In this document: positions 1 to 64,000 of the stretch, piece by piece | Layout: each line of letters begins with the position of its first letter | Numbering within the stretch: the stretch's first letter is position 1 | DNA from: Albibacterium bauzanense | Lineage (GTDB): Bacteria; Bacteroidota; Bacteroidia; Sphingobacteriales; Sphingobacteriaceae | DNA length: 64,000 bases | NCBI RefSeq assembly: GCF_004339765.1 | Contig: NZ_SMGO01000001.1 | Span: forward strand, 806,001 to 870,000 | Direction of reading: 5' to 3' | Translations under genes and position numbers: made by a program | Notes under the pieces: generated by a model | The model's database searches: none | What the model saw: only the letters and a program-made list of their open reading frames with translations | What the model was told of the DNA's origin: nothing

Positions 1-487
1 AAACATCGAATTGGTACCGCAGAAAGCAAGTGCTGGCTATCTAAATGGATATGCGGATCCGGAATTTGTTAAAGAACTACCTCGTTTCAGCCTTCCATTA
101 TTTAAAGATGGAACCTTTCGTGCCTTTGAACTCAAAGGCGACTCAATGCTACCATTAGATACGGGAACAATTATTATTGCCGAATATGTAGAACATTGGA
201 ACGATATTAAGGTTGGTAAAACTTATGTTGTCGTGTCTAAATCTGAAGGTATCGTTTATAAGCGTCTAGGCAATAAAGCTAATAATGAGAAAGGATTAAA
301 AATATATTCCGACAATAAGAGTTATCCACCCTATTGGATTGAACTTGATGATATACTTGAAATATGGCAAGCTAAAGCTTATTTAAGCACAGACTTCCCC
401 GAAGCCCAAAATGGACCTACCATTGACGACATATCAAATATGATGCTTGATATGCAAAAGAAATTAAGTGATTTAAAAAAGAGATAA
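1..487 (+). CDS. S24/LexA-like peptidase-domain transcriptional regulator, 3' part
   Basis: The reading frame is open to the left edge, so this is the C-terminal part of a longer protein; the TTG at 11 is unlikely to be the true start. The fragment contains an S24 fold with the Ser of KGDSM (residue 45 counted from that TTG) and the Lys of VYKRL (residue 84), spaced as in the LexA/UmuD Ser-Lys dyad. Bacteroidota proteins of this kind usually have an N-terminal XRE-type helix-turn-helix, which would lie outside the window. The C-terminus ends in a short charged helix. It probably acts as a cytoplasmic repressor, but the target and inducing signal cannot be seen. The missing N-terminus prevents a firmer call. 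Confidence 0.8.
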   Translation, partial: NIELVPQKASAGYLNGYADPEFVKELPRFSLPLFKDGTFRAFELKGDSMLPLDTGTIIIAEYVEHWNDIKVGKTYVVVSKSEGIVYKRLGNKANNEKGLKIYSDNKSYPPYWIELDDILEIWQAKAYLSTDFPEAQNGPTIDDISNMMLDMQKKLSDLKKR

Positions 488-592
488 ACCTAAAACAACG
501 AACAACTCAAACCAAATTAACATTATTTAACATTTCGACTATTAAACCTTGTTAGAATAATCTACTCTATCCATATAACCAACACGGATATT

Positions 593-1072
593 ATGGTAAC
601 GAAAAGATTAATGACATTATTTATCGCTTTTATGATAAGTGGATTTGCTTTCGGGCAGAATGTAGATCAAAAGACCACCGAAAGGACGCAAAGAACTCCT
701 GAAGAAATGGCAAAAGCATCTACTGATAGATTATCACAAAGACTTCAATTAAGTGCAGATCAACAAAAAGAAGTCTATGCACTAACTCTTGAACAAGCTA
801 AAAAGGCAGAAGAAAGAAAAGAGCTGAATAGAACTAGAATGGAAGAAATGCTCAAAGAAAGAGATGCCCAGCAAGAAAAACTTAAAAGTATTCTGACGCC
901 AGAGCAGCTAAAAACATTTGATGAATCAAGAGCATCTGCAAGGAATAATAATCGAAGAACAGACAGGTTCAGAAGAGGATCAAATATGGCCAACAGGCGT
1001 TCAATGGATGACAATCATTCAATGAATAATAAACGAGATTCAATTCGTAACGAACAACCAAGGAGAAAATAG
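593..1072 (+). CDS. Secreted Spy-like / DUF4890-like periplasmic protein
   Basis: A 159-residue protein with a signal peptide (hydrophobic stretch about residues 6-20, ending GFAFGQ). The mature part is highly charged and helical. It carries two LSADQQKEV / LTPEQLKTF type segments (about residues 53-61 and 101-109), resembling the LTxxQ motifs of Spy/CpxP-like periplasmic proteins and of the Bacteroidota DUF4890 group. The C-terminus is basic and rich in Arg and Asn and looks disordered. A strong terminator follows at 1151-1185, so the gene seems monocistronic. A role in envelope stress or chaperoning is inferred from the motif only; no catalytic residues are evident. Confidence 0.7.
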   Translation: MVTKRLMTLFIAFMISGFAFGQNVDQKTTERTQRTPEEMAKASTDRLSQRLQLSADQQKEVYALTLEQAKKAEERKELNRTRMEEMLKERDAQQEKLKSILTPEQLKTFDESRASARNNNRRTDRFRRGSNMANRRSMDDNHSMNNKRDSIRNEQPRRK

Positions 1073-1150
1073 TCCGAATCAATACAATAGAATAATTTCA
1101 TTTTTTAGGTTTAAGTTTAGTAAAGCTCGTATAGGGTTTCGAGCTAATCG

Positions 1151-1185
1151 ACGGTCCACTACTCATACAGTGGGCCGTTTTTTTT
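1151..1185 (+). terminator. Rho-independent terminator
   Basis: Nine-base-pair stem ACGGTCCAC / GTGGGCCGT with one G-U pair and a 10-nt loop, followed by a run of eight T. It lies about 80 bases after the Spy-like gene. Confidence 0.9.
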
Positions 1186-1216
1186 ATTACATTAGAGAAT
1201 CAATATCTAAATCAAG

Positions 1217-2065
1217 ATGAAAAACATTACAATTATTGGATCTGGAACAATGGGCAATGGTATTGCTCATACATTTGCACAACATGGCTTTCAGGTATCA
1301 TTGATAGACATAAACCAAAAAGCATTAATTGAAGCAACTAAAACGATCAATGCCAACCTCGACCGACAATTAAATAAGGGAGTCATAAGTTTTGATTTAA
1401 AAGAGCAGACTCTTAAAAACATCAAAACTTTCACAAGTATTAAGGAAGCAGTATCAAATGCAGATTTAGTAATAGAAGCAGCAACCGAAAATATAGATAC
1501 AAAACTTTCCTTATTCCAGGAACTAGATAAATTATGCAAGCAAGAAACTATTCTCGCTTCAAATACTTCCTCTATTTCGATCACAAAATTAGCATCTGTA
1601 ACAAATCGTCCAGACAGAGTGATCGGAATGCATTTTATGAACCCTGTTCCAATTATGATATTAGTTGAAGTTATTCGTGGATACAACACAAGTAAAAGGG
1701 TAACCGAGACAATTATGGAGCTGTCAAAAAGCCTTGGAAAAACTCCCGTTGAAGTCAATGATTATCCAGGATTTATTGCAAACAGAATATTAATGCCTAT
1801 GATCAATGAAGCCATTTATGCTTTATATGAAGGAGTTGCCGGTAAGGAAGAAATAGATCAAGTAATGAAACTAGGCATGGCTCACCCAATGGGACCTCTT
1901 CAGTTAGCAGACTTTATAGGCTTAGATGTTTGTTTAGCAATCATTAAAGTTCTTCAAGATGGTTTTGGTAATCCTAAGTATGCCCCCTGCCCACTTTTAG
2001 TAAACATGGTGAACGCGGGTAGATTAGGAAAAAAAACTAAACAGGGATTCTATAATTATGAATAA
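1217..2065 (+). CDS. hbd: 3-hydroxybutyryl-CoA dehydrogenase
   Basis: A 282-residue enzyme that oxidises 3-hydroxyacyl-CoA to 3-oxoacyl-CoA with NAD(P) in short-chain fatty acid or butyrate/PHB-related metabolism. The N-terminal Rossmann motif GSGTMGNGIA (residues 8-17) binds the nucleotide. The catalytic His lies in GMHFMNPVP, and a conserved NDYPGFIANRIL opens the C-terminal helical domain, which ends with GRLGKKTKQGFYNY as in the family. The length is standard. The gene stands alone between the terminator at 1151 and the convergent argS, whose stop is 20 bases away. The gene symbol follows the family; the chain-length preference is not determined. Confidence 0.93.
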   Translation: MKNITIIGSGTMGNGIAHTFAQHGFQVSLIDINQKALIEATKTINANLDRQLNKGVISFDLKEQTLKNIKTFTSIKEAVSNADLVIEAATENIDTKLSLFQELDKLCKQETILASNTSSISITKLASVTNRPDRVIGMHFMNPVPIMILVEVIRGYNTSKRVTETIMELSKSLGKTPVEVNDYPGFIANRILMPMINEAIYALYEGVAGKEEIDQVMKLGMAHPMGPLQLADFIGLDVCLAIIKVLQDGFGNPKYAPCPLLVNMVNAGRLGKKTKQGFYNYE

Positions 2066-2078
2066 CCAGAATCCCTTT
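2044..2078. terminator. Possible bidirectional terminator between hbd and argS
   Basis: Inverted repeat GGGATTCT / AGAATCCC with a 16-nt loop, spanning the hbd stop codon and followed by only TTT. On the other strand a T-rich run follows within hbd. The long loop makes this a weak call. Confidence 0.4.
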
Positions 2079-2084
2079 CAATAA

Positions 2085-3863
2085 TTACATTCTCTCAGGA
2101 ACATCAATACCTAACAACTTCATTCCCTTAGCAATTGTCAATGCAGTTACCTTAGAGAGCTTTAACCGGAAGTTTTTAATATGCTCGTCTTCTGCTTTTA
2201 ATATACTTTCCTCGTGGTAAAATTTATTATAAAGCTTTGAGAGATCATAAATATAATTAGCTAATTGTGCCGGACTGAACTCTTTAGCTGAAGCTTCAAT
2301 CTTCTCTGGGAACCGATCTAGCAATTGAATAAGATCCAACTCCGACTCCTTAAATACAGTTGGCTTCTCTACTATTGTTTCCACATTAAACCCACTTTTA
2401 TTCAACACAGAGTTAATCCTCGCATACGTATACTGAATAAACGGACCCGTATGCCCTTGAAAATCGATGGATTCATTGGGGTCAAATAGCAATCTTTTCT
2501 TAGGCTCAACTTTCAGTAGAAAATATTTCAGCGCTCCCAGTCCAATATTATAATAAAGCTTTTCCTTTTCTTCAGATGAGAAATCACTTACTTTTCCTAG
2601 CTCTTCAGTACGAGCCTTTGCTGTAGATATCATCTCCTCTATCAGGTCATCTGCATCAACAACAGTCCCTTCACGAGATTTCATTTTACCTGATGGTAAA
2701 TCAACCATACCATAAGATAAATGAAACAGGCCTTCAGCCCACGACTTTCCTAATTTCTTAAGTATTAAAAACAAAACCTTGAAATGATAGTCTTGTTCAT
2801 TACCAACTACATAAATGGATTCGTCTATTTTAAAATCATCGTATTTAAGTTGAGCAGTACCCAAATCCTGAGTTATATATACCGATGTTCCATCACCACG
2901 TAAAACAAGCTTCTCATCTAAGCCATCATCGGTTAAATCAATCCAAACAGAATTATCATCCTTCTTATAGAACACACCACTCTCAAGACCTTCCTGAATA
3001 ATATCCTTTCCTAACAGATATGTATCTGATTCATAGTAATATTTATCAAAATCAACTCCTAATTGCTTATACGTTTCAGCAAAACCAGCATAAACCCAAC
3101 CATTCATCATACGCCACAGCTCTACAACTTCTGGATCATGAGCTTCCCATTTTTGCAGCATAGATTGAGCTTCTTTAATCAATGGAGCATTCTTCTTAGC
3201 TTCCTCTTCTGTATGTCCACTACTGATTAGCCCCTTAATCTGTTTTTTATATTCCTTATCAAAGCGTACATAATACTTACCAACTAAATGATCCCCTTTT
3301 AAACCAGATGATTCAGGAGTTTCTCCATCACCATAAAGCTTCCACGATAGCATCGATTTACAAATATGAATCCCTCTATCATTAACCAAATTTGCTTTTA
3401 TAACCTCATAACCATAAGCCTTTAAGATTTCAGCAACAGAATAACCCAATAAATTATTCCGGATATGACCTAAATGGAGAGGCTTATTTGTATTGGGAGA
3501 AGAATATTCCAGCATTAATTTCTTTCCGTTCTTAGGAAAGAAACCATGATCAGGGTCGGTAATTTCAGTTTGTAAGCGTTCAAACCAATAATCTGAACTT
3601 AATACTAAATTTAAAAAGCCTTTAATAATATTAAAATCAACAATAGAGTCTATCTCATTTTTAAGATACTCTCCTATTTCCTGACCAGTTTGTTCAGGTG
3701 ATTTTTTTGAAAAACGAATGATCGGGAAAGTCACTAAAGTAAAATGCCCTTCAAACTCTTTCCTTGTTTCTTGTAAAGATATCTGATCTTCAGACAGATC
3801 GGCTGCATATAAATCTTTTACAGCTCGCTGAGTAACCTTTATAATTTGATTTTGTATATTCAT
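2085..3863 (-). CDS. argS: Arginyl-tRNA synthetase
   Basis: A 592-residue class I synthetase charging tRNA-Arg in the cytoplasm. The N-terminal additional domain is followed by the HIGH-like motif HLGH in NTNKPLHLGHIRNN, the GNEQDYHFKVL segment of the Rossmann fold, and GKMKSREGTVV in place of KMSKS, a variant typical of ArgRS. The C-terminal helical anticodon-binding domain (DALR) ends with GMKLLGIDVPERM, the usual ArgS tail. The gene is 19 bases downstream of the arginase gene and probably co-transcribed, which couples arginine breakdown and arginine charging in one unit. Confidence 0.97.
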   Translation of the reverse strand: MNIQNQIIKVTQRAVKDLYAADLSEDQISLQETRKEFEGHFTLVTFPIIRFSKKSPEQTGQEIGEYLKNEIDSIVDFNIIKGFLNLVLSSDYWFERLQTEITDPDHGFFPKNGKKLMLEYSSPNTNKPLHLGHIRNNLLGYSVAEILKAYGYEVIKANLVNDRGIHICKSMLSWKLYGDGETPESSGLKGDHLVGKYYVRFDKEYKKQIKGLISSGHTEEEAKKNAPLIKEAQSMLQKWEAHDPEVVELWRMMNGWVYAGFAETYKQLGVDFDKYYYESDTYLLGKDIIQEGLESGVFYKKDDNSVWIDLTDDGLDEKLVLRGDGTSVYITQDLGTAQLKYDDFKIDESIYVVGNEQDYHFKVLFLILKKLGKSWAEGLFHLSYGMVDLPSGKMKSREGTVVDADDLIEEMISTAKARTEELGKVSDFSSEEKEKLYYNIGLGALKYFLLKVEPKKRLLFDPNESIDFQGHTGPFIQYTYARINSVLNKSGFNVETIVEKPTVFKESELDLIQLLDRFPEKIEASAKEFSPAQLANYIYDLSKLYNKFYHEESILKAEDEHIKNFRLKLSKVTALTIAKGMKLLGIDVPERM

Positions 3864-3881
3864 TCTAATTTGTAAACCGTA

Positions 3882-4835
3882 TTAATCGTTGGTCAATGCA
3901 TTTATTGCACGGACCAGAATTTCAAAGGCATTTTCAGCCATTAAATTTTCGGTGTCTAAGGTAGGATTTACTTCGACAATTTCGAAACAACAGATTTTCG
4001 GATACCCACATAAACGAGCAATCAAGTTTCCAATCTCTCTTTCAGTGAAACCATTTTGGACAGGAGTACCGGTACCCCTCGAGATAGAAGGGTCCATACA
4101 GTCTACATCAAACGACACATAAATCATATCGCATTGATCCAAATAACTCATAACATCAGTAAGAACCCTCTCGACACCTAACTTTCGAAAACTAGACACC
4201 GATATATTCTTAATTTTCTTCTTGTTCAATAAATATAGTTCTGGTGGTTCAATATCACGGGCACCTATATAAACTAAATCTCTTGATACTATTTTCGGAG
4301 CAATAGCTCCTACATTTTTTAACTGAAACCAGTAATTCAATGTCTCCTGATCAGGTTGATTAACCTTCTGTGTTAAATTATCTTCATCCAAAGATGCTGA
4401 AATAGACATTCCATGCAAATTTCCGGATGTACTGGTGTACGGAGAGTGAATATCTGCATGGGCATCAACCCAGATTACACCTAGTCTCTTTTTCGGATAA
4501 GCCTTATGAATGCCCGCCATAGTACCTATCGCCGAACTATGATCACCAGCTAATATAACTGGAAACTTCTTTAGATCAAAAGTCTTATGAACCTCATCAG
4601 CAACACGCTCACATACAGTGAGAACGCCAGATATCCGCTTAGCATATGGACTTCCTGAAGATTCAAATAGTAAATGATTCTCATTAGGAACTTCAACAGA
4701 TGGATATTGTTTAAAGAAACGGCTCCCAAAATCAAGTGCTGCTGTCTTTATTGCATCAACACCCATACTAGCACCTCGGGTACCAGCTCCTAGTTCTGAT
4801 TTCACTTCAATTAGTTGAATCTCTCTCATCTTCAA
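3882..4835 (-). CDS. rocF: Arginase
   Basis: A 317-residue ureohydrolase hydrolysing L-arginine to ornithine and urea. The manganese ligands are visible in AGDHSSA, WVDAHADIH and SFDVDCMDPS. The segment GNLHGMSIS reproduces the spacing of the arginase substrate-recognition Asn and Ser (N130 and S137 of human arginase I), and GAGTRGASMG at the N-terminus is arginase-like, so arginase is preferred over agmatinase. Either of two close in-frame ATG codons (4835 or 4829) could start it. It is divergent from arginine decarboxylase and upstream of argS, so the region holds both main routes of arginine consumption. Agmatinase remains the main alternative. Confidence 0.88.
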   Translation of the reverse strand: MKMREIQLIEVKSELGAGTRGASMGVDAIKTAALDFGSRFFKQYPSVEVPNENHLLFESSGSPYAKRISGVLTVCERVADEVHKTFDLKKFPVILAGDHSSAIGTMAGIHKAYPKKRLGVIWVDAHADIHSPYTSTSGNLHGMSISASLDEDNLTQKVNQPDQETLNYWFQLKNVGAIAPKIVSRDLVYIGARDIEPPELYLLNKKKIKNISVSSFRKLGVERVLTDVMSYLDQCDMIYVSFDVDCMDPSISRGTGTPVQNGFTEREIGNLIARLCGYPKICCFEIVEVNPTLDTENLMAENAFEILVRAINALTND

Positions 4836-4885
4836 TATACAAATTAGATCCCAATTTCAAGGATGGAACAAAATTTGATTACTAA

Positions 4886-4919
4886 TTGTTCAACATCTCA
4901 ATTCGAAAGTATATCTTTG
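4886..4919 (+). promoter_or_regulatory. Bacteroidota promoter of arginine decarboxylase
   Basis: The -7 element TATCTTTG lies at 4912-4919, with TTG at 4886-4888 separated by 23 bases. The start codon at 4937 is 17 nt beyond the box, which argues that translation begins there and not at the in-frame TTG in this promoter. Confidence 0.6.
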
Positions 4920-4936
4920 CCAAAATTAGAAAAATA

Positions 4937-6325
4937 ATGCAGACCTATCAGGAATTTCTTGACTTAAGTGTTGGTTTTCCGCAAGACGGATTCGAAGTCA
5001 TAGATGATGAACTTTATTTCCACGATATCAATCTAATGGAAATGATTGAAACGTATGGTACTCCTCTACGGTTTACCTATTTGCCCATTATTAGCAAAAA
5101 AATACAGCAAGCAAAGATTCTTTTTCAGACCGCTATTTTAAAAAACAATTATAGGGGATCTTATAAGTACTGCTATTGTACAAAAAGCTCTCATTTTAGA
5201 CATATCGTCGAAGAAGCATTAAAAAATGATATTCACTTAGAAACATCATCTGCCTTTGACATGCCTGTAATTGATGCTCTTGAAAAGAAAGGTATCGTAA
5301 ACAAAGATATTACGGTAATATGCAATGGATTCAAAACATATCAATACAAGCAATATATCATTGATATGCTCCATGATGGATTCAAAAACATCATTCCGAT
5401 ACTTGACAATAAAGAAGAATTCAATCTTTTTGATGACGAAGTAGAACTAGATACTCCCTGCAATCTGGGTATCCGTATTGCTGCAGAAGAGCAACCTGAT
5501 TCTCAATTCTACACTTCCAGACTAGGAATTAGAATGGAAGATATTATTGATTATTATAACAATAAAATTGTTCCAAATCCTAATTTCAGAGTTAAGGTAT
5601 TACACTTTTTCATAAATTCAGGTATATCAGATACTCCTTATTACTGGACAGAATTGGAGAAATATGTTACTCTCTACTGCAAATTCAAGAAAATTAATCC
5701 AGATCTGGATACATTGGATATCGGAGGTGGTATGCCTTTTAAAGATTCATTAGTTCATAATTTCGATTACGAATACATGGTTAATGAAATCGTGAATAGA
5801 ATTAAAGAAATCTGTGCTCAACATGAAGTAATGGAGCCTGATATTATTACAGAATTTGGTAAATATACGGTTGCTGAAGCTTCAGGAATATTATACAAAG
5901 TAATCGGAAGAAAACAACAAAATGACCGCGAGCGTTGGTTAATGTTAGATGGTTCTTTTATAACAAACCTACCTGATGTATGGGCGTTAAACCAAAAATA
6001 CATTCTACTTCCAATAAATAACTGGGACTTTGAATACGAGAAAGTGAATTTAGGAGGTATTACCTGCGATGGTCAGGATTACTATAACTCTGAAGCGCAC
6101 ATGAACAACGTTTTCATGCCAAAAACGAGAAAGGTGCAATATCTGGGCTTCTTCCATACAGGTGCTTACCAGGAAGTATTAAGCGGCTATGGGGGCATAC
6201 ACCACTGCTTATTACCTTCTCCTAAACATGTTATCATACGAAGGAACAGAGATGAAACCTTTAACTTCGAAGTTTTTGGTGAAGAGCAAAACAGCAAACA
6301 AGTATTAAAAATACTAGGCTATTAA
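4937..6325 (+). CDS. speA: Biosynthetic arginine decarboxylase (alanine racemase-fold, PLP)
   Basis: A 462-residue fold-III decarboxylase converting arginine to agmatine for polyamine synthesis. It shows the PLP-barrel pattern: YKYCYCTKSSHF near the N-terminus holds the expected PLP lysine region (YxxKx[SN]), HFFINSG matches the HxHIGS-like substrate strand, GGGMPF binds the phosphate, and EFGKYTVAEAS and the late Cys/Tyr segments complete the site. It is shorter than the 630-residue enterobacterial SpeA and lacks its large insertion, as is usual for Bacteroidota. The frame extends upstream to 4886 but that part overlaps the promoter. Divergent from arginase, it suggests shared control of arginine use. 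Substrate (arginine rather than another diamino acid) is inferred from family and context. Confidence 0.82.
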   Translation: MQTYQEFLDLSVGFPQDGFEVIDDELYFHDINLMEMIETYGTPLRFTYLPIISKKIQQAKILFQTAILKNNYRGSYKYCYCTKSSHFRHIVEEALKNDIHLETSSAFDMPVIDALEKKGIVNKDITVICNGFKTYQYKQYIIDMLHDGFKNIIPILDNKEEFNLFDDEVELDTPCNLGIRIAAEEQPDSQFYTSRLGIRMEDIIDYYNNKIVPNPNFRVKVLHFFINSGISDTPYYWTELEKYVTLYCKFKKINPDLDTLDIGGGMPFKDSLVHNFDYEYMVNEIVNRIKEICAQHEVMEPDIITEFGKYTVAEASGILYKVIGRKQQNDRERWLMLDGSFITNLPDVWALNQKYILLPINNWDFEYEKVNLGGITCDGQDYYNSEAHMNNVFMPKTRKVQYLGFFHTGAYQEVLSGYGGIHHCLLPSPKHVIIRRNRDETFNFEVFGEEQNSKQVLKILGY

Positions 6326-6330
6326 TAACA

Positions 6331-6363
6331 AGAGAAGTTTGGCTCTATGAGTCAAACTTCTCT
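6331..6363. terminator. Hairpin between two convergent genes
   Basis: Perfect 11-bp inverted repeat AGAGAAGTTTG / CAAACTTCTCT with an 11-nt loop. It begins 6 bases after the decarboxylase stop and overlaps the last codons of the pseudouridine synthase. No clear T-run follows, so termination is probable but not certain. Confidence 0.5.
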
Positions 6364-7082
6364 AACTGTTTAATTAAAGTCGAAAAGTCTTTCGGATAAG
6401 GAGCTTCAAATTCAAACAAAGACCCTTCAATAGTAAAGCTTACCGATCTTGCATGCAATGCAAAGCGTCTCATAATCGGCAATTCTTCTTGTCCTTTTCC
6501 CAAACTATAACCTCGTTTTAATTGCGACAAATAAACTGGTTTACCTTTGTACAAATCATCTCCTACAATAGAAGCACGTTGAGTTGCTAAATGAATCCGG
6601 ATCTGGTGCATTCTGCCAGTAATAGGCTTACATTCAACCAGAGTAAAGTGATTAAAATAGCGAATAGAATTGAAATAAGTAATTGCGTTCTTGCCGTTTA
6701 CCCGATCAATGTTTACATTCTTATTTCCTTGATTCAAAATAGGTAAATCAACTTTCAGGTTGTCAAATTTATGCACACCCTCTATCAATGCATGATATTT
6801 CTTATCCACTCTCCTATGTTCAAATTCCATAGACACCAAACGATAAGTTTCAGGATTTTTAGCAATTAACATTACTCCCGAGGTCTCTCTATCTAAACGA
6901 TGGCATATCTGAGCATCCTCATAATATCTTTTAGCCAATCGAAGAATATTCATGCTCCCACCTTCTCGATCATCTAAAGATGAAACCAAAGGAGGTTTAT
7001 TAATCACAATAAGATTGTCATTCTCAAATATGATAAGTTCACTAAATTTTAGAAATTTGGGTTGTGATTTCGATATATCCAT
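6345..7082 (-). CDS. RluA-family RNA pseudouridine synthase
   Basis: A 245-residue enzyme isomerising uridines in rRNA or tRNA. The catalytic motif HRLDRETSGVML carries the essential Asp, followed by the conserved Tyr/Lys segments RVDKKYHALIEG and GRMHQIRIHLA. There is no S4 domain, so it belongs with the short RluA-like proteins. The reading frame reaches upstream to 7145, but the extension is a hydrophobic non-family sequence containing the promoter box at 7088-7095. The ATG at 7082 (MDISKSQPKF) is therefore chosen, leaving only 5 nt between box and start. The target uridine cannot be assigned from sequence. Confidence 0.87.
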   Translation of the reverse strand: MDISKSQPKFLKFSELIIFENDNLIVINKPPLVSSLDDREGGSMNILRLAKRYYEDAQICHRLDRETSGVMLIAKNPETYRLVSMEFEHRRVDKKYHALIEGVHKFDNLKVDLPILNQGNKNVNIDRVNGKNAITYFNSIRYFNHFTLVECKPITGRMHQIRIHLATQRASIVGDDLYKGKPVYLSQLKRGYSLGKGQEELPIMRRFALHARSVSFTIEGSLFEFEAPYPKDFSTLIKQLEKFDS

Positions 7083-7087
7083 TGCAA

Positions 7088-7095
7088 CAAAAGTA
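7088..7095 (-). promoter_or_regulatory. -7 promoter element of the pseudouridine synthase gene
   Basis: TACTTTTG on the minus strand matches TAnnTTTG exactly and ends 5 nt before the chosen ATG, which implies a leaderless or nearly leaderless message. Confidence 0.5.
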
Positions 7096-7248
7096 CAATA
7101 AGAATAACTGAATAGGAAAATGTAGGCAAAGAAATACAAAAGCAATTAAAAGGAATCTTCTCCCAATTTATATTAATAATGATACACTCCTTAATACACT
7201 ATAAATCAGAAATATAACAACTAACTATTTTACATGCTTACTTTTCCA

Positions 7249-7256
7249 TAAGTTTG
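7249..7256 (+). promoter_or_regulatory. -7 promoter element of a single-domain response regulator
   Basis: TAAGTTTG matches TAnnTTTG. Its terminal TTG (7254-7256) is the apparent upstream start of the frame, so that start is very unlikely to be real. The leader to the ATG at 7305 is 48 nt. Confidence 0.5.
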
Positions 7257-7304
7257 GACTCACTTTTGTGCTATTTAAAGCCCAATCAATTGATAGTAAA
7301 TAAT

Positions 7305-7667
7305 ATGACACATAAAATACTAATTCTTGATGACGATTCAGACATCTTGTTTTTCTGCACTTATGTATTTGAGAATCTAGGATTTACTGTAATATCTTCA
7401 AACCATTGTAACGATATTATTGCTCAGGTTGAATCGTCACAGCCAGATATTATTCTAATTGACAATTGGATTCCAGACATCGGAGGTGTAAAAGCAACTC
7501 AACAGCTCAAAGCAACCGAACATCTTAAACATATACCAGTGATTATTTTTTCAGCAAATAGCAACCTGCCCCAATTAGCTGAAGAAGCAGGAGCAGATGA
7601 CTATCTCAGAAAACCTTTTGATTTAGAGGAATTAGAAGGCCTGGCTCTTAAATATGTCAAACCTTAA
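7305..7667 (+). CDS. Single-domain (CheY-like) response regulator
   Basis: A 120-residue receiver domain with no output domain. From the ATG at 7305 the acidic pair is in LILDDDSD, the phospho-acceptor is D53 in IILIDNWIPD, the Ser of IFSANS replaces the usual Thr position, and the Lys lies in DYLRKPF. It probably relays phosphate or binds a partner protein rather than DNA. The neighbouring convergent OmpR-type regulator is not obviously its partner, and no histidine kinase is adjacent. The 17-residue extension to the upstream TTG overlaps the promoter box and was dropped. Confidence 0.88.
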   Translation: MTHKILILDDDSDILFFCTYVFENLGFTVISSNHCNDIIAQVESSQPDIILIDNWIPDIGGVKATQQLKATEHLKHIPVIIFSANSNLPQLAEEAGADDYLRKPFDLEELEGLALKYVKP

Positions 7668-7679
7668 TAACAGGTTTGA
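7657..7679. terminator. Short hairpin between two convergent response regulator genes
   Basis: Inverted repeat TCAAACCT / AGGTTTGA with a 7-nt loop that spans the stop codon of the CheY-like gene. There is no T-run, so it is only a possible transcription stop. Confidence 0.3.
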
Positions 7680-7680
7680 A

Positions 7681-8370
7681 CTAGGATACTTCAAATTTGT
7701 AGCCTACCCCTTTAACGGTAGCAACATAGTTTCCTCCTACCTTTTCTCGAAGCTTACGAATATGAACATCAATGGTTCTATTGGTAACCACTACAGAATC
7801 TTCCCAAATACTTTTTAGAATCACATCGCGCGTAAAGACCTTACCAGGTTTAGAGGCTAATAAGTAAAGTAGCTCAAATTCTTTTTTAGCTAATATAATT
7901 CTTTCCTCATTTCTAAAAACCATAAATGCATCGCGATCAATTACCAGGTCAGCAACTTCCAGCTTATTAAAAATGGGTTCTTCCTGTTGAATATTACGTC
8001 TCAGAATAGCATTTATGCGACTTACCAATACACGAGGTTTGATTGGTTTGGCAATATAATCATCGGCTCCGACATTAAAACCGGCAATTTCCGAATACTC
8101 TTCGCTTCTTGCTGTTAGAAATACCATGAAAGTATTTTTAAACTCAGGCATGGCACGCATTAATCTGCAAGCTTCAATGCCATCCATTTCAGGCATCATG
8201 ATATCTAAAATAATCAGATCAGGAATCTCGCGTTTAGCCATGGTAATGGCTTGCTTGCCATTAACGGCAGTCGTGACATGGTATCCTTCTTTTCTTAAAT
8301 TATATTCGATCAGTTCACGAATATCCGGTTCATCATCAACAACTAAAATATTATTCTTCGAAGTATTCAT
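7681..8370 (-). CDS. OmpR/PhoB-family response regulator
   Basis: A 229-residue two-domain regulator. The receiver domain has VVDDEPD, phospho-acceptor D56 in IILDIMMPEMDG, Thr in FLTARS and Lys in YIAKP. The C-terminal winged helix (about residues 130-229) has the PhoB-type LAKKEFELLYLL, RTIDVHIRKLREK recognition helix and KGVGYKF wing. It resembles PhoB/RprY-like regulators of Bacteroidota. No kinase is next to it. A near-consensus TACATTCG on the minus strand about 60 bases upstream may be its -7 element. Its regulon cannot be inferred here. Confidence 0.93.
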   Translation of the reverse strand: MNTSKNNILVVDDEPDIRELIEYNLRKEGYHVTTAVNGKQAITMAKREIPDLIILDIMMPEMDGIEACRLMRAMPEFKNTFMVFLTARSEEYSEIAGFNVGADDYIAKPIKPRVLVSRINAILRRNIQQEEPIFNKLEVADLVIDRDAFMVFRNEERIILAKKEFELLYLLASKPGKVFTRDVILKSIWEDSVVVTNRTIDVHIRKLREKVGGNYVATVKGVGYKFEVS

Positions 8371-8469
8371 TCTTTATATTTTAGACGAATGTATGAATTA
8401 ATTAAAACCACATCATTACCACAATATTAACAAATTGTTAATGATTACATTGCAAGTGAACTTAATTTA

Positions 8470-9567
8470 TTATTGGATCCTTTCTTTTAACGCATTCTCC
8501 AAGTCTAAACCATGTAAATTCTTTCCAATTATAACACCGTTCGGATCAATCAAGAAGGATGCAGGTATCGCTGTTATTTTATAAAGCTGTCCTGTTTCAC
8601 TATCCCATCTCTTTAATTCTGAAACCTGAGACCAATCTAAATTGTCATCTTTTATTGCTTTTAACCAGGCCGCTTGATTGTCATCTAAAGAAACACCCAA
8701 AACTGTAAAGCCTTTATCTTTAAATGTATTGTATTGTTTAACAATATTCGGATTTTCTTCACGACATGGCGCACACCAAGATGCCCAAAAATCTAACAGA
8801 ACATACTTACCTTTAAAATCAGATAATTTAATCTTCCTGCCAGTTGATGATAGCGACTCAAAATCAGGAGCTTTCTGTCCAATGCTTACAGGCTTTAATT
8901 CTGCCATATGATTGGCAAAAGATTGCACGGCTGAATTATCAGGAAATTTAACACGAGCTTCATCTGCATAGCTTATTAACTCATGTTCATATTTTATAGG
9001 ATCTAGAGAAAACAACGATAACATTGCATAAAAACCAGCGAGATTATCACGATTTTCTTGAGCAAACTCGAAAGTATTCCTTGAATTTTCCGCTATAATA
9101 GAATCGTTCTTCTTCGTTAACTCATTATGTACTGAATCCTCATTCTCCGTTAAAATTCTTTTTTCAAACTCGGCTTGAATCTCACTCTGACTTTTTTGAA
9201 AAGCCGCACGTATTGAACTCAACTTCTGTAATCTGGCAGACACCTCAGAACCTTTTATAGTATACTGATCTTCATTTTTATTTAAATCAGTACTAAATTC
9301 CACATTGTCACCATTCATTAACACAAGCATATACGGTCTGTTTGCTACAACCAGTGTATATGGCTTAGCCTCTAAGGCCGTTCTTTTAAACCTAAAATTA
9401 TCATCCTCATTAAGAAAAGCAGAGTCTACAACATTATCACCTTCATACAACAATACTTTTTTAAGATCACCTGCATTCTCAACTTTCCCATTTAAAACAA
9501 ATTGTTCATTGTTAGAACATGACGCAAACAACGATAAGGCTATCAGCCCTATTAATATTTTTCTCAT
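8470..9567 (-). CDS. TlpA/ResA-like thioredoxin lipoprotein with N-terminal DUF4369-like domain
   Basis: A 365-residue envelope protein. The signal peptide MRKILIGLIALSLFASC ends at a lipobox cysteine (residue 17), so it is probably a lipoprotein. Residues about 20-120 form a beta-rich domain like DUF4369, a helical charged linker follows, and residues about 225-365 are a thioredoxin fold with the redox pair in WASWCAPC and the cis-Pro in ITAIPASFLID. It likely reduces or remodels extracytoplasmic disulfides, or serves cytochrome maturation. It lies 28 bases downstream of alaS on the same strand and is probably co-transcribed. Confidence 0.88.
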   Translation of the reverse strand: MRKILIGLIALSLFASCSNNEQFVLNGKVENAGDLKKVLLYEGDNVVDSAFLNEDDNFRFKRTALEAKPYTLVVANRPYMLVLMNGDNVEFSTDLNKNEDQYTIKGSEVSARLQKLSSIRAAFQKSQSEIQAEFEKRILTENEDSVHNELTKKNDSIIAENSRNTFEFAQENRDNLAGFYAMLSLFSLDPIKYEHELISYADEARVKFPDNSAVQSFANHMAELKPVSIGQKAPDFESLSSTGRKIKLSDFKGKYVLLDFWASWCAPCREENPNIVKQYNTFKDKGFTVLGVSLDDNQAAWLKAIKDDNLDWSQVSELKRWDSETGQLYKITAIPASFLIDPNGVIIGKNLHGLDLENALKERIQ

Positions 9568-9595
9568 TATCTTTCCTTTATGTTAACACATCAAT

Positions 9596-12211
9596 TTATT
9601 GAATAATTGTCCGCCCTTTATCAATGGCCTCCTGCAACCCTTCACTGTTCTTACCACCGGCAGTTGCAAAAAATGGCTGACCACCACCGCCACCTTGAAT
9701 CGACTTAGCCAACTCCCGAACAATATTACCTGCATTATAATTTCTTTCCTTTATTAAATCATCAGAAATCATTACACTTAAGTTTGGCTTTCCCTCTAAA
9801 TCAGCAGCCAATACTAAAAATAGATTATCGACTGAATCACGCAACGAAAAAGCAAGAGTCTTTAAAGCATCAGCATGAGGTAAATCAACCTTTTGGCCAA
9901 TGAAATTAATACCATTAATCGACTCAATTTTATTTAAAAGGTCTTTTTTAAGCGCTCTCGTCTTTTCAACCAGATTCTTCTCAAGTTCCTTTTTTAACTT
10001 AGCATTTTCTGTTATTAAGTCTTCCAATGCCTTTATCGGATTATTACCTTTTAATAATTCCGATATTTGTTTACTCTGACTTATTTTCTCTTCATAGTAG
10101 CGTAAAGCTGCTGAACCTGTTAAAGCCTCAATACGGCGCACACCAGAAGCCACAGCTGATTCTGAAGTAATCACAAATAAACCAATCATTCCCGTTTGAA
10201 GAACATGTGTTCCTCCACAGAGTTCAATTGAAAAATCAGGATCCATAGTAACTACCCGAACATAATTACCATATTTTTCACCAAAAAGTGCCATTGCTCC
10301 TAATTGCAAAGCATCTTCTTTTGGCATTTCAACAATTTCAACAACTAAATTCTTACGTATTTCTTCATTTACTATGATCTCAACTCTACGAATCTCATCA
10401 TCAGTCATTTTAGCAAAATGAGCAAAATCAAATCGTAAAATATCAGGAGAAACCAACGATCCCTTTTGAGCCACATGCTTACCAAGCACACTCTTTAATG
10501 CTGCCTGCAAAAGATGAGTAGCACTGTGGTTATAACTTGTATTTAAACGCTTCTCAAAATCTACCTTTGCAACAACTGTTCCTTCAATCTCTGCTGGCAG
10601 CTTATCCAAAAAATGAATAATTAATTCATTCTCTTTTTTAGTATCGGTTACATAAATATCTTCATCACCAAAAGACAGAACTCCAGTATCTCCTACCTGG
10701 CCACCGCTCTCTGCATAAAATGGAGTCGATTCTAAAACCACCTGAAACTGTACCTTATCTTTATTCTTTATCTTTCGATAACGAGATACACGTGTTTCAA
10801 TCAATAAATCATTATAGCCTACAAAATCAGACCCATCCTTAGCTGATAAAACAATCCAATCTTCTGTATCTACAGTAGTAGCAGCCCTGCTTCTATTCTT
10901 TTGCTTATGCATTTCTGCTTCAAAGCCTTCCTCATCTACCGTAAAATTATTCTCTCCGGCAATAAGACGAATAAGATCAATAGGAAACCCAAAAGTATCG
11001 TATAGTTCAAAAGCGTTCTTACCAACTATAACCCTGTCCTGTTGAGGATTACGGACAATATCATCCATTTTTTTCAAACCCTTTTCCAGTGTCTTTAAAA
11101 AAGATTCTTCTTCCTCTTTTATTACTTTCGACACGAAATCCATTTGCAGGTTTAATTCAGGGAAAACCGATTCAAATTGGGAAGAAAGAACGGGAATTAA
11201 TTTATGCAGCAGGGCTTCCTCTACATGCAAATAAGAGTAATAATAACGAACCGCTCTGCGCAATATTCTCCGTATTACATATCCGGCACCTGTGTTTGAT
11301 GGTAGCTGCCCATCAGCAATCGCAAAAGCTACTGCACGGATATGATCAGATAAAACCCGGAAAGCTACAGCTTCTTTACTATCACTTCCATCGTATTTTT
11401 TACCTGCTATCTTCTCAATCTCCTGAATGGTACCAGTAAAAACATCTGTATCGTAATTACTCTGTTTATTTTGCAATACCCTTACCAGTCTTTCAAATCC
11501 CATTCCTGTATCTACATGTTTAGCAGGTAATACCTGCAAAGAACCATCTTTCAGACGGTTATATTCCATAAATACATTATTCCAAATCTCTATTACCTGT
11601 GGATGATCTGCATTTACAAGATCCTCGCCAGCAACTTCTTTTCTTTCTGATTCTGAACGACAATCGATATGAATCTCACTACAAGGCCCGCAAGGACCTG
11701 TATCACCCATTTCCCAAAAATTATCTTTCTTATTTCCTTTTAAGATCCGATCCTTATCAATCCATTTCAACCATTCATCATACGCTTCCTGATCAAAGGG
11801 CAAACCCTCCTTTTCATCACCCTCAAATACAGTTACATAAATCTTATCTGGGTCTATCTTAAAAACCTCTGTAAGCAATAACCAGCTCCACTCAATGGCT
11901 TCTTTTTTAAAATAATCGCCAAAGCTCCAGTTTCCCAACATCTCAAACATGGTATGATGGTAAGTATCAACCCCAACTTCTTCAAGGTCATTATGTTTAC
12001 CACTAACACGTAGGCATTTCTGAGTATCAACCACCCTTTTAAATTCAGGCACACTGTTTCCTAAGAAATAATCTTTAAATTGATTCATTCCTGCATTGGT
12101 AAATAACAATGTAGGATCATTCTTTATAACGATGGGTGCTGAAGGAACTATATGATGTTGTCTTGATTCAAAAAAATCTAAAAAGGCTTGTCTAATTTCT
12201 TTACTCGTCAT
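9596..12211 (-). CDS. alaS: Alanyl-tRNA synthetase
   Basis: An 871-residue class II synthetase with an editing domain. From the N-terminus it has the catalytic core (NDPTLLFTNAGMNQFKD, the CGPCSEIH motif), the tRNA-recognition helices, the editing domain with zinc ligands HSATH and CGGTH, and a C-terminal DHHA1 domain with the Gly-rich GGGGGQPFFATAGG. The family start MTSKEIRQAF corresponds to the ATG at 12211. An upstream in-frame ATG at 12232 lies inside the promoter box 12230-12237 and is rejected. It is divergent from the MerR-type gene and precedes the TlpA-like gene. Confidence 0.97.
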   Translation of the reverse strand: MTSKEIRQAFLDFFESRQHHIVPSAPIVIKNDPTLLFTNAGMNQFKDYFLGNSVPEFKRVVDTQKCLRVSGKHNDLEEVGVDTYHHTMFEMLGNWSFGDYFKKEAIEWSWLLLTEVFKIDPDKIYVTVFEGDEKEGLPFDQEAYDEWLKWIDKDRILKGNKKDNFWEMGDTGPCGPCSEIHIDCRSESERKEVAGEDLVNADHPQVIEIWNNVFMEYNRLKDGSLQVLPAKHVDTGMGFERLVRVLQNKQSNYDTDVFTGTIQEIEKIAGKKYDGSDSKEAVAFRVLSDHIRAVAFAIADGQLPSNTGAGYVIRRILRRAVRYYYSYLHVEEALLHKLIPVLSSQFESVFPELNLQMDFVSKVIKEEEESFLKTLEKGLKKMDDIVRNPQQDRVIVGKNAFELYDTFGFPIDLIRLIAGENNFTVDEEGFEAEMHKQKNRSRAATTVDTEDWIVLSAKDGSDFVGYNDLLIETRVSRYRKIKNKDKVQFQVVLESTPFYAESGGQVGDTGVLSFGDEDIYVTDTKKENELIIHFLDKLPAEIEGTVVAKVDFEKRLNTSYNHSATHLLQAALKSVLGKHVAQKGSLVSPDILRFDFAHFAKMTDDEIRRVEIIVNEEIRKNLVVEIVEMPKEDALQLGAMALFGEKYGNYVRVVTMDPDFSIELCGGTHVLQTGMIGLFVITSESAVASGVRRIEALTGSAALRYYEEKISQSKQISELLKGNNPIKALEDLITENAKLKKELEKNLVEKTRALKKDLLNKIESINGINFIGQKVDLPHADALKTLAFSLRDSVDNLFLVLAADLEGKPNLSVMISDDLIKERNYNAGNIVRELAKSIQGGGGGQPFFATAGGKNSEGLQEAIDKGRTIIQ

Positions 12212-12229
12212 GTGATTGCTATAATTGTG

Positions 12230-12237
12230 CAAAGTTA
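12230..12237 (-). promoter_or_regulatory. -7 promoter element of alaS
   Basis: TAACTTTG on the minus strand matches TAnnTTTG and ends 18 nt before the ATG at 12211. The ATG at 12232 falls inside this box, which decides the start. Confidence 0.55.
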
Positions 12238-12287
12238 ATCGTTTATCCTTAATTAGATAAAAAATAGGATATTAATCATCAATAAAG

Positions 12288-12295
12288 TAGCTTTG
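12288..12295 (+). promoter_or_regulatory. -7 promoter element of the MerR-family gene
   Basis: TAGCTTTG matches TAnnTTTG. Its last G begins the in-frame GTG at 12295, a false start. The chosen ATG at 12328 is 32 nt downstream. This box and that of alaS are divergent and about 50 bases apart. Confidence 0.55.
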
Positions 12296-12327
12296 TGATA
12301 GTTCACAAATTAATCAATATTACAAAT

Positions 12328-12663
12328 ATGCCATACAAAGAACCCAATATCGAAAAATTGTATTATAGTATGGGAGAAGTAACAAAAATGTTTGATGTAA
12401 ATGCTTCTCAGATCCGATTTTATGAACGTGAGTTTGATATACTTAAACCCAAAAAGAATAAGAAAGGAAATCGATATTTCCGTCCCGAAGATATCGATAA
12501 CCTAAAGACCATCTTTTCTCTGGTAAAAGACAAAGGCTACACCCTTCAAGGTGCACGCGATTATATGAAATCTAATAAAAAGGATATTCAGGATAATCAA
12601 AGCATCATTAATTCCCTGGAAAAGATTAAAGCCTTTTTAACAGACGTAAGAGAAAGCTTATAA
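12328..12663 (+). CDS. MerR-family transcriptional regulator (short)
   Basis: A 111-residue DNA-binding protein. The N-terminal winged helix has [24 protein letters not shown] and the wing [15 protein letters not shown], typical of MerR proteins; a short coiled-coil (about residues 85-111) follows. There is no metal- or drug-binding domain, as in the common Bacteroidota MerR proteins of this size. Its coding end directly abuts the convergent fbp, with stop codons at 12661-12663 and 12658-12660, so the two genes overlap. Location opposite alaS suggests a housekeeping rather than resistance role, which is inference. Confidence 0.85.
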
Positions 12664-13686
12664 AACAGTATTCACAGGCTGTTTCACACCTCTTATTAAA
12701 TACTCTTCAACCATCTCAACCATTTCTATATTACCTATAAAAATGGGTGTCCTTTCATGCATACTTTGAGGCTGGATCTCTAAAATCCTTGATTTACCAT
12801 TGCTTGCCTTACCCCCGGCTTGTTCAACTATAAAAGCTAGTGGATTACACTCATACATTAAACGAAGCTTTCCATTTGGATAAGATGCAGTAGCCGGATA
12901 TAAAAATATACCTCCTTTTAGCAAATTGCGATGAAGATCAGCAACCATTGAACCAATATACCTGGAAATAAAAGGTCGGTTTGTTGCTTCGTCTATCTGC
13001 TGACAATATTTTATATAATCTTTTACACCCTGAGGAAAATGAGCATAATTTCCTTCATTAATAGAATACATATGAGGATCTTGTCCAATCTTCATTTGAG
13101 GGTGCGATAAACAAAACTCTCCTATAGATGGATCCAATGTAAACCCGTTTACACCTTTACCGGTAGTATAAACCATCATGGTAGAAGAACCATAAACTAT
13201 ATATCCTGCAGCTACTTGCTCTGTTCCTTGCTGAAGTATCTCTTCCTGGCTAACCTCATTATCAAAGTTCTTCCGTCTGTATATCGAGAAGATCGTACCT
13301 ACAGAAACATTGACGTCAATATTCGACGATCCATCAAGCGGATCAATACAAACAATGTACTTTGCATTCTTTGAAACCTGCGTGTTAATCCGGATACATT
13401 CATCATGTTCTTCTGAAGCTATCATACAACACTCTCCGCCATTGCTTAAAGCTTCAATAAATTCTTTATCTGCAAATACATCTAATTTTTGTTGTCCTTC
13501 ACCCTGGATATTCTCAGTTCCGTTGTCCCCTAAAATATCCGCCAGCCCCGCTTTATTCACCTCCCTGTTAACAACCTTTGCTGCAATTCCTATATCACGC
13601 AATAAACGAGATAGCTCCCCTTTTGCAAAAGGAAATTCAGCTTGTTTTTCAATAATAAATTGGCCTAAAGTTTTAAATCTTGTCAT
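12658..13686 (-). CDS. fbp: Fructose-1,6-bisphosphatase, class I
   Basis: A 342-residue gluconeogenic phosphatase producing fructose 6-phosphate. The metal site [12 protein letters not shown], the upstream SEEHDE acidic motif, and the substrate-binding [12 protein letters not shown] and KGGIFLYPA segments are all present. The length and the C-terminal VKQPVNTVL tail are normal for bacterial class I FBPase. The gene has its own promoter at 13729-13758 and a 42-nt leader. It overlaps the convergent MerR gene at its stop. Confidence 0.96.
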
Positions 13687-13728
13687 AATTTGGTTTTACT
13701 AAGTATTAGATCACATAAATTGGTTCGG

Positions 13729-13758
13729 CAAAAGTAAGATGAAATGCTTAGTGTACAA
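13729..13758 (-). promoter_or_regulatory. fbp promoter (-33 and -7)
   Basis: On the minus strand TTG (13756-13758) and TACTTTTG (13729-13736) are separated by 19 bases, fitting the Bacteroidota consensus. Confidence 0.6.
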
Positions 13759-13801
13759 GCCAGATCTTATATATGACTAAAAAATGACTGCTTTATCCCT
13801 T

Positions 13802-14296
13802 TTATTTCGGCCCTAGCTCAATTAATTCCATATTTTGAATGGAATCACCATCAATTATAAACCTCAAAATTGTCCTTACTTTCTGCCAACCATGCTTACC
13901 GGCAGCACCCGGATTTAGGTGTAAACAAGCATAATCTTTATCATACATCACTTTTAAAATATGTGAATGTCCTGATATAAATAATTTAGGGGGATTAACT
14001 TGCATTATATTTTTCACGACAGGCTGATAATGTTTCGGATAACCTCCAATATGGATCATGTATACATCAACATCCTCACAGGTAAACCTATTCTGTTCAG
14101 GAAACATCGCGCGCACTTCCTTTCCATCAATATTACCATATACACCGCGCAGAGGTTTAAAAGCAGCTAAAGTATCTACAAGTTCAATATTACCAAAATC
14201 GCCTGCATGCCATATTTCATCACAAGAGTCGAAATGTTTAAAAATGGCATCATCCAAATAGCTATGCGTATCCGAAAGCAATCCAATCTTTTTCAT
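13802..14296 (-). CDS. YfcE/MJ0936-family metallophosphoesterase
   Basis: A 164-residue phosphoesterase of the small calcineurin-like type. Metal ligands are visible in LLSDTHSYLDD, HAGDFG, YGNID, HIGGY and SGHSH, in the family order; the protein ends with LNPGAAG and a short strand-rich tail. Members hydrolyse phosphodiesters with manganese or nickel, but the physiological substrate is usually unknown. It sits 15 bases after the tRNA methyltransferase gene and is probably the last gene of the metal transporter operon. Confidence 0.9.
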   Translation of the reverse strand: MKKIGLLSDTHSYLDDAIFKHFDSCDEIWHAGDFGNIELVDTLAAFKPLRGVYGNIDGKEVRAMFPEQNRFTCEDVDVYMIHIGGYPKHYQPVVKNIMQVNPPKLFISGHSHILKVMYDKDYACLHLNPGAAGKHGWQKVRTILRFIIDGDSIQNMELIELGPK

Positions 14297-14311
14297 AAGC
14301 TAATCAAGAAA

Positions 14312-15025
14312 TCAATAATTAATAAAAAAAGGTTTTAACAAACTCTGATAGTAAGCAGAATACACTCCCTCCTTTTCATAGATTTCAAAGTTCTTACTAA
14401 CATACAAATCTGGCGGCAACTTTCTAAATACTGAAATTACCCTGAAAGGATCAGAGTGTGGAAAAGATTGAATATAAGTCTCTTCATTCAAATACAGATC
14501 AGCATCTAAACTCAAACTTAATACCTGATCCCGAATTTCAAGAGGCCAGATAATCTGGAAAGCACCTGTTAGAGTTAAGAACCTTCCGCACTTTTCAAAC
14601 ATCTTTTTATAAAACTCTATAGAAGAATGTCTTGATAAACTTTTCCTTTTATCTGCATTCTTCAATGAATTAATAAAAAACGGCGGATTAGAAACAATTA
14701 AGTCATAAAACCTCGTAGTCTGATAATCCTCAATCCCTGTATGATGTACTTCCAGGCGATCTTTAAATGGCGAATTCATAAAATTCTGTCGGGCACACAA
14801 TACAGCATCCTCATCAATATCAATTGCTTCAATATAGGCATGTGGATAACGTTGCGCAAGCATCAATGCCATCACACCTGTGCCGGTACCAATATCTAAA
14901 ACATACTCAACCTGATTATCCTGATTTGCCTTTACTGCCAATAAAACACCATCGGTGTTTATTTTCATTGTACAACCCTTTTGATTAACATTAAACTGTT
15001 TAAATCTAAATATATCTTCTTCCAT
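14312..15025 (-). CDS. trmN6: tRNA1(Val) (adenine(37)-N6)-methyltransferase
   Basis: A 237-residue SAM-dependent methyltransferase of the YfiC/TrmN6 type that methylates A37 of tRNA-Val. SAM motif I is VLDIGTGTGVMALMLAQR and the N6-adenine motif is SNPPFF. The N-terminal FRFKQFNVNQ and MKINTDGVLLA segments are typical. The gene starts next to the stop of the second metal permease, so it is translated from the same message. The link between tRNA modification and metal uptake is probably only co-transcription. Confidence 0.9.
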   Translation of the reverse strand: MEEDIFRFKQFNVNQKGCTMKINTDGVLLAVKANQDNQVEYVLDIGTGTGVMALMLAQRYPHAYIEAIDIDEDAVLCARQNFMNSPFKDRLEVHHTGIEDYQTTRFYDLIVSNPPFFINSLKNADKRKSLSRHSSIEFYKKMFEKCGRFLTLTGAFQIIWPLEIRDQVLSLSLDADLYLNEETYIQSFPHSDPFRVISVFRKLPPDLYVSKNFEIYEKEGVYSAYYQSLLKPFFINY

Positions 15026-15922
15026 CTAAACAGTTTCAGCAGATTGAGGTATCTGGGTCATTACAATATCTTTCTTTTTCATTTTTGAATTATAACTGGT
15101 ATAGACAAAGCAGGCCGCAAAAATAATGCCCGTTGTAACTGCCATACAGCCTGCAACAGATACATCAAAATAGGCTGCGATCTGATAGCCAAAAAACGCA
15201 ATCAAAATACCAATAATGACAGTATAGATAAGCATTCTTTTCAAGCTTCTGGTTATTAAATAAGCAATAGAAGGAGGCCCGATTAAGAAGTTGATTATCA
15301 GTATCGCTCCTACAGACTGGAAGGAAACAACAGTGGTAATAGAAACCAGCCCCATTAATAAATAATGCCAAAGTACGGTCGAAATACCTATTGCAGTAGC
15401 AAAGCCGGGGTCAAACGCTGTAAGCGAAAGCTGTTTATAAAAGAATATAATAAACGATACTATAACAATCAGCAAACCTCCTAATAAGTAAACAGGTCTT
15501 GGGCCTAAATTCATGCCTGATGCTGTAATCAATGTATCAATGGGCACATAGGCTATTTCGCCATACAAAACACAATCCTGATCTATATCAACCTGCCCCG
15601 CAAAAAGGCTCAGCAAAATTACCCCTACCGCAAATAAGAAAGTATAAGTTACACCAATAGCAGCATCGCCCTGCACCTTCGCCTTTTTATGAAGATATTC
15701 AATAATAAAGGTAGTGACCAGGCCCAGCGTACTTGCTCCTATTAATATTGTTAAAGGTTCCCTGTTCCCACTGATCAAAAAGGCGATTACTATTCCCGGT
15801 AAAACGGCATGACTGATGGCATCTCCTACCATACTCATTCGGCGAAGAACCAAAAAGCAACCCAGCAAACCTGCTGAAACAGCAACCAATGCACCGGTTA
15901 ATATTATCCAAAATGAGATCAT
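15026..15922 (-). CDS. troD: Metal ABC transporter permease, second subunit (TroD/YtgD-like)
   Basis: A 298-residue integral membrane protein of the ABC-3 family (Zn/Mn/Fe uptake) with about eight hydrophobic segments. Conserved early segment RRMSMVGDAISHAVLPGIV and the later FQSVGAILIINFLIGPPSIAYL mark the family. It lacks the C-terminal regulatory extension of the first permease. It pairs with that protein to form the channel, as TroC/TroD or YtgC/YtgD do. Its start is 11 bases after the stop of the fused permease and its stop touches trmN6. The transported metal is discussed under the binding protein. Confidence 0.92.
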   Translation of the reverse strand: MISFWIILTGALVAVSAGLLGCFLVLRRMSMVGDAISHAVLPGIVIAFLISGNREPLTILIGASTLGLVTTFIIEYLHKKAKVQGDAAIGVTYTFLFAVGVILLSLFAGQVDIDQDCVLYGEIAYVPIDTLITASGMNLGPRPVYLLGGLLIVIVSFIIFFYKQLSLTAFDPGFATAIGISTVLWHYLLMGLVSITTVVSFQSVGAILIINFLIGPPSIAYLITRSLKRMLIYTVIIGILIAFFGYQIAAYFDVSVAGCMAVTTGIIFAACFVYTSYNSKMKKKDIVMTQIPQSAETV

Positions 15923-15933
15923 CTCTTCTATTT

Positions 15934-17223
15934 TTAAATTCTTGGTATAACAGATTCATGTGGATCCCGATCCGGGAAACCTAATTGAATCTCAAGTTCC
16001 TTTTCCAATTCTGGTGTTAACACATGCTCAATCATCTCAGCATTCTCATGTACCTTATGAGCTGGCATCTGCATGTATTTTGTTAAATACAGTTCCCATA
16101 AACGATGCAAACGCACAATTCTGGCCGATTCTTTCATACCTTTTTTCGTAAGCAGCCAATCTTCTCCTACACGTTCAATAAGATTCTGCCCTTTCAAGCG
16201 ATTTAAAGCAGACTTAAATCGATCCTGGCCAACGGTCCGTTTCTCCATCAATTTTGAAACTGAATATTCACCTTCAAAATAACCTGAAGGTTCACCCAGT
16301 TGATAAAATATCTTAAGTATATTTTCTTCATCAGTTGTTTTAAGATGCTGTCTTTTATTCCACCACAAGAATACAGAGCCCCTCTTTGGTGCAAAAAAGA
16401 AAGAGAAAAATGCAATGAATGAAGAAGCAACCACCATCCATGGCCCTGTAGGCATGGCAGGTGCCATATAAGATATAAATGCTCCTGCCAAACCAGAAAA
16501 CGCACCAAAACAGGCTGATATAATTACAATCTTTCTAATATTATCTGACCAGAAGCGAGCTGCAGCAGCAGGAGTAATTAACATAGCTGCCATTAAAACA
16601 ACTCCAACTGCCGTAATACCGGTAACAACGGCTAATACGGTAAGCGTAGTAAGCAATAATTCTAACCTGGATACAGGTAAGCCAAGTGTTTTAGCATAAG
16701 GTTCATCAAAAGCGGTTAATTCAAACTCCTTAAAAAAGGTAATAACCGTAATAACTAAGATAATTGCAATAATGGAAAACACAATTACATCATTTCCAAT
16801 CAAAGCTGCTGCATTCCCAAAAATAAAGCTCTCCAATCCGCTCTGCGAAGCATAACCACTATGTTGAATATGAGTCAGCATCACAACACCCAAACCAAAA
16901 AATACAGTTAAGATAATACTAATGGCTGCATCTTTCTTAATCTTAGAATTACGCGTAATAAAATCAATAATAACAATTGCCAACCAGCCAGATATAAACG
17001 CGCCGATAATCATTAAAGGAATGTTTTTATTACCTGCAAAAAGAAATGCAGCACATATTCCCGGCAAAACAGAATGAGAAACAGCATCGCCAATCAATGC
17101 TTTCTTCTTTAATACAATAAATACTCCCACAATAGCAGAGCTCGCTGCCAATAGCATAGACCCCAATACCACATAGCGAATATTAGGATCTGAAAAGGAG
17201 AAAAAATCTATTACTGCCTGCAT
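15934..17223 (-). CDS. Metal ABC transporter permease fused to a DtxR/MntR-like repressor domain (TroC/YtgCR-like)
   Basis: A 429-residue fusion. Residues 1-280 form an ABC-3 permease with GDAVSHSVLPGICAAF and GVVLMAAMLITPAAAARFW. Residues about 290-429 are a winged helix followed by a DtxR-type metal-binding and dimerisation domain. Candidate ligands are H373, E377, H392, E396, E399 and H400. Their spacing equals that of DtxR H79, E83, H98, C102, E105 and H106, with Glu for Cys as seen in MntR-type proteins. The chlamydial YtgCR has the same architecture, and its repressor part is released by proteolysis. Here the gene overlaps the ATPase gene by one base. Whether the tail is cleaved or binds DNA is not visible from sequence; permease function is certain. 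Confidence 0.9.
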   Translation of the reverse strand: MQAVIDFFSFSDPNIRYVVLGSMLLAASSAIVGVFIVLKKKALIGDAVSHSVLPGICAAFLFAGNKNIPLMIIGAFISGWLAIVIIDFITRNSKIKKDAAISIILTVFFGLGVVMLTHIQHSGYASQSGLESFIFGNAAALIGNDVIVFSIIAIILVITVITFFKEFELTAFDEPYAKTLGLPVSRLELLLTTLTVLAVVTGITAVGVVLMAAMLITPAAAARFWSDNIRKIVIISACFGAFSGLAGAFISYMAPAMPTGPWMVVASSFIAFFSFFFAPKRGSVFLWWNKRQHLKTTDEENILKIFYQLGEPSGYFEGEYSVSKLMEKRTVGQDRFKSALNRLKGQNLIERVGEDWLLTKKGMKESARIVRLHRLWELYLTKYMQMPAHKVHENAEMIEHVLTPELEKELEIQLGFPDRDPHESVIPRI

Positions 17224-18008
17224 TATTTATTTTCCTTTGTTGGATAGGGTGTGTTTGCTAAAATATTTCTAACATCAGAAAGCAAAGTCAACTTCCCTCC
17301 ATACGTTTTTTTAATATTCTCTTCTGTAAATGTTGTTTCTGTTGGTCCATGAGCCACTAAATTCACATTCAACATAATTATCCAATCGAAGTATTTCTTA
17401 ACAGATTGCAGGTCATGATGCACAACAATCAGAGTCTTATTCTCTTCCGACATTTTCCTCAATAATTGGATAATTGTTTCTTCAGTAGCTGCATCAACAC
17501 CCGCAAAGGGTTCATCCAATAAATAAAAATCAGCTTGCTGTGCCAAAGCTCTTGCTATAAACACTCGTTGCTGTTGTCCACCAGATAGTTGAGATATTTG
17601 ACGCCTGGCAAAATCTGCCATTCCAACCTTCTCCAGACAATCCAATACCACCTCTTTATCGGCCTTACGAGGTCTGTTTAAAAGCCCCAATCGGCCATAC
17701 CTACCCATCATTACTACATCAAAAACAGAAGCCGGGAAATCCCAATCTACAGATTCACGCTGTGGCACATAGCTCACTCGTTTTCTAACCTCATCAAGCG
17801 ACTGATCAAAAATCTTTACAGAACCGTTCGTAATGGGAATAACTCCCATAATCGATTTTAATAAAGTTGATTTACCGGCACCGTTCGGCCCCACAATACC
17901 AACTATTTTACCTCGTGGAATTTCAAAATCAATTCCCCATAATACTGGCTTCCGCGTATATCCAACTGTCAGACTATTTACTTTAAGAACGCTATTTTCA
18001 TTCATCAT
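17223..18008 (-). CDS. troB: Metal ABC transporter ATP-binding protein (TroB/YtgB-like)
   Basis: A 261-residue ATPase that powers metal uptake. It has Walker A GPNGAGKST, signature LSGGQQQR, Walker B FYLLDEPF and the His-loop VHHDL. The start overlaps the stop of the binding-protein gene by four bases and its stop overlaps the start of the permease-repressor fusion by one, so translation is tightly coupled. Sequence features place it with Mn/Zn/Fe transporters (MntB, TroB, ZnuC). Confidence 0.95.
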   Translation of the reverse strand: MMNENSVLKVNSLTVGYTRKPVLWGIDFEIPRGKIVGIVGPNGAGKSTLLKSIMGVIPITNGSVKIFDQSLDEVRKRVSYVPQRESVDWDFPASVFDVVMMGRYGRLGLLNRPRKADKEVVLDCLEKVGMADFARRQISQLSGGQQQRVFIARALAQQADFYLLDEPFAGVDAATEETIIQLLRKMSEENKTLIVVHHDLQSVKKYFDWIIMLNVNLVAHGPTETTFTEENIKKTYGGKLTLLSDVRNILANTPYPTKENK

Positions 18009-18916
18009 CTTAATGCTTTAACAATCGTATTTACATTATATTCCATCATTCCGATGTAGGTACCTTCCTTTGAAGCAGGCTCGCCTAATGCATCTGTATA
18101 GAGCGTTCCTCCAATTTTCACTTCCTTCCCTTTCTCCCGAACACCTGCAACAACTGCATTTAACGATTTCGAAGAAACAGAAGTTTCAACAAAAACAGCC
18201 TGAATATCCCTGTCAATAATCATTTTAACTAAATCAGACACATCACGCAATCCGAATTCAGAAAGCGTAGATATTCCCTGCAAACCTTTCACCTCGATAT
18301 GATACTCAGATCCAAAATAATTAAAGGCATCATGCGAAGTGATAAGCACTCGCCTACTTGTCGGAATCTTAGCAATCTCCTCTTCCACATAACTATCCAA
18401 ACTATCCAGTTTCTTAATATAAGCTGCTGTATTCGATTCAAAATAAGAGGCCGAACCAGGCATTTGTGCCGACAGTTTTTCACAAGCAATAAGCACAAGC
18501 TCTTTCCAGATTTTTACGTTAAACCAGATATGAGGGTCAGGAACAGCACCTTTCTTATCAACCTTCCGGATCATTTGTTCTGGAATTTCATCGGCCAAAG
18601 CCATCACTTTTTTAGTACGGCCTAACTTCTCAAGTACCTCTGCTAATTTACCTTCTAAATGAAGACCCTGATAAAATATATAATCGGCCTGCATTAATTT
18701 TTCCAAATCGCCCAAGCTCGCTTTATACAAATGGGGATCAACACCTGCACCCATTAATGACTGAACATCTGCAGAGTCCTGAACAATATTACGAACAGCA
18801 TCTGCCAGTAAACTTGTTGTAACTACAATCAAAGGTTTATCCCGCACTTCAGCTGCCTTATTCTGACAGGAAGAAAAGAAAAAAACAAATGATATTAAAA
18901 GGAACAAATACCGCAT
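18005..18916 (-). CDS. troA: Metal ABC transporter substrate-binding lipoprotein (TroA/YtgA-like)
   Basis: A 303-residue cluster A-I binding protein. The signal MRYLFLLISFVFFFSSC ends at a lipobox cysteine (residue 17). Candidate metal ligands, counted from the ATG at 18916, are H62 (GVDPHLYK), H129 (PDPHIW), H195 (TSHDAF) and D275 (YTDALG). The three-His-plus-Asp set and its spacing match TroA more than PsaA/MntC, so Zn, Mn or Fe are all possible. No His-rich loop of the ZnuA kind is present. The frame extends to a TTG at 18943, but that TTG is part of the promoter. First gene of the operon. Confidence 0.92.
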   Translation of the reverse strand: MRYLFLLISFVFFFSSCQNKAAEVRDKPLIVVTTSLLADAVRNIVQDSADVQSLMGAGVDPHLYKASLGDLEKLMQADYIFYQGLHLEGKLAEVLEKLGRTKKVMALADEIPEQMIRKVDKKGAVPDPHIWFNVKIWKELVLIACEKLSAQMPGSASYFESNTAAYIKKLDSLDSYVEEEIAKIPTSRRVLITSHDAFNYFGSEYHIEVKGLQGISTLSEFGLRDVSDLVKMIIDRDIQAVFVETSVSSKSLNAVVAGVREKGKEVKIGGTLYTDALGEPASKEGTYIGMMEYNVNTIVKALR

Positions 18917-18940
18917 ATCCAAATTTACAAGTTTATATTG

Positions 18941-18971
18941 CAAAACTAATTAATTTAGATTAATCTAACAA
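18941..18971 (-). promoter_or_regulatory. Promoter of the metal transporter operon
   Basis: On the minus strand TTG (18969-18971) and TAGTTTTG (18941-18948) are separated by exactly 20 bases. The -7 box ends 24 nt before the ATG at 18916. The spacer contains a perfect palindrome, listed separately. Confidence 0.7.
18955..18968. promoter_or_regulatory. Putative DtxR-family operator palindrome
   Basis: TTAGATTAATCTAA is a perfect 14-bp palindrome lying between the -33 and -7 elements of the metal operon. A bound dimer would block RNA polymerase. The TTAG half-site resembles DtxR-type boxes (TTAGGTTAG...). The binding protein is inferred; the repressor-like domain encoded in this operon is the obvious candidate. 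Confidence 0.6.
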
Positions 18972-19051
18972 TTATATTTTCACTTACATCGCGAATTATT
19001 TAACCGTTCCTCTTTATCTAAACGAATGATCTCTAAGGAACAAAAGAACCT

Positions 19052-19095
19052 AAAGCAAAAAGGGGAACGATTATAATCGTTCCCCTTTTTGCTTT
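19052..19095 (-). terminator. Terminator of the AraC-family gene (44-bp perfect palindrome)
   Basis: Two 22-base arms are perfectly complementary with no obligatory loop (centre GATTATAATC). GC-rich AGGGGAACG core is flanked by A and T tracts, so it can terminate in both directions. It lies 13 bases after the stop of the AraC-family gene. Confidence 0.85.
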
Positions 19096-19107
19096 ATTAA
19101 AAAACAT

Positions 19108-20001
19108 TTAATTCAGCACCCTATATTCGCTTGGCAAATACCCTACTCTATTCTTAAACAAACGAGTAAAATGCTGTGGATATTTAAAACCCAATTCATA
19201 AGCAATTTCACTTAAAGACTTATTCTGATCCAGAACCCTTTCTTTTGCCTCATCAATCAGTTTAGAATGAATATATTCTTGTGGTGATCTGCCTGTTTCT
19301 TTTTTAACCAAATCTCCGAAATAGTTAGTCGAAAGATTCAACTCATTAGCGCAATATGTAACGGAAGGAAGTCCAATATTCCTAGGATTATCAGATTTAA
19401 AATAACCATTCAACAAATTTTCAAATCTTTCTAAAACCCCTTTATGCACATCCTCCCGAGTAATAAACTGCCTATCGTAAAATCGAGAACAATAGTTTAA
19501 AAAAAGCTCAATGTTAGATGAAATAAGCGTTTTACTATGCGAATCAACAGCATGTTCAATTTCATACTTGATTTTCGAGAAACAATCTAATATAATTTGT
19601 CGCTCTTGTTCCGACATATGAAGCGCTTCACTCATTTCGTAACTAAAGAAGCTATAATCACCTATTTTCTTAGCAAGTGGAGTACCTTTAATTAAATCTG
19701 GATGAAATGCCAAAGCTACTCCCGATGGCTGATAATATTCTTTATTTGTTGCTTCAGTAAGTTGTCCGGGTGCCACAAAAACCAATGTTCCCTTCTGGTA
19801 GTCGTAGTTATGCCGTCCATACCTTAGATCGCCACAATTTACATCCTTTAAAAAAACAACATATAACCCAAAAAACATTTTACAACCTTTTCTTTTGTTC
19901 GCTTTAGAAAGATCTAAAACATTCACCAAAGGATGTAAAGTTTCGTGGTTATTGAATTTATTGAAATCGTTAATTGTTTCAAAATTGTTTATCGCCTCCA
20001 T
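19108..20001 (-). CDS. AraC-family transcriptional regulator
   Basis: A 297-residue regulator. The N-terminal part (about residues 30-180) is a cupin-like sensing domain with FVAPGQLTEA and GVALAFHPDLIKG. The C-terminal double helix-turn-helix (about residues 200-297) has LNLSTNYFGDLVKKETGRSPQEYI and SLSEIAYELGFKYPQHFTRLFKNRVGYLPSEYR. This arrangement is common in Bacteroidota regulators of oxidoreductase or transport genes. Promoter at 20032-20060 and terminator at 19052 make it monocistronic. No adjacent target is obvious. Confidence 0.92.
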   Translation of the reverse strand: MEAINNFETINDFNKFNNHETLHPLVNVLDLSKANKRKGCKMFFGLYVVFLKDVNCGDLRYGRHNYDYQKGTLVFVAPGQLTEATNKEYYQPSGVALAFHPDLIKGTPLAKKIGDYSFFSYEMSEALHMSEQERQIILDCFSKIKYEIEHAVDSHSKTLISSNIELFLNYCSRFYDRQFITREDVHKGVLERFENLLNGYFKSDNPRNIGLPSVTYCANELNLSTNYFGDLVKKETGRSPQEYIHSKLIDEAKERVLDQNKSLSEIAYELGFKYPQHFTRLFKNRVGYLPSEYRVLN

Positions 20002-20031
20002 AATCTTCCCATATTAAAGATAATTTTATTA

Positions 20032-20060
20032 CAAAGCTAAACATATCAGACTTTTTACAA
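20032..20060 (-). promoter_or_regulatory. Promoter of the AraC-family gene
   Basis: Minus-strand TTG (20058-20060) and TAGCTTTG (20032-20039) are separated by 18 bases; the leader to the ATG is 30 nt. Confidence 0.6.
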
Positions 20061-20080
20061 ACAGACAACTGGCAATAACC

Positions 20081-20524
20081 TTACTTCAAGATCTTTGTAA
20101 CCATTCCGGAAAGCGTCCCTTTGCACACTATTTCTCCTGTCTCATTTTGCATAGATACATTACAATGCAATCTTTTCATGCGAAAATAAACCTTCTCAGA
20201 CGTTACCGTAACCTTCTCTCCGGGGAATACAGGTTTCAAAAAATCAATCGCTGTAGAAGTAAGCATAACATGGCCAACTGAACTATCTTCAGCGTTTCCG
20301 ACCAAATACAAGCCCAGGCAAACAAGTCCAATCTGCGCCATTGTTTCTGTTAAGATTACACCGGGCGTAACAGGACTATCTTTGAAATGACCTTTATAAA
20401 AATCCAGGCCAGCATCAAAAGTAAATGTTCCAACAACACCATTCTCATCTAATCGCTGCAGATCATCCACAAACAGAAATGGTTTACTATAAGGTAAAAT
20501 GTTTAATATATCTTTCGCATTCAT
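20081..20524 (-). CDS. FabZ/FabA-like hotdog 3-hydroxyacyl-ACP dehydratase
   Basis: A 147-residue single hotdog-fold protein. The helix-preceding motif GHFKDSPVTPGVILTETMAQIG matches the FabZ pattern (GHFP...PGVL..E..AQ), retaining the catalytic-type His and Glu. It is followed by FLKPVFPGEKVTV and the strand pattern of dehydratases. It is not next to fatty-acid genes, so it may be a paralogue acting in polyunsaturated, flexirubin-like or other acyl chain synthesis. A near-consensus TAATCTTG on the minus strand lies about 30 bases upstream. Thioesterase activity is an alternative. Confidence 0.82.
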   Translation of the reverse strand: MNAKDILNILPYSKPFLFVDDLQRLDENGVVGTFTFDAGLDFYKGHFKDSPVTPGVILTETMAQIGLVCLGLYLVGNAEDSSVGHVMLTSTAIDFLKPVFPGEKVTVTSEKVYFRMKRLHCNVSMQNETGEIVCKGTLSGMVTKILK

Positions 20525-20685
20525 AAATTATTATTTACACTATTAACAAGACAAGATTAGTAAATTAAATTTCAATAAATTTAACTTGTTGTTCACATTT
20601 TCTACATAAATTTTCTTTTCTTTATACGAAATATAAGAACATATCTACGTTATTATATTTATAACCAACCAATTAAAACCCCATT

Positions 20686-22116
20686 ATGGAGCAAATAGCT
20701 ACCTTTATTAACGATATTATCTGGAGCAATGCACTTATACTACTTTGTATCGGAGCTGGAATATATTTTTCAGTTGCAACCCGTTTCTTACAGATTCGCT
20801 ACATAAAAGAAATGATTCGCTTGCTTTTTGATGGGCAGGCTTCCAATCAGGGAGTATCTTCCTTTCAAGCATTTTCAATTGCGATTTCAGGAAGAGTTGG
20901 TACAGGTAATATTGTTGGAGTTGCTACAGCCATTGCCATGGGAGGTCCCGGAGCCGTATTTTGGATGTGGGCAATTGCATTTCTGGGTGCTTCTTCAGCC
21001 TTCGTTGAAGCTACCTTAGGACAGATCTATAAAGTTGTAAAAGACGGCCAATTTCGAGGAGGACCCGCCTATTACATCGAAAAAGGATTGGGCATTAAAT
21101 GGTATGCTATGTTATTTGCAGTGGTTACTATTTTAAGTACTGCTTTATTCCTACCAGGCGTACAAAGCAATAGCATCGCATCCAGCATGTTTAATGCCTT
21201 TGAAATACCAGTATGGGCAACCGGTACATTTATTACTATCTTACTGGGACTTATCATCTTCGGTGGAGTTAAAAGAATTGGTAAAGTTGCTGAAATTGTA
21301 GTCCCTTTTATGGCTGGTGCCTACATTTTAATGGGAGCAATCATTGTCTGTATAAATATTACGGAAGTTCCTGCTGTTTTTAGTCTGATATTTCGTTCAG
21401 CATTCGACTTAGAACCTGCATTTGGAGGTATATTCGGAATGGCCGTTGCATGGGGAGTAAAAAGAGGGATCTACTCTAACGAGGCTGGACAAGGTACTGC
21501 ACCGCACGCCGCATCTGCTGCAGAAGTTAGCCACCCCGTAAAACAAGGCTTGGTTCAAGCTTTTTCTGTTTACGTAGATACCATTTTTGTTTGTACAACC
21601 ACTGCGTTGATGATTATCTTCACCGGACAATATAACGTTGAAAACCCAGCCGGTGGATTCATTCTTGAAAACATTCCAGGCGAAGGTCCAAGTTCATTTA
21701 CGCAATTTGCTGTTAACACCCACTTTCCAGCTGTTGGAAGTGGATTTGTGGCTATAGCTCTTCTGTTTTTTGCTTTCACCACTTTAATGGCCTACTATTA
21801 CATTGCAGAAACCAACCTCAGCTACCTATATAGCAAAGGAACCAAAAAATGGATGCTCTGGTCGCTTAGAGGTTTAATTATGATTGCAACCTTCTATGGA
21901 ACCGTAAAATCGGCAGAATTAGCCTGGACCTTTGGTGACATTGGCGTTGGATTAATGGCGTGGTTAAACTTTATAGCTATCATCCTATTAAGGAAACCTG
22001 CATTTATAGCATTTAATGATTACATGGCTCAACGCAAACAAGGGATCAAACCAGTCTTTAATGCTAAAAAACTAGGAATCAAAAACACCAGCGAATGGGG
22101 CGATGATAAAACTTAA
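20686..22116 (+). CDS. Sodium/alanine symporter (AGCS family)
   Basis: A 476-residue membrane protein with about 11 hydrophobic segments, importing alanine or glycine with Na+. Family signatures include FQAFSIAISGRVGTGNIVGV, GGPGAVFWMWAIAFLG, FRGGPAYYIEKG and YSNEAGQGTAPHAAS. The C-terminus is a short cytoplasmic charged tail. It has no close neighbour on its strand, and an intergenic stretch of about 670 bases follows. Symporter function is secure; the preferred amino acid is a family inference. Confidence 0.95.
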   Translation: MEQIATFINDIIWSNALILLCIGAGIYFSVATRFLQIRYIKEMIRLLFDGQASNQGVSSFQAFSIAISGRVGTGNIVGVATAIAMGGPGAVFWMWAIAFLGASSAFVEATLGQIYKVVKDGQFRGGPAYYIEKGLGIKWYAMLFAVVTILSTALFLPGVQSNSIASSMFNAFEIPVWATGTFITILLGLIIFGGVKRIGKVAEIVVPFMAGAYILMGAIIVCINITEVPAVFSLIFRSAFDLEPAFGGIFGMAVAWGVKRGIYSNEAGQGTAPHAASAAEVSHPVKQGLVQAFSVYVDTIFVCTTTALMIIFTGQYNVENPAGGFILENIPGEGPSSFTQFAVNTHFPAVGSGFVAIALLFFAFTTLMAYYYIAETNLSYLYSKGTKKWMLWSLRGLIMIATFYGTVKSAELAWTFGDIGVGLMAWLNFIAIILLRKPAFIAFNDYMAQRKQGIKPVFNAKKLGIKNTSEWGDDKT

Positions 22117-22174
22117 CAGTCCTTTGGTATCAAAGCAACAACCGTTAATTTACAAACAGCACTGATGGTTTAAG

Positions 22175-22297
22175 CTAACAACCGCTTTGTCCTAATAACC
22201 AATAGATAATAACGAACACTAATATTGTTCCGATACAACCTCCACCCCATCTCCAGGCGGCAGCTCCGGCAATTATTGTTTTTAGCCAATTTTGCAT
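22175..22297 (-). CDS. Small single-span membrane protein (40 residues)
   Basis: An ATG at 22297 opens a 40-codon frame ending in TAG. The product begins MQNWLKTIIAGAAAW, has a Gly-rich turn WGGGCIG and then a strongly hydrophobic helix TILVFVIIYWLLG, ending QSGC. The amphipathic N-terminal helix, Gly-rich hinge and membrane span give it a clear design. The hydrophobic run is uninterrupted and codon use resembles neighbours, so chance is less likely. Purine-rich AAGAAGA lies 5 to 10 bases upstream. No function is recognised. It lies between the alanine symporter and the tandem repeats, and is too short to be found by length-filtered gene callers. Confidence 0.5.
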   Translation of the reverse strand: MQNWLKTIIAGAAAWRWGGGCIGTILVFVIIYWLLGQSGC

Positions 22298-22521
22298 ACG
22301 ATGTCTTCTTGAAGTAAAATTTAATCTTTCATCTACAACACAAAACCAGGGACTTTGTTTATTTACACCTTCTTTCTATTCCATTTTGCATTTATTTGTG
22401 TAAGACAAAAGATTGTCATTTAAATGAAAAACTGCTTGTACTGCTCCTGTAGAACTAGGAATATATGTATAACCAAAATCAGTAATTATTATAGCTAATA
22501 CTGGGTAAGACATAGTTTTGA

Positions 22522-22604
22522 TCAAACAGTGGTCAAACAGTGGTTGAACAGTGGTTAAACAGTCCTCAAGCAGTGGTACAATGACTGCTTAAGGACTGTT
22601 TAAC
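22522..22604. repeat. Five 11-bp tandem repeats ending in a 21-bp inverted repeat
   Basis: Units at 22522, 22533, 22544, 22555 and 22566 follow the consensus TCAAACAGTGG; the first two are identical and the others differ at one to three positions. The last units then pair with 22584-22604: arms 22554-22574 and 22584-22604 are complementary at 20 of 21 positions with a 9-nt loop. The rest of this 673-base intergenic region (22117-22789) holds the small membrane protein gene, the terminator at 22691 and otherwise no recognisable feature. Confidence 0.85.
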
Positions 22605-22690
22605 TACTGCTCTTTCTCTTCTCTTCCTTTTCCAGGTATGGAGAAAGCAGTTTCAATTAATTACTTATGATCTTAAATATACTTTTACGG

Positions 22691-22721
22691 AAAAAGCCAA
22701 TCTCATTCGGATTGGCTTTTT
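22691..22721 (-). terminator. Terminator of cystathionine gamma-synthase gene
   Basis: Perfect 12-bp stem AAAAAGCCAATC / GATTGGCTTTTT with a 7-nt loop, 68 bases after the stop of the minus-strand gene. It can act in both directions. Confidence 0.85.
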
Positions 22722-22789
22722 GTATTGGAAATAATTATCAAATACTAAGGCTAAGGCTAATAAATAGCTTGAAACTAGCGCTTGAAATG

Positions 22790-23929
22790 TTAAGCTAATG
22801 CTTGCTTTAAGTCCTCTAATAAGTCCTCGATATCTTCGATACCTACGCTTAAGCGGATTAAATTATCGACTACACCAACTTTTTCACGAACTTCTTTAGG
22901 GATAGAACCGTGAGTCATGGTTGCAGGGTGGTTTATTAAAGACTCTACCCCTCCCAATGACTCTGCTAAAGAGAATACTTTAAAGGAAGAAGCTATGCGG
23001 AAGGTATTTTCAATGGAAGTATCTTTGAAAACAATGGATATCATTCCTCCAAAATCGCGCATTTGTGTTTTAGCAATATCGTGGTTATTGTGATCTGGGA
23101 AACCAGGCCAATATACCTTTTCAATTTTAGGGTGGCTTCTTAAATATTCAGCTACTTGTCGGCCGTTTTCACAATGAGCTTTCATTCTTACATGAAGGGT
23201 TTTGATACCCCTTAATGCTAAGAAGCAATCTTGAGGTCCGGGTGTACCACCACAAGCGTTGTAATAGAAGAATAATTGTTTGTAAAGTTCTTCATCATTC
23301 ACAACCAAAGCACCCATAACCACATCTGAATGACCACTGATGTATTTTGTTACGGAGTGCATAACAATATCAGCACCTAAATCTAATGGATTTTGCAGAT
23401 AAGGAGATGCAAATGTGTTATCTACTGCTAATAAAACATTATTTTCTTTTGCAATTTTGGAAACTGCTAAAATATCAACAATCTGTAAAGTAGGATTGGT
23501 TGGCGTTTCAACCCAGATCATCCGTGTTTTCTCATTTAAGTATTCACGGATAGTTTCCGGATTAGAGAAATCAATAAAATGGAATTTGATTCCGTAGGGT
23601 TCAAATAGCTTAGTGAAAATACGATATGAGCCACCATATAGATCATTTCCTGTAATTACTTCATCGCCTGGTTTAAGTAATTTTAAGGCTGTTTCAGTTG
23701 CAGCCATTCCGCTTGAAAACGCTAATCCAAACTTGCCATTCTCTAACGCAGCAATACAATCTTCTAATGCTGTACGCGTAGGATTTGTTCCTCGCGAATA
23801 CTCATAACCTTTATGTTTGCCGGGAGCAGCTTGGGTATAGGTTGAAGTTTGAAAAATCGGAGTCATAATCGCTCCGGTAGTAGGATCCGGACTTTGGCCA
23901 GCGTGTATGGCCTTGGTTGCAAATTTCAT
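22790..23929 (-). CDS. metB: Cystathionine gamma-synthase (Cys/Met metabolism PLP enzyme)
   Basis: A 379-residue PLP enzyme of the transsulfuration family, joining cysteine to an activated homoserine. The PLP lysine lies in HSVTKYISGHSD, with YSRGTNPTR, SSGMAA, DNTFASPYLQNP and SLGGVESLINHPATMTH as family motifs. It could instead be cystathionine gamma-lyase, since the two share these motifs. It is divergent from egtB, which uses a cysteine-derived sulfur donor. A second paralogue is cut by the right edge of the window. Promoter box at 23979-23986. Confidence 0.88.
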   Translation of the reverse strand: MKFATKAIHAGQSPDPTTGAIMTPIFQTSTYTQAAPGKHKGYEYSRGTNPTRTALEDCIAALENGKFGLAFSSGMAATETALKLLKPGDEVITGNDLYGGSYRIFTKLFEPYGIKFHFIDFSNPETIREYLNEKTRMIWVETPTNPTLQIVDILAVSKIAKENNVLLAVDNTFASPYLQNPLDLGADIVMHSVTKYISGHSDVVMGALVVNDEELYKQLFFYYNACGGTPGPQDCFLALRGIKTLHVRMKAHCENGRQVAEYLRSHPKIEKVYWPGFPDHNNHDIAKTQMRDFGGMISIVFKDTSIENTFRIASSFKVFSLAESLGGVESLINHPATMTHGSIPKEVREKVGVVDNLIRLSVGIEDIEDLLEDLKQALA

Positions 23930-23978
23930 ATTATATAAATCAATTAAACGTTTTTATTGTTCTTTAATGGTAAGATAA

Positions 23979-23986
23979 CAAATGTA
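23979..23986 (-). promoter_or_regulatory. -7 promoter element of metB
   Basis: TACATTTG on the minus strand matches TAnnTTTG, 49 nt before the ATG. No TTG is seen at the usual -33 distance. Confidence 0.45.
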
Positions 23987-24090
23987 CAAAACTTAATACA
24001 GACCATAAACTCATCAGTTTCAATAGCCTTATATAGTTTTCCAATAAAGTTTTACGATATTTATAAAAGATCATAAAAATATATGAAATT

Positions 24091-25275
24091 ATGAATCCCT
24101 CTGTAGCTGTTTTAAATCCCATTCTAATTGACCAATACAAAGATGTAAGAGAAGCTTCCGAAAAAATCTGTGAACCTTTAGAGGTTGAAGATTATGTGCT
24201 TCAACCCATTGCAGATGTGAGTCCGCCGAAATGGCATTTGGGCCATACTACCTGGTTTTTTGAGACCTTCATTTTACTCAAGCATTTAAAGGGATATGAG
24301 GCATTTAATCCGCATTATAATTTCGTGTTTAATAGTTATTATGAATCAGTAGGAGCAAGGGTTATTCGGGTAAATAGAGGAAATCTGAGTCGGCCGACTG
24401 TAACGCAAGTTTATGAGTATAGAAGGCATGTTGACCTGGAAATGAAACGTTTTTTGACAAGTACTCTTTTGGACCGTGATTTAAAAAACTTAATACTATT
24501 GGGCTTAAATCATGAACAGCAGCACCAGGAATTACTGCTATGTGATATCAAATACATTTTGGGCAACAATCCTCTTTTTCCAGTTTACAATATTTCTCCA
24601 AAGGTTCTTGTTTCTCCAAAACCAATAAGTACGATCCAGATTCCCGAAGGGATTTATAAGATCGGGAATAGCGATACGGATAGCTTCAGCTTTGATAATG
24701 AACGGGGTAGACACAAAGTACATCTTCAGGAATTCTCAATAGCAAGTGAGCTGGTTAGCAACGCAGATTATTTGGAGTTTATTGAAGATGGAGGCTATGC
24801 TGATTTTGTTTATTGGCACGCTGACGGTTGGGAATGGGTAAAAAAGAATGAAATTATGGCTCCATTATACTGGCATAAAGTAGATGGCGAATGGTACAAT
24901 TATAGCCTTAATGGCTTTCAAGCCATTGACCCTGAGGAACCTGTTTGCCATGTTAGCTATTACGAGGCTTTTGCTTATGCTAGCTGGAAAGGCACACGCT
25001 TGCCCACAGAAGCTGAATGGGAAGTTGCATCTGATTATTTTGATTGGGGCAAACGTTGGGAATGGACGGAAAGTGCTTATCTGCCCTACCCCGGATTTAA
25101 GAAAGAAGAAGGCGCTATTGGAGAGTATAATGGCAAGTTTATGGTCAGTCAAATGGTATTGCGCGGAGCTTCTGAAGTTACCCCAAAAGATCATAGTAGA
25201 AATACTTATCGTAATTTTTTCTACCCTTCTGCGAGATGGCAATTTACGGGTATCCGAATTATCTTAAACCCTTAA
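24091..25275 (+). CDS. egtB: Ergothioneine biosynthesis sulfoxide synthase EgtB
   Basis: A 394-residue iron enzyme that joins a thiol donor to hercynine with O2. An N-terminal DinB-like bundle carries the iron ligands: H52 in KWHLGHTTWF and H141, H145 in HEQQHQELLL. A C-terminal formylglycine-generating-enzyme-like domain follows, with HVSYYEAFAYASWKGTRLP, EWTESAYLPYPGF, GEYNGKFM and TYRNFF. The usual LRGGS is LRGAS here. It lacks the methyltransferase domain that OvoA would carry. EgtD follows 7 bases later. No EgtA, EgtC or EgtE is nearby, so cysteine may be used directly; that is inference. Confidence 0.92.
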   Translation: MNPSVAVLNPILIDQYKDVREASEKICEPLEVEDYVLQPIADVSPPKWHLGHTTWFFETFILLKHLKGYEAFNPHYNFVFNSYYESVGARVIRVNRGNLSRPTVTQVYEYRRHVDLEMKRFLTSTLLDRDLKNLILLGLNHEQQHQELLLCDIKYILGNNPLFPVYNISPKVLVSPKPISTIQIPEGIYKIGNSDTDSFSFDNERGRHKVHLQEFSIASELVSNADYLEFIEDGGYADFVYWHADGWEWVKKNEIMAPLYWHKVDGEWYNYSLNGFQAIDPEEPVCHVSYYEAFAYASWKGTRLPTEAEWEVASDYFDWGKRWEWTESAYLPYPGFKKEEGAIGEYNGKFMVSQMVLRGASEVTPKDHSRNTYRNFFYPSARWQFTGIRIILNP

Positions 25276-25282
25276 ATTAGCT

Positions 25283-26233
25283 ATGAGCAAATTTTACGAT
25301 GATGTAAAACAAGGCCTATCAAGTAATCCTAAAAGACTGTATTCAAAATATTTTTATGATAAAGTTGGTGATGCAATATTTCAACAACTTATGCATTCTC
25401 CTGAATATTACTTAAGTGAGTGTGAATTAGAAATACTACAGCAGCAATCAGCCGATATAGCTGATCAGGTGACTGATCATTTCAATGAATTTGATTTGAT
25501 TGAGCTTGGTGCAGGAGATGCGAGTAAGTCTGTCTTTTTGCTGCAGGGCTTGTTAGATAAGGGTTCTGATTTCACTTATTATCCTGTCGATATTTCTCAA
25601 AATGTTATCGAGCAACTGGAGGATAAGTTACCTAAAATATTACCTTCTATTCAAATAAAGGGGTTAAATGGCGAATATCTAACCATGTTAAAGCAATTAA
25701 CCGAGCAAAGCAGCAAGCCTAAGTTGATCTTATTTTTGGGAGCGAATATAGGGAATATGAACATGGACCATGCGACAACTCTTTGCCAGAAAGTTCAGGA
25801 GTTATTGAAACCAGGTGATCTGTTTTTTATCGGTTTTGACTTAAAGAAAAATCCTTTAACAATTCTTGCTGCCTACAATGATAAAGCAGGTTTAACCCGC
25901 GATTTCAACTTGAATCTTTTGAGCAGAATAAACAAGAAGCTGGCTGGCAACTTCGACCTGGATGCTTTTTATCATTACCCAAACTATGACCCCATGACAG
26001 GGGCCTGTAAGAGTTATTTAATCAGTGCAAAAGATCAGGAAGTAAGCTTTAGTGATGGAAAAGATGAAGTATCTATTCATTTTAAACAGCATGAGGCTAT
26101 TTTTATGGAAATATCAAGGAAGTATAGTATTGAGGAAATTGAAGACCTGGCTAAGGCTGCAGGTTTTGAAATAACGAACCACTTTCTTGATTCAAAAAAG
26201 TGGTTCGTAGATAGTTTATGGAGGAAAAACTAG
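25283..26233 (+). CDS. egtD: L-histidine N(alpha)-methyltransferase EgtD
   Basis: A 316-residue SAM enzyme that trimethylates histidine to hercynine, the first step of ergothioneine synthesis. The SAM motif is ELGAGDASK. The histidine-binding Asn aligns with N158 in LGANIGN, and the Glu/Ser pair with E276 and S278 in FMEISRKYS, matching mycobacterial EgtD N166, E282 and S284. [10 protein letters not shown] replaces the YYPTRTE segment. It is co-transcribed with egtB. Its stop overlaps the convergent proS stop by four bases, and a hairpin lies in its 3' end. Confidence 0.93.
26174..26208 (-). terminator. Hairpin inside egtD 3' end, likely proS terminator
   Basis: Perfect 12-bp inverted repeat ACGAACCACTTT / AAAGTGGTTCGT with an 11-nt loop, entirely within egtD coding sequence and 22 bases beyond the proS stop. 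The minus strand continues TATTTC, so the T-run is weak. Confidence 0.5.
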
Positions 26234-27702
26234 TAGGCTCTGGCAAATAAAACACGTTGAGTGGATGGTTTACCTGTCAATATACATTGACCTTCTTCTA
26301 GCTTATTATCTAATGGGATACAACGGATTGTAGCCTTTGTTTCTTCTTTGATGCGCTTCTCTGTTTCAGCGGTTCCATCCCAATGAGCAGATATGAAACC
26401 TCCTTTTCCTTCTAAAACCTCCTTAAATTCATCGTAAGAGTTTACAAGGGTAATATTATCAGTACGGAATTTCAATGCTTTTTCATAAATCGCATGCTGT
26501 ATTTCGTCTAATAAAATTTCGATACGCTGTGACAAGCCTTCTTTAGAAACAGATTCCTTACTCTGATTATCACGACGAGCAAGCTCTACCAATCCGTTTT
26601 TCAGATCTCTTGCGCCTATTGTTATTCTTAATGGAACACCTTTTAATTCCCACTCAGCAAATTTAAATCCTGGCCGGTAGCTATCTCTGTCATCAAACTT
26701 AACAGTAATATCTTTTTGTTTACATTCTGCAACTACTTGGTCAACGAGCTCAACAATTTCAGCTCTCTCTTCATCTGTTTTGTAGATTGGCACAATAACC
26801 ACTTGGATTGGAGCTAATTTAGGTGGCAAAACCAACCCGGCATCATCAGAATGTGCCATAATTAAAGCACCCATCAAACGAGTAGAAACTCCCCATGAGG
26901 TTGCCCATACGTATTCTTGTTTACCTTCTTTGGAAGTAAATTTAACATCAAATGCTTTTGCAAAATTCTGTCCTAAGAAGTGAGATGTTCCTGCCTGAAG
27001 GGCTTTACCATCTTGCATTAATGCTTCAATGCAGTAAGTATCTAAAGCACCGGCAAAACGCTCGGTTTCTGTTTTCTTTCCCTTAACTACCGGAACCGCC
27101 ATCCAGTTTTCTGCAAAATCTGCATAGACATCAAGCATTTGTTCTGTTTCTGCAATGGCCTCTTCGGCTGTAGCATGAGCAGTATGGCCTTCTTGCCATA
27201 AGAATTCTGCTGTTCTTAAGAACAAACGGGTACGCATTTCCCAACGAACAACATTCGCCCACTGATTAACCAAGATAGGCAGGTCGCGGTAAGATTCGAT
27301 CCATCCGCGATAGGTGTTCCAGATAATGGTTTCTGAAGTTGGCCTTACAATCAATTCTTCCTCAAGCTTGGCATCTTCATCAACCACAATGTTACCGGTA
27401 CCATCGTCTTTTAAACGGTAATGTGTTACAACAGCGCATTCTTTTGCAAAACCTTCAACGTGAGAAGCCTCCTTTGTAAAAAATGACTTAGGGATGAATA
27501 AAGGAAAATAGGCATTACTATGCCCTGTATCTTTAAACTTTTTATCTAAAGCGGCTTGCATCTTTTCCCAAATTGCATATCCATATGGTTTAATGACCAT
27601 ACAACCTCGGACAGCAGAATGTTCTGCCAGATCAGCCTTACTAACTAACTCATTATACCACTGGGAATAATCTTCTTTTCTGCTTGTAATACCCTTACTC
27701 AT
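26230..27702 (-). CDS. proS: Prolyl-tRNA synthetase, archaeal/eukaryote-like type
   Basis: A 490-residue class II synthetase. It lacks the INS editing domain of the long bacterial type and ends with a C-terminal zinc-binding-like domain finishing in RVLFARAY, the hallmark terminal Tyr of the archaeal-eukaryotic form. Motif 2 is [21 protein letters not shown] and motif 3 contains [17 protein letters not shown]. This type is usual in Bacteroidota. The gene is convergent with egtD and has its own promoter at 27747-27754. Confidence 0.96.
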
Positions 27703-27746
27703 TTCTTTATTATCTCAATTTTTATTCGTATATTATACTACATTGA

Positions 27747-27754
27747 CAAAGTTA
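27747..27754 (-). promoter_or_regulatory. -7 promoter element of proS
   Basis: TAACTTTG on the minus strand matches TAnnTTTG, 44 nt before the ATG. Confidence 0.5.
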
Positions 27755-27832
27755 TACGGATTTATTAATAATGTAGCGTATATTCAATAAAAATCGTTTA
27801 TGAATTAAACTACGTCATATAAATATAGTCCG

Positions 27833-27840
27833 TACTTTTG
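27833..27840 (+). promoter_or_regulatory. -7 promoter element of a lipoprotein gene
   Basis: TACTTTTG matches TAnnTTTG, 31 nt before the ATG at 27872. Confidence 0.5.
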
Positions 27841-27871
27841 TAATTGACCACGATGCATAAAACGAACAGAG

Positions 27872-28756
27872 ATGAAGATGAGAAAATATATAATTAAAGG
27901 CCTGGCGTTCTCAGGAATATTAGCGTTAATGGCCTCTTGTACTACGATGCAGACAGCTCAGCGGAGCTTTCCTGATGATGTTTATGGGCGAACACCTGAG
28001 CCTCAGGTTGTAGTTCAAGACACCGATTCTGATGCTAATGAACAATACAGCGATCAGGAATATGCAGACAATTATTATAATGATTATTACGATGGTTATA
28101 ATGATCGATTCTTATACGGAGATCGGAGCAATCGTTTTTATTACGGTACTCCCGGAATGCCTTTCTACGATCCTTGGATAAGTAGCTACGACTACTATAG
28201 TCCATATTATTACAGCCCTTTTCAATACAGTCCTTTCAGATCAGGTTTTTACCTTGGTCTAGGATTTGGCAGTCCATGGTATAATCCATTCAATTCTTGG
28301 TATAGCCCTTATGGGTACTATGGTTATGGATATTATGGATATTCAAGTCTTGGTTGGGGATATCCATATTATGGTTCTTACTGGGGACCTTATTCTTACT
28401 ATGGTGGAGGTTATCCTGTTAACGTTAGGAACGAGCGTACGCGCCCTACCCGCTTAGGAACCGACAATGTTGTTAGACCTAACAGACCATCGTCTTCTAT
28501 AGGGCGTCCTACTATAAACAGCACCGCAAGGCCAACGAGAGTACCTAGTGCTACAAATAGCAGACCATCGAATGCAACGACAAGACCTACTACAGAGCGA
28601 CCAACAACAAGGCCTACGCAGCAAACGCGTCCTACTCAAACAAGACCTGTAGCAAGGCCAGCTGCACCTACAGTAAGCAGACCAACTAGCAGTGGCTCTC
28701 GTCCGACTAGTTCTGCACCTTCTAGATCAAGCGGCGGTAATACACGTTCAAGATAA
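27872..28756 (+). CDS. Tyr/Gly-rich and Arg/Pro/Thr-rich lipoprotein of unknown function
   Basis: A 294-residue protein not assigned to a family. The signal peptide ends at ALMASC (lipobox Cys about residue 23). Residues about 50-185 are dominated by Tyr, Gly, Ser and Pro (YGYYGYGYYG, SYDYYSPYYY). Residues about 190-294 are a basic repeat region of PTR, TRPT and RPTS units, probably disordered. Many Sphingobacteriales encode a similar lipoprotein. It may be a surface or cell-wall-associated protein. A terminator separates it from the downstream outer membrane protein gene. Confidence 0.75.
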   Translation: MKMRKYIIKGLAFSGILALMASCTTMQTAQRSFPDDVYGRTPEPQVVVQDTDSDANEQYSDQEYADNYYNDYYDGYNDRFLYGDRSNRFYYGTPGMPFYDPWISSYDYYSPYYYSPFQYSPFRSGFYLGLGFGSPWYNPFNSWYSPYGYYGYGYYGYSSLGWGYPYYGSYWGPYSYYGGGYPVNVRNERTRPTRLGTDNVVRPNRPSSSIGRPTINSTARPTRVPSATNSRPSNATTRPTTERPTTRPTQQTRPTQTRPVARPAAPTVSRPTSSGSRPTSSAPSRSSGGNTRSR

Positions 28757-28760
28757 TTTA

Positions 28761-28800
28761 AATTAAGCCGATGGTGATATCATCATCGGCTTAATTTTAT
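28761..28800 (+). terminator. Rho-independent terminator
   Basis: Thirteen-base stem AATTAAGCCGATG / CATCGGCTTAATT with further pairing in the loop, followed by TTAT. It starts 5 bases after the lipoprotein stop. Confidence 0.8.
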
Positions 28801-28823
28801 GATGATATATAGACACCCTTTTT

Positions 28824-30329
28824 ATGAACAAAAAAACAATTCCTATTCTAATTGCTTTAGTTTGCATGGCAAGTTTGAGCAAAGCTCAATATATTGAAGA
28901 TGCAATGCGATTTTCGCAAACTGACCTTGGCTCAACGGCTCGTTTTAAAGCTATTGGAAATGCAAGTACTTCGCTTGGTGGCGACTTAAGCTCTATAACA
29001 GGAAATCCGGCAGGGTTAGGTTTCTTCAACTCTTCAGATGTTGGTTTCAGCTTAAACTATCTTAATAATAATAATAACGGTAATTATTACGGCACTTCTT
29101 CTTCGGCACAGGTTGAAAAATTCAATTTCGACCAGGCTGGTGTAGTTTTCAATATGCCTATTCACCGGAATGCATATAGAAATTCTGGCTGGTTAAACTT
29201 TAATGTGGGAATAGGATATGCGAAAACAAATGACTTTAACTCTACTATCCATTTTGAAGGCGAAAACAATAACAGTAGCTATACCAATTTCTTAACAGAA
29301 GCAACGGACCCTGTGTTTGAGGACTGGGGCGTAAATAGCTGGCTATTGGAGGTTGACCCAACTAATCATTATTATACATCTGCCAGCGAAAGCTTAACAA
29401 ATGATCAAAAGAATAGTGATATACGAACCGGCAGTCAATACCAAACCAACTTTAGCTTTGGAGCAAATTATAACAATCAGTTTTACGTTGGTGCTTCAAT
29501 TGGTGTTGCCGGATTTAACTATCGATCAGAGAAAAGATTTGATGAGTTTGGAAATATAAAAAGTGCAAGCGAATTCCTGGTTATAAATCCTAATTCTAAT
29601 TTCTTAAAACCTGAGAATGCAGGGCTTTTAAATGCCCCTTATACGCTTAGCTCATCTAGTACTCAAAAAACAAATGGTACCGGTTTTAACGCAACACTCG
29701 GACTAATTTATCGTCCTGATAACATGTTTCAGATCGGATTCTCAGCTACTTCTCCAACCTGGTATGTGGTAACGGACGACTATTCAATGTTTTTTGATAG
29801 CTGGATTGATCCAACTGATGGTACTGAAACCGCTGAATATCATCCCAATGAGGAATTATATTATGAAGAATATAATCTTAGAACTCCATACCGCTTAAAT
29901 GCTGGTGTATCTGCAAAATTTGAAGGCGGATTAATCAGTGCTGATGTTGAGTACGTTGATTATACCAGTATGCGAATTACAACGAATGACCAGGCAAATG
30001 ACAATCAATCTGCAGATATAATAAGTAGTGAATACAAAGGAGCTGCTAATTTCAGATTAGGTGGGGAATATAGATTAACTTCTGATTTCTTGTTAAGAGC
30101 AGGTTATAACTACCAAGGCAATCCATATCAACATATCAGCTCTACGAAACAAACAGTTTCTGGAGGCTTAGGTTACCGGGTAAACAATGTATATATTGAC
30201 TTAACTTACCTGAATAGCAGACAAGAAATAGGTTACACACCTTATCAATCAGAAACTTTCCCAACTGACCCGGCTACTATTAAGAATTCACGAGATAATG
30301 TATTTTTAACTCTTGGGTTGAAGTTCTAA
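28824..30329 (+). CDS. OmpP1/FadL/TodX-family outer membrane transporter
   Basis: A 501-residue beta-barrel protein. A signal peptide ending LSKAQ precedes YIEDAMRFSQTDLGSTARFKAIGNAS, the opening typical of Bacteroidota members of the FadL family. SSITGNPAGLGFF is the conserved N-terminal plug motif. Alternating aromatic strands continue to the C-terminal Phe (FLTLGLKF), as required for barrel assembly. The likely role is passage of hydrophobic compounds through the outer membrane; annotations as hemin receptor are not supported by visible motifs. Confidence 0.88.
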   Translation: MNKKTIPILIALVCMASLSKAQYIEDAMRFSQTDLGSTARFKAIGNASTSLGGDLSSITGNPAGLGFFNSSDVGFSLNYLNNNNNGNYYGTSSSAQVEKFNFDQAGVVFNMPIHRNAYRNSGWLNFNVGIGYAKTNDFNSTIHFEGENNNSSYTNFLTEATDPVFEDWGVNSWLLEVDPTNHYYTSASESLTNDQKNSDIRTGSQYQTNFSFGANYNNQFYVGASIGVAGFNYRSEKRFDEFGNIKSASEFLVINPNSNFLKPENAGLLNAPYTLSSSSTQKTNGTGFNATLGLIYRPDNMFQIGFSATSPTWYVVTDDYSMFFDSWIDPTDGTETAEYHPNEELYYEEYNLRTPYRLNAGVSAKFEGGLISADVEYVDYTSMRITTNDQANDNQSADIISSEYKGAANFRLGGEYRLTSDFLLRAGYNYQGNPYQHISSTKQTVSGGLGYRVNNVYIDLTYLNSRQEIGYTPYQSETFPTDPATIKNSRDNVFLTLGLKF

Positions 30330-30357
30330 GCACAAAACCGATATTCGAATATATTTT

Positions 30358-30400
30358 AAAGAGGTCTGTATCATTTCTCATGGTACAGGCCTCTTTTTTT
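30358..30400 (+). terminator. Rho-independent terminator
   Basis: Stem of 17 bp with two G-U pairs, AAAGAGGTCTGTATCAT / ATGGTACAGGCCTCTTT, a 5-nt loop and a following run of T, 28 bases after the FadL-like gene. Confidence 0.9.
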
Positions 30401-30470
30401 GATTGTTTTCCGCTAAAATATTTACATTAGTTGCTGTAAAGGGTGTTTACATCTCTTAATTATCCAGATA

Positions 30471-30821
30471 ATGAATATAGAAGAATTAAGAAGCTATTGC
30501 TTAACAAAAAAAGGCGCAACAGAGAGTTTTCCATTCGGTGAACAAACATTGGTATTCAAGGTTGGTGATAAAATATTTTTATTAACCGGATTGGATTCAC
30601 ACCCTATGTCTTTCAATGCAAAATGCGATCCGGAAGAAGCGATAAATCTGCGCGAACAATATCCAAACAGTGTTTTCCCTGGGTATCATATGAATAAAAA
30701 GCACTGGAACACGGTAGTTCTTAACCGCGAAATTACTTTGGATCAAGCAAAAAGAATGATTGATCATAGTTATGAACTTATATTTAATTCTTTGCCATTA
30801 AAAATAAGAGACAATATATAA
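30471..30821 (+). CDS. MmcQ/YjbR-family protein
   Basis: A 116-residue CyaY-like-fold protein. The family pattern is visible as CLTKKGATESFPFGEQTLVFKV, FLLTGLDSHPMSFNAKCDPE, FPGYHMNKKHWNTVVL and SYELIFNSLP. These proteins are often called DNA-binding, but their function is largely unknown. The gene is flanked by terminators at 30358 and 30946 and appears monocistronic. The following 365-base gap (30822-31186) holds the second terminator and nothing else I can recognise. Confidence 0.9.
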   Translation: MNIEELRSYCLTKKGATESFPFGEQTLVFKVGDKIFLLTGLDSHPMSFNAKCDPEEAINLREQYPNSVFPGYHMNKKHWNTVVLNREITLDQAKRMIDHSYELIFNSLPLKIRDNI

Positions 30822-30945
30822 GCTTACAATTATTGTATATTTATAAAGCATTTTATTTTCGACCTTCGTATTAGGGGTATTAATAATTATCTTACTAACA
30901 GAATTAAAATTAAAGAAACTGAGATAAATGTTTATATAAAAAACT

Positions 30946-30975
30946 AAAAAAGGTATCCATACGGATGCCTTTTTT
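30946..30975 (+). terminator. Rho-independent terminator
   Basis: Stem AAAAAAGGTATCC / GGATGCCTTTTTT (one G-U pair) with a 4-nt loop and six T. It is 125 bases after the YjbR-like gene, so the transcript has a long 3' untranslated region or a small RNA ends here. Confidence 0.8.
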
Positions 30976-31186
30976 GCTGAAATTAAAAAATCAAAAGCAT
31001 ATAATTCCAATTAAAAAATACCTTATTTTAGGTATTGTTTTTTAAAACCACTGCCGCTATTTTTAAGAATAAAACAGACTATTAGCAAACAAATTTATTA
31101 AGAAAAATTACTTGTAAATATTATCTACTCAACTACAATCACATTCCAGAAACTAACAAAAACATTTACTTAAAAAAACTCTTCCA

Positions 31187-31681
31187 ATGAAAAAACTAAC
31201 ACAACTCAGCAAATTATTTGCACTTATTATCCTCCTTGTTGTAGCATGGAGCCTGCCTCAGGCACAAGCACAACATGTTGCCAGAAAAAGCTCTTTTGAT
31301 GGCTTTTGGATAGGTGAGTTATCGGACAGTGACGATGACACCAACATTGTAATTATTGGTATAAAAGATGGTGTAGCTCAAAGATATTTTTACGATGAAG
31401 AAGAGGATGACTTCTTCCCTAGTGAGTATTTTGATGAATCTACTTTAATAGCAGGTAATAATGTTGCTTATACTTGGGTTAATAAAGGTGGTATCTGGTC
31501 AGAAACTCAGGCACATTTAATGGATTATCTTAGACCAAACTTACTTTATTGTGTACTTATTCGACAAGTAAATAATGCAGCGGCAGATGAAGACTTTCCT
31601 AGTATGAACAACGAATGGTCGACTACTTATGAAGGTACACTTACTCGCTATAACACTATACAAGAATATTTGGATGAGTAA
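31187..31681 (+). CDS. Secreted protein of unknown function
   Basis: A 164-residue protein with a signal peptide (hydrophobic residues about 10-22, cleavage near QAQAQ). The mature part is acidic and beta-rich, with an Asp/Glu cluster YDEEEDDFFPSEYFDE (about residues 66-80) and several Trp (FDGFWIGELSD, YTWVNKGGIWSE). It contains a single Cys and no catalytic motif that I recognise. The FDGFWIGEL opening resembles small lipocalin-like secreted proteins, but this is only an impression. A strong bidirectional terminator follows. Confidence 0.7.
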   Translation: MKKLTQLSKLFALIILLVVAWSLPQAQAQHVARKSSFDGFWIGELSDSDDDTNIVIIGIKDGVAQRYFYDEEEDDFFPSEYFDESTLIAGNNVAYTWVNKGGIWSETQAHLMDYLRPNLLYCVLIRQVNNAAADEDFPSMNNEWSTTYEGTLTRYNTIQEYLDE

Positions 31682-31694
31682 CAGAATTTTTCAC

Positions 31695-31736
31695 AAAATG
31701 AGAAAGCCCCAGTATTATCTGGGGCTTTCTCATTTT
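31695..31736. terminator. Bidirectional terminator
   Basis: Perfect 18-bp stem with core AGAAAGCCCCAG / CTGGGGCTTTCT, 6-nt loop and A/T tracts on both sides. It serves the secreted protein gene on one strand and hpf on the other. Confidence 0.92.
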
Positions 31737-31783
31737 ACAACATACGTTCCAATAATGAAACATTGACGTTCATATACTCCTGA

Positions 31784-32137
31784 CTAGAAATCTTCTTTGT
31801 TTTCTATTTCTACAAGAACTTCCTTATGATTGCTTAAAATAGTTTTATTTTCTTTGGTTTTCTGTTTATTTATCTGCCTGCGCAACGACTCCATTGCTAA
31901 ATCGGTAGCCTCTTCAAAGCTCTTTGCTTGTCCTTTAGCGAATAACTGATTACCAGGCAAATTAATTTTAAACTCTGCGATTTTATTCGCCTCACTTTCT
32001 CCTTTTTCCAGTTTTAGATAACATATCCCGTCCAATAATTGGTCGTAAAACTGTGTTAATTTATCAGCTCTGCGCCGAATAAAATCAATTAACTTTTGAT
32101 CTGCATCAAAATGGATAGATTGCACATTGATATTCAT
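31784..32137 (-). CDS. hpf: Ribosome hibernation-promoting factor, short type
   Basis: A 117-residue HPF/YfiA protein that binds the decoding centre of 30S subunits in stationary phase. The single domain runs MNINVQSIHFDADQKLIDFI to a basic helix MESLRRQINKQKTK; there is no long-form dimerisation domain, though the tail is extended and acidic. Two adjacent ATG codons exist (32140, 32137). AAAGGAGG at 32142-32149 is 4 nt from the second and only 1 nt from the first, so the second is chosen. This is the clearest Shine-Dalgarno sequence in the window. The gene follows xer by 14 bases. Confidence 0.93.
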   Translation of the reverse strand: MNINVQSIHFDADQKLIDFIRRRADKLTQFYDQLLDGICYLKLEKGESEANKIAEFKINLPGNQLFAKGQAKSFEEATDLAMESLRRQINKQKTKENKTILSNHKEVLVEIENKEDF

Positions 32138-32141
32138 CATT

Positions 32142-32149
32142 CCTCCTTT
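32142..32149 (-). promoter_or_regulatory. Strong Shine-Dalgarno sequence of hpf
   Basis: AAAGGAGG on the minus strand, 4 nt before the ATG at 32137. Such sites are rare in this window, where most genes have AT-rich leaders. Confidence 0.75.
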
Positions 32150-32151
32150 TT

Positions 32152-33033
32152 TTAGGCCTTTGGATGAGCCTGTTTATAAATAGATTTCAATCGTTCAACT
32201 GAGTTATGCGTATAGATTTGCGTGGACGCTAGGCTTGCATGACCCAAAAGTTCTTTAATATCATTTAACTGAGCCCCATTGTTAAGCAGAGCCGTTGCTA
32301 TGCTATGACGGAGTATATGGGGACTCCTCTTTTGTTTTGATGAAATGAGAGCTAATCGATCAGTAACTGTACGATATATTAGCGTTTCATAAGCATCCGC
32401 TCCTGTATTTGTAACGATAAGTTTGTCGCTTATATTTTCAAATTGTCTATCCTTTTTTAATTGTATATAATTATTTAATGATTTGGCTAGCGTATTCGTA
32501 ATAGGTACCAGCCTTTCCTTACTGCCTTTACCAAATATACGGATTGTACGTTGAAGAAAATCGATATCATTCTCAGAAACGTGTAATAATTCAGCTCTTC
32601 GGATACCGGTTCCAAATAATAATTCAATTATTATCCGATCTCTTTGTCCTTCAAATCCATCCTCGAAAATATTATCTGCTTCCAGCATCTGAACAATACT
32701 TTCTGCTTGTATTACCTCTGGTAAATTTTTCGGAGTTTTCAACATTTTAACAAGCAGCATAGGATTATCATGAAGGATACCTTCACGAAGTAAGAACTTA
32801 TAAAATGTTTTTAAGGATGATATGCAACGGTTGATGCTTCGGGCTTGAAGCTTCCTTTCCATTAAGCTGGCAAGATATGCTCTAACTTGATGATGAGTTG
32901 CTGTTTGAACATCGAATTCTTGTTCGTTTAAGAACGTCAAGTATTCACTAATATTCTGTTTATAGGCCGTAATGCTATGAACGGAGTAATTCTTTTCGTA
33001 CTTTAAAAAACTAAGAAAACGGTCTAAAAACAT
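32152..33033 (-). CDS. xerC: Tyrosine recombinase (XerC/XerD-like)
   Basis: A 293-residue site-specific recombinase, probably resolving chromosome dimers. The N-terminal SAM-like core-binding domain (SFLKYEKNYSVHSITAYKQNI) is followed by the catalytic domain with R in GTGIRRAELL, the HxxR box HILRHSIATALLNNG, and the H/Y pair in LGHASLASTQIYTH. The start MFLDRFLSFL at 33033 is chosen; the upstream start at 33057 adds a non-family octapeptide. The gene lies between rpsU and hpf, the usual Bacteroidota setting, so it is chromosomal and not a mobile integrase. Its start codon overlaps an inverted repeat. Confidence 0.92.
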   Translation of the reverse strand: MFLDRFLSFLKYEKNYSVHSITAYKQNISEYLTFLNEQEFDVQTATHHQVRAYLASLMERKLQARSINRCISSLKTFYKFLLREGILHDNPMLLVKMLKTPKNLPEVIQAESIVQMLEADNIFEDGFEGQRDRIIIELLFGTGIRRAELLHVSENDIDFLQRTIRIFGKGSKERLVPITNTLAKSLNNYIQLKKDRQFENISDKLIVTNTGADAYETLIYRTVTDRLALISSKQKRSPHILRHSIATALLNNGAQLNDIKELLGHASLASTQIYTHNSVERLKSIYKQAHPKA

Positions 33034-33081
33034 AAAAACTATTTGCATGTTCAACAAGTTGAAGATACAAATAGTTTTTAT
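33032..33081 (-). repeat. Inverted repeat over the xerC start codon
   Basis: Perfect 14-bp arms ATAAAAACTATTTG (33032-33045) and CAAATAGTTTTTAT (33068-33081). The 22-nt intervening sequence contains a second small pair TTCAAC / GTTGAA. On the message the 3' arm ends in the AT of the ATG start codon. Confidence 0.8.
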
Positions 33082-33101
33082 TTATGTAGAAACAATTCTA
33101 A

Positions 33102-33293
33102 TTAAATCGGGTCTTGATTTAATTGTTGTTTATAAACAGCTTTCTTTACCTGAATACGACGGGTAATAGATTTTTTTTCAAAAGCCTGGCGTGAACGTAG
33201 CTCTCTAAGAACTCCTGTTTTCTCGAATTTCTTCTTGAAACGTTTTAAAGCTCTATCCAAAGATTCACCATCTTTTACATTAATAATAATCAT
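33102..33293 (-). CDS. rpsU: 30S ribosomal protein bS21
   Basis: A 63-residue small-subunit protein located near the 3' end of 16S rRNA. The sequence MIIINVKDGESLDRALKRFKKKFEKTGVLRELR is diagnostic, and the basic C-terminus is normal. It heads the rpsU-xerC-hpf cluster. A G-rich purine tract at 33305-33312 acts as a candidate Shine-Dalgarno. In Flavobacterium johnsoniae bS21 helps occlude the anti-Shine-Dalgarno and its own gene keeps a strong site, so autoregulation is plausible here. Confidence 0.97.
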   Translation of the reverse strand: MIIINVKDGESLDRALKRFKKKFEKTGVLRELRSRQAFEKKSITRRIQVKKAVYKQQLNQDPI

Positions 33294-33304
33294 GTTTTAC
33301 AGTA

Positions 33305-33312
33305 CCCCCTTT
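33305..33312 (-). promoter_or_regulatory. Shine-Dalgarno-like tract in the rpsU leader
   Basis: AAAGGGGG on the minus strand can pair with CCUCC using one G-U pair, 11 nt before the rpsU ATG. The spacing is rather long. Confidence 0.5.
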
Positions 33313-33335
33313 CAGTTGTTTTAAATTTCAGATTG

Positions 33336-33343
33336 CAAAGATA
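33336..33343 (-). promoter_or_regulatory. -7 promoter element of rpsU
   Basis: TATCTTTG on the minus strand matches TAnnTTTG, 42 nt before the rpsU ATG. Confidence 0.55.
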
Positions 33344-33386
33344 GAATTTTTCTTTTTATTTTGATAATAATTAAGAATATACTTTA

Positions 33387-35426
33387 TTAATTTATACCGT
33401 TGGAGTCAGCATCAAATAAGGCATCTACAATTCTGCGAATATCTTGATCTTGAGAAAATAGCTTCCAGATCAGATTCGTCTTTCCATTTTCTATCATTAT
33501 AGCTTCAGTCCCAAAACGAATTCCTTGTGTATTCAATGAAAGCTTATTTTCTTTTATATTGATTGTTCTAAAGCCATATTCACTCCAAAATAATGTTGGA
33601 TAATTTCGATAAACCTCTACTAAATTTCTAAGGGCAAAGCCTGGATTTAATGGGTACGTACTAACAATTGATGAAGGATTAACCCATCCCAGCGAATCAA
33701 CAATTAAATTACTTCCTAAACCAGCGGGCAAGGAACCTTCTTCTAATGATCTCCTATACTGGATCAAAATTAAATTCTGTAGTTCTTTATAATAATTAGC
33801 TGTTTTATCATGCTTATCTCTTGGATCAAATACCGCAAAGGCAGTCAATAATGTATCAAGAGAGTCATCTATTGCTCCAATTGTTAATGGCAGACCATAA
33901 TAAGTTTCTTCAGACAGATTTTTAGTTATAGAAATAGAGTCATTAAACGGAATGTTATATGCCGGAGAAGCCCATGCGATAAGATAAGCAGACAGTGCTT
34001 CTCTTCCCAACAAGGGTGTAGCTTCCTCAAAATTCGTATCTACTGACCAATTGGTAAACAAGAAGGGAGTTTCCGGCTTCATAAACTCTTTCCATTCAAC
34101 TGCATTTATAATAGATGTAAGCTTATTGATTATAGCAGCTTCCGTAGCGTCTTTCGGATTTAGATATTGCTTTACTACTATTAAACCTTGTATCAGGTAG
34201 GAAGTTCCATCCAGGTCGATTACCGGGTTATGAGGATTGGGGAAAACACCTTTTCCGGTCCTGCCATCCATTAAAGCAGGAAAAGCGCCATGAATAGATT
34301 CTGCAGAAGTTAGAAAATCACTTATTTTGCTAAGCCTGTCAACTAAAACACTTCGAAGTATCATCTTCTGATTAACACCACTAATCAATGCCATTATTCC
34401 AACTCCTGTAAGCTTGGAAGAAACAATTGCATTACCATGAGATCTTTTAAATTGTTGCATTCCACTATTAAACTCCGATCCATCGACAAAGTATTCAACA
34501 TTGGCTTGTTGAACCATATTTAAAAGCTCCTCATTACTAAGAAGCTTTGTCTTGGTTTCTTTTACCGAACTATAAGGTGACTCTCTGTATTGAAAATCCA
34601 GCCATGTAATTTTATAATAATAGGTCTTTCCAACTTCTGAGACAATATCACTATACTTTGTCGCAAAAATTGGACGAATTGCGATAGGCCTGAAATCCTT
34701 ATTGTTCTCTGATCGATAAATTTTAATATAACGAATACTTGGAGTTAAAGGCAATCGCCATGAAATATCAACATGTTTTTCGAACGGAATAACATTCTGT
34801 ATAACTGCCGCACTCGTCAATTTATTCATGGGTGTTCTGGAAGGCAGTATCTCTATCTGATCGATATACAGTTGGTGTTCCTTATTATCTGCTCCTTGTT
34901 GAAGAAATCGGATAGCAACAATTTCGTGATCATTAGATATGCCTTGAATTCTATTCAACGGAACCTCGATAGAAAGCCAAGTATCCTCTTTAAAATTGCT
35001 TAAATAATCTTTAAGCAGCATAGGCTGAGACATTACCGAATCGGCTTGAATTATCTGAAACGCAGGTAGTTCATCTATCGTTGTTTCAGACTGCACATAT
35101 AATTTCAAGATTAAAACTCCATTTCTCGAAGCCTGATAATTCTCTGGATAAAAAACATCTGCCTGCCAATATCCTTGAGCTGAGGAAATATAATTTAATG
35201 AGAGAGCATTATTGGGTGTAAAGAAAATGGAATCTGAAACGGGTAGATTTCCTCGAAGATTTTTAATCCAGCTATCTCCTTGATATTGAATTTTACTACC
35301 AGAATAACTACTTGGCAAGACGCTGTTTTCAAACAAAACCTCTGGATAGGTTTCTGCCATTAATGATATAGGAACACTTAAAAAGGAAAGAAAAAAAACT
35401 ATATAAAAAGTAATTGTTTGTTTCAT
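33387..35426 (-). CDS. Secreted glucoamylase-like / GH144-like protein with a fibronectin III-like domain
   Basis: About 679 residues from the ATG at 35426. A signal peptide is followed by a beta-rich carbohydrate-binding-like region (to about residue 215) with LYIDQIEILPS. A fibronectin type III-like domain comes next (about 220-300; VDISWRLPLTPSIRYIKIYRS, YYYKITWLD). The C-terminal helical toroid contains TGVGIMALISG, ALMDGRTGKGV and IDLDGTSYLIQGLIVVKQYL, resembling the glucoamylase-like GH144 family that includes endo-beta-1,2-glucanases. The similarity is partial and I cannot confirm catalytic acids, so it may be a non-hydrolytic or divergent member. No SusCD pair is adjacent. The frame extends five codons to a TTG at 35441. 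Confidence 0.65.
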   Translation of the reverse strand: MKQTITFYIVFFLSFLSVPISLMAETYPEVLFENSVLPSSYSGSKIQYQGDSWIKNLRGNLPVSDSIFFTPNNALSLNYISSAQGYWQADVFYPENYQASRNGVLILKLYVQSETTIDELPAFQIIQADSVMSQPMLLKDYLSNFKEDTWLSIEVPLNRIQGISNDHEIVAIRFLQQGADNKEHQLYIDQIEILPSRTPMNKLTSAAVIQNVIPFEKHVDISWRLPLTPSIRYIKIYRSENNKDFRPIAIRPIFATKYSDIVSEVGKTYYYKITWLDFQYRESPYSSVKETKTKLLSNEELLNMVQQANVEYFVDGSEFNSGMQQFKRSHGNAIVSSKLTGVGIMALISGVNQKMILRSVLVDRLSKISDFLTSAESIHGAFPALMDGRTGKGVFPNPHNPVIDLDGTSYLIQGLIVVKQYLNPKDATEAAIINKLTSIINAVEWKEFMKPETPFLFTNWSVDTNFEEATPLLGREALSAYLIAWASPAYNIPFNDSISITKNLSEETYYGLPLTIGAIDDSLDTLLTAFAVFDPRDKHDKTANYYKELQNLILIQYRRSLEEGSLPAGLGSNLIVDSLGWVNPSSIVSTYPLNPGFALRNLVEVYRNYPTLFWSEYGFRTINIKENKLSLNTQGIRFGTEAIMIENGKTNLIWKLFSQDQDIRRIVDALFDADSNGIN

Positions 35427-35544
35427 ATTAATTGATGACAAAGAACTTCATACAAAAATTAAGCCAGCACAATATAATAAGATATGCTTATATTAGTTTA
35501 CATAAAATGGCCATGTTTTTATAACTCGATAATATCAATTACTA

Positions 35545-35573
35545 TTTACCGACAAAACTCCATCGTTTACCGA
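35545..35573 (+). promoter_or_regulatory. Candidate LytTR-type direct repeat pair
   Basis: TTTACCGA occurs at 35545-35552 and 35566-35573, a 21-bp period. LytTR-domain regulators bind two direct repeats of about 9 bp with 12-13 bp between them, giving the same period. The pair lies about 50 bases upstream of the -7 box of the operon that encodes a LytTR regulator. Confidence 0.5.
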
Positions 35574-35624
35574 TTTATTAAGGTGATATAACTATTTACT
35601 CTTTAGGCATTTGATTGAGGTAAC

Positions 35625-35632
35625 TATATTTG
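35625..35632 (+). promoter_or_regulatory. -7 promoter element of the LiaF-like/LytS/LytTR operon
   Basis: TATATTTG matches TAnnTTTG and ends 17 nt before the ATG at 35650. The apparent upstream start TTG at 35611 lies before the box and is therefore untranscribed. Confidence 0.6.
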
Positions 35633-35649
35633 AACAAATTATTAATACA

Positions 35650-36534
35650 ATGAAAAGAAGAAATCAATCAATCCAAGGCTCTCGTTCAGGAAGAAACTTC
35701 ATCGGGCTTATCATTATCCTTATAGGAGGATTGTTACTCATTGATCGGCTCATACCAGCACTTTCATTAGGCTGGCTCTTTAGTTGGCCAATGGTATTAA
35801 TTGTCGTCGGATTATTTATAGGAGCAAAATCCCAATTTGAAAATGTAGCCTCATATATTCTAATAATACTAGGTGGCTTTTTCTTATTAAATAACTATTT
35901 CGATTTTAGATTAGGGCCTTTATTATGGCCAATCATTCTTATATTTCTGGGCTTCTGGCTTATTAAAGGTCGTTCTCAAAGATTCCGATCAGGCATTCCA
36001 CCTGTACCTCCTGTACCACCTACACCTGATGATTTTGTATGGGACAGAAGAGTTAAGGATGAGAATGATGTTGAAAATGAAGTGCCTCCGAAAACTCCAC
36101 CTTCAACTGATGAAAGTGAATTAAAAGATGAAGGAGATTGGAGTAAAAACAACGCTTACAACAAAGAAAATACAGAGAACTATAAAGAAAATAAAGATGA
36201 CTATATAGATTCTACTTCCATTTTTGGTGATGCTAAACATTACGTCGTTTCCCAACAGTTTAAGGGAGGCGACGTAGTGAACATTATGGGGGGCGCTACC
36301 ATCAATTTGATGAGGGCTGACCTTAAGGGACCTGCAACCTTGGAGGTAGTTCAACTTTTTGGGGGCACTACAATAATCACTCCATCTCATTGGGTAATCC
36401 AACCAGAAATGGCATCCATTTTTGGGGGAATTGAAGATAAGCGTTTTCATACGCATTCAGCACCCGATCGAACAAAAGTATTATATATAAAAGGAACTTC
36501 AATTTTTGGAGGTATAACGATTAAAAGCATCTAA
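35650..36534 (+). CDS. LiaF-like membrane protein (four transmembrane segments plus C-terminal beta domain)
   Basis: A 294-residue protein. Four hydrophobic segments lie between about residues 15 and 110 (NFIGLIIILIGGLLLIDRL, SWPMVLIVVGLFIG and others). A Pro-rich linker VPPVPPTPDD and an acidic, Asn-rich stretch follow. The C-terminal domain repeats an FGG strand pattern (SIFGDAKHYV, LFGGTTIITP, SIFGGIEDKR, SIFGGITIKS) as in LiaF/VraT-type cell-envelope stress proteins. It is the first gene of an operon with a LytS-type kinase 9 bases downstream. By analogy it may inhibit or modulate the kinase; this is inference. Confidence 0.82.
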   Translation: MKRRNQSIQGSRSGRNFIGLIIILIGGLLLIDRLIPALSLGWLFSWPMVLIVVGLFIGAKSQFENVASYILIILGGFFLLNNYFDFRLGPLLWPIILIFLGFWLIKGRSQRFRSGIPPVPPVPPTPDDFVWDRRVKDENDVENEVPPKTPPSTDESELKDEGDWSKNNAYNKENTENYKENKDDYIDSTSIFGDAKHYVVSQQFKGGDVVNIMGGATINLMRADLKGPATLEVVQLFGGTTIITPSHWVIQPEMASIFGGIEDKRFHTHSAPDRTKVLYIKGTSIFGGITIKSI

Positions 36535-36543
36535 TTTGCATAC

Positions 36544-37584
36544 ATGTCACAATCTAGCCAGCCTATTGTAAGGCATAGATCTCTATTATTAAGTTGCGCA
36601 ATCATTTTTTCTGGTTGGGCAATTGTGCAATCTATCACCCTCTTCTGGTATGATATTCCATTTAGCATTGCAATAATAGATAGCTTGATATCTGCTGCCA
36701 CTATAACCATAGCCTGCTATGTTGTTGCAAATGCGTTACATTATTACCAACCAGGAAATGAAAAAGTAATCTATATTCTGGTTTGGGTCTTATCACTTTC
36801 AACTCTTAGTATTGTTATTATCCGTTATGGAATTGGCTGGAGCATCCCAAATAACAACTATCAGCAATTTGTTGATTTCTCTATTCTATTAAGATTTCTT
36901 GCAGCAAGCCTACTAATCGGGTGGATGGCGCTAATGAATGTTTTATGGAATATTCAGCAAAATAACAGCGAATCAGAAAAACGCAAAGTTGATGCAGAAA
37001 AGATAGCTCGTGAAGCTGAATTATACAATTTAAGACAGCAGTTACAACCCCATTTTCTATTCAATAGCTTAAACTCTGTCATCGCTCTAATTAGTACTAA
37101 ACCAGAGCAGGCACGAACCATGGTCTTTCAACTATCAGATTTTTTACGAGGAACCCTGCATAAAGACGATCAAAAACTGTTAGGGCTTAACGAAGAGCTG
37201 GAGCATCTCCAACTTTATCTGGATATTGAAAAGGTCCGATTTGGGCACCGTCTAAATGTGGATATTCACATTGATAAGGCCAGTAACGATTCACAACTTC
37301 CTGCAATGATTGTACAGCCACTACTTGAAAATGCTATTAAGTATGGCCTATACGATACCCTCGCCCAGGTTAACATTGAAATAAACGTTCAAAGGAAAGA
37401 CAACATGTTGCAGATTCAAATTAAAAACCCCTTTGACCCCGAAAATATAAACATACAGAAGAGTTCTGGATTTGGCCTTAGAAGCATTGAGCGACGCTTA
37501 TTTCTGATCTACGGCCGGACCGATTTATTACAAACCCGTGCTGAAAAGGATACCTTTACAGCAACCATTTCAATTCCCCAATAA
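36544..37584 (+). CDS. LytS-type sensor histidine kinase
   Basis: A 346-residue membrane kinase. Four hydrophobic segments (about residues 10-140) replace a recognisable sensor domain. A coiled linker leads to the His_kinase domain with phospho-acceptor H170 in LQPHFLFNSLNS and the ATPase motifs VQPLLENAIKYG and GFGLRSIERRL. It sits between a LiaF-like protein and a LytTR regulator, 2 bases before the latter, so the three form a signalling unit probably responding to envelope state. Confidence 0.93.
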   Translation: MSQSSQPIVRHRSLLLSCAIIFSGWAIVQSITLFWYDIPFSIAIIDSLISAATITIACYVVANALHYYQPGNEKVIYILVWVLSLSTLSIVIIRYGIGWSIPNNNYQQFVDFSILLRFLAASLLIGWMALMNVLWNIQQNNSESEKRKVDAEKIAREAELYNLRQQLQPHFLFNSLNSVIALISTKPEQARTMVFQLSDFLRGTLHKDDQKLLGLNEELEHLQLYLDIEKVRFGHRLNVDIHIDKASNDSQLPAMIVQPLLENAIKYGLYDTLAQVNIEINVQRKDNMLQIQIKNPFDPENINIQKSSGFGLRSIERRLFLIYGRTDLLQTRAEKDTFTATISIPQ

Positions 37585-37586
37585 CC

Positions 37587-38330
37587 ATGATAAAAGCATT
37601 AATTATTGACGATGAACCCTTAGCCAGAAGTATCTTATTAGAATACTTAATTGATTTTCCTGAGATTCAAGTTATAAAGGAATGCAATGATGGGTTCGAG
37701 GCGGCTAAAGCAATCGCTGAATTTGAACCTAATTTAATCTTCCTCGACATTCAGATGCCAAAAATAACTGGCTTCGAACTATTGGAGCTACTGGAAGAAC
37801 CTCCTCCTGTGATATTCACAACAGCTTATGAAGAGTTTGCTATAAAAGCATTTGAGCAGCATGCTATCGACTACCTCCTGAAACCTATCAGCAAAGCTCG
37901 ATTTACCAAAGCCGTTCAGAAATTTTTGGCACAAAATGTTAATAACACCCATCAGGAAAAAACGAAATCTTTCATCCAAAAGGTCAATGAAAACAATCGC
38001 TATATAGACCGCGTACTGGTACGAACTGGCAACAACATCAAAATAATTCCGGTCAGTAAAATAAATTATCTTGCAGCCGATGATGATTACGTATGCATTT
38101 ATACCGATGAAGGAAGTTCACTAAAAAAGAACACGCTTTCTTATTTCGAACAAAATCTCGACGAAAAAGAATTTGTGAGAGTCCACCGTTCGTTCATTGT
38201 CCGAATAAATCAAGTTATACGTATTGAACCTTATGACAAAGATGGACATAAGGTTATCCTTAAGGACAAGACCTCTGTTAGTGTAAGTAAATCAGGTTAT
38301 TCAAAACTTAAAAAAGCTTTGGAAGGTTAG
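37587..38330 (+). CDS. LytTR-family response regulator
   Basis: A 247-residue regulator. The receiver domain has IIDDEPLARSIL, phospho-acceptor D54 in IFLDIQMPK, Thr in FTTAYEE and Lys in YLLKPI. The C-terminal LytTR DNA-binding domain (about residues 145-247) has INYLAADDDYVCIYTDEG, FVRVHRSFIVRINQV and VSVSKSGYSKL. It is the cognate partner of the upstream LytS-type kinase. A direct repeat pair upstream of the operon fits a LytTR site, suggesting autoregulation. Confidence 0.94.
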   Translation: MIKALIIDDEPLARSILLEYLIDFPEIQVIKECNDGFEAAKAIAEFEPNLIFLDIQMPKITGFELLELLEEPPPVIFTTAYEEFAIKAFEQHAIDYLLKPISKARFTKAVQKFLAQNVNNTHQEKTKSFIQKVNENNRYIDRVLVRTGNNIKIIPVSKINYLAADDDYVCIYTDEGSSLKKNTLSYFEQNLDEKEFVRVHRSFIVRINQVIRIEPYDKDGHKVILKDKTSVSVSKSGYSKLKKALEG

Positions 38331-38333
38331 ATC

Positions 38334-38837
38334 CTATTTATTAACTGCTGCAATTACCTGATCGATACCGTTTTCACCTTCCATGAAAGCTTTTAATTTC
38401 CGATCTGGTCCATATACATATAAAGCAGGATATTGCATTGGTTTAAACTTGGCAAGGAATTCGTATCTGCTATCTAATAACACATGAACATTTGGTTGAT
38501 CACGCATTTTACTTCCATAAGTATTCATAAAATCAGTAATGATTGCCTTATCCTGCTGAGAAACCATGTAAAAAGTGGCATCCTTAAACTGAGAGAAATT
38601 TTCTCCCATTGCAGTAATCTCATTTCTACAATGAATACAACCTGTATCAAAAAACACAAAAACGATATTACCTTGTATCGCTAAACTTGTTCTTGTAACC
38701 GGTGTATTATCTGCCATATTCAGAAAAGTAAATTCTGGAACTGATGCAGGAGCATTTGTAGCTTCACTACTATTATTGCTATTACAACCAGCAAAAATAA
38801 ATATGGATAACAATGTAAATAAGGCAGATCGTAGCAT
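38334..38837 (-). CDS. Thioredoxin-like (redoxin) lipoprotein
   Basis: A 167-residue envelope protein. The signal MLRSALFTLLSIFIFAGC ends at a lipobox Cys (residue 18). The thioredoxin fold carries the redox pair in DTGCIHC and a cis-Pro in MQYPALYVYG. The CIHC dipeptide differs from the CAPC of the TlpA-like protein at 8470. It may reduce or oxidise exported proteins, or protect against peroxide. It is convergent with the LytTR gene, with only three bases between stops. A near-consensus -7 box GATATTTG lies about 35 bases upstream. Confidence 0.85.
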   Translation of the reverse strand: MLRSALFTLLSIFIFAGCNSNNSSEATNAPASVPEFTFLNMADNTPVTRTSLAIQGNIVFVFFDTGCIHCRNEITAMGENFSQFKDATFYMVSQQDKAIITDFMNTYGSKMRDQPNVHVLLDSRYEFLAKFKPMQYPALYVYGPDRKLKAFMEGENGIDQVIAAVNK

Positions 38838-38948
38838 AGACTCTCTAATTTTTTAATTTATAATAAAAGCGTTCAAATATCTTGAGCCAAAAATATAAAA
38901 ATAAATCAATTTAAATTTATATACTTTTCCTATGTTGAACGATATTAA

Positions 38949-38956
38949 TATCTTTG
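38949..38956 (+). promoter_or_regulatory. -7 promoter element of purN-purH
   Basis: TATCTTTG matches TAnnTTTG, 16 nt before the TTG start of purN. Confidence 0.55.
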
Positions 38957-38972
38957 TGGAAAAATTCACAAT

Positions 38973-39569
38973 TTGAAGAAGCGCATCGCCATTTTCGCAT
39001 CCGGATCAGGGTCAAATGCTCAAAAAATCTTAGAATATTTCAAGGATCACAGTTCCGCTGAAGTATCTATTATTTTAAGCAATAACCCCGATGCCTATGT
39101 ATTACAAAGAGCAGATAATTTCGAAATACCTACCCACATTTTTGATCGGGATGAATTCTATCATAGCGATAATATCTTGAATCTGCTAACAGATCTTCAA
39201 ATTGATTTAATTGTTTTAGCCGGCTTTCTATGGTTAATACCAAAGAATCTGATTGAGGCATTCCCGAATCGGATTATCAATATCCACCCTGCCCTACTTC
39301 CATCTTACGGAGGAAAAGGCATGTACGGAAATCATGTACATCAAGCTGTTCTGGAAGCGAAAGAACCTGAATCAGGTATTACCATTCATTATGTAAATGA
39401 AAAATTTGACGAAGGTAAAATTATCTATCAGGCAAGATACAGAATCGAACCTGACGACACCATTGAATTAATTCAATTTAAGGGTCAGCAATTAGAGCAT
39501 TTACATTATCCCAAAGTAATTGAAAACATCATAAAAGAATTAAATACATCATCTCAACAAACACAATAA
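38973..39569 (+). CDS. purN: Phosphoribosylglycinamide formyltransferase
   Basis: A 198-residue enzyme transferring a formyl group from formyl-THF to GAR in purine synthesis. The opening MKKRIAIFASGSGSNAQKI, the catalytic INIHPALLPSYGGKGMYG with Asn and His, and the later Asp region GITIHYVNEKFDEGKII are canonical. The start codon is TTG; no ATG occurs near it in frame, and the family N-terminus begins exactly there, 16 nt after the promoter box. Its stop abuts the purH start codon. Confidence 0.95.
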   Translation: MKKRIAIFASGSGSNAQKILEYFKDHSSAEVSIILSNNPDAYVLQRADNFEIPTHIFDRDEFYHSDNILNLLTDLQIDLIVLAGFLWLIPKNLIEAFPNRIINIHPALLPSYGGKGMYGNHVHQAVLEAKEPESGITIHYVNEKFDEGKIIYQARYRIEPDDTIELIQFKGQQLEHLHYPKVIENIIKELNTSSQQTQ

Positions 39570-41102
39570 ATGAATCAGCCGGTAAAAATCAAAAACGCTT
39601 TAATATCAGTTTATTACAAAGACAATCTAGAACCTCTTATCCACCTTTTACAGAAATACGGGGTTAAGATATTTTCTACCGGAGGAACGGAGAAATTCAT
39701 CCGTGATCTGGGAGTTGATGTTACTGCAGTAGAAGATCTAACAGGCTATCCATCTATTTTAGGAGGAAGAGTAAAAACCTTACACCCCTCTGTTTTTGGT
39801 GGAATTCTTTCCAGACGTGATAACGACAGCGATAAAGAACAAACCCAACAATTCAAAATCCCTGAAATTGATCTAGTGATTGTAGATCTATACCCTTTCG
39901 AAGAAACTGTAAAGTCTGGAGCAAGTGAAGAGGATATCATTGAAAAAATCGATATTGGTGGAATATCTCTAATTCGTGCCGGAGCTAAAAACTTCAAAGA
40001 TGTTGTTATCTTATCTTCAAGAGATGATTACAAAGAATTTGAAACTATTCTGGCAGCAAATGAAGGGTCTACAAGCCTGGAACAACGCAAATATTTTGCA
40101 AAAAGAGCGTTTCATATTTCTTCTCATTACGATACAAGCATATTTAACTACTTTAATAGTAATCAACCTGATCCTTTAAATGTTTTCAAACACAGCGAGG
40201 CTCAATCAAAGAGTCTTAGATATGGCGAAAACCCACATCAGGCAGCAAGCTTTTATGGTAATTTAGATGCCATGTTTGACAAGTTGAATGGAAAAGAACT
40301 ATCATATAATAACTTAGTAGATGTAGATGCAGCAGTATCTCTAATAGACGAGTTCTCTGAACCAACTTTTGCTATTCTAAAACATACAAATGCTTGCGGC
40401 ATAGCGAGTAACAACTCTATCTTAGAAGCTTGGAAAACAGCACTTGCATGTGATCCTGTTTCTGCATTCGGTGGTGTATTAATTAGCAATGCAAAAATTG
40501 ATGAAGCAACAGCAGAAGAAATCAGTCACCTGTTCTTTGAAGTTCTTATAGCTCCTTCATACAGTGATGAAGCGATTCAGGTTTTGACTTCAAAAAAGAA
40601 TCGCATTATTTTAAGACGCAAAGAAGTTGAATTACCTGCCTTACAATTCAAAACCTTGTTGAATGGAATCATTCAACAAGATAAAGATACTGCCATTGAG
40701 AGCATTGAGCAAATGGAATGCGTTACAGATCGCAAGCCCGAAACTCGTGAGTTAACCGATTTAGTCTTTGCCAATAAAATTGTTAAACATACAAAATCAA
40801 ATACCATAGTTCTTGTTAAAGATGGCAAATTGATTTCAAGCGGTGTAGGACAAACATCAAGAGTAGATGCACTGATACAAGCAATAGATAAAGCAAAGCA
40901 TTTTGGCTTTAGCCTGGAAGGTGCTGTAATGGCATCAGATGCATTCTTTCCTTTTCCTGATTGTGTAGAAATTGCGGCAGATGCAGGTGTAACCGCCGTA
41001 TTACAGCCAGGTGGATCTATCAAAGATAAAGAGTCTGTAAATATGGCTAATAAGAAGAATATCTCGATGGTTCTTACCGGGGTACGCCACTTTAAACACT
41101 AA
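39570..41102 (+). CDS. purH: Bifunctional AICAR formyltransferase / IMP cyclohydrolase
   Basis: A 510-residue enzyme for the last two steps of IMP synthesis. The N-terminal MGS-like cyclohydrolase domain shows STGGTEKFIRDLG and GGRVKTLHPSVFGGIL. The C-terminal transformylase has LRYGENPHQAASFY, KHTNACGIA, AFGGVLISN and SDAFFPFPD. The length is standard. It starts on the base after purN stops, so the two are translated together. Confidence 0.97.
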   Translation: MNQPVKIKNALISVYYKDNLEPLIHLLQKYGVKIFSTGGTEKFIRDLGVDVTAVEDLTGYPSILGGRVKTLHPSVFGGILSRRDNDSDKEQTQQFKIPEIDLVIVDLYPFEETVKSGASEEDIIEKIDIGGISLIRAGAKNFKDVVILSSRDDYKEFETILAANEGSTSLEQRKYFAKRAFHISSHYDTSIFNYFNSNQPDPLNVFKHSEAQSKSLRYGENPHQAASFYGNLDAMFDKLNGKELSYNNLVDVDAAVSLIDEFSEPTFAILKHTNACGIASNNSILEAWKTALACDPVSAFGGVLISNAKIDEATAEEISHLFFEVLIAPSYSDEAIQVLTSKKNRIILRRKEVELPALQFKTLLNGIIQQDKDTAIESIEQMECVTDRKPETRELTDLVFANKIVKHTKSNTIVLVKDGKLISSGVGQTSRVDALIQAIDKAKHFGFSLEGAVMASDAFFPFPDCVEIAADAGVTAVLQPGGSIKDKESVNMANKKNISMVLTGVRHFKH

Positions 41103-41242
41103 GCCAATTATTATTTTTATCTTGCTATTGCAATCATTATTAATCAAAACATTATTATTCATTTTTTATAGGAAATTAATAAGCATTTTTGCAAAAAGGA
41201 ATTAACTTTACAATCAATATAAATTTATAAACAAATATCTGA

Positions 41243-42265
41243 ATGGGGTTATTTAACTGGTTCACTCAAGAAGTTGCCATTGATTTAGGTACTGCCAATA
41301 CATTAATTATACATAACGATAAAGTTGTTGTTGATGAGCCTTCTATCGTCGCATTTGATCGCACAACGAATAAAGTTATTGCAATAGGTCGTCAGGCCAT
41401 GCAAATGGAAGGTAAAACACACGCTAATATTCATACTGTACGTCCTCTAAAAGACGGTGTTATCGCCGACTTCAATGCTGCTGAACACATGATCCGCGGA
41501 ATGATTAAGAAGATCAACAATGGCAAAGGTTGGTTTTTCCCATCCTTACGCATGGTTATCTGTATCCCTTCAGGAATTACTGAGGTTGAGAAACGTGCAG
41601 TTCGCGATTCAGCTGAAATTGCAGGAGCAAAAGAAGTTTATCTTATTCACGAGCCTATGGCTGCTGCCGTAGGAATTGGAATAGATGTAGATGAACCCAT
41701 GGGAAATATGATCATTGATATTGGTGGAGGAACAACAGAAATTGCTGTTATTGCTCTTTCCGGTATCGTATGTGATCAGTCAATTCGTGTAGCAGGAGAT
41801 AATTTTGATTCAGATATCATCAACTATATCCGTCGCCAGCATAACATCATGATCGGTGAGCGTACTGCAGAAAAAATCAAAATAGAAGTCGGGTCAGCTT
41901 TGCCTGAACTACAAGATCCGCCTGAAGATTTCGCTGTTCAAGGAAGAGATCTAATGACAGGCGTTCCAAAGCAAATTACGGTTTCATATACTGAAATTGC
42001 ACATTGTTTAGATAAGTCTATCTCTAAAATTGAAGAAGGGATATTAAAAGCTTTAGAGATCACTCCTCCCGAGCTTTCTGCTGATATCTATCAAACAGGT
42101 ATCTACCTAACAGGTGGAGGAGCCTTACTTCGAGGTTTAGATAAACGTATACACGCTAAAACTAAACTTCCGGTACATATTGCAGAAGATCCTTTACGGG
42201 CGGTTGTGAGAGGAACAGGTATCTCACTGAAGAATATTGGTAAGTTTAAATTTTTAATGCAATAA
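41243..42265 (+). CDS. mreB: Rod shape-determining protein MreB
   Basis: A 340-residue actin homologue that guides lateral wall synthesis. Phosphate-binding motifs are IDLGTANTLIIHND and IDIGGGTTEIAVI, with an adenosine segment YLTGGGALLRGLDKRI. It is the first gene of an mreB-mreC-mreD-mrdA-rodA operon, so this organism is probably rod shaped. A near-consensus TAACTTTA about 30 bases upstream may be its -7 element. Confidence 0.97.
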   Translation: MGLFNWFTQEVAIDLGTANTLIIHNDKVVVDEPSIVAFDRTTNKVIAIGRQAMQMEGKTHANIHTVRPLKDGVIADFNAAEHMIRGMIKKINNGKGWFFPSLRMVICIPSGITEVEKRAVRDSAEIAGAKEVYLIHEPMAAAVGIGIDVDEPMGNMIIDIGGGTTEIAVIALSGIVCDQSIRVAGDNFDSDIINYIRRQHNIMIGERTAEKIKIEVGSALPELQDPPEDFAVQGRDLMTGVPKQITVSYTEIAHCLDKSISKIEEGILKALEITPPELSADIYQTGIYLTGGGALLRGLDKRIHAKTKLPVHIAEDPLRAVVRGTGISLKNIGKFKFLMQ

Positions 42266-42347
42266 AAAGATATGAGATTGAGATTGATGACTTGATGTTC
42301 GAATAAACCAAAAGCATAATTTCAGATCTCTATCTCAATTTTAAAAT

Positions 42348-43184
42348 ATGCGCAATCTTTGGGTATTCATAAATAGATACAGTACATTCTTTTTGTTTAT
42401 CCTGTTTTTCGGAGGCTCTATAGTTTTAGTTGTCCGTAATAACACCTTTCAACGCGCAAGTACTATAAATTCTTCTAATCAAATAATTGGCTCTATTTAT
42501 CAGCAGGTCGATTATTTCAAAGGATATCTAAGTCTGAATGAAACTAACTTAGCCCTTGCACGTGAAAATGCTGCACTTAGGGCTTTATTAAAGAGTTCTA
42601 ATTACGATAACAAAGTTATATCCAATGTTATACGCGATAGTACTCAACAGCCTGAATATTCCTATATCCAGGCTCGGGTAATAAACAATAGTGTCAATCA
42701 GAAAAACAATTATATTACAGTAAATCGGGGAGCCAGGCACGGAATAAAAAAAGGAATGGGGGTAATTTCATCCAAAGGAATTGTAGGAATTGTTCTTAAT
42801 GTCTCCGAAAACTTCTCCACTATTCAGTCCTTGCTGCACTCCGATACAAAAATCAGTGCAAGTTTGGCGAAGAGCCAAGCCTTTGGTTCGCTCGTTTGGG
42901 GAACACAATCATCTGATCCTCAAAAGGCACTCTTAAGAGACATCCCCAACCACGTCAAGGTTGAGAACAAGGAACAGGTAATAACTTCAGGATTCTCTTT
43001 ATTCCCTCCGGGCATAGTAATCGGAACCGTATTAGAGACCGGACTAAGCAGTGGAAGCAGCTTCTTAGACATCAGCGTATTATTAAATAACGATTTCAGT
43101 ACCTTACGATATGTTTATGTAATTGTAGACAAATATTCAGAAGAGAAGGAAGCACTTGAAATACAAAATTTAGATAATGACTAA
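42348..43184 (+). CDS. mreC: Rod shape-determining protein MreC
   Basis: A 278-residue periplasmic scaffold anchored by an N-terminal membrane segment (about residues 13-28). A coiled-coil region (about 55-85) is followed by the beta-barrel domain with INNSVNQKNNYITVNRG, KKGMGVISSKGIVGIV and TSGFSLFPPGIVIGTV. It links MreB to the PBP2-RodA synthase. The last bases overlap the mreD start by 8 bases. Confidence 0.93.
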   Translation: MRNLWVFINRYSTFFLFILFFGGSIVLVVRNNTFQRASTINSSNQIIGSIYQQVDYFKGYLSLNETNLALARENAALRALLKSSNYDNKVISNVIRDSTQQPEYSYIQARVINNSVNQKNNYITVNRGARHGIKKGMGVISSKGIVGIVLNVSENFSTIQSLLHSDTKISASLAKSQAFGSLVWGTQSSDPQKALLRDIPNHVKVENKEQVITSGFSLFPPGIVIGTVLETGLSSGSSFLDISVLLNNDFSTLRYVYVIVDKYSEEKEALEIQNLDND

Positions 43185-43689
43185 GCTATTATTAGAAAAT
43201 ATTCTACGTTTTATACTGCTAATCTTAGCACAAGTATTCCTTTTCAAAAACATGGGGTATTATAACCTGGTCATTCCTTTCCCTTATATTATGGCCATCA
43301 TGTTACTTCCTGTTCGGATTTCAAAAGTATTACTCTTTATAATTGCCTTTCTAACCGGACTAACAATTGATGCTTTCTACGATACTTTGGGAATTCATGC
43401 AGCCGCATGTGTTACATTAGCATGGGTCCGAATTATCTTCTTAAATCTTACAATACAAGATGATGATCATGACTCCATATCACCTGGAATTGATCAAATG
43501 TCTTTCCGTTGGTTTTTAATTTACACCTTTATACTAAGTTTCTTTCATCACCTAACCTTGTATTTATTAGAGAGCTTCTCTCTAAATAACATCCTTTCAA
43601 CGTTAACAAGCATTCTTTTTAGTTGTATATTTACAACTGTTCTAATCATACTCTTTGAGTTAATCTTTTATAGAAGGAAAAAAAGGTGA
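43177..43689 (+). CDS. mreD: Rod shape-determining protein MreD
   Basis: A 170-residue integral membrane protein with five to six hydrophobic segments, consistent with MreD. Sequence conservation in this family is low; identity rests on length, topology and position between mreC and mrdA. The stop overlaps the mrdA start (43686). Confidence 0.85.
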   Translation: MTKLLLENILRFILLILAQVFLFKNMGYYNLVIPFPYIMAIMLLPVRISKVLLFIIAFLTGLTIDAFYDTLGIHAAACVTLAWVRIIFLNLTIQDDDHDSISPGIDQMSFRWFLIYTFILSFFHHLTLYLLESFSLNNILSTLTSILFSCIFTTVLIILFELIFYRRKKR

Positions 43690-45650
43690 ATAGTTTTTTT
43701 GCACGAAAATTCATTGTACAAGGTATTATCATTGCAGCCGCAGTAGTTCTTCTATTACGCCTGTTCTATATCCAGGTTATTGATGACTCCTACTATCTGT
43801 CTGCTGAAAACAACGTTCTTCGTAAAGTTATTATTTACCCTGCACGCGGTGTAATTCTCGATAGAAACTCAAAAGTACTTGTACAAAACGAACCGGTTTA
43901 CGACCTTTTAGTTACACCAAGAGAGGTGAAGGACATCGATACCGCACTCTTTTGCCAGTTAATTGATATTGATAAAAAAGGATTCATCAGTCGTTTCACA
44001 AAAGCAAAAAACTACTCTCCTTATAAAGCATCCATTTTCGAGAAACAGCTCTCTGCAGAAACATACGCTCGTTTACAAGAGCATCTATACAAATTCAGAG
44101 GTTTCTATGTACAGAATCGTACAGTCAGGAATTATCCTGACAGCATAGCTGCACAGTTTCTTGGCTATATAAACGAAGTTACAGACAAAAATATCGAACA
44201 AAGTAACGGCTTTTATAGACCAGGGGACTATATAGGTGTCAGTGGCGTAGAACGTGCCTACGAAGATCTTTTACGAGGCCAACGAGGCGTTCAAAACCTC
44301 ATGGTCGATGCATTCAATCGTCCGAAAGGGCACTTTGCCGATGGAAAATATGATACTTTGGCTGTAGCAGGTGAAGATCTGATGTCATCATTAGATAAAG
44401 AATTGCAAATACTGGGAGAAAAGCTCTTGAAGAATAAAGTAGGAACCATTGTGGCTATCGAACCTCAAACCGGTGAAATACTAAGCTTTGTTAGCAGCCC
44501 TTCTTACAATCCAAACATGATGGTGGGAAGAGAAAGGGGTAATAATTATATGAAATTATTATACGATCCTAACAAACCTATGTTTATCCGGCCTATCCAG
44601 GCACAATACCCTCCAGGATCAGTCTTTAAAGTTGTGAGTGCACTGGTTGCCCAGCAGGCTCAATTAATTGATGAGAATACAACATTTTACTGTCCGGGTG
44701 GCTATCGCTATGGCAGAAATGGATTCATGGGCTGCACCCATGTTCACGGCTCAACCTCATTGGTATCTTCCATCCAAACTTCTTGCAATACTTATTACGG
44801 ATATACCTATGCAAAGATGATTGATGGAAGAGGTGAAAAATCATCATTAGCATACAATCAATGGCGAGCGGCTGTTCAGAAATTTGGCATTGGAGAAAAA
44901 CTGGGCATTGACCTGCCTGGAGAAAACTCAGGCAATCTCCCAACTTCTGATTATTATACCAAACAGTTTGGGAATAACAAATGGACTTCAGCTTATAATA
45001 TATCTTTATCAATCGGTCAGGGAGAACTAGGTATTACCCCTTTACAAATGGCAAATATCATGGCCATTGTAGCAAATAGAGGTTTCTATTATCGCCCGCA
45101 TTTAATTAAATCAATTGGCGACAAGAAGATCGTTAAACCAGAGTTTACTGAACGGATATCTGTAGGAGTAGATGCTAAATACTTTGAACCCGTTATTGAG
45201 GGTATGAGCCAAGCCGTAAACCGGCCAGGCGGAACTGCCTATTCTGTAAAGATAAACGGTATAGAAATGGCTGGAAAAACTGGAACCGCTCAAAATCCCC
45301 ATGGAGAGAACCATGCTGTATTTTTTGCTTTTGCCCCACGTGTAAATCCTAAAATAGCTATTGCTGTATTTGTTGAAAATGCAGGCTATGGAGGTGTCTG
45401 GGCTGCGCCAATTGCAAGTATGATGGTTGAACAGTATTTAACTGATACGATTACCATGCCTAAATACATTCAGGATCGGATTTATAATGGAAATCTAATG
45501 CCAGCTGTTAAGCCTGCAGCAGTAAAAGAAACAACACAAAAGAAAACAGATACTACCACAAAGCAAACACCAGCAGATCAAAAACAAGCTCAAAGAATCA
45601 GACAAAATAATACCGCGATATTAGCTCAAAATGACAAATACAAATCGTAA
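43686..45650 (+). CDS. mrdA: Penicillin-binding protein 2 (transpeptidase)
   Basis: A 654-residue class B PBP that cross-links peptidoglycan during elongation. An N-terminal membrane anchor precedes the dimerisation domain (ARGVILDRNSKVLVQN; GVSGVERAYEDLLRG). The transpeptidase domain has the active Ser in PPGSVFKV, SCN-equivalent TSCNTYYG and KTG in MAGKTGTAQNP. The C-terminus has a long Thr/Lys/Gln-rich tail (about residues 615-654). Translation starts at a GTG and the stop overlaps rodA. Confidence 0.96.
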   Translation: MNSFFARKFIVQGIIIAAAVVLLLRLFYIQVIDDSYYLSAENNVLRKVIIYPARGVILDRNSKVLVQNEPVYDLLVTPREVKDIDTALFCQLIDIDKKGFISRFTKAKNYSPYKASIFEKQLSAETYARLQEHLYKFRGFYVQNRTVRNYPDSIAAQFLGYINEVTDKNIEQSNGFYRPGDYIGVSGVERAYEDLLRGQRGVQNLMVDAFNRPKGHFADGKYDTLAVAGEDLMSSLDKELQILGEKLLKNKVGTIVAIEPQTGEILSFVSSPSYNPNMMVGRERGNNYMKLLYDPNKPMFIRPIQAQYPPGSVFKVVSALVAQQAQLIDENTTFYCPGGYRYGRNGFMGCTHVHGSTSLVSSIQTSCNTYYGYTYAKMIDGRGEKSSLAYNQWRAAVQKFGIGEKLGIDLPGENSGNLPTSDYYTKQFGNNKWTSAYNISLSIGQGELGITPLQMANIMAIVANRGFYYRPHLIKSIGDKKIVKPEFTERISVGVDAKYFEPVIEGMSQAVNRPGGTAYSVKINGIEMAGKTGTAQNPHGENHAVFFAFAPRVNPKIAIAVFVENAGYGGVWAAPIASMMVEQYLTDTITMPKYIQDRIYNGNLMPAVKPAAVKETTQKKTDTTTKQTPADQKQAQRIRQNNTAILAQNDKYKS

Positions 45651-46914
45651 ATTCTTCGGTTCTGACATTGATTGGCTTACTATATTTTTATGGTTAGCTC
45701 TCTGCGTAATTGGCTGGTTCAATATCCATGCAGCTGTTTATGACATTGAGAACCCCAGCATCCTGAGTTTAAACACGAACTACGGGAAACAATTTATATT
45801 TATACTGTCTGCTATCGTTCTAGGTGTTGTTATATTAGTTATCGACAGCAGGTTCTATAGCTCCATTGCACCTGTATTCTATGTAATTACCCTCCTATTG
45901 TTAATCGTCGTATTGTTTATCGGGCGAAACGTTGGTGGTAACCAAGCGTGGATAGAACTAGGTTTATTTCGCTTACAACCCTCCGAGTTTGCAAAGTTAG
46001 CAGCCTGTTTAATGCTTGCTAAATATCTGAATATCAATAGTACAAAAAATCCAAACCTTCAAACTTTAGCAGTCGGAATCCTTCTACTCCTCATTCCTGT
46101 AATACTAATTATGCTTCAGCCTGATACAGGTTCAGCATTAACATTCTTCGCCTTAATCTTTGTCTTTTATCGGGAGGGATATGTGCCTGGCAAGGTCTTA
46201 CTAATTGGAGGAATCAGCATTGCTTTATTTGTTCTTACTTTACTTTATACTGAGTGGATTGTAATTGCTATCGTTGGTCTGCTGACTATTGCGGTAATTT
46301 ATTTCTCTAAAAAGACCAGGAGTAATATCATCTCCAGTGTAGTTATCTTTATATCAGCTTCTATATATGTACTAGGAGTGGATTTCGCTTATAATAACAT
46401 CCTTCAAAGCCATCAACGTAATCGCGTTGAGGTGCTACTAGGAAAGATTGATGATCCAAGAGGAGAAGGCTATAATGTCAACCAATCTTTAATTGCTATT
46501 GGCTCAGGTCAACTGCTTGGAAAAGGTTACCTTGAAGGCACCCAAACAAAATACAACTTTGTACCTGAGCAAAGTACTGATTTTATATTCTGTACAATTG
46601 GCGAGGAATGGGGCTTTGTAGGCTCTGCAACTCTGGTATTAATTTATGTAGGCTTACTTTTAAGATTGATTCATATTGCAGAACGACAACGATCTTCTTT
46701 TGCAAGAATATACGGATACGGTGTTGTATCCATATTATTCTTTCACTTCTTTATAAACATTGGAATGACTTTAGGAATCGTCCCTGTAATCGGGATTCCT
46801 TTACCATTTATAAGCTATGGGGGTTCTTCCTTATGGAGTTTTACAATCCTGCTTTTTATATTGATTAAACTAGATGCAAACAGAAAAGGTTTGTTTAATA
46901 TTCAATCAATATAA
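45631..46914 (+). CDS. rodA: Peptidoglycan glycosyltransferase RodA (SEDS)
   Basis: A 427-residue membrane polymerase that works with PBP2. SEDS landmarks include QAWIELGLFRLQPSEFAKLA, LQPDTGSALTFFA, FVPEQSTDFIFCTIGEEWGF and IPLPFISYGGSSLWS. The loop between these holds the conserved catalytic Asp region. The gene overlaps mrdA by 20 bases and is the last gene of the elongasome operon. Confidence 0.96.
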   Translation: MTNTNRKFFGSDIDWLTIFLWLALCVIGWFNIHAAVYDIENPSILSLNTNYGKQFIFILSAIVLGVVILVIDSRFYSSIAPVFYVITLLLLIVVLFIGRNVGGNQAWIELGLFRLQPSEFAKLAACLMLAKYLNINSTKNPNLQTLAVGILLLLIPVILIMLQPDTGSALTFFALIFVFYREGYVPGKVLLIGGISIALFVLTLLYTEWIVIAIVGLLTIAVIYFSKKTRSNIISSVVIFISASIYVLGVDFAYNNILQSHQRNRVEVLLGKIDDPRGEGYNVNQSLIAIGSGQLLGKGYLEGTQTKYNFVPEQSTDFIFCTIGEEWGFVGSATLVLIYVGLLLRLIHIAERQRSSFARIYGYGVVSILFFHFFINIGMTLGIVPVIGIPLPFISYGGSSLWSFTILLFILIKLDANRKGLFNIQSI

Positions 46915-46945
46915 CCAAGCTTATACTCCAACAATACAGCTATAA

Positions 46946-47920
46946 CTAGCCATATCGTTGTCTTAATATAGCGTATAATTTGTCTACACTAGCTTGTTTT
47001 GTATCCCAACTATTCTTCTGCGCATAATTACTTTTCAGAAAGCGGTCAGCATCTTCAAAGCTTTCAAACCTATTCAACAATTCGATTGCTTCGCTGTATG
47101 CAAGGCTATAACCGTTAAATAAATCTTTAATAAACAACAGTTTATCATTCAAATTTATTCCTGATTTAATATCCTTGATCCTGCGTGGCGACTCTAAGTG
47201 CTTTTTCTCTGAATCCAAAGCCTTTCTTTGCTCAGAAAGTCGATCATTTAAACTCATCGGGCGCTCACTATGAATATTTAAAGTTTTCTCTTCAATTACA
47301 ACTTCATGAGTAATTTCTTTAACAGGCTCAGAGATAGGTTCAGTTTCCACTTTCCTTTCAGGAACAGGCTCTTCTTGATATTGAGGTTTATCTATCTCTT
47401 CTTCTTGCTTACTAACCGTGTTACTTTCACTGCTAAATACATTATTATCTTCCTCTACAATTTCCTCAACAGTTTCTTGAGAATCTAAGGCTTCTTCTCC
47501 TACAGATTCACTACTTGATGCAGGAGTGAAAATAATAGGCTCAACAAGTCTTTCCTCTGCCGGTTTTTCTTCCAACGCTGTCTCTTCTTCCCTTTCGGCA
47601 GCTACTTCTTTTTCAACAATAGGAATATGTTCTATATCTTTCAATTGCGTATGCTCTACCTCTTCCACCTCTCTTTCATGAACCTCTTGACTTTGTTCAT
47701 GCCTTGCCGATTCCTCAGCCTCAGCATACTTTCTAGCTTCCTCGTCTTCAAGTTTGCGAAGGAGATTTGCATGTTCAGCAAAGTAAGCAGCGTTTATTTC
47801 AAAAAGTTGAAACTCAAGAGGATTCACATCCTTATCAGGGTCTGAAATATAATCGAACTTATCACTAAGCTCCTTTAATAACACTCCAACTTTCTCAATA
47901 ATCTCTTCTTTAGATATCAT
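46946..47920 (-). CDS. Acidic coiled-coil protein of unknown function
   Basis: About 324 residues from the ATG at 47920. A short N-terminal helical segment (ISKEEIIEKVGVLLKELSDKFDYI) is followed by a long highly acidic, Glu-rich stretch (about residues 50-220) with coiled-coil and disordered character. A conserved-looking C-terminal helical domain comes last (about 225-324: RPMSLNDRLSEQRK, NLNDKLLFIKDLFNGY, YAILRQRYG). Many Bacteroidota encode a similar protein of unknown role. The frame extends to a TTG at 47965 that is untranscribed if the -7 box at 47926-47933 is used. Confidence 0.75.
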   Translation of the reverse strand: MISKEEIIEKVGVLLKELSDKFDYISDPDKDVNPLEFQLFEINAAYFAEHANLLRKLEDEEARKYAEAEESARHEQSQEVHEREVEEVEHTQLKDIEHIPIVEKEVAAEREEETALEEKPAEERLVEPIIFTPASSSESVGEEALDSQETVEEIVEEDNNVFSSESNTVSKQEEEIDKPQYQEEPVPERKVETEPISEPVKEITHEVVIEEKTLNIHSERPMSLNDRLSEQRKALDSEKKHLESPRRIKDIKSGINLNDKLLFIKDLFNGYSLAYSEAIELLNRFESFEDADRFLKSNYAQKNSWDTKQASVDKLYAILRQRYG

Positions 47921-47925
47921 AATTG

Positions 47926-47933
47926 CAAAAATA
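47926..47933 (-). promoter_or_regulatory. -7 promoter element of the coiled-coil protein gene
   Basis: TATTTTTG on the minus strand matches TAnnTTTG and ends 5 nt before the ATG at 47920, so the message may be leaderless. Confidence 0.45.
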
Positions 47934-48013
47934 TTTATCTTAATATAAATCGATGAACCAGTCAAATTTAATTAATAAATCTGATACTTACAGTGATTTA
48001 CTACCTCTTATAA

Positions 48014-49582
48014 TCAATTACTTCTTTGTTCATCAGGTCGATCTCCTACGCGTTTAAATGTTGATTCCTCAGTCCTTATTTTTGTGAAATCATCCAAATA
48101 ATTCGGAAAATAAATATCTGATAAATGCATAAACTCATCACCTCGCATAAAGATATCCATACTAATATCATCAAAACTCTTCTTGCCACAGGCAGCTAGT
48201 AATTCCATTGCTGCGAGTAAAGTATTACGATGAAAATAATAAACACGATCCTTCTTTTCAGTTACCGCCAGTCCTTTTACAAGCATTTTATCTTGCGTTG
48301 CAACACCTGTCGGACAATCATTCGTATTGCATCTTAGTGCTTGAATACATCCCAAAGAAAACATAAACCCACGAGCACTATTACACAAATCAGCTCCCAA
48401 CGCAAGCATTTTTAGAAAAGAAGCAGCCGATAGAACTTTACCACTGCAAATAATCCTGAGCTTATCCCTTATTCCATATTTTTCCAATGACTGGTGAACA
48501 AAGATCAATGCAGGTTCTAAAGGAACACCAACAGCATCAGCAAATTCTAAAGGAGCTGCACCTGTACCTCCTTCTGCGCCATCAACTGTTATAAAATCAG
48601 GATAAATATTTAACAGATTCATGGCTTCACAAAGTTCAATGAACTCATCAGTTCTTCCTATACAAAGTTTAAAACCTACCGGCTTACCATCTGATAGCTC
48701 GCGTAAAGTTCCGATAAATTGAATAAGCTCCATGGCATTAGAAAAAGCACTATGATGTTGAGGAGAAAGCACCAAAGTATTAGGTATCAGGCCTCTTATC
48801 TTTGCAACCTCCTCTGTATTCTTAACAGCCGGCAAAATACCTCCATGGCCTGGTTTTGCGCCCTGTGATAGTTTCAATTCAATCATTTTCACTTCTTTCC
48901 AAAGTGCTTTTTCACGAAACCTTTCCGGACTAAAACTGCCATTCTCTGTCCGACACCCAAAATAACCGGTTCCAATTTGCCATACCAGATCACCACCTTG
49001 CATATGGTAATCAGAAATGCCACCTTCTCCTGTATTGTGATAAAAATTCCCTCTCAAAGCTCCCTTATTCAAAGCCATAATAGCATTAGAACTTAAAGAA
49101 CCATAGCTCATAGCAGAAATATTTAACCGGGAAGCATTATAAGGCTGCTTGCAATCTTTACCTCCAATTATTATTCGCGGCAATTCTTCAACGATATCAA
49201 CCGGATAGATTGAATGCCGAAAACCTTCATAATTACGGTGATTAAGCTCAAGTTGAGTACCAAACGGCGATGTCGATTCTATATTCTTTGCACGCTGATA
49301 GGCAACAGACCGTAAATTACGGGAGAAGGGCTTTCCATCTGTGTTTCTTTCAATAAAATATTGTTGGAGCTCCGGAGAAATAAACTCAAAAAAGTAACGC
49401 AAATAACCTATAACAGGGAAGTTCTTTAAAATAGCATGCTTATCCTGAATCAGGTTATAAATACCCAATCCCAATATAGCCAGAGCAATTAATGTTAACC
49501 ATATTAAACCAGGGTAAAATCCAGTAAAAATCAGTAACAAAACCACAATTGGAATTGCTGTATAAAGAAAGAGGTTTCTCAT
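48014..49582 (-). CDS. FMN-binding glutamate synthase family protein, membrane-anchored
   Basis: A 522-residue protein. Two N-terminal hydrophobic segments (about residues 4-42) precede a glutamate-synthase central domain. FMN-binding and Fe-S-like motifs include ISAMSYGSLSSNAI, SQGAKPGHGG, TVDGAEGGTGAAP and the Cys cluster CNTNDCPTGVATQ. It lacks the glutaminase and C-terminal beta-helix domains of GltB and has no GltD partner nearby. Stand-alone proteins of this kind are frequent in Bacteroidota. The reaction is not established, though amide or glutamate metabolism with a membrane electron donor is plausible. Probably co-transcribed with the downstream-oriented pafA. Confidence 0.87.
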   Translation of the reverse strand: MRNLFLYTAIPIVVLLLIFTGFYPGLIWLTLIALAILGLGIYNLIQDKHAILKNFPVIGYLRYFFEFISPELQQYFIERNTDGKPFSRNLRSVAYQRAKNIESTSPFGTQLELNHRNYEGFRHSIYPVDIVEELPRIIIGGKDCKQPYNASRLNISAMSYGSLSSNAIMALNKGALRGNFYHNTGEGGISDYHMQGGDLVWQIGTGYFGCRTENGSFSPERFREKALWKEVKMIELKLSQGAKPGHGGILPAVKNTEEVAKIRGLIPNTLVLSPQHHSAFSNAMELIQFIGTLRELSDGKPVGFKLCIGRTDEFIELCEAMNLLNIYPDFITVDGAEGGTGAAPLEFADAVGVPLEPALIFVHQSLEKYGIRDKLRIICSGKVLSAASFLKMLALGADLCNSARGFMFSLGCIQALRCNTNDCPTGVATQDKMLVKGLAVTEKKDRVYYFHRNTLLAAMELLAACGKKSFDDISMDIFMRGDEFMHLSDIYFPNYLDDFTKIRTEESTFKRVGDRPDEQRSN

Positions 49583-49652
49583 TTTAAGTATAGATTTAAA
49601 ACATTTGGATATCTGCCTTTGACATAATCCAACGAAATAACATCCGGAATTA

Positions 49653-51323
49653 TTACTTTATTGCCTCCGAAATTGGAATACCAATAGAGCCATTCGGCTG
49701 CTGAATTTTCAATATAGCTGCAATGGTTGCTGCAATATCAGTCATATGGGTCGGCCTGTCCGTTTTTCCATGATTAACCCCCCATCCCATAAATATCAAA
49801 GGAATATGAGCATCGTATGGATTCCAAGCTGAGTGACTAGTTCCTGTTGGGTTTGCAGAACCACTACTATACCAGGCAGGATCTAAAATAACCTGAATAT
49901 TACCACTCCTATCATAATTGTAACCATTAATTATCCGTTCACGAATAACTTTTGGAATTGATGCCGTTTGAACTTTATCCATATCCACAACATAGGTTAC
50001 TCCTTCTTGCTTTCTCAAGAAATCAATAGCTGCTAATTTAATAGCTTCCATGTCTAAACCCTTCTCTTCAATCACTTTATAGTTAAGATGTCCTTGGTAA
50101 TTTAACAGACTTATTATCAGTTTTTCTTCTCCAAACTTAGCTTGAAGCACCTTATTTAATTCAGTTAATATCTTACCTGATCCCCAAGCTCCGGCAGGTA
50201 TATTGTTGTCCTTTAAGAAACTTACATTATGCGCACCACCATGATCTGCAGATAAAAACACCGTATACTCTCCTGCACCCACTTTCTCATCCAGATATTT
50301 AAAAAAGCTTGCCAGTTCTTTATCTAATCTCAAATAGGTATCTTCAACCTCAATTGCATTGGGTCCAAATTGATGACCCACATAATCAGTCGATGAAAGA
50401 CTCAAAGCCAGAAAATCAGTTACAACACCCTGACCTAATTTTTCATTCTCAACGGCGGCTTTTGCCATATCAAAGCTTAATGTATTTCCATAAGGTGAAG
50501 TACGAATAGCTCCTGCTCCACTCTTCTTATACAGCTCGGCAGTATTAACAGGGAAAACAGGTTTCTCTGATACACTAAACTTACCTTCATATCTATTATC
50601 ATCAGCAGAACTTTGTATATAGCTACTAATAGGATATAAAGTTTCCCAGCCTTGATTCAAATATTTCTCTACTAACTTTTGTTTATTAAAACCATCAACC
50701 CACGAAGGCAGCTTATCCATATAATAGGTCGAAGTAATGAAATTTCCGGTCTCCCCATCAAACCAATAAGCAGCATCTGCAGCATGTCCTGCAGGCAAAA
50801 TACTTCCCCTATCTTTAATTGCTACACCAATCACTTTCGATCTGAAATTAGTGGCTAACTTCAACTCATCAGTTATTGTGCTTGCTAACAAATTCCTTGG
50901 CGACATCTCCCCTGCATTAGAGGTACTTCCAACTGTACTAACTGTACTATCTTCTGTACAATACATGGTTTCACCAGTAGCATTTATAATAAAATCATTC
51001 CCTGCTATTCCATGTATGGAAGGTACAGAACCTGTATAAATTGTTGTATGACCAATCGCAGTTACAGTCGGCACATAGTCAATGTTAGTGTTATCAGCAC
51101 TAAAACCCTGGTTAATCATCCTCTTAAAGCCATCGCTACCGTATCGGTCATAATAACGATACAGATAATCCCAGCGCATTTGATCAACTACAATTCCCAC
51201 CACTAACTTTGGTCGTGGTAGTTTTCCTGAATCTCCATTATTATTCTGAGCAAAGGAAACAGAGCTAAATAAGATTAACGCAACTGCAATTGCTACGAAA
51301 CTATAGGGTACATATTTTCTCAT
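49653..51323 (-). CDS. pafA: PafA-type alkaline phosphatase
   Basis: A 556-residue secreted phosphomonoesterase with a signal peptide ending SVSFAQ. Relative to Elizabethkingia PafA (D38, T79, N100, K162, R164), the equivalents are D47 (VVDQMRWD), nucleophile T88 (VTAIGH), N109 (AGNDFI), and K170/R172 (IKDRGSILPAGH), with consistent offsets of 9 then 8. Further zinc ligands lie in VGHQFGP, SADHGG and TGTSHSAW. The Lys/Arg pair marks a monoesterase rather than a diesterase. It releases phosphate from organic phosphates in the periplasm and is known to be phosphate-insensitive in the family. Confidence 0.93.
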   Translation of the reverse strand: MRKYVPYSFVAIAVALILFSSVSFAQNNNGDSGKLPRPKLVVGIVVDQMRWDYLYRYYDRYGSDGFKRMINQGFSADNTNIDYVPTVTAIGHTTIYTGSVPSIHGIAGNDFIINATGETMYCTEDSTVSTVGSTSNAGEMSPRNLLASTITDELKLATNFRSKVIGVAIKDRGSILPAGHAADAAYWFDGETGNFITSTYYMDKLPSWVDGFNKQKLVEKYLNQGWETLYPISSYIQSSADDNRYEGKFSVSEKPVFPVNTAELYKKSGAGAIRTSPYGNTLSFDMAKAAVENEKLGQGVVTDFLALSLSSTDYVGHQFGPNAIEVEDTYLRLDKELASFFKYLDEKVGAGEYTVFLSADHGGAHNVSFLKDNNIPAGAWGSGKILTELNKVLQAKFGEEKLIISLLNYQGHLNYKVIEEKGLDMEAIKLAAIDFLRKQEGVTYVVDMDKVQTASIPKVIRERIINGYNYDRSGNIQVILDPAWYSSGSANPTGTSHSAWNPYDAHIPLIFMGWGVNHGKTDRPTHMTDIAATIAAILKIQQPNGSIGIPISEAIK

Positions 51324-51412
51324 AATGTTTTAAGGTTTTTACAAAAACGAAGCTACGAAATTACTCCTAATTTCCCTATTGCGCTCAGACATAATGAGAA
51401 CTTTAAAAGTTT

Positions 51413-51847
51413 TTAATGCTTCTCTACATAATTTTTCAATGACTCCCCAAGTATAAAATTCCAACCCTCTGTAAAGCTTGTAATAGCAAAATTAGGATTA
51501 TCTTTAGGAAAGCTCTCAAGTCCTTCATGGCTTAATCTTAACCTTGTCTTTTGTTCTCCCTCTTCAAAAAGCTCCCAGGTAACCACTGAATATCCATTGT
51601 TATGTTCAGGATAGGTCCAGCTGTAACTGAGCTTATGCGGTGGATCTACGAAAATCACTTCACATTCATGAAGATATTGCACGTTTTCATCTCCGCCGGT
51701 GAACTGAAATTTAAATCCTTTTTCAGGTTTAAATTCCTTAAGTGCAAAATACCATTCTTTCATCTGATCCTTGTCGGTAATGGCTTTCCAGACTTTTTGA
51801 ATGGATGCATTATAAATGCGTTCTACAATCAATGGTTTTGTTTCCAT
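51413..51847 (-). CDS. SRPBCC (Aha1-like) domain protein
   Basis: A 144-residue single-domain helix-grip protein of the AHSA1 type. IVERIYNASIQKVWKAITDKDQMKEWY opens it, and the middle strand TRLRLSHEGLESFPKDN and the C-terminal helix GWNFILGESLKNYVE are typical. It lies 33 bases downstream of an ArsR-type regulator on the same strand, a pairing common in Bacteroidota and Actinobacteria. Ligand is unknown. The ArsR protein likely controls the pair. Confidence 0.9.
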   Translation of the reverse strand: METKPLIVERIYNASIQKVWKAITDKDQMKEWYFALKEFKPEKGFKFQFTGGDENVQYLHECEVIFVDPPHKLSYSWTYPEHNNGYSVVTWELFEEGEQKTRLRLSHEGLESFPKDNPNFAITSFTEGWNFILGESLKNYVEKH

Positions 51848-51880
51848 AATATTGGTTTTTAGGTTTGCAGAATATTGTTA

Positions 51881-52207
51881 TCAAATAGTTTTGTCGTTTT
51901 GGTGTTCCAAAAAATCTTCCAAGGCATCAAGTTTATGATTCCAAAACTTTCTATAGCGTTCAAGCCACTCATCTACCTCTTTCAGTTTTTGCAGGTCTGT
52001 CCTACAATAACGCTCCCTCCCTTCCTGCCGGACAATGATCAACCCACATTCAGTAAGAATCTTAATATGTTTCGAAATGGCCGGACGGCTAACGCTGAAA
52101 TGTCCAGCAACGGCATTTAAGTTTAGCGATTGGCTACTAAGCAAATCAATAATGTCTCGCCTTGTCGGATCAGATATTGCCTGAAATACGTCTCTTCTCA
52201 ATTCCAT
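51881..52207 (-). CDS. ArsR/SmtB-family transcriptional regulator
   Basis: A 108-residue winged-helix repressor: AISDPTRRDIIDLLSSQSLNLNAVAGHFSVSRPAISKHIKILTECGLI forms the DNA-binding part. No ELCV(C/G)D metal site is present, so it belongs to the ArsR-SRPBCC group rather than metal sensors. The gene precedes the SRPBCC protein and has a promoter at 52227-52257. An inverted repeat in that promoter could be its operator. Confidence 0.92.
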   Translation of the reverse strand: MELRRDVFQAISDPTRRDIIDLLSSQSLNLNAVAGHFSVSRPAISKHIKILTECGLIIVRQEGRERYCRTDLQKLKEVDEWLERYRKFWNHKLDALEDFLEHQNDKTI

Positions 52208-52226
52208 CTATATTAAATCATGATTA

Positions 52227-52257
52227 CAAATATATACGAAACCATTTGGTTACCCAA
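52227..52257 (-). promoter_or_regulatory. Promoter of the ArsR-SRPBCC pair with candidate operator
   Basis: Minus-strand TTG (52255-52257) and TATATTTG (52227-52234) are separated by 20 bases. The spacer holds the dyad AACCA-TT-TGGTT (52240-52251), a possible ArsR binding site. The leader to the ATG is 19 nt. The rest of the gap 52258-52746 holds only the hairpin at 52603. Confidence 0.6.
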
Positions 52258-52602
52258 TATTTTTTACACTTTTTTTTCATGGCTGTTGAAGACACTCTAC
52301 AAACAAGATTGTGCAAAAGGCAGCTATTAGCAGTAGCGACTACACCTTTAAGAAAGAGAAAAAAGTATTATTTCCGATTCCTGCAATAAACAAAAGAGGA
52401 TAGTTCAATTCAACATCATAATCGACCAAACGATTACTGTTTTACAACAAATTCATGAAAATCGATGATTATTATATATCGGACAGGAAGATTTCAAGAG
52501 ATTAAACAACACAATGATCAATGCAAATTTGTTAAATATTCGTTAAATAATTTGCAAAATTCAAAGAAGAAGCGTTTATTTACTATGTTTTTGTTAGAAA
52601 TT

Positions 52603-52640
52603 TTATAGCTTCTCCTTTGATTTATCTGGGAGGGCTATAA
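52603..52640. other. Stable hairpin in an intergenic region
   Basis: TTATAGC pairs with GCTATAA and CTCC with GGAG across an 11-base inner region and a 13-nt loop. It lies in a 540-base stretch with no protein gene. It may be part of a small structured RNA or an untranslated leader; I cannot name a family. Confidence 0.3.
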
Positions 52641-52746
52641 GTTTTCTCTTTAGAGAATAACCACTCCTGAGTTGTAACGTCCAATTATCGTGCCATAGGA
52701 TAAATAAGTGGATATTTCGGATTGAAACCGACAATATATAAACGAG

Positions 52747-52777
52747 AAAAGCCTTCTACATGATGTAGAAGGCTTTT
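52747..52777 (-). terminator. Terminator of tRNA-Phe
   Basis: Perfect 15-bp stem AAAAGCCTTCTACAT / ATGTAGAAGGCTTTT with a 1-nt centre, five bases past the tRNA 3' end. It is symmetrical and can act in either direction. Confidence 0.85.
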
Positions 52778-52781
52778 TGTG

Positions 52782-52854
52782 TGGTGCCAGCTGGAATCGA
52801 ACCAGCGACACAAGGATTTTCAGTCCTTTGCTCTACCAACTGAGCTATGGCACC
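52782..52854 (-). tRNA. tRNA-Phe (GAA)
   Basis: A 73-nt cloverleaf on the minus strand. The acceptor pairs GGTGCCA with TGGCACC, the D-arm has AGCTCAGTTGGTAGAGC, the anticodon loop is CTGAAAA giving anticodon GAA, and the T-arm has GGTTCGATTCC. The discriminator is A and CCA is not encoded. An 8-base promoter element lies upstream at 52889-52896 and a terminator follows. Confidence 0.97.
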
Positions 52855-52888
52855 CTAAACAAAAGAATATTTCTTCGTTTGAGGAATG

Positions 52889-52896
52889 CAAATGTA
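52889..52896 (-). promoter_or_regulatory. -7 promoter element of tRNA-Phe
   Basis: TACATTTG on the minus strand matches TAnnTTTG, 34 bases before the mature tRNA 5' end. The 391-base gap 52855-53245 otherwise contains only the inverted repeat at 53071-53122. Confidence 0.5.
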
Positions 52897-53070
52897 GCTT
52901 CTTTTTTCATTTTTGGAAACTTTTTTCTAATAAATTTGGAATTAATTCCAATCAAGAAGGTTTCTTGTTGACTATGAGTGTCTTAATTTTCATCAATAAT
53001 ACGCCTTAATACACAATACAACTACTTTGTATTAGACTTGCTTTACATGCTCTTCTACTCCCATCTGATA

Positions 53071-53122
53071 TCTTCGTTGTGTCTGCGTTTTTTTGCGTGT
53101 TTTAACGCAGATACAACGGAAG
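53071..53122. repeat. Intergenic inverted repeat
   Basis: Arms CGTTGTGTCTGCGTT (53075-53089) and AACGCAGATACAACG (53104-53118) pair with one mismatch, and flanking TCTTC / GGAAGA extends the stem with a bulge. A second, smaller dyad AATACAA / TTGTATT lies at 53015-53033. Neither has a T-run typical of a terminator. Confidence 0.6.
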
Positions 53123-53245
53123 AAGTATTATGAAGGTAATCTAATATATAAAGCAAGGCATTCTTATGAGTAATGCTAATGCAAGTGTTATCAATCAATA
53201 TGCTATCCGAGGCAGAATGGCTCTGCTGAAAGTTTCCTTTAATTT

Positions 53246-55021
53246 TTAATAAAACTCATCTTGCAAAGCTTCTAAAGCAACAGAAAGGTAAGCAATCGGA
53301 GCATTCCAATTTATCGCGATTTCATTGGTTGCATAAGATTCTGAAACATCCGCGTAAGCTTCGCTCGGGACAGAGCTTGGCAATGCTACACCATCTTGCT
53401 CTCCAGGATTTGGACCACCAACTAACATACCAGAAATCGGTTCTTTAACTCCATCTGCAACAGAAGGGCGGTGATGTGGAAACATCGGTGTTTTAGACCC
53501 CAACCCTGTAACATATGAATAACCAGTAGCATTACGACCTAATAAATAATCAAGATTAGCCAGAGCATATCTCAAATATTCTTTATAGCCGGTTAAGCGA
53601 TAAGCCTGAATCAAAGCGATACCTTGATTTGCCGCGTTTGAGTTACTTCCCCAGTTAAAATCACGACGACTTTTACCCATAACTGTTTGATAGGCACTTC
53701 CACTAACACCTGCTATATAAGAATCTGCCATATTAATAATACGATTCTTAAGCATTGTAAAATATTCAGGAGCGATACTATCTAATAGTTTTTCATTTCT
53801 AGCCAGCGTATAATAACCCAATAGCCGAACATTTGACCAGGTAGGCAACGGCATTGAATTGTCAGGAAATATATTCAGCATTTTTAAATATTGTCCATCA
53901 CCGGTTGTAACAGAAAGCTCAGACGCTGCCCAGATAAATTCATCGGTAAAATTTCTATCACCATAAGCACCTGTTGTTACCTTAGGCTCATATTTAGTAT
54001 TCATCTCATCTTGATTGTAGGCAACATTCGGATTCTTTTGTGCCCAGTTCCAAGCAGCAAGCGATGCCTTATAGCAGGAGTCTGCTAATCCGGGAAACTC
54101 AACATTATATTCTTTAAAAACACGACTTGCCTGGGCTAATACTGCAGCAAAATCAAGCGTAGCTGCGGTTCCTTTTTGTACAGCATAGCGAGGGTCTTTG
54201 GTTACTCCCGGCATAACCATTCCATCAAAAGAAGCGTTGGTAAGTTTATGATAGACTCCACCATCTTCAGGATCTTGCATAGTTAGCATCCAGCGTACAT
54301 TCCAAAGAATTTCATCTAGCAAATCAGGAGCTTTATTCGTACTCTCTGGAATAGATAGGTTTAAATCCTTAACATAGTCAGGGAAATCTTCATAAATGGA
54401 AAGCAATGTGCCGGTCGTAATACCAGAATTGACAATGTATTTATTATAATCGCCTGCATCATACCATCCTCGAGAAGCATTTATGATTGTTCCTGCCGGA
54501 CGAGTTGTGGTAGCAGCCGAGGGATGAATTAACACTTTATTATCCGGATGTCCGGTTGTTCGATGCCATTTACCTGCAAACTCTTCTGGCAAGGCTGTAG
54601 ATACACGCTGAAAATAAAAGGCTTTTATGGTAGCTTTGGCCAGTCCGTTATTAACCGAATCTTTAATAGAGAAGGGATAAGAATACCCCAATCCATCTAC
54701 ATAAAGCACATAATCTCCGGGGCTTTTAAAGAATGAAAAATCGGCTATGAAGGTTTTATTCCCATTTAAAGCTGTATCTGCTGATTCTTTTAACTTAAAT
54801 GCGGTTAATACCGTTTTACTTCTATCGCTCGTTAACAAGCTATAGGTAGAAACATTGGGTGATGTAATAATGGCGAATTTAGGTGCATTAGGGTAAAAAC
54901 CCAATTGATTTAGCCGTATACTTTCTGATACCTGACCACCCTTTTCTTGCGAGTAGGCTACAGAACAGAATAATAAAAATAGGCAACAAGTTTTAAGAAT
55001 TAGGCTTATACGGTTTTTCAT
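53246..55021 (-). CDS. Secreted glycoside hydrolase family 9 endoglucanase
   Basis: About 591 residues from the ATG at 55021. A signal peptide ending VAYSQ precedes an Ig-like CelD_N domain (about residues 25-115: RLNQLGFYPNAPKFAII) and a GH9 (alpha/alpha)6 barrel. The catalytic base region GWYDAGDYNKYIVN and the acid region ESYATNEIAINWNAP, with Glu, are intact, as is HHRPSVADG. It should cleave beta-1,4-glucans. The lack of a carbohydrate-binding or secretion-tag domain suggests a periplasmic enzyme. No polysaccharide utilisation genes are adjacent. Confidence 0.93.
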   Translation of the reverse strand: MKNRISLILKTCCLFLLFCSVAYSQEKGGQVSESIRLNQLGFYPNAPKFAIITSPNVSTYSLLTSDRSKTVLTAFKLKESADTALNGNKTFIADFSFFKSPGDYVLYVDGLGYSYPFSIKDSVNNGLAKATIKAFYFQRVSTALPEEFAGKWHRTTGHPDNKVLIHPSAATTTRPAGTIINASRGWYDAGDYNKYIVNSGITTGTLLSIYEDFPDYVKDLNLSIPESTNKAPDLLDEILWNVRWMLTMQDPEDGGVYHKLTNASFDGMVMPGVTKDPRYAVQKGTAATLDFAAVLAQASRVFKEYNVEFPGLADSCYKASLAAWNWAQKNPNVAYNQDEMNTKYEPKVTTGAYGDRNFTDEFIWAASELSVTTGDGQYLKMLNIFPDNSMPLPTWSNVRLLGYYTLARNEKLLDSIAPEYFTMLKNRIINMADSYIAGVSGSAYQTVMGKSRRDFNWGSNSNAANQGIALIQAYRLTGYKEYLRYALANLDYLLGRNATGYSYVTGLGSKTPMFPHHRPSVADGVKEPISGMLVGGPNPGEQDGVALPSSVPSEAYADVSESYATNEIAINWNAPIAYLSVALEALQDEFY

Positions 55022-55085
55022 ATGTAAAGAGGTAAGTATCAATTAAAAATATTGGACAAAATAACTAAAAAAACAAACATCCGTT

Positions 55086-55093
55086 TATATTTG
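55086..55093 (+). promoter_or_regulatory. -7 promoter element of the ABC exporter pair
   Basis: TATATTTG matches TAnnTTTG, 63 nt before the ATG at 55157. Confidence 0.45.
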
Positions 55094-55156
55094 TATCCTC
55101 AATTGTAACAAAAATATCAGAAAGAAAGTCTGAGAGGGAGCGTCTGAAATAATAAG

Positions 55157-56893
55157 ATGGATCAAGATAGAAGCAAGAAAAAAGGAAACTCAAGTATTTT
55201 TAAACTACTAAAGCCTTACTCAGGAATGATCTTTCTGCTGATATTGTTCGCATTACTCAGCAATGCCTTAAATTTATGGATACCTAAAATCATTGGGGAT
55301 GGTATAGATGCGTATGAAAACGGAACCTTTGTATTCCGATCGCTAATTATACAATTCATGATTATTATCGTCATTATATTCATCTTCACCTATTTACAAA
55401 GCGTTATTCAAACCTATGCATCTGAAATGGTAGCACGTGATTTACGAGCAAAACTTTCTGATAGAATATCTGAACAAAGCTTTGAGTATATTGAAACTGC
55501 CAATCCATCGAAATTATTAACCAATTTAACAGCCGATATTGATTCGATTAAACTGTTCGTATCTCAGGCCATTGTATCCTTGGCTTCATCGCTGTTTATC
55601 ATTGTTGGAGCAAGTATTCTATTACTTTCAATCGACTGGAAACTTGCTTTAGTTGTTCTCGCTATCATCCCGATTCTTGGAATTACATTTTATCTGGTAC
55701 TCGGAAAAGTGAGATCATTATTCATTCAAAGCAGAGCGGTTATCGACTGGCTTAATAAAGTTATTAGTGAAAGTATTTTGGGTTCTGCAATTATTCGTGT
55801 AATTAATTCGCAACAGTTAGAATACGATAAGTTTTTAGAAGCAAATACAAAGGCCAAAGATTTTGGACTGGCAATACTTCGACTTTTTGCAGGACTTATT
55901 CCCATAATTATTTTTACAGCTAACCTGGCCGGATTGGCAATTCTATTGCTGGGAGGTAAATTTGTAATTAATGGCAGTATGAGTTTGGGAGATTTCGCTG
56001 CGTTTAATAGTTATTTGGCCCTTCTAATTTTCCCAATACTCGTTATTGGCTTTATGAGTAATGTTATAGCGCAAGCCAGTGCTTCTTATGAACGTATCAG
56101 CAATATTATTGAAACCAAGCCCTTAGAAGAAACAGGTTCAATAACCAGCGCTTTAAAAGGAAAGATTGAACTTCATGCTGTTAATGTTAGTTATGGTCAG
56201 AAACCTGCTTTAAAGAATGTTTCTTTTTCGATTAAACCGGGATCAAAAACTGCAATTATTGGACCTACAGCAGCAGGCAAAACACAGCTCCTGTATTTAC
56301 TTACAGGCTTAATACAACCTGAATCAGGAACAATTGAGTTTGATAATCATCGCATTGATGAGTATCATTCAGAAGCTTTCCATAGCCAGGTAGGCTTTGT
56401 TTTTCAGGATAGTATTATCTTTAACATGAGTATCCGCGAGAATATCGCTTTTAGTGATACGGTAACTGATGAATCCTTGAAAAAGGCAATTGATACTGCA
56501 GAACTAAATAATTTCATTGACGAACTTCCTGATCAATTAAATACAATTGTTTCTGAACGGGGATCAAGCCTTTCGGGAGGGCAAAAACAAAGAATCATGC
56601 TTGCTCGCGCTTTAGCAGTAAATCCAAAAATACTATTGCTTGATGATTTTACTGCCAGGGTAGACAATAAGACCGAAAGCAAAATATTATCAAACATTCA
56701 AAGTAACTATCCGGATTTAACTTTAATATCTGTAACCCAGAAAATTTCATCAATAGAAAAATACGATCAGATTATTTTATTAATGGAGGGTGAAATAATT
56801 GCTACAGGCACGCATCAGGAACTAATGAATTCTTGCCCGGAATATATTCAGATTTCTAATTCACAAAAAAGCACCAGCAACTATGAATTATAA
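55157..56893 (+). CDS. ABC exporter half-transporter with degenerate catalytic residues
   Basis: A 578-residue type IV ABC protein: six membrane segments then a nucleotide-binding domain. Walker A GPTAAGKT (369-376) and signature LSGGQ (472-476) are intact. The Walker B catalytic Glu is replaced by Asp (LLLDD, 496-497) and the switch His by Gln (Q528 in VTQK). The partner encoded next has the complementary defects, so this is the degenerate-site half of a heterodimer like BmrCD or TM287/288. The two genes overlap by 11 bases. Substrate could be a drug, lipid or peptide. Confidence 0.93.
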   Translation: MDQDRSKKKGNSSIFKLLKPYSGMIFLLILFALLSNALNLWIPKIIGDGIDAYENGTFVFRSLIIQFMIIIVIIFIFTYLQSVIQTYASEMVARDLRAKLSDRISEQSFEYIETANPSKLLTNLTADIDSIKLFVSQAIVSLASSLFIIVGASILLLSIDWKLALVVLAIIPILGITFYLVLGKVRSLFIQSRAVIDWLNKVISESILGSAIIRVINSQQLEYDKFLEANTKAKDFGLAILRLFAGLIPIIIFTANLAGLAILLLGGKFVINGSMSLGDFAAFNSYLALLIFPILVIGFMSNVIAQASASYERISNIIETKPLEETGSITSALKGKIELHAVNVSYGQKPALKNVSFSIKPGSKTAIIGPTAAGKTQLLYLLTGLIQPESGTIEFDNHRIDEYHSEAFHSQVGFVFQDSIIFNMSIRENIAFSDTVTDESLKKAIDTAELNNFIDELPDQLNTIVSERGSSLSGGQKQRIMLARALAVNPKILLLDDFTARVDNKTESKILSNIQSNYPDLTLISVTQKISSIEKYDQIILLMEGEIIATGTHQELMNSCPEYIQISNSQKSTSNYEL

Positions 56894-58643
56894 TCTGAAC
56901 GAACTTTTTGAACAAGAGAAAAAGAAGTCGACATACGCCGGGCTTAAAGATCTTTTTAAATTAATAGCGCATGAGAGGAAGAACCTGATCATAGCATTCT
57001 TCACGATCCTGACAGATGCTACTCTTAATCTTCTTGGCCCTTTTATAATCGGTCATACCATTGATAAATATGTAGTAACGAAGGACTTTCATGGAGTATT
57101 GGTTTTTTCGGGGATTTTATTGGCCATGTACATTGGTGCCCTATTCACCAAATACTTACAAACTACATTAATGGGAAGTATTGGTCAGCGTTTATTATAT
57201 ACACTGCGAAATGCTATTTTCAATAAACTGCAATTATTGCCAGTTGCTTTTTTCAATCAGAATAAAGCCGGTGACCTTATCTCGCGCGTTAACAACGATA
57301 CCGATAAGCTAAACCAGTTTTTCTCTCAGTCGTTGATGCAATTTATCAGTAGCATTGCTTTAATGACCGGGGCAAGTATATTCTTGCTATCAATTAATTT
57401 CAAACTGGGTTTAGCTACACTTGTTCCCGCTGTATTGATATTAATTTTCACTCAGCTTGTATCTCCCTGGGTAAAAAGGAAAAATGCGGCTACCTTAAAG
57501 AGCATTGGTGGCATGAGTGCAGAAATACAAGAAAGCCTTAACAACTTTAAGGTTATCATCGCTTTTAACCGTCGGGATTACTTTCGAAAACGTTTTAAAG
57601 AGACCAATCAGGAGAACTATAATGCTGCCATCGGAGCTGGTTTGGCTAATAATATATTCTTGCCCGTTTATGGTTTATTCTCAAGCCTTGCCCAGCTAAT
57701 TGTATTGGCTTATGGTATTTATTTAATTTCTATTGGTGAATTTACAATCGGTTTATTGGTAAGTTACCTTTCTTACGCTGTCAATTTATATAACCCTTTA
57801 AGGCAACTGGCTTCACTTTGGTCAACATTTCAAGTAGCCATGGCAGGTTGGGATCGGATTTCTCAAATACTGTCTTTAGAAAGCAATTTAGCTATTTCTG
57901 ATAGTAACGTTAAAGAACCTTCAGCTGCTTTATTAGAATTTAGAAACGTTTCTTTCGCTTATCCGAATGGAAAAGAAATCTTACATGATATCAATCTGAA
58001 ATTAGAACGTGGTAAAACCTATGCTTTGGTTGGCCCAACCGGAGGAGGAAAAACTACCACTGCATCATTAATGGCACGTTTATATGATCCTACAGAAGGA
58101 AGTGTTCTTCTTGACGGTAAAGATATAAGATCATATAAGCCCGATGAGCGCTCACAAAAAATTGGTTTTATCTTGCAGGAACCTTTTCTATTTACAGACA
58201 CCATACAAGACAATATTCTTTATGGAAACGAGACTTACTCGAATTATAACAGCGAGCAACTAACTGAATTAATACAGACTTCGGGACTGGGAGAGTTACT
58301 AGCTATTTTTGAAAGCGGCCTTGAAACTAAAGTTCTTTCAAGTGGAGATAGCATTAGCTTAGGGCAGCGACAAGTAATTGCATTTATGCGTGCTGTTTTA
58401 AGAAACCCTGAAATACTGATCCTGGATGAAGCCACAGCTAATATTGATACCGTAACGGAGCAATTATTAGAGAAAATATTAAAAAAACTACCCGAAAGCA
58501 CAACGCGGGTTATTATTGCCCACCGTTTGAATACAATAGAGAATGCGGATGAGATATTTTTCATTAATTCGGGAGAAGTAACGCTTGCAGGCTCTTTTAA
58601 TGAAGCTGTTGATAGATTAATGCATGGAAAAAGAAGTAGTTAA
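56883..58643 (+). CDS. ABC exporter half-transporter with canonical catalytic Glu and degenerate signature
   Basis: A 586-residue type IV ABC protein. Walker A GPTGGGKT starts at residue 384, Walker B ends with E516 (ILILDEATANID) and the switch H547 (IIAHRL) is present. The signature is ISLGQ (491-495) in place of LSGGQ. It supplies the Walker motifs of the single competent ATP site, with the signature of the upstream protein. A BmrCD-like multidrug exporter is the best match by architecture; the substrate is unknown. Confidence 0.93.
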   Translation: MNYNLNELFEQEKKKSTYAGLKDLFKLIAHERKNLIIAFFTILTDATLNLLGPFIIGHTIDKYVVTKDFHGVLVFSGILLAMYIGALFTKYLQTTLMGSIGQRLLYTLRNAIFNKLQLLPVAFFNQNKAGDLISRVNNDTDKLNQFFSQSLMQFISSIALMTGASIFLLSINFKLGLATLVPAVLILIFTQLVSPWVKRKNAATLKSIGGMSAEIQESLNNFKVIIAFNRRDYFRKRFKETNQENYNAAIGAGLANNIFLPVYGLFSSLAQLIVLAYGIYLISIGEFTIGLLVSYLSYAVNLYNPLRQLASLWSTFQVAMAGWDRISQILSLESNLAISDSNVKEPSAALLEFRNVSFAYPNGKEILHDINLKLERGKTYALVGPTGGGKTTTASLMARLYDPTEGSVLLDGKDIRSYKPDERSQKIGFILQEPFLFTDTIQDNILYGNETYSNYNSEQLTELIQTSGLGELLAIFESGLETKVLSSGDSISLGQRQVIAFMRAVLRNPEILILDEATANIDTVTEQLLEKILKKLPESTTRVIIAHRLNTIENADEIFFINSGEVTLAGSFNEAVDRLMHGKRSS

Positions 58644-58726
58644 TTCATAATTGTCTGCTTAATTCAATTTCTATATAAATTTTCAAAAAAATATCAAATT
58701 AATTACCCTTGTATTCAATTTAGCTT

Positions 58727-58734
58727 TACATTTG
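58727..58734 (+). promoter_or_regulatory. -7 promoter element of the Cys-rich small protein gene
   Basis: TACATTTG matches TAnnTTTG and ends 4 nt before the ATG at 58739, so the message may be leaderless. A TTG at 58709 is only 15 bases upstream of the box. Confidence 0.45.
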
Positions 58735-58738
58735 TTAC

Positions 58739-59128
58739 ATGTTCAAGAGGCAGATTGCTTTCATACTTATCTTAACGCTAGTAACATCTAGCTTTAGTAG
58801 ATTTTTTATCTATGCTGGCTTCGAACTTAACCGCGATTATATTTCTTCAACACTTTGTGAGAATATAGACATGCCTGAATTACATTGTAACGGACAGTGT
58901 TATTTGGCAAAGAAAATTCAACAAGCTCAGGAAAAGGAGAAAAATAATACACAAGATCAAAAGAAAGGTAACTATCAAGAAGCTTTCATTACTCAAAAGG
59001 TTGTTTTAATAACTCCCTTTACGTATGTAGAGACCTTTACGGCTACGGAAATGCCTTTCGATCTTCCGGTACAGCCAGCAACAATCTTCCACCCTCCAAA
59101 GATCAACTCAAGCATCTTAATAGGATAA
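58739..59128 (+). CDS. Small Cys-motif membrane/secreted protein of a probable copper cluster
   Basis: A 129-residue protein. A hydrophobic N-terminal segment (about residues 5-22) precedes LCENIDMPELHCNGQCYLAKK, a compact cluster of three Cys and one His. A Gln/Lys/Glu-rich charged region (about 60-82) and a beta-rich C-terminus with several Pro follow. I do not recognise a named family, but the CENxxxPxLHCxGxC pattern looks like a metal or heme ligand set. It is upstream of a TonB receptor and a Met-rich lipoprotein, which suggests copper. Function is not assigned. Confidence 0.72.
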   Translation: MFKRQIAFILILTLVTSSFSRFFIYAGFELNRDYISSTLCENIDMPELHCNGQCYLAKKIQQAQEKEKNNTQDQKKGNYQEAFITQKVVLITPFTYVETFTATEMPFDLPVQPATIFHPPKINSSILIG

Positions 59129-59236
59129 ATTTCATTTGTCCGCATTATTAATTCATAAGAAGCTTATATTATTATATAGGTGGGCTATGACCTATAATTT
59201 CATGCTTAGGATATAAAATCCTTCAATATTAACTTA

Positions 59237-61543
59237 ATGAAATCTTTCAGATACTATTATCTGTTGATGGTTTTCGTGGTGCTTTCTATTTCAGCAAATG
59301 CACAAGATGGAACCATTACCGGACATATTTATGACTCGCAGACGCGCCAGCCATTGGTTGGAGTTACAATCAAAAATCAAGCAGAGGCATTGCTCTCTCA
59401 GTCAGAGCAAGGTGGTTATTTTAAGATCAACTTAAATTCACCCGACAGCCTTATTCAGGTTGCTATGCTTGGATACAAAACTCAATGGGTTAAAATCAAT
59501 CAAAATAATAATGACCTCAATATTCAATTGGATGAAGATGCAATTAACTTAAATGAGGTTCGGGTAACCGGATTTAATGAAGGCAGAAGCAATAAAGAAA
59601 CTGCTGGCTCAATTGGGTTAATTACTACAAAAAACATAGAAAGAGGAAATGGTCTTTCTATACAACCGGCTCTGAATTCAATTCCGGGTGTTAAAATGGA
59701 ACAGAGTACTCTTTCTGAAGCAAGAATATCTATCAGAGGAAACGGGGTTCGTGCAAGCTATGGAATCCGGAATATTAAAATATACGTTAACGAAATTCCA
59801 GTTACTGAAGCAGATGGAACAACGCGTATAGAAGCTTTGGATATGAACAGTATTGGACGGGCTGAAATAATTAAGGGCCCGGCATCCAGCATTTACGGAG
59901 CAGGTGTAGGTGGTGTTATTAATTTTCAATTGCAGCGCTCTCCTTATCAGGAACAAAGCATTGAACTAAGCGGCCAAGTAGGTTCTTATAATTTGCATCG
60001 CTTTGCCACAACTTATAGAAATGGTGGTGATAAAATGAATAGCTATGTATCTGTAGGATGGCAAGAATATGATGGCTATAGAGAACATAGCAGCGATATG
60101 CGCCGTTTCATGACTGCTAACTTTCAATTTTTCCCGAGCGACAAGCGTATTATAACCGTACTTTTAAATCGGACAACTCAACATTCGCAAATACCGGGCG
60201 GCTTGACCTTAGATCAGGTTAATACCGATCCGACTCAAGCAAACGCTTCAAACTTAGATAAACAAGCAGGAAGGTATCAAAACTGGACGCGGATTGGTCT
60301 AGGCCAACGCTATCAATTCAATGATCAATTCTCTAATAGCAGCAGTGTTTTTACCTATTTCTATGATTTGGATCATCCTCTACCCTATGCTTATCTGAGA
60401 AATTACTATCAAAGCTACGGAGGTAGAACTCGTTTTACTTACGAACCAAATTTTGCTATTCTTCCAACCCAGTTCACTCTTGGTGCAGAATTCAATAACG
60501 GAATTACCAAAGGATCTCAATTTGTAAACAATCAAGGTACAGAAGGTGCTATAAATTCTACCATTGACTATAACAATGATAATTTCTCATTATTCTATCA
60601 ATCAATCACAGAACTAAGTGAAAATACCGATCTTATTTTAGGTTTAAGTTATAACAGCTTAAATTATAACGTTAAAAACTATCTGGATAAAACACAGAGT
60701 GGGACCAAGAAATTTGACCCGCAAGTTTCACCCAGGATAGCACTTAGCCATAACTTTGGTGAGGCATTAAGCCTGCATGCAAGTGTTAGCTCAGGTTTTT
60801 CTCCTCCTTCTAGTTCAGAAATAAAAAATGTAGACGGACTTATTAATCCTGAAATTCAGGCAGAAAAAGCCATAAATTATGAAATTAATGCAAAGGGTAA
60901 TTTATTAAAATCAAAACTGGCTTATGATCTGTCTCTTTTCAAAATGGATATGAAAGGCGAATTAATTGCTCAATCAGTTCAACAAGGCATCACGATCTAT
61001 AATAATTCGGGAAAAACTATCCACAATGGTATAGAGCTTGCCCTGTCTTACCAGCTTTTAAATGAAGAAAATAGTAATATCATTACCAGTCTGCGTCCAT
61101 TCACAGCAATAACTTACTCAGATTTTAAATTTGACGATTATAAAAAACTCAACGCCGATAATGAAGTTATAGCAGACTATAGTGGCAATGAACTTACAGG
61201 TATTGCACCTTGGGTAGTTATGGCAGGATTAGACCTGGAAACAAAACTGGGCTTGTATTTTTATGGTAGTTATTTCTATAATGATAAAACTCCTCTGAAT
61301 GATGCCAATACAGACTATCACTCATCTTACCATATTGTAAATACAAAAATAGGATTTAAAAAACAGCTGAATGAGGTGTTTGTAGTAAATATATATGGTG
61401 GAATAGACAATCTGTTGAATAAAAAGTATAGTTCTATTCTTTCATTAAATGCTACTGGTTTTGGAGGTGCTGCTCCTGCTTATTACAATCCATCTCCTGA
61501 ACGAAATGGCTATGCAGGTCTCAGTATTAAATATTTATTATAA
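59237..61543 (+). CDS. TonB-dependent receptor with N-terminal carboxypeptidase-like domain
   Basis: A 768-residue outer membrane transporter. The signal peptide ends SISANAQ. Residues about 23-105 are a CarboxypepD_reg-like domain (GTITGHIYDSQTRQPLVGVT). The TonB box region LNEVRVTGFNE follows, then the plug with IKGPASSIYGAGVGGVINF, and a beta barrel ending in an aromatic-rich YAGLSIKYLL. No SusD-like partner is present, so a metal or siderophore-type ligand is more likely than a glycan. The flanking Cys- and Met-rich proteins suggest copper. It is co-oriented with both. Confidence 0.9.
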   Translation: MKSFRYYYLLMVFVVLSISANAQDGTITGHIYDSQTRQPLVGVTIKNQAEALLSQSEQGGYFKINLNSPDSLIQVAMLGYKTQWVKINQNNNDLNIQLDEDAINLNEVRVTGFNEGRSNKETAGSIGLITTKNIERGNGLSIQPALNSIPGVKMEQSTLSEARISIRGNGVRASYGIRNIKIYVNEIPVTEADGTTRIEALDMNSIGRAEIIKGPASSIYGAGVGGVINFQLQRSPYQEQSIELSGQVGSYNLHRFATTYRNGGDKMNSYVSVGWQEYDGYREHSSDMRRFMTANFQFFPSDKRIITVLLNRTTQHSQIPGGLTLDQVNTDPTQANASNLDKQAGRYQNWTRIGLGQRYQFNDQFSNSSSVFTYFYDLDHPLPYAYLRNYYQSYGGRTRFTYEPNFAILPTQFTLGAEFNNGITKGSQFVNNQGTEGAINSTIDYNNDNFSLFYQSITELSENTDLILGLSYNSLNYNVKNYLDKTQSGTKKFDPQVSPRIALSHNFGEALSLHASVSSGFSPPSSSEIKNVDGLINPEIQAEKAINYEINAKGNLLKSKLAYDLSLFKMDMKGELIAQSVQQGITIYNNSGKTIHNGIELALSYQLLNEENSNIITSLRPFTAITYSDFKFDDYKKLNADNEVIADYSGNELTGIAPWVVMAGLDLETKLGLYFYGSYFYNDKTPLNDANTDYHSSYHIVNTKIGFKKQLNEVFVVNIYGGIDNLLNKKYSSILSLNATGFGGAAPAYYNPSPERNGYAGLSIKYLL

Positions 61544-61554
61544 TAAAAAGAACA

Positions 61555-62913
61555 ATGTTAATTACAGTTAAAATGAAACATACAATTCAATTAATCGTTG
61601 CTTCTTTTTTCATTATTCTGCTTGCATCATGCGAGCAGAGTAATGAAAAAGGCATGGATATAAAATCCATTGATAATGAAAGTGCGGATGCTATTAACCC
61701 ATATCTTACAAAAGATCAGAATGGGAATATAGTCATGAGCTGGACTTCAAAAGACCCGATAGATTCACTGTATCGATTAAAATATGCGCTATATAATGAA
61801 AGCGATAATACATTTGGTGAGATTATAACGGTTCCGACTTCCGCAGACTTAAGCACTTCGCCAGAAAGTATGGGGAAGGTTGCTTTTAAAGCTGATGGCA
61901 CAATAATCGCTGTTTTCGGAAAGAAAATTGAAAGTCATGTAAACTCTTTCGCAGGAGCAATTTACTACAGTGTTTCTACAGATAACGGCAAAAACTGGTC
62001 GGCAGAAGAGATTATACATTCAGATACTTCACAAAATACAAGCCATAGCTTTTTTGACATAGAAACACTTAAGGATGGAGAAGTAGCAGCCGTTTGGTTA
62101 GACGGAAGGTTTAGCTCAACTGAAAAGGGATCTGCCTTGTTTTTCGCAAAAACAGAAGGTAACATCTTTGGAATAGATACTCTTTTAGATACAAACACCT
62201 GCGAATGCTGCAGAACAGACATCCTCTCTGATGATATGGGTAATATCCACATCGCTTACAGAAGTATTGCTCTTCCTGGCGGTGTGTTTGGAAAACAGGT
62301 TAGAGATATGGTATATCTTTCATCAAACGATGGAGGAGAATCCTTTTCAACGATAAAACCAATCAGTGCAGATAACTGGCAAGTTGAAGGTTGCCCACAC
62401 ACTGGCCCAAGCCTTGCTGTAATTAATCAACAAGTTAATGCAGTTTGGTTTACTGCTGGCGGAGGTGCTGGCTTATATTATACATCTTCTCCAAATCTAT
62501 CTGAAGACTTTAAAAACCGCTCTTTACTTAGCGCTAATGGAAGACATCCTCAAATGGCCACATTCGCTCAAAATAAGCTAGCAGTTGTTTATGAAGAAAA
62601 TGCAGTAACTCCTTCTAATGCAATGGAAGAAAACAATGCGCATGCATCTATGAAAATGCATAATGCAAGTATGGATATGAACATGGACACGACAGAAATG
62701 GTTATGGAACATTCAGCTATGGAAAAGGCTGATAAAGCACAAATAGTTCTTCAGCTAATTGAAAATGGAAATAAAACTGAAACGATAAAAGTTACCGATG
62801 GAAAACAACCCAATCATCATGCAGTTATTGCTCCTATTAATAATGAGGTACTTGTAGCCTGGATACACGAAGAAAACGGAAAAGCATCAATCAACTATTC
62901 TAGAATATTTTAG
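61555..62913 (+). CDS. Sialidase-fold (BNR/Asp-box) lipoprotein with Met/His-rich and CxCC motifs
   Basis: A 452-residue lipoprotein; a signal peptide leads to LLASC. A beta-propeller carries Asp boxes STDNGKNW and SNDGGESF. TNTCECCRTD provides a tight three-Cys cluster. Residues about 357-391 hold nine Met and three His (HASMKMHNASMDMNMD...), typical of copper-binding proteins. No sialidase catalytic Arg triad or Tyr is evident, so the propeller is probably not an enzyme on glycans. It starts 11 bases after the TonB receptor and is co-transcribed. An alternative start at 61573 exists. Confidence 0.82.
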   Translation: MLITVKMKHTIQLIVASFFIILLASCEQSNEKGMDIKSIDNESADAINPYLTKDQNGNIVMSWTSKDPIDSLYRLKYALYNESDNTFGEIITVPTSADLSTSPESMGKVAFKADGTIIAVFGKKIESHVNSFAGAIYYSVSTDNGKNWSAEEIIHSDTSQNTSHSFFDIETLKDGEVAAVWLDGRFSSTEKGSALFFAKTEGNIFGIDTLLDTNTCECCRTDILSDDMGNIHIAYRSIALPGGVFGKQVRDMVYLSSNDGGESFSTIKPISADNWQVEGCPHTGPSLAVINQQVNAVWFTAGGGAGLYYTSSPNLSEDFKNRSLLSANGRHPQMATFAQNKLAVVYEENAVTPSNAMEENNAHASMKMHNASMDMNMDTTEMVMEHSAMEKADKAQIVLQLIENGNKTETIKVTDGKQPNHHAVIAPINNEVLVAWIHEENGKASINYSRIF

Positions 62914-63014
62914 CAATTAAAGAATTTATACTTAAACATGGTCACATTTTATTAATTTCGTTAACGGGATCAGTTAATATATCATGCTCCCATAATCTTA
63001 TATAGAATTGTATC

Positions 63015-63905
63015 ATGCAGAAAATATACTTGAGTGATGCCGGACCAAAGGTTTCTCCAGCTATTTATGGGTTTTATAGATGGGATAAGGTAGAGAACAT
63101 TTCTTCTACCATGGAAAGAATTGTAAACTTATGTCTTGACTTAGGAATAAACACCTTTGATCATGGCGACAGCTATGGATCTTATCATTGCGAAGAGATC
63201 TTTGGAGATCTTCTTCATAAAAAAACGATAAAAAGAGACGATGTAGTTTTATTTACAAAATGTGGGTTAAAAACACCCAATGCAAATAATCCGGAAACAA
63301 GAATCAGTCACTACGATACATCTGGAGATCATATTATAAAAAGTGTTGAGTCTTCTCTTAAGAAACTAAAAACAGATTATATTGATATCTTTTTGCTCGA
63401 TCATTTAGATCCTATTTCGGACCTTGAAACAACTGCCCAAACCTTAGAAAATCTAAAGAAATCAGGAAAGATCAGAAACATTGGCGTATCCAATTTCTCT
63501 GTATTTCAACATCAATTGCTGGCAACTTATTTAAGTATTCCTATTGTAACCAATCACATTGAGCTAAATCTGTTAAATGTTAAAGCAATGGATAATGGGC
63601 AGGTAGATTATATTAAGCAACGTTATATGCGCCCATTAGCTTCTACTCCGTTAGCAGATGGAAGAATTGCAACCGGTCAAGATGAACAGGCCATCCGGGT
63701 TCGTAAGAAATTGGAAGAAATAAGTTTAAAATATAATGCTGATATCGAATCAGTTGCCGCAGCATGGCTAATCAAACTGGGTGCTCTCCCATTAATTGGA
63801 ACGAGGGATGAGAATCGTATCAAGAATATCGCAAATGCATTCAATATCGATCTTGACCATCAAGACTGGTACGAACTCTATAATACTACGCGCGGTATTT
63901 TATAA
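63015..63905 (+). CDS. Aldo/keto reductase
   Basis: A 296-residue NAD(P)H-dependent oxidoreductase resembling E. coli YdhF. The catalytic tetrad is visible as Asp and Tyr in FDHGDSYGSYHCEEIFG, Lys in LFTKCG and His in LLDHLDP. SGKIRNIGVSNFS and the late PLIGTRDENRI are family landmarks. It is not adjacent to a pathway that identifies its substrate. A hairpin follows its stop. Confidence 0.9.
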   Translation: MQKIYLSDAGPKVSPAIYGFYRWDKVENISSTMERIVNLCLDLGINTFDHGDSYGSYHCEEIFGDLLHKKTIKRDDVVLFTKCGLKTPNANNPETRISHYDTSGDHIIKSVESSLKKLKTDYIDIFLLDHLDPISDLETTAQTLENLKKSGKIRNIGVSNFSVFQHQLLATYLSIPIVTNHIELNLLNVKAMDNGQVDYIKQRYMRPLASTPLADGRIATGQDEQAIRVRKKLEEISLKYNADIESVAAAWLIKLGALPLIGTRDENRIKNIANAFNIDLDHQDWYELYNTTRGIL

Positions 63906-63909
63906 TACA

Positions 63910-63949
63910 ATTGAGGATATTAGTTAATTGCAGAATTAATATCCTCAAT
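63910..63949. terminator. Hairpin between convergent genes
   Basis: Perfect 13-bp inverted repeat ATTGAGGATATTA / TAATATCCTCAAT with a 14-nt loop. It begins 4 bases after the reductase stop and covers the end of the next gene. There is no long T-run, so termination is likely but unproved. Confidence 0.5.
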
Positions 63950-64000
63950 TAAATCTTCTATATTCTCTAAACCAACTGAAAGCCTCAGCAAATTTCTTGG
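63920..64000 (-). CDS. C-terminal end of a second Cys/Met-metabolism PLP enzyme
   Basis: Twenty-six codons and a TAA read from the right edge. The end LRLSVGLENIEDLIED aligns with IRLSVGIEDIEDLLED of the gamma-synthase at 22790-23929, so this is the tail of a paralogue such as O-acetylhomoserine sulfhydrylase or cystathionine gamma-synthase. The bulk of the gene lies outside the window. Confidence 0.75.
   Translation of the reverse strand, partial: PRNLLRLSVGLENIEDLIEDINSAIN

What the first reader, a model, noticed from the sequence alone, without database searches (positions are those of the whole stretch)
18941..18971. Perfect palindrome inside the promoter spacer of the metal operon
TTAGATTAATCTAA fills most of the 20-bp spacer between a TTG -33 element and the -7 box TAGTTTTG. 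This is an ideal repressor position. The half-site resembles DtxR-type boxes. Together with the fused repressor domain it suggests autoregulation by metal.
Basis: partly seen in the sequence, partly recalled or inferred. Interest (0 to 1): 0.65.

Follow-up and report, generated by a model that had tools for sequence, protein, structure and literature searches.

The report
Manganese-repressor operator controlling tro operon
The short mirror-image DNA sequence in front of this metal-import operon is a real, conserved on/off switch, and it very probably belongs to a separate manganese-sensing repressor (MntR) encoded elsewhere in the genome rather than to the repressor-like tail fused to the transporter, which has kept its metal-binding residues but not a conserved DNA-reading surface.

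Summary
TTAGATTAATCTAA (18955-18968) fills 14 of the 20 bp between TTG and TAGTTTTG on the minus strand, ahead of troA. A perfect 14-bp palindrome alone is not unusual here (8 in the window, about 7 expected), but this one is conserved. All 12 orthologous troABC*D operons found in the family keep TTAG-N6-CTAA, 6-7 bp before TAnnTTTG, in otherwise diverged DNA.

The regulator it named is probably wrong. Among 121 genomes of the family, TTAGRTTARYCTAA occurs 74 times: 11 before troA, 34 within about 260 bp upstream of a stand-alone MntR gene (all in genomes without the fused permease), 9 before mntH and 11 before one TonB-receptor family. In Cytophagales the operon is mntR-troABC*D and the box sits before mntR. 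The window genome has this MntR, unlinked. Within the same 13 genomes, DNA-facing positions of the recognition helix are 91% identical in MntR but 23% in the fused domain, while the metal/dimer regions are 85% and 78%. The fused domain keeps the DtxR fold and all metal ligands.

Best reading: an MntR operator. The fused domain is more likely a metal sensor on the permease than the repressor. Everything here is sequence-based.

The parts
18955..18968 (-). MntR-type operator, perfect palindrome TTAGATTAATCTAA (TTAG-N6-CTAA core)
   Evidence: only exact copy in the genome; conserved in 12/12 family orthologues; same motif at mntR/mntH promoters family-wide.
18941..18948 (-). -7 promoter element TAGTTTTG (Bacteroidota TAnnTTTG type)
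   Evidence: Sequence; TAnnTTTG lies 6-7 bp from the palindrome in all 13 family operons. Not experimentally mapped.
18969..18971 (-). -33 TTG element
   Evidence: Sequence; only partly conserved (ATG in most Parapedobacter orthologues).
18005..18916 (-). troA: periplasmic metal-binding protein (ZnuA/TroA family), likely ATG start at 18916
   Evidence: Pfam ZnuA 2.2e-73.
17223..18008 (-). troB: ATPase of the metal ABC importer
   Evidence: Pfam ABC_tran; best NCBIfam model Mn/Fe ABC ATP-binding protein PRK15056, below its cut-off.
15934..17223 (-). troC*: ABC-3 permease (res. 13-277) with C-terminal DtxR-like domain (res. about 296-429)
   Evidence: Pfam ABC-3 and Fe_dep_repr_C, no hit to the DNA-binding Fe_dep_repress model; AF2 model and PDB matches of the domain.
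15026..15922 (-). troD: second ABC-3 permease
   Evidence: Pfam ABC-3 2.9e-52.
19049..19095 (.). hairpin terminator-like element separating the upstream AraC-type gene from the tro promoter
   Evidence: 21-bp stem, -32.6 kcal/mol, z = -10.

Best explanation
The palindrome is the operator (MntR box) of the stand-alone, DtxR-family, metal-dependent repressor MntR (218 aa: winged helix, metal/dimer domain and FeoA/SH3 domain), encoded unlinked at G000:C2 (L061:4288-4944). With enough cytosolic Mn(II) or Fe(II), metal-loaded MntR dimers bind TTAG-N6-CTAA between the -33 and -7 elements, exclude RNA polymerase, and shut off troABC*D. Metal shortage releases the promoter. The DtxR-like domain fused to TroC is not the main reader of this site. 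It keeps the metal-binding dimer core and probably senses cytosolic metal at the permease. SHOWN here: sequence, position, conservation, co-location of the box with mntR, mntH and tro promoters, and the contrast in conservation. INFERRED: binding, repression, metal identity, and the role of the fused domain.
For: (1) 12/12 family orthologues keep the box 6-7 bp before TAnnTTTG. (2) Family-wide scan of 121 genomes: 74 sites of TTAGRTTARYCTAA, of which 11 lie before troA and 34 within about 260 bp upstream of stand-alone mntR, all 34 in genomes without the fused permease; a further 9 lie before mntH/Nramp and 11 before one TonB-dependent receptor family. (3) 15 of 16 fusion-less genomes examined have TTAG-N6-CTAA just upstream of mntR. 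(4) In Cytophagales the operon is mntR-troABC*D and the box precedes mntR. (5) All 13 fusion genomes of the family also encode MntR. (6) Paired test in the same 13 genomes: DNA-facing recognition positions 91% (MntR) against 23% (fused) pairwise identity; metal/dimer region 85% against 78%. (7) The window MntR matches the N-terminal DNA-binding Pfam model PF01325; the fused domain does not.
Against: No binding or expression data. In the 13 fusion genomes the box is near troA and not near mntR, so in those genomes the link MntR-box rests on the conserved helix and on relatives. The fused domain still folds as a complete winged-helix DtxR core, and its recognition-helix region is on average more positively charged than that of MntR (+3.4 against +1.5), so some DNA binding is possible. 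In Chlamydia an analogous fused domain (YtgR) is a proven repressor (PMC6504234, PMC5599777).
Confidence: 0.85

Rival explanations
1. YtgCR-like autoregulation: the DtxR-like domain of TroC is released from the membrane (or reaches the DNA while tethered) and itself binds the palindrome in a metal-dependent way.
For: Chlamydia YtgCR has the same permease-DtxR architecture; its YtgR part is cleaved off and represses its own operon (PMC6504234, PMC5599777). The fold and all metal ligands are intact here.
Against: DNA-facing residues of the fused recognition helix are not conserved even where the operator is nearly invariant (23% pairwise identity, one protein with an insertion just before the helix). 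The operator is used in genomes that lack the fusion. A dedicated MntR is always present in the family's fusion genomes. No conserved methionine for an internal start is seen in the linker.
Confidence: 0.08
2. Dual control: MntR is the main repressor and the fused domain also contacts the operator or MntR (for example by heterodimerising through the conserved dimer domain).
For: Both proteins have a conserved DtxR dimer/metal domain and coexist in all family fusion genomes.
Against: No direct evidence; helix drift argues against sequence-specific contact.
Confidence: 0.05
3. The palindrome is a chance AT-rich repeat or the site of an unrelated factor.
For: Perfect 14-bp palindromes are not rare in this window (8 seen, about 7 expected).
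Against: Conserved at one promoter position in 13 operons; 45 of 74 family-wide sites fall just before mntR or troA and at least 20 more before mntH or one TonB-receptor family.
Confidence: 0.02

Closest known systems
DtxR/MntR/IdeR-type metal-dependent repressors and their boxes (e.g. Deinococcus DR2539, PDB 8pw0; ScaR; SloR; IdeR)
   Same: Stand-alone MntR has the DtxR winged helix, metal/dimer domain and FeoA/SH3 domain with solved relatives; palindromic operator in promoters of metal-uptake genes; TTAG/CTAA ends resemble those of the DtxR/IdeR consensus (own knowledge).
   Different: Operator is TTAG-N6-CTAA (14 bp), shorter than the 19-bp DtxR consensus, and sits in a Bacteroidota -33/-7 promoter. 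No description of it was found in the papers searched.
Treponema TroABCDR with TroR (PMC2628430)
   Same: tro ABC importer operon repressed by a stand-alone DtxR-family protein through a dyad near the promoter.
   Different: TroR is encoded in the operon as troABCDR; its site is a different AT-rich dyad (18-bp region within TTTTGATATATCAAAAT); TroC is not described as a fusion.
Chlamydia YtgABCD with the YtgCR permease-repressor fusion (PMC6504234, PMC5599777)
   Same: Permease with C-terminal DtxR-like domain in a metal ABC operon; metal-binding residues kept.
   Different: In Chlamydia the fused domain is cleaved, binds DNA and is the only known iron-dependent regulator. Here a separate MntR exists and the fused domain's DNA-facing residues are not conserved.
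Trans-inhibited ABC importers MetNI and ModABC (PMC10710835)
   Same: A fused cytoplasmic dimerising domain that binds the imported substrate would control transport: how the fused domain may work here.
   Different: Their regulatory domains are on the ATPase subunit and are not DtxR-related; trans-inhibition has not been shown for this transporter.

Membership tests
MntR/DtxR operator | Inverted repeat in promoters of metal-uptake genes, conserved in orthologues | tested here: met
MntR/DtxR operator | Co-occurs with a DtxR-family regulator, often in its own promoter | tested here: met
   34 family-wide sites before mntR; 15/16 fusion-less genomes examined. Not before mntR in the window genome or the other fusion genomes.
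MntR/DtxR operator | Metal-dependent binding by the repressor | not testable with these tools
   Needs gel shift or footprinting.
MntR/DtxR operator | Close match to the 19-bp DtxR/IdeR consensus | tested here: not met
   TTAG/CTAA ends match but are separated by 6 bp; 14-bp site (sequence; consensus from own knowledge). This is the box of DtxR/IdeR proper; MntR boxes vary, so membership in the wider class is not excluded.
DtxR-family repressor (stand-alone protein L061:4288-4944) | N-terminal DNA-binding domain, metal/dimer domain, metal ligands | tested here: met
   Pfam PF01325, PF02742, PF04023; ligand positions conserved.
YtgCR-type permease-repressor (TroC*) | ABC-3 permease fused to DtxR-like metal/dimer domain with conserved metal ligands | tested here: met
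YtgCR-type permease-repressor (TroC*) | Functional sequence-reading helix in the fused domain | tested here: inconclusive
   Fold intact, but DNA-facing positions only 23% identical against 91% in MntR of the same genomes, and no PF01325 match.
YtgCR-type permease-repressor (TroC*) | Proteolytic release of the domain | not testable with these tools
   Needs immunoblot.
Trans-inhibited ABC importer | Fused domain dimerises on binding cytosolic substrate and stops transport | not testable with these tools
   Only the conserved metal/dimer core is shown.

The most novel reading that the evidence does not exclude
The DtxR-like domain fused to TroC in Bacteroidota (and probably in many of the 'permease-repressor fusions' listed in other phyla) is not a transcription factor but a repressor-derived metal sensor that gates the transporter itself: metal-loaded domains dimerise at the cytosolic face and block import. 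Together with the MntR operator this would give one importer two layers of metal feedback, transcriptional (MntR) and allosteric (fused domain).
Probability: 0.4. Interest if true: 0.7.

Novelty: new member of a known kind. Interest (0 to 1): 0.48.

Why it matters
It gives a concrete operator sequence and a small predicted regulon (troABCD, mntH, mntR, one TonB-receptor family) for MntR in this Bacteroidota family, for which no description was found in the papers searched. It also warns against carrying the Chlamydia YtgCR model over to other permease-DtxR fusions: here the fused domain travels with a separate MntR and its DNA-reading residues are unconstrained while its metal site is kept. 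That makes a testable case for a repressor domain turned into an allosteric transporter sensor.

Tried and rejected
Palindrome by chance: its rarity alone was not convincing, so weight was put on the footprint. Other copies in the window genome: the five TTAGRYNNRYCTAA sites equal the number found with the reversed control pattern, and the four besides tro show no metal genes next to them, so only the tro site is credible there; the Nramp gene of this genome has no TTAG-N6-CTAA within the stretch read. An operator for the fused domain with its own conserved helix: tested by the paired comparison and not supported. Release of the fused domain from a conserved internal start codon: no conserved Met in the linker. 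Direct comparison with the YtgR recognition helix was not possible with the sequences in hand. A first upstream scan anchored on troA seemed to show loss of the box in Cytophagales; this was because mntR, not troA, is the first gene there. Six of 26 fusion genomes checked showed no second DtxR-family match; these are MAGs, mostly with short contigs, so this was not taken as real absence.

Full report
WHAT IS THERE. Plus-strand 18941-18971 reads CAAAACTA ATTAAT TTAGATTAATCTAA CAA. On the minus strand this is TTG, the perfect palindrome TTAGATTAATCTAA, six bases, and TAGTTTTG, so the finding is exact: 14 of the 20 spacer bases are palindrome. Downstream on the minus strand lie troA (start about 18916), troB, troC* and troD; Pfam gives ZnuA, ABC_tran, ABC-3 plus Fe_dep_repr_C, and ABC-3. 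Upstream a strong hairpin (19049-19095, -32.6 kcal/mol, z = -10) separates the promoter from an AraC-type gene.

IS IT MORE THAN CHANCE? As a palindrome, no: the window has 8 perfect 14-bp palindromes and about 7 are expected. As a conserved element, yes. It is the only exact copy in the 3.08-Mb genome. The 12 other troABC*D operons found in the family (61-70% identical in TroC; named relatives are Parapedobacter and Olivibacter) all have TTAG-N6-CTAA at the same place, 6 bp (once 7) before TAnnTTTG, with variants such as TTAGATTGATCTAA, TTAGGTTAATCTAA and TTAGATTAACCTAA, while the surrounding DNA has diverged.

WHO READS IT? The window genome encodes two proteins with the DtxR metal/dimer domain: the fused TroC* and one stand-alone, unlinked MntR with PF01325, PF02742 and FeoA domains. 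Several independent lines point to MntR. First, among 16 examined family genomes without the fused permease, 15 have TTAG-N6-CTAA just upstream of mntR. Second, an unselective scan of 121 family genomes for TTAGRTTARYCTAA gives 74 sites: 11 before troA, 34 within about 260 bp upstream of stand-alone mntR (all in genomes without the fusion), 11 within 8 kb of mntR and 18 elsewhere. Reading those last two groups, 9 sites lie before mntH (Nramp) and 11 before one TonB-dependent receptor family. Third, in Cytophagales and relatives the operon is mntR-troA-troB-troC*-troD and the box is before mntR, in the same promoter context, rather than before troA. Fourth, all 13 fusion genomes of the family also carry MntR.

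THE FUSED DOMAIN. Alignment of 13 family TroC* proteins and of 80 fused domains shows strong conservation of the metal/dimer half and weak conservation of the winged helix. In a paired test with both proteins taken from the same 13 genomes, positions facing DNA in DtxR (38-41, 43, 44 of the window MntR) are 91% identical pairwise in MntR and 23% in the fused domain; the metal/dimer region is 85% and 78%. Over 58 genomes the figures are 53% against 16% and 65% against 64%. All seven ligand positions of the two DtxR metal sites (mapped from own knowledge of DtxR) are kept in the fused domains: N, H, E, H, E/D, E, H. The predicted structure (mean pLDDT 82.6) is a complete two-domain DtxR fold whose best PDB match is the Mn-dependent repressor DR2539 bound to DNA. 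A caution: its recognition-helix region is more positively charged than that of MntR, so non-specific binding to DNA or membrane is possible.

MECHANISM. Inferred: metal-loaded MntR occupies the spacer and blocks RNA polymerase; on metal shortage it leaves and the importer is made. The fused domain most likely senses cytosolic metal at the transporter, in the manner of the trans-inhibition domains of MetNI and ModABC (PMC10710835), though these are unrelated domains on the ATPase. The alternative, that it is cleaved and represses as in Chlamydia YtgCR (PMC6504234, PMC5599777), is not excluded but is disfavoured by the lines above. The Chlamydia review notes that permease-repressor fusions were identified in 11 phyla and suggests the mechanism may be widespread; the present data argue for care with that extrapolation.

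WHAT IS KNOWN. Metal-dependent control of metal importers by stand-alone DtxR-family proteins is textbook; Treponema TroR on the tro operon is a close parallel (PMC2628430). No paper describing this operator or this MntR regulon in Bacteroidota turned up in the searches made, which cover only openly licensed papers. The operator is therefore filed as a new member of a known kind; the role of the fused domain is the open and more interesting part.

LIMITS. Nothing here shows binding, metal identity or repression. Genomes reached through the genome search are unnamed. Site classes use match coordinates rather than annotated start codons. The TAnnTTTG promoter rule and the DtxR residue mapping are from general knowledge of these families.

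Noticed in passing
L248-L254, L243, L247, L194, L195 (site near 1501 in each): The same MntR-type box precedes one TonB-dependent receptor family in at least 11 family genomes, often a few kb from mntR: a candidate manganese-linked outer-membrane receptor.
   Followed up: partly
L064, L065, L123 (Chryseobacterium sp. JM1, Sphingobacterium psychroaquaticum, Sphingobacterium sp. JB170): A 13.3-kb stretch with tro and mntR is 99.99% identical between a Chryseobacterium and a Sphingobacterium assembly and about 99.7-99.9% identical to a third: recent transfer between families, or a contaminated assembly.
   Followed up: partly
L177-L188 and L061 upstream of mntR: In all 13 family genomes with the fused permease, mntR lacks its own TTAG-N6-CTAA box, whereas mntR in most fusion-less genomes examined has one: autoregulation seems to be traded for control of tro.
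   Followed up: partly
L060:2046-5562: A tro operon in the same family (G117) whose TroC (38% identical, 373 aa) lacks the DtxR-like domain and whose promoter lacks the box: a natural fusion-free comparison.
   Followed up: no
window 19049-19095: 21-bp perfect inverted repeat with 4-base loop and T/A tracts between the AraC-type gene and the tro promoter; very stable terminator-like hairpin.
   Followed up: partly
A3 / fused domains (window TroC residues 290-429): Fused domains share invariant or near-invariant residues outside the metal site that MntR lacks, e.g. E18 (100%) and R35 (94%) in MntR numbering: a possible interface with the transporter.
   Followed up: no

Follow-up and report, generated by a model that had tools for sequence, protein, structure and literature searches.

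Three neighboring genes of Albibacterium bauzanense raise the question of whether a small reading frame, a TonB receptor and a lipoprotein act together, and whether they act on copper. The window, that is, the whole stretch of 64,000 nucleotides that was analyzed, carries them as consecutive plus-strand reading frames separated by gaps of 108 and 11 nt, in agreement with the sequence-only reading. That reading also described the receptor as lacking a SusD partner, and indeed no SusD-like gene follows the receptor and the lipoprotein, the next reading frame encoding an aldo/keto reductase. Co-occurrence of the three families, a check set beforehand, was found as well: the trio appears in the same order (uORF, TonB receptor, CxCC lipoprotein) in 61 of the 80 named loci, and 7 of the 19 loci missing it have less than 2 kb of upstream sequence. 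The interpretation that we consider probable is that a uORF-regulated operon imports copper, most likely as a chelate, and silences itself at copper sufficiency, with the propeller lipoprotein holding the metal and passing it on. The features are as follows.

58727-58734, plus strand: promoter -7 box of the Bacteroidota type, TACATTTG (TAnnTTTG); its end lies 4 nt upstream of the uORF start
58739-59128, plus strand: uORF, 129 aa, with signal-like N-terminus, C-x9-CxGxC and FHPP near the C-terminus; proposed to regulate as a copper-responsive nascent chain in the manner of CutF/CruR
58856-58900, plus strand: codons of the three-Cys motif C40-x9-C50-N-G-Q-C54
59087-59098, plus strand: codons of F117-H118-P119-P120, the proposed arrest motif, with 9 residues between it and the stop
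59129-59236, plus strand: 108 nt between uORF and TBDT, proposed to act in attenuation
59237-61543, plus strand: TonB-dependent transporter (TBDT), 768 aa, carrying a carboxypeptidase-regulatory-like domain at its N-terminus; PqqU/YncD are the nearest solved structures
61555-62913, plus strand: CxCC propeller lipoprotein, 452 aa, with BNR_2 match and predicted beta-propeller
62200-62211, plus strand: codons of C216-E-C218-C219, invariant Cys
62389-62400, plus strand: codons of G279-C280-P281-H282, invariant
62545-62547, plus strand: codon of H331, invariant
62611-62724, plus strand: Met/His-rich insert, residues 353-390, predicted disordered, clade-specific

The small first gene and its promoter

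Neither Pfam nor NCBIfam gives a useful match for the uORF; assignment to DUF2946 (PF11162) was rejected, with no match in the window protein and none in the genome. Its family shows C-x9-CxGxC, a linker of about 66 residues and F[HRQ]PP just ahead of the stop. The spacing from the last Cys to PP is 66.3±2.3 residues in the 102 of 104 uORFs measured (one of the other two is without the PP end, and one, with its frame cut, is without the Cys motif), while the linker itself shows little conservation (mean top-residue frequency 0.24). In the window uORF, PP is followed by 9 residues; for the remaining 101 relatives measured, the range is 1-7. The motifs played a part in choosing the loci from which profiles A1 and A2 were made. 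Of the 61 trio uORFs, 60 have PP among their last 15 residues. Because A2 was filtered on PP, the PP test was run with a profile restricted to the 72 N-terminal columns of the alignment, which placed PP in the last 15 residues of 36 out of 36 relatives, the training rows of this profile being included among the uORFs tested. All four proline codons are in use at both PP positions, so the constraint acts on the peptide.

A Cys/His motif had been attributed to this protein; its three Cys (C40, C50, C54) are invariant, whereas His is not conserved there. The N-terminus is hydrophobic (mean Kyte-Doolittle 2.18 over 15 aa), and this signal-like segment together with the invariant Cys would suit a periplasmic copper carrier in which the C-terminal PP is incidental. 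We consider such a carrier unlikely given that the linker drifts, yet the position and spacing of PP are kept, that the small gene heads the other genes in the loci examined, that the promoter box abuts its start, and that CutF is detectable only without its signal peptide. We therefore favor a regulatory role for the small gene, as a uORF, over one as a metal carrier.

The pattern TAnnTTTG, which we take to be the Bacteroidota promoter -7 motif, occurs 11-18 nt ahead of the uORF start in 34 of 66 loci compared to 4 of 391 controls, and the uORF mRNA is predicted from the sequence to be leaderless or nearly so. Crp/Fnr-like TGA-N6-TCA sites are present upstream of the uORF in 29 of 67 loci (2.3 in shuffles), and 17 of the 18 loci having both elements place the center of the site 28-30 nt upstream of the -7 box; the 130 nt upstream of the window uORF contain no such site. 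The mean RNA folding z is -1.77 between uORF and receptor (61 loci), -0.89 upstream of the uORF (59 loci) and -2.0 after the lipoprotein stop (60 loci). Because the region after the lipoprotein folds comparably, the signal between uORF and receptor is considered nothing specific, and no distinctive RNA structure was found there.

Genomic context and respiration

In a class sample of 149 genomes, 13 match the lipoprotein strongly, and 7 of these have a uORF 2.7-2.9 kb upstream of the lipoprotein gene on the same strand (coordinates compared by eye). The first gene after 36 uORFs encodes a TonB receptor in 20 cases, MbnP in nine and YtkA in three; among the 31 second genes present, there are eight di-haem peroxidases, seven PepSY_TM proteins, five BNR_2 proteins and two YHS proteins. 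Other uORF-headed operons thus carry MbnP/MbnH or PepSY_TM genes. Relatives of the lipoprotein encoded on Rhodobacterales plasmids have copper genes (multicopper oxidase, CopC/D, plastocyanin or copper-binding) within 5 kb in 8 of the 8 regions opened, which are not independent, as several have one common arrangement; all eight proteins contain both CxCC and GCP, and none of the eight regions has an annotated TBDT. Copper handling by the linked operon is well supported by this context, owing to the partner genes of the uORF, the copper neighbors on the plasmids and the CruR/CrtA precedent. The proposal of copper import or retention is partly supported, above all in its copper handling; revision is called for in the role of the small protein, which is more probably regulatory, and in the Met/His stretch as a family feature.

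A link with respiratory enzymes had been suggested too, and the genome itself contains three matches to COX1 that exceed the cut-off, two SCO and one NosZ. With P values that ignore phylogeny, NosZ is enriched in the genomes with a strong lipoprotein match (10/13 vs 50/136 others, P=0.007, at a 1e-70 cut-off picked after the E-values were seen) and in trio-type genomes (6/7 vs 54/142, P=0.017). No association was detected for all lipoprotein-matching genomes (14/28 vs 46/121, P=0.29) or for the uORF in general (38/86 vs 22/63, P=0.31). The connection between operon and respiration is accordingly only suggestive: haem-copper oxidases, SCO and NosZ are present, but the NosZ association is confined to the strong-match subsets.

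The receptor and the propeller lipoprotein

The receptor consists of CarbopepD_reg_2, Plug and TonB barrel domains, and its closest solved relatives are PqqU/YncD (E 1.6e-39). Its structure model, of moderate quality (pLDDT 70.8), aligns with YncD (Z 34.7, 580 residues, 2.5 A) and PqqU (Z 33.1, 583 residues, 2.6 A). Classification as PqqU (NF041535) was rejected at 198.8 bits against an NCBIfam cut-off of 1200 bits. The 69 length-filtered receptors form two very distant subfamilies that adjoin the same partner genes. The window receptor belongs to the minority subfamily (12/69), shares only 21-25% identity with the receptors found at most trio loci and is without plug His157/Met159, which are conserved in the majority subfamily; hence its substrate could differ. 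PQQ, a siderophore or another thiophilic metal in place of copper would be in line with the kinship to PqqU/YncD; nevertheless, given the score of only 199 bits against the cut-off of PqqU and the copper-related partner genes across the uORF family, we regard a non-copper substrate as quite improbable.

The lipoprotein has the lipobox LASC, CECC and a BNR_2 match; its predicted fold is a beta-propeller, and it is annotated elsewhere as a sialidase. Judging from the sequence, M7 at 61573 is the more likely start; M7 is conserved in 94% of 79 lipoprotein sequences. In these length-filtered sequences, C216, C218, C219, C280, H282 and H331 are conserved in 100% of cases. One 35-residue stretch of the window protein contains 12 Met and His, a count reached in 0 of 20,000 shuffles of the lipoprotein sequence; apart from the window protein, only a minority of the 79 sequences have the corresponding insert, and AlphaFold pLDDT is below 50 for residues 353-390. 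Thus, both features emphasized in the sequence-only reading are real and CECC is invariant, but the Met/His insert is clade-specific and not a family feature.

The RIP motif is the hallmark of GH33 sialidases, and none was found in the window lipoprotein. A true sialidase or glycan-binding protein, with the cluster handling glycans, would agree with the BNR_2 match and with sialidases being the best PDB sequence and Foldseek matches; it is highly improbable, and a true sialidase was rejected, because the RIP motif is missing, the invariant residues are Cys and His, and the neighbors are copper genes.

Acidic residues after the lipid Cys are a surface-export signal. Among the 48 of 79 lipoproteins scored, namely those with a lipobox recognized by pattern (several misses reflect starts too far upstream or a lipobox outside the pattern), K or R occupies position +1 in 33% and position +3 in 40%, whereas at least two acidic residues in +1 to +5 are present in just 4 of 48. 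The claimed location at the cell surface is therefore not supported for the lipoprotein by the residues that follow the lipid Cys. These often basic residues speak against the propeller acting, in the manner of BtuG/BtuB and XusB/XusA, as a surface lid on the receptor that would pick up a copper chelate or chalkophore extracellularly; so do the Rhodobacterales relatives, whose copper clusters show no annotated TBDT within the opened regions. Such a lid is possible but doubtful; in its favor are the shared architecture of a TBDT with N-terminal carboxypeptidase-like domain and a propeller lipoprotein, the BtuB1-BtuG1 and BtuB3-BtuG3 entries among the structural neighbors of the receptor model, the published accounts of BtuG and XusB (PMC10404256, PMC13142918), and the retention of the propeller while the receptor subfamily changes.

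Proposed mechanism and known relatives

Under the model of copper import with self-silencing, copper, probably chelated, would be imported by the operon across the outer membrane, and sufficient copper would turn the operon off. The uORF nascent chain would be exported while still bound to the ribosome; with F[HRQ]PP at the peptidyl-transferase center, the three-Cys motif, about 66 residues out and just emerged at the membrane, could sample copper. When copper is lacking, the ribosome would pause at PP and the downstream genes would be expressed; when it is available, the pause would be relieved, and transcription or translation would stop before the receptor gene. The TonB receptor would carry the copper complex into the periplasm, and CxCC, GCPH and H331 of the lipoprotein, whose side of the membrane we infer, would hold copper for delivery to users in the periplasm, for example cytochrome oxidases or N2O reductase. 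Our literature search found no experiments on this family.

The cruR-crtA(bfrG)-crpH operon of Bordetella pertussis (PMC9426467, PMC12914433, PMC13038864) likewise starts with a small exported Cys-motif protein ending in PP, followed by a TBDT, with a first gap of 162 nt compared to 108 nt in the window. The third gene is PepSY_TM there and in sister Bacteroidota operons, whereas it is the CxCC propeller in the window. CruR is a DUF2946 protein with CXXC and RAPP, whereas the window uORF is non-DUF2946 and its FHPP differs from the experimentally tested RAPP/RGPP; transcription starts 45 bp upstream in cruR-crtA-crpH, as opposed to the near-leaderless prediction here. CrtA, a copper TBDT with conserved ligand-site residues H358, Q356, E337, R395, W265 and Y130, has mostly beta- and gamma-proteobacterial orthologues (PMC9426467, PMC12914433, PMC13038864), and in Bordetella, copper is reported to relieve the arrest of CruR, so that transcription or translation stops short of the receptor gene. 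The gene families of proteobacterial cruR operons (TBDT, PepSY_TM, MbnPH, Sco) match those of the Bacteroidota uORF operons. Our best reading is that the window operon is a conserved Bacteroidota relative of cruR-crtA, a new variant importing copper or a copper chelate under nascent-chain control.

CutF-like proteins, named after CutF of Rhodobacter capsulatus, include Bacteroidota members and have TonB-like genes among their neighbors, as at the window (PMC9973294). The window uORF agrees with their published description in length (129 aa, below 150), in the position of PP (followed by 9 residues, the limit being the 15 C-terminal residues) and in the same-strand downstream gene (108 nt away, within 1000 nt); it differs from CutF by an extra Cys ten residues before CxGxC. 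CutF works via a stem-loop, and copper raises expression (PMC9973294), the opposite direction to CruR. Because the two respond oppositely, the polarity proposed here is guessed from the logic of the operon.

BtuBG and XusABC of Bacteroides also pair a TBDT with a seven-bladed propeller lipoprotein, and Xus, like the sister uORF operons, has a PepSY protein; their ligands are vitamin B12 or iron-siderophores, unlike the copper proposed here, and the parts of the accounts seen mention neither CxCC nor a Cys-PP uORF (PMC10404256, PMC13142918). XusB is described there as DUF4374, which is not among the Pfam matches of the window lipoprotein at E<=1.

We tentatively extend the model, at a level short of probable, to Bacteroidota-wide leaderless copper-sensing arrest uORFs (C-x9-CxGxC, a ruler of about 66 residues, F[HRQ]PP) that would control copper uptake, one branch combining interchangeable TonB receptors with a copper-binding propeller not described before (4 Cys and 2 His) as hand-off protein or lid. 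Outer-membrane copper acquisition is so far known for few receptors, and the operon, if interpreted correctly, would provide Bacteroidota, N2O reducers among them, with a defined operon for copper uptake. It would also add a new arrest motif to the copper-sensing nascent chains; a 2025 survey reports RAPP/RGPP uORFs of copper-related genes to be absent from some groups, e.g. Bacteroidota (PMC12992588). A propeller family now annotated as sialidase would gain a testable role. Literature searches aimed at the propeller in connection with copper returned no description of this protein; a Nitrososphaera paper on copper limitation names a 'sialidase' in a figure legend (PMC7785015).

Composition and recurrence of the cluster

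The cluster reads as a copper import operon under nascent-chain copper control, in which copper binding, arrest and the direction of the response are all putative. As the sequence-only reading had proposed, its three genes are consecutive on one strand, lying head to tail:

58739-59128, plus strand: uORF, encoding the proposed regulator
59237-61543, plus strand: TonB-dependent receptor
61555-62913, plus strand: BNR_2 protein with a lipobox

The uORF product gave no useful match in Pfam or NCBIfam. Co-occurrence of the three families, suggested earlier as a check, was borne out. Genome contigs were searched with the lipoprotein alignment, and among the best 80 of 576 relatives, the receptor gene lies directly upstream of the lipoprotein gene in 71 and the full trio, with a uORF ahead of the receptor, is present in 61; in 7 of the 19 loci without the full trio, the upstream sequence is shorter than 2 kb. 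By label, 79 of these best 80 are apparently Bacteroidota, the exception being a locus labelled Chlorobiota (L147). In a set of 149 Bacteroidia genomes, 86 carry the uORF family, 28 any lipoprotein match at 1e-15, and 13 a strong match (E < 1e-70, a cut-off picked after the fact); in 7 of these 13, a uORF lies just upstream.

The uORF as a candidate arrest sensor

The C-x9-CxGxC motif keeps an identical 15-residue frame in 102 of 104 uORF relatives, with K replacing G in a few, and in these 102 the last Cys is separated from a PP by 66.3±2.3 residues (range 63-77), although the linker itself is poorly conserved. The PP stands 1-7 residues before the stop, the window copy, with 9, being the sole exception; the commonest C-terminal motif is FHPP (61/102), followed by FRPP (15/102). 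Because all four proline codons occur at both PP positions, the constraint acts on the peptide rather than on the RNA. Judged from sequence, this layout is that of a translation-arrest sensor, with arrest itself predicted. The ribosome tunnel and the Sec channel together hide roughly 66 residues, so that the Cys motif would emerge as the ribosome decodes PP. In CruR, the distance between the two motifs matters, according to Roy et al.

Of 66 trio-set uORFs, 34 have a −7 promoter box that starts 11-18 nt ahead of the start codon, as do 18 of the 36 uORFs from relatives and the window uORF; among control ORFs, for which the first ATG was taken as the start, only 4 of 391 do. Given this proximity, a near-leaderless uORF message is predicted. 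The reality of the box is supported by a TGA-N6-TCA palindrome whose position relative to it is fixed, 28-30 nt ahead in 17 of the 18 loci having both elements. The palindrome, absent from the 130 nt ahead of the window uORF, precedes the uORF at many non-Pedobacter loci (for example, relatives' loci L130, L142, L151 and L155; Chitinophaga, Pontibacter and related), which suggests that a Crp/Fnr-family regulator, acting as an activator, probably controls copper uptake operons there.

Receptor and propeller lipoprotein

Propeller-adjacent receptors split into two groups with different conserved His and Met residues: 12 window-like receptors, comprising the window's and those of 11 Pedobacter loci at 63-71% identity to it, and 57 others. 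Members of the larger group share about 50% identity among themselves and 21-25% with the window's receptor. What stays constant is the uORF and the propeller. The solved structures closest to the receptor are YncD/PqqU.

The AlphaFold model of the lipoprotein is a beta-propeller (pLDDT 83.5), matching CylK (Z 32.9, 342 residues, 3.2 A) and also PLL lectins, sialidase-type propellers and YncE; from these matches we take it to have seven blades. The Met/His-rich stretch emphasized previously is not chance composition, at least 12 Met+His per 35 residues occurring in 0 of 20,000 shuffles of the sequence, but it is not conserved across the family and is predicted to be disordered. Going by strand order in the DSSP string, CxCC, GCPH and H331 would sit in loops joining successive blades, and the Met/His insert in another loop, possibly on the same face.

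Relatives of the propeller on Rhodobacterales plasmids retain CxCC and GCP. Copper genes lie within 5 kb of the propeller relative in all eight plasmid regions opened, of 65 records found, although several share one arrangement and the independent cases are fewer than eight. Two propeller relatives (L067:5061-6473, minus strand; L074:6798-8237, plus strand) have additional C-terminal sequence that includes DPVCGM and more Cys and, on visual inspection, resembles a YHS metal-binding domain. Elsewhere, a CDCC-type propeller gene (L077:5157-6353, plus strand; genome G050, contig 9) lies about 4.5 kb from a same-strand nosZ.

The lipoprotein could be a surface lid on the receptor, as in BtuG/XusB; however, the residues following the lipid Cys do not resemble a surface-export signal, and for this reason a periplasmic holder is favoured, without certainty. 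Of the earlier proposal of copper handling at the cell surface, the copper part is well supported by gene context, whereas surface exposure of the lipoprotein finds no support in the sequence behind its lipid Cys.

Partner genes and relation to known systems

CutF-like proteins are common in Bacteroidota, with TonB-like genes as frequent neighbours, according to the CutF paper (PMC9973294); the uORF class is therefore not new in kind. In the main text of open PMC papers, as far as these were covered, we found no earlier description of the FHPP ruler, the leaderless start or the propeller partner. Compared to cruR-crtA, the cluster reads as a variant with a new third component.

Among 36 uORFs of related genomes, the first following gene encodes a TonB receptor (20), MbnP (9) or YtkA (3), and the second, present in 31, includes di-haem peroxidase (8), PepSY_TM (7) and BNR_2 (5); Pfam places a YHS domain in two second-gene proteins. 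Genes downstream of proteobacterial cruR belong to the same families, according to the CruR paper. Besides the uORF of the cluster, the window's own genome encodes two others of its family (L048, minus strand; one at 7122-7493). By eye, and as single cases, one is followed by MbnP-like and peroxidase-like lipoproteins and the other by a second lipoprotein and a TonB-like gene. At a locus of a family relative (L168:1399-1794, plus strand), a His-rich DUF2946 protein with RGPP near its stop is encoded just upstream of a TonB-receptor-like gene, and looks like a sister uORF for a different metal, perhaps zinc.
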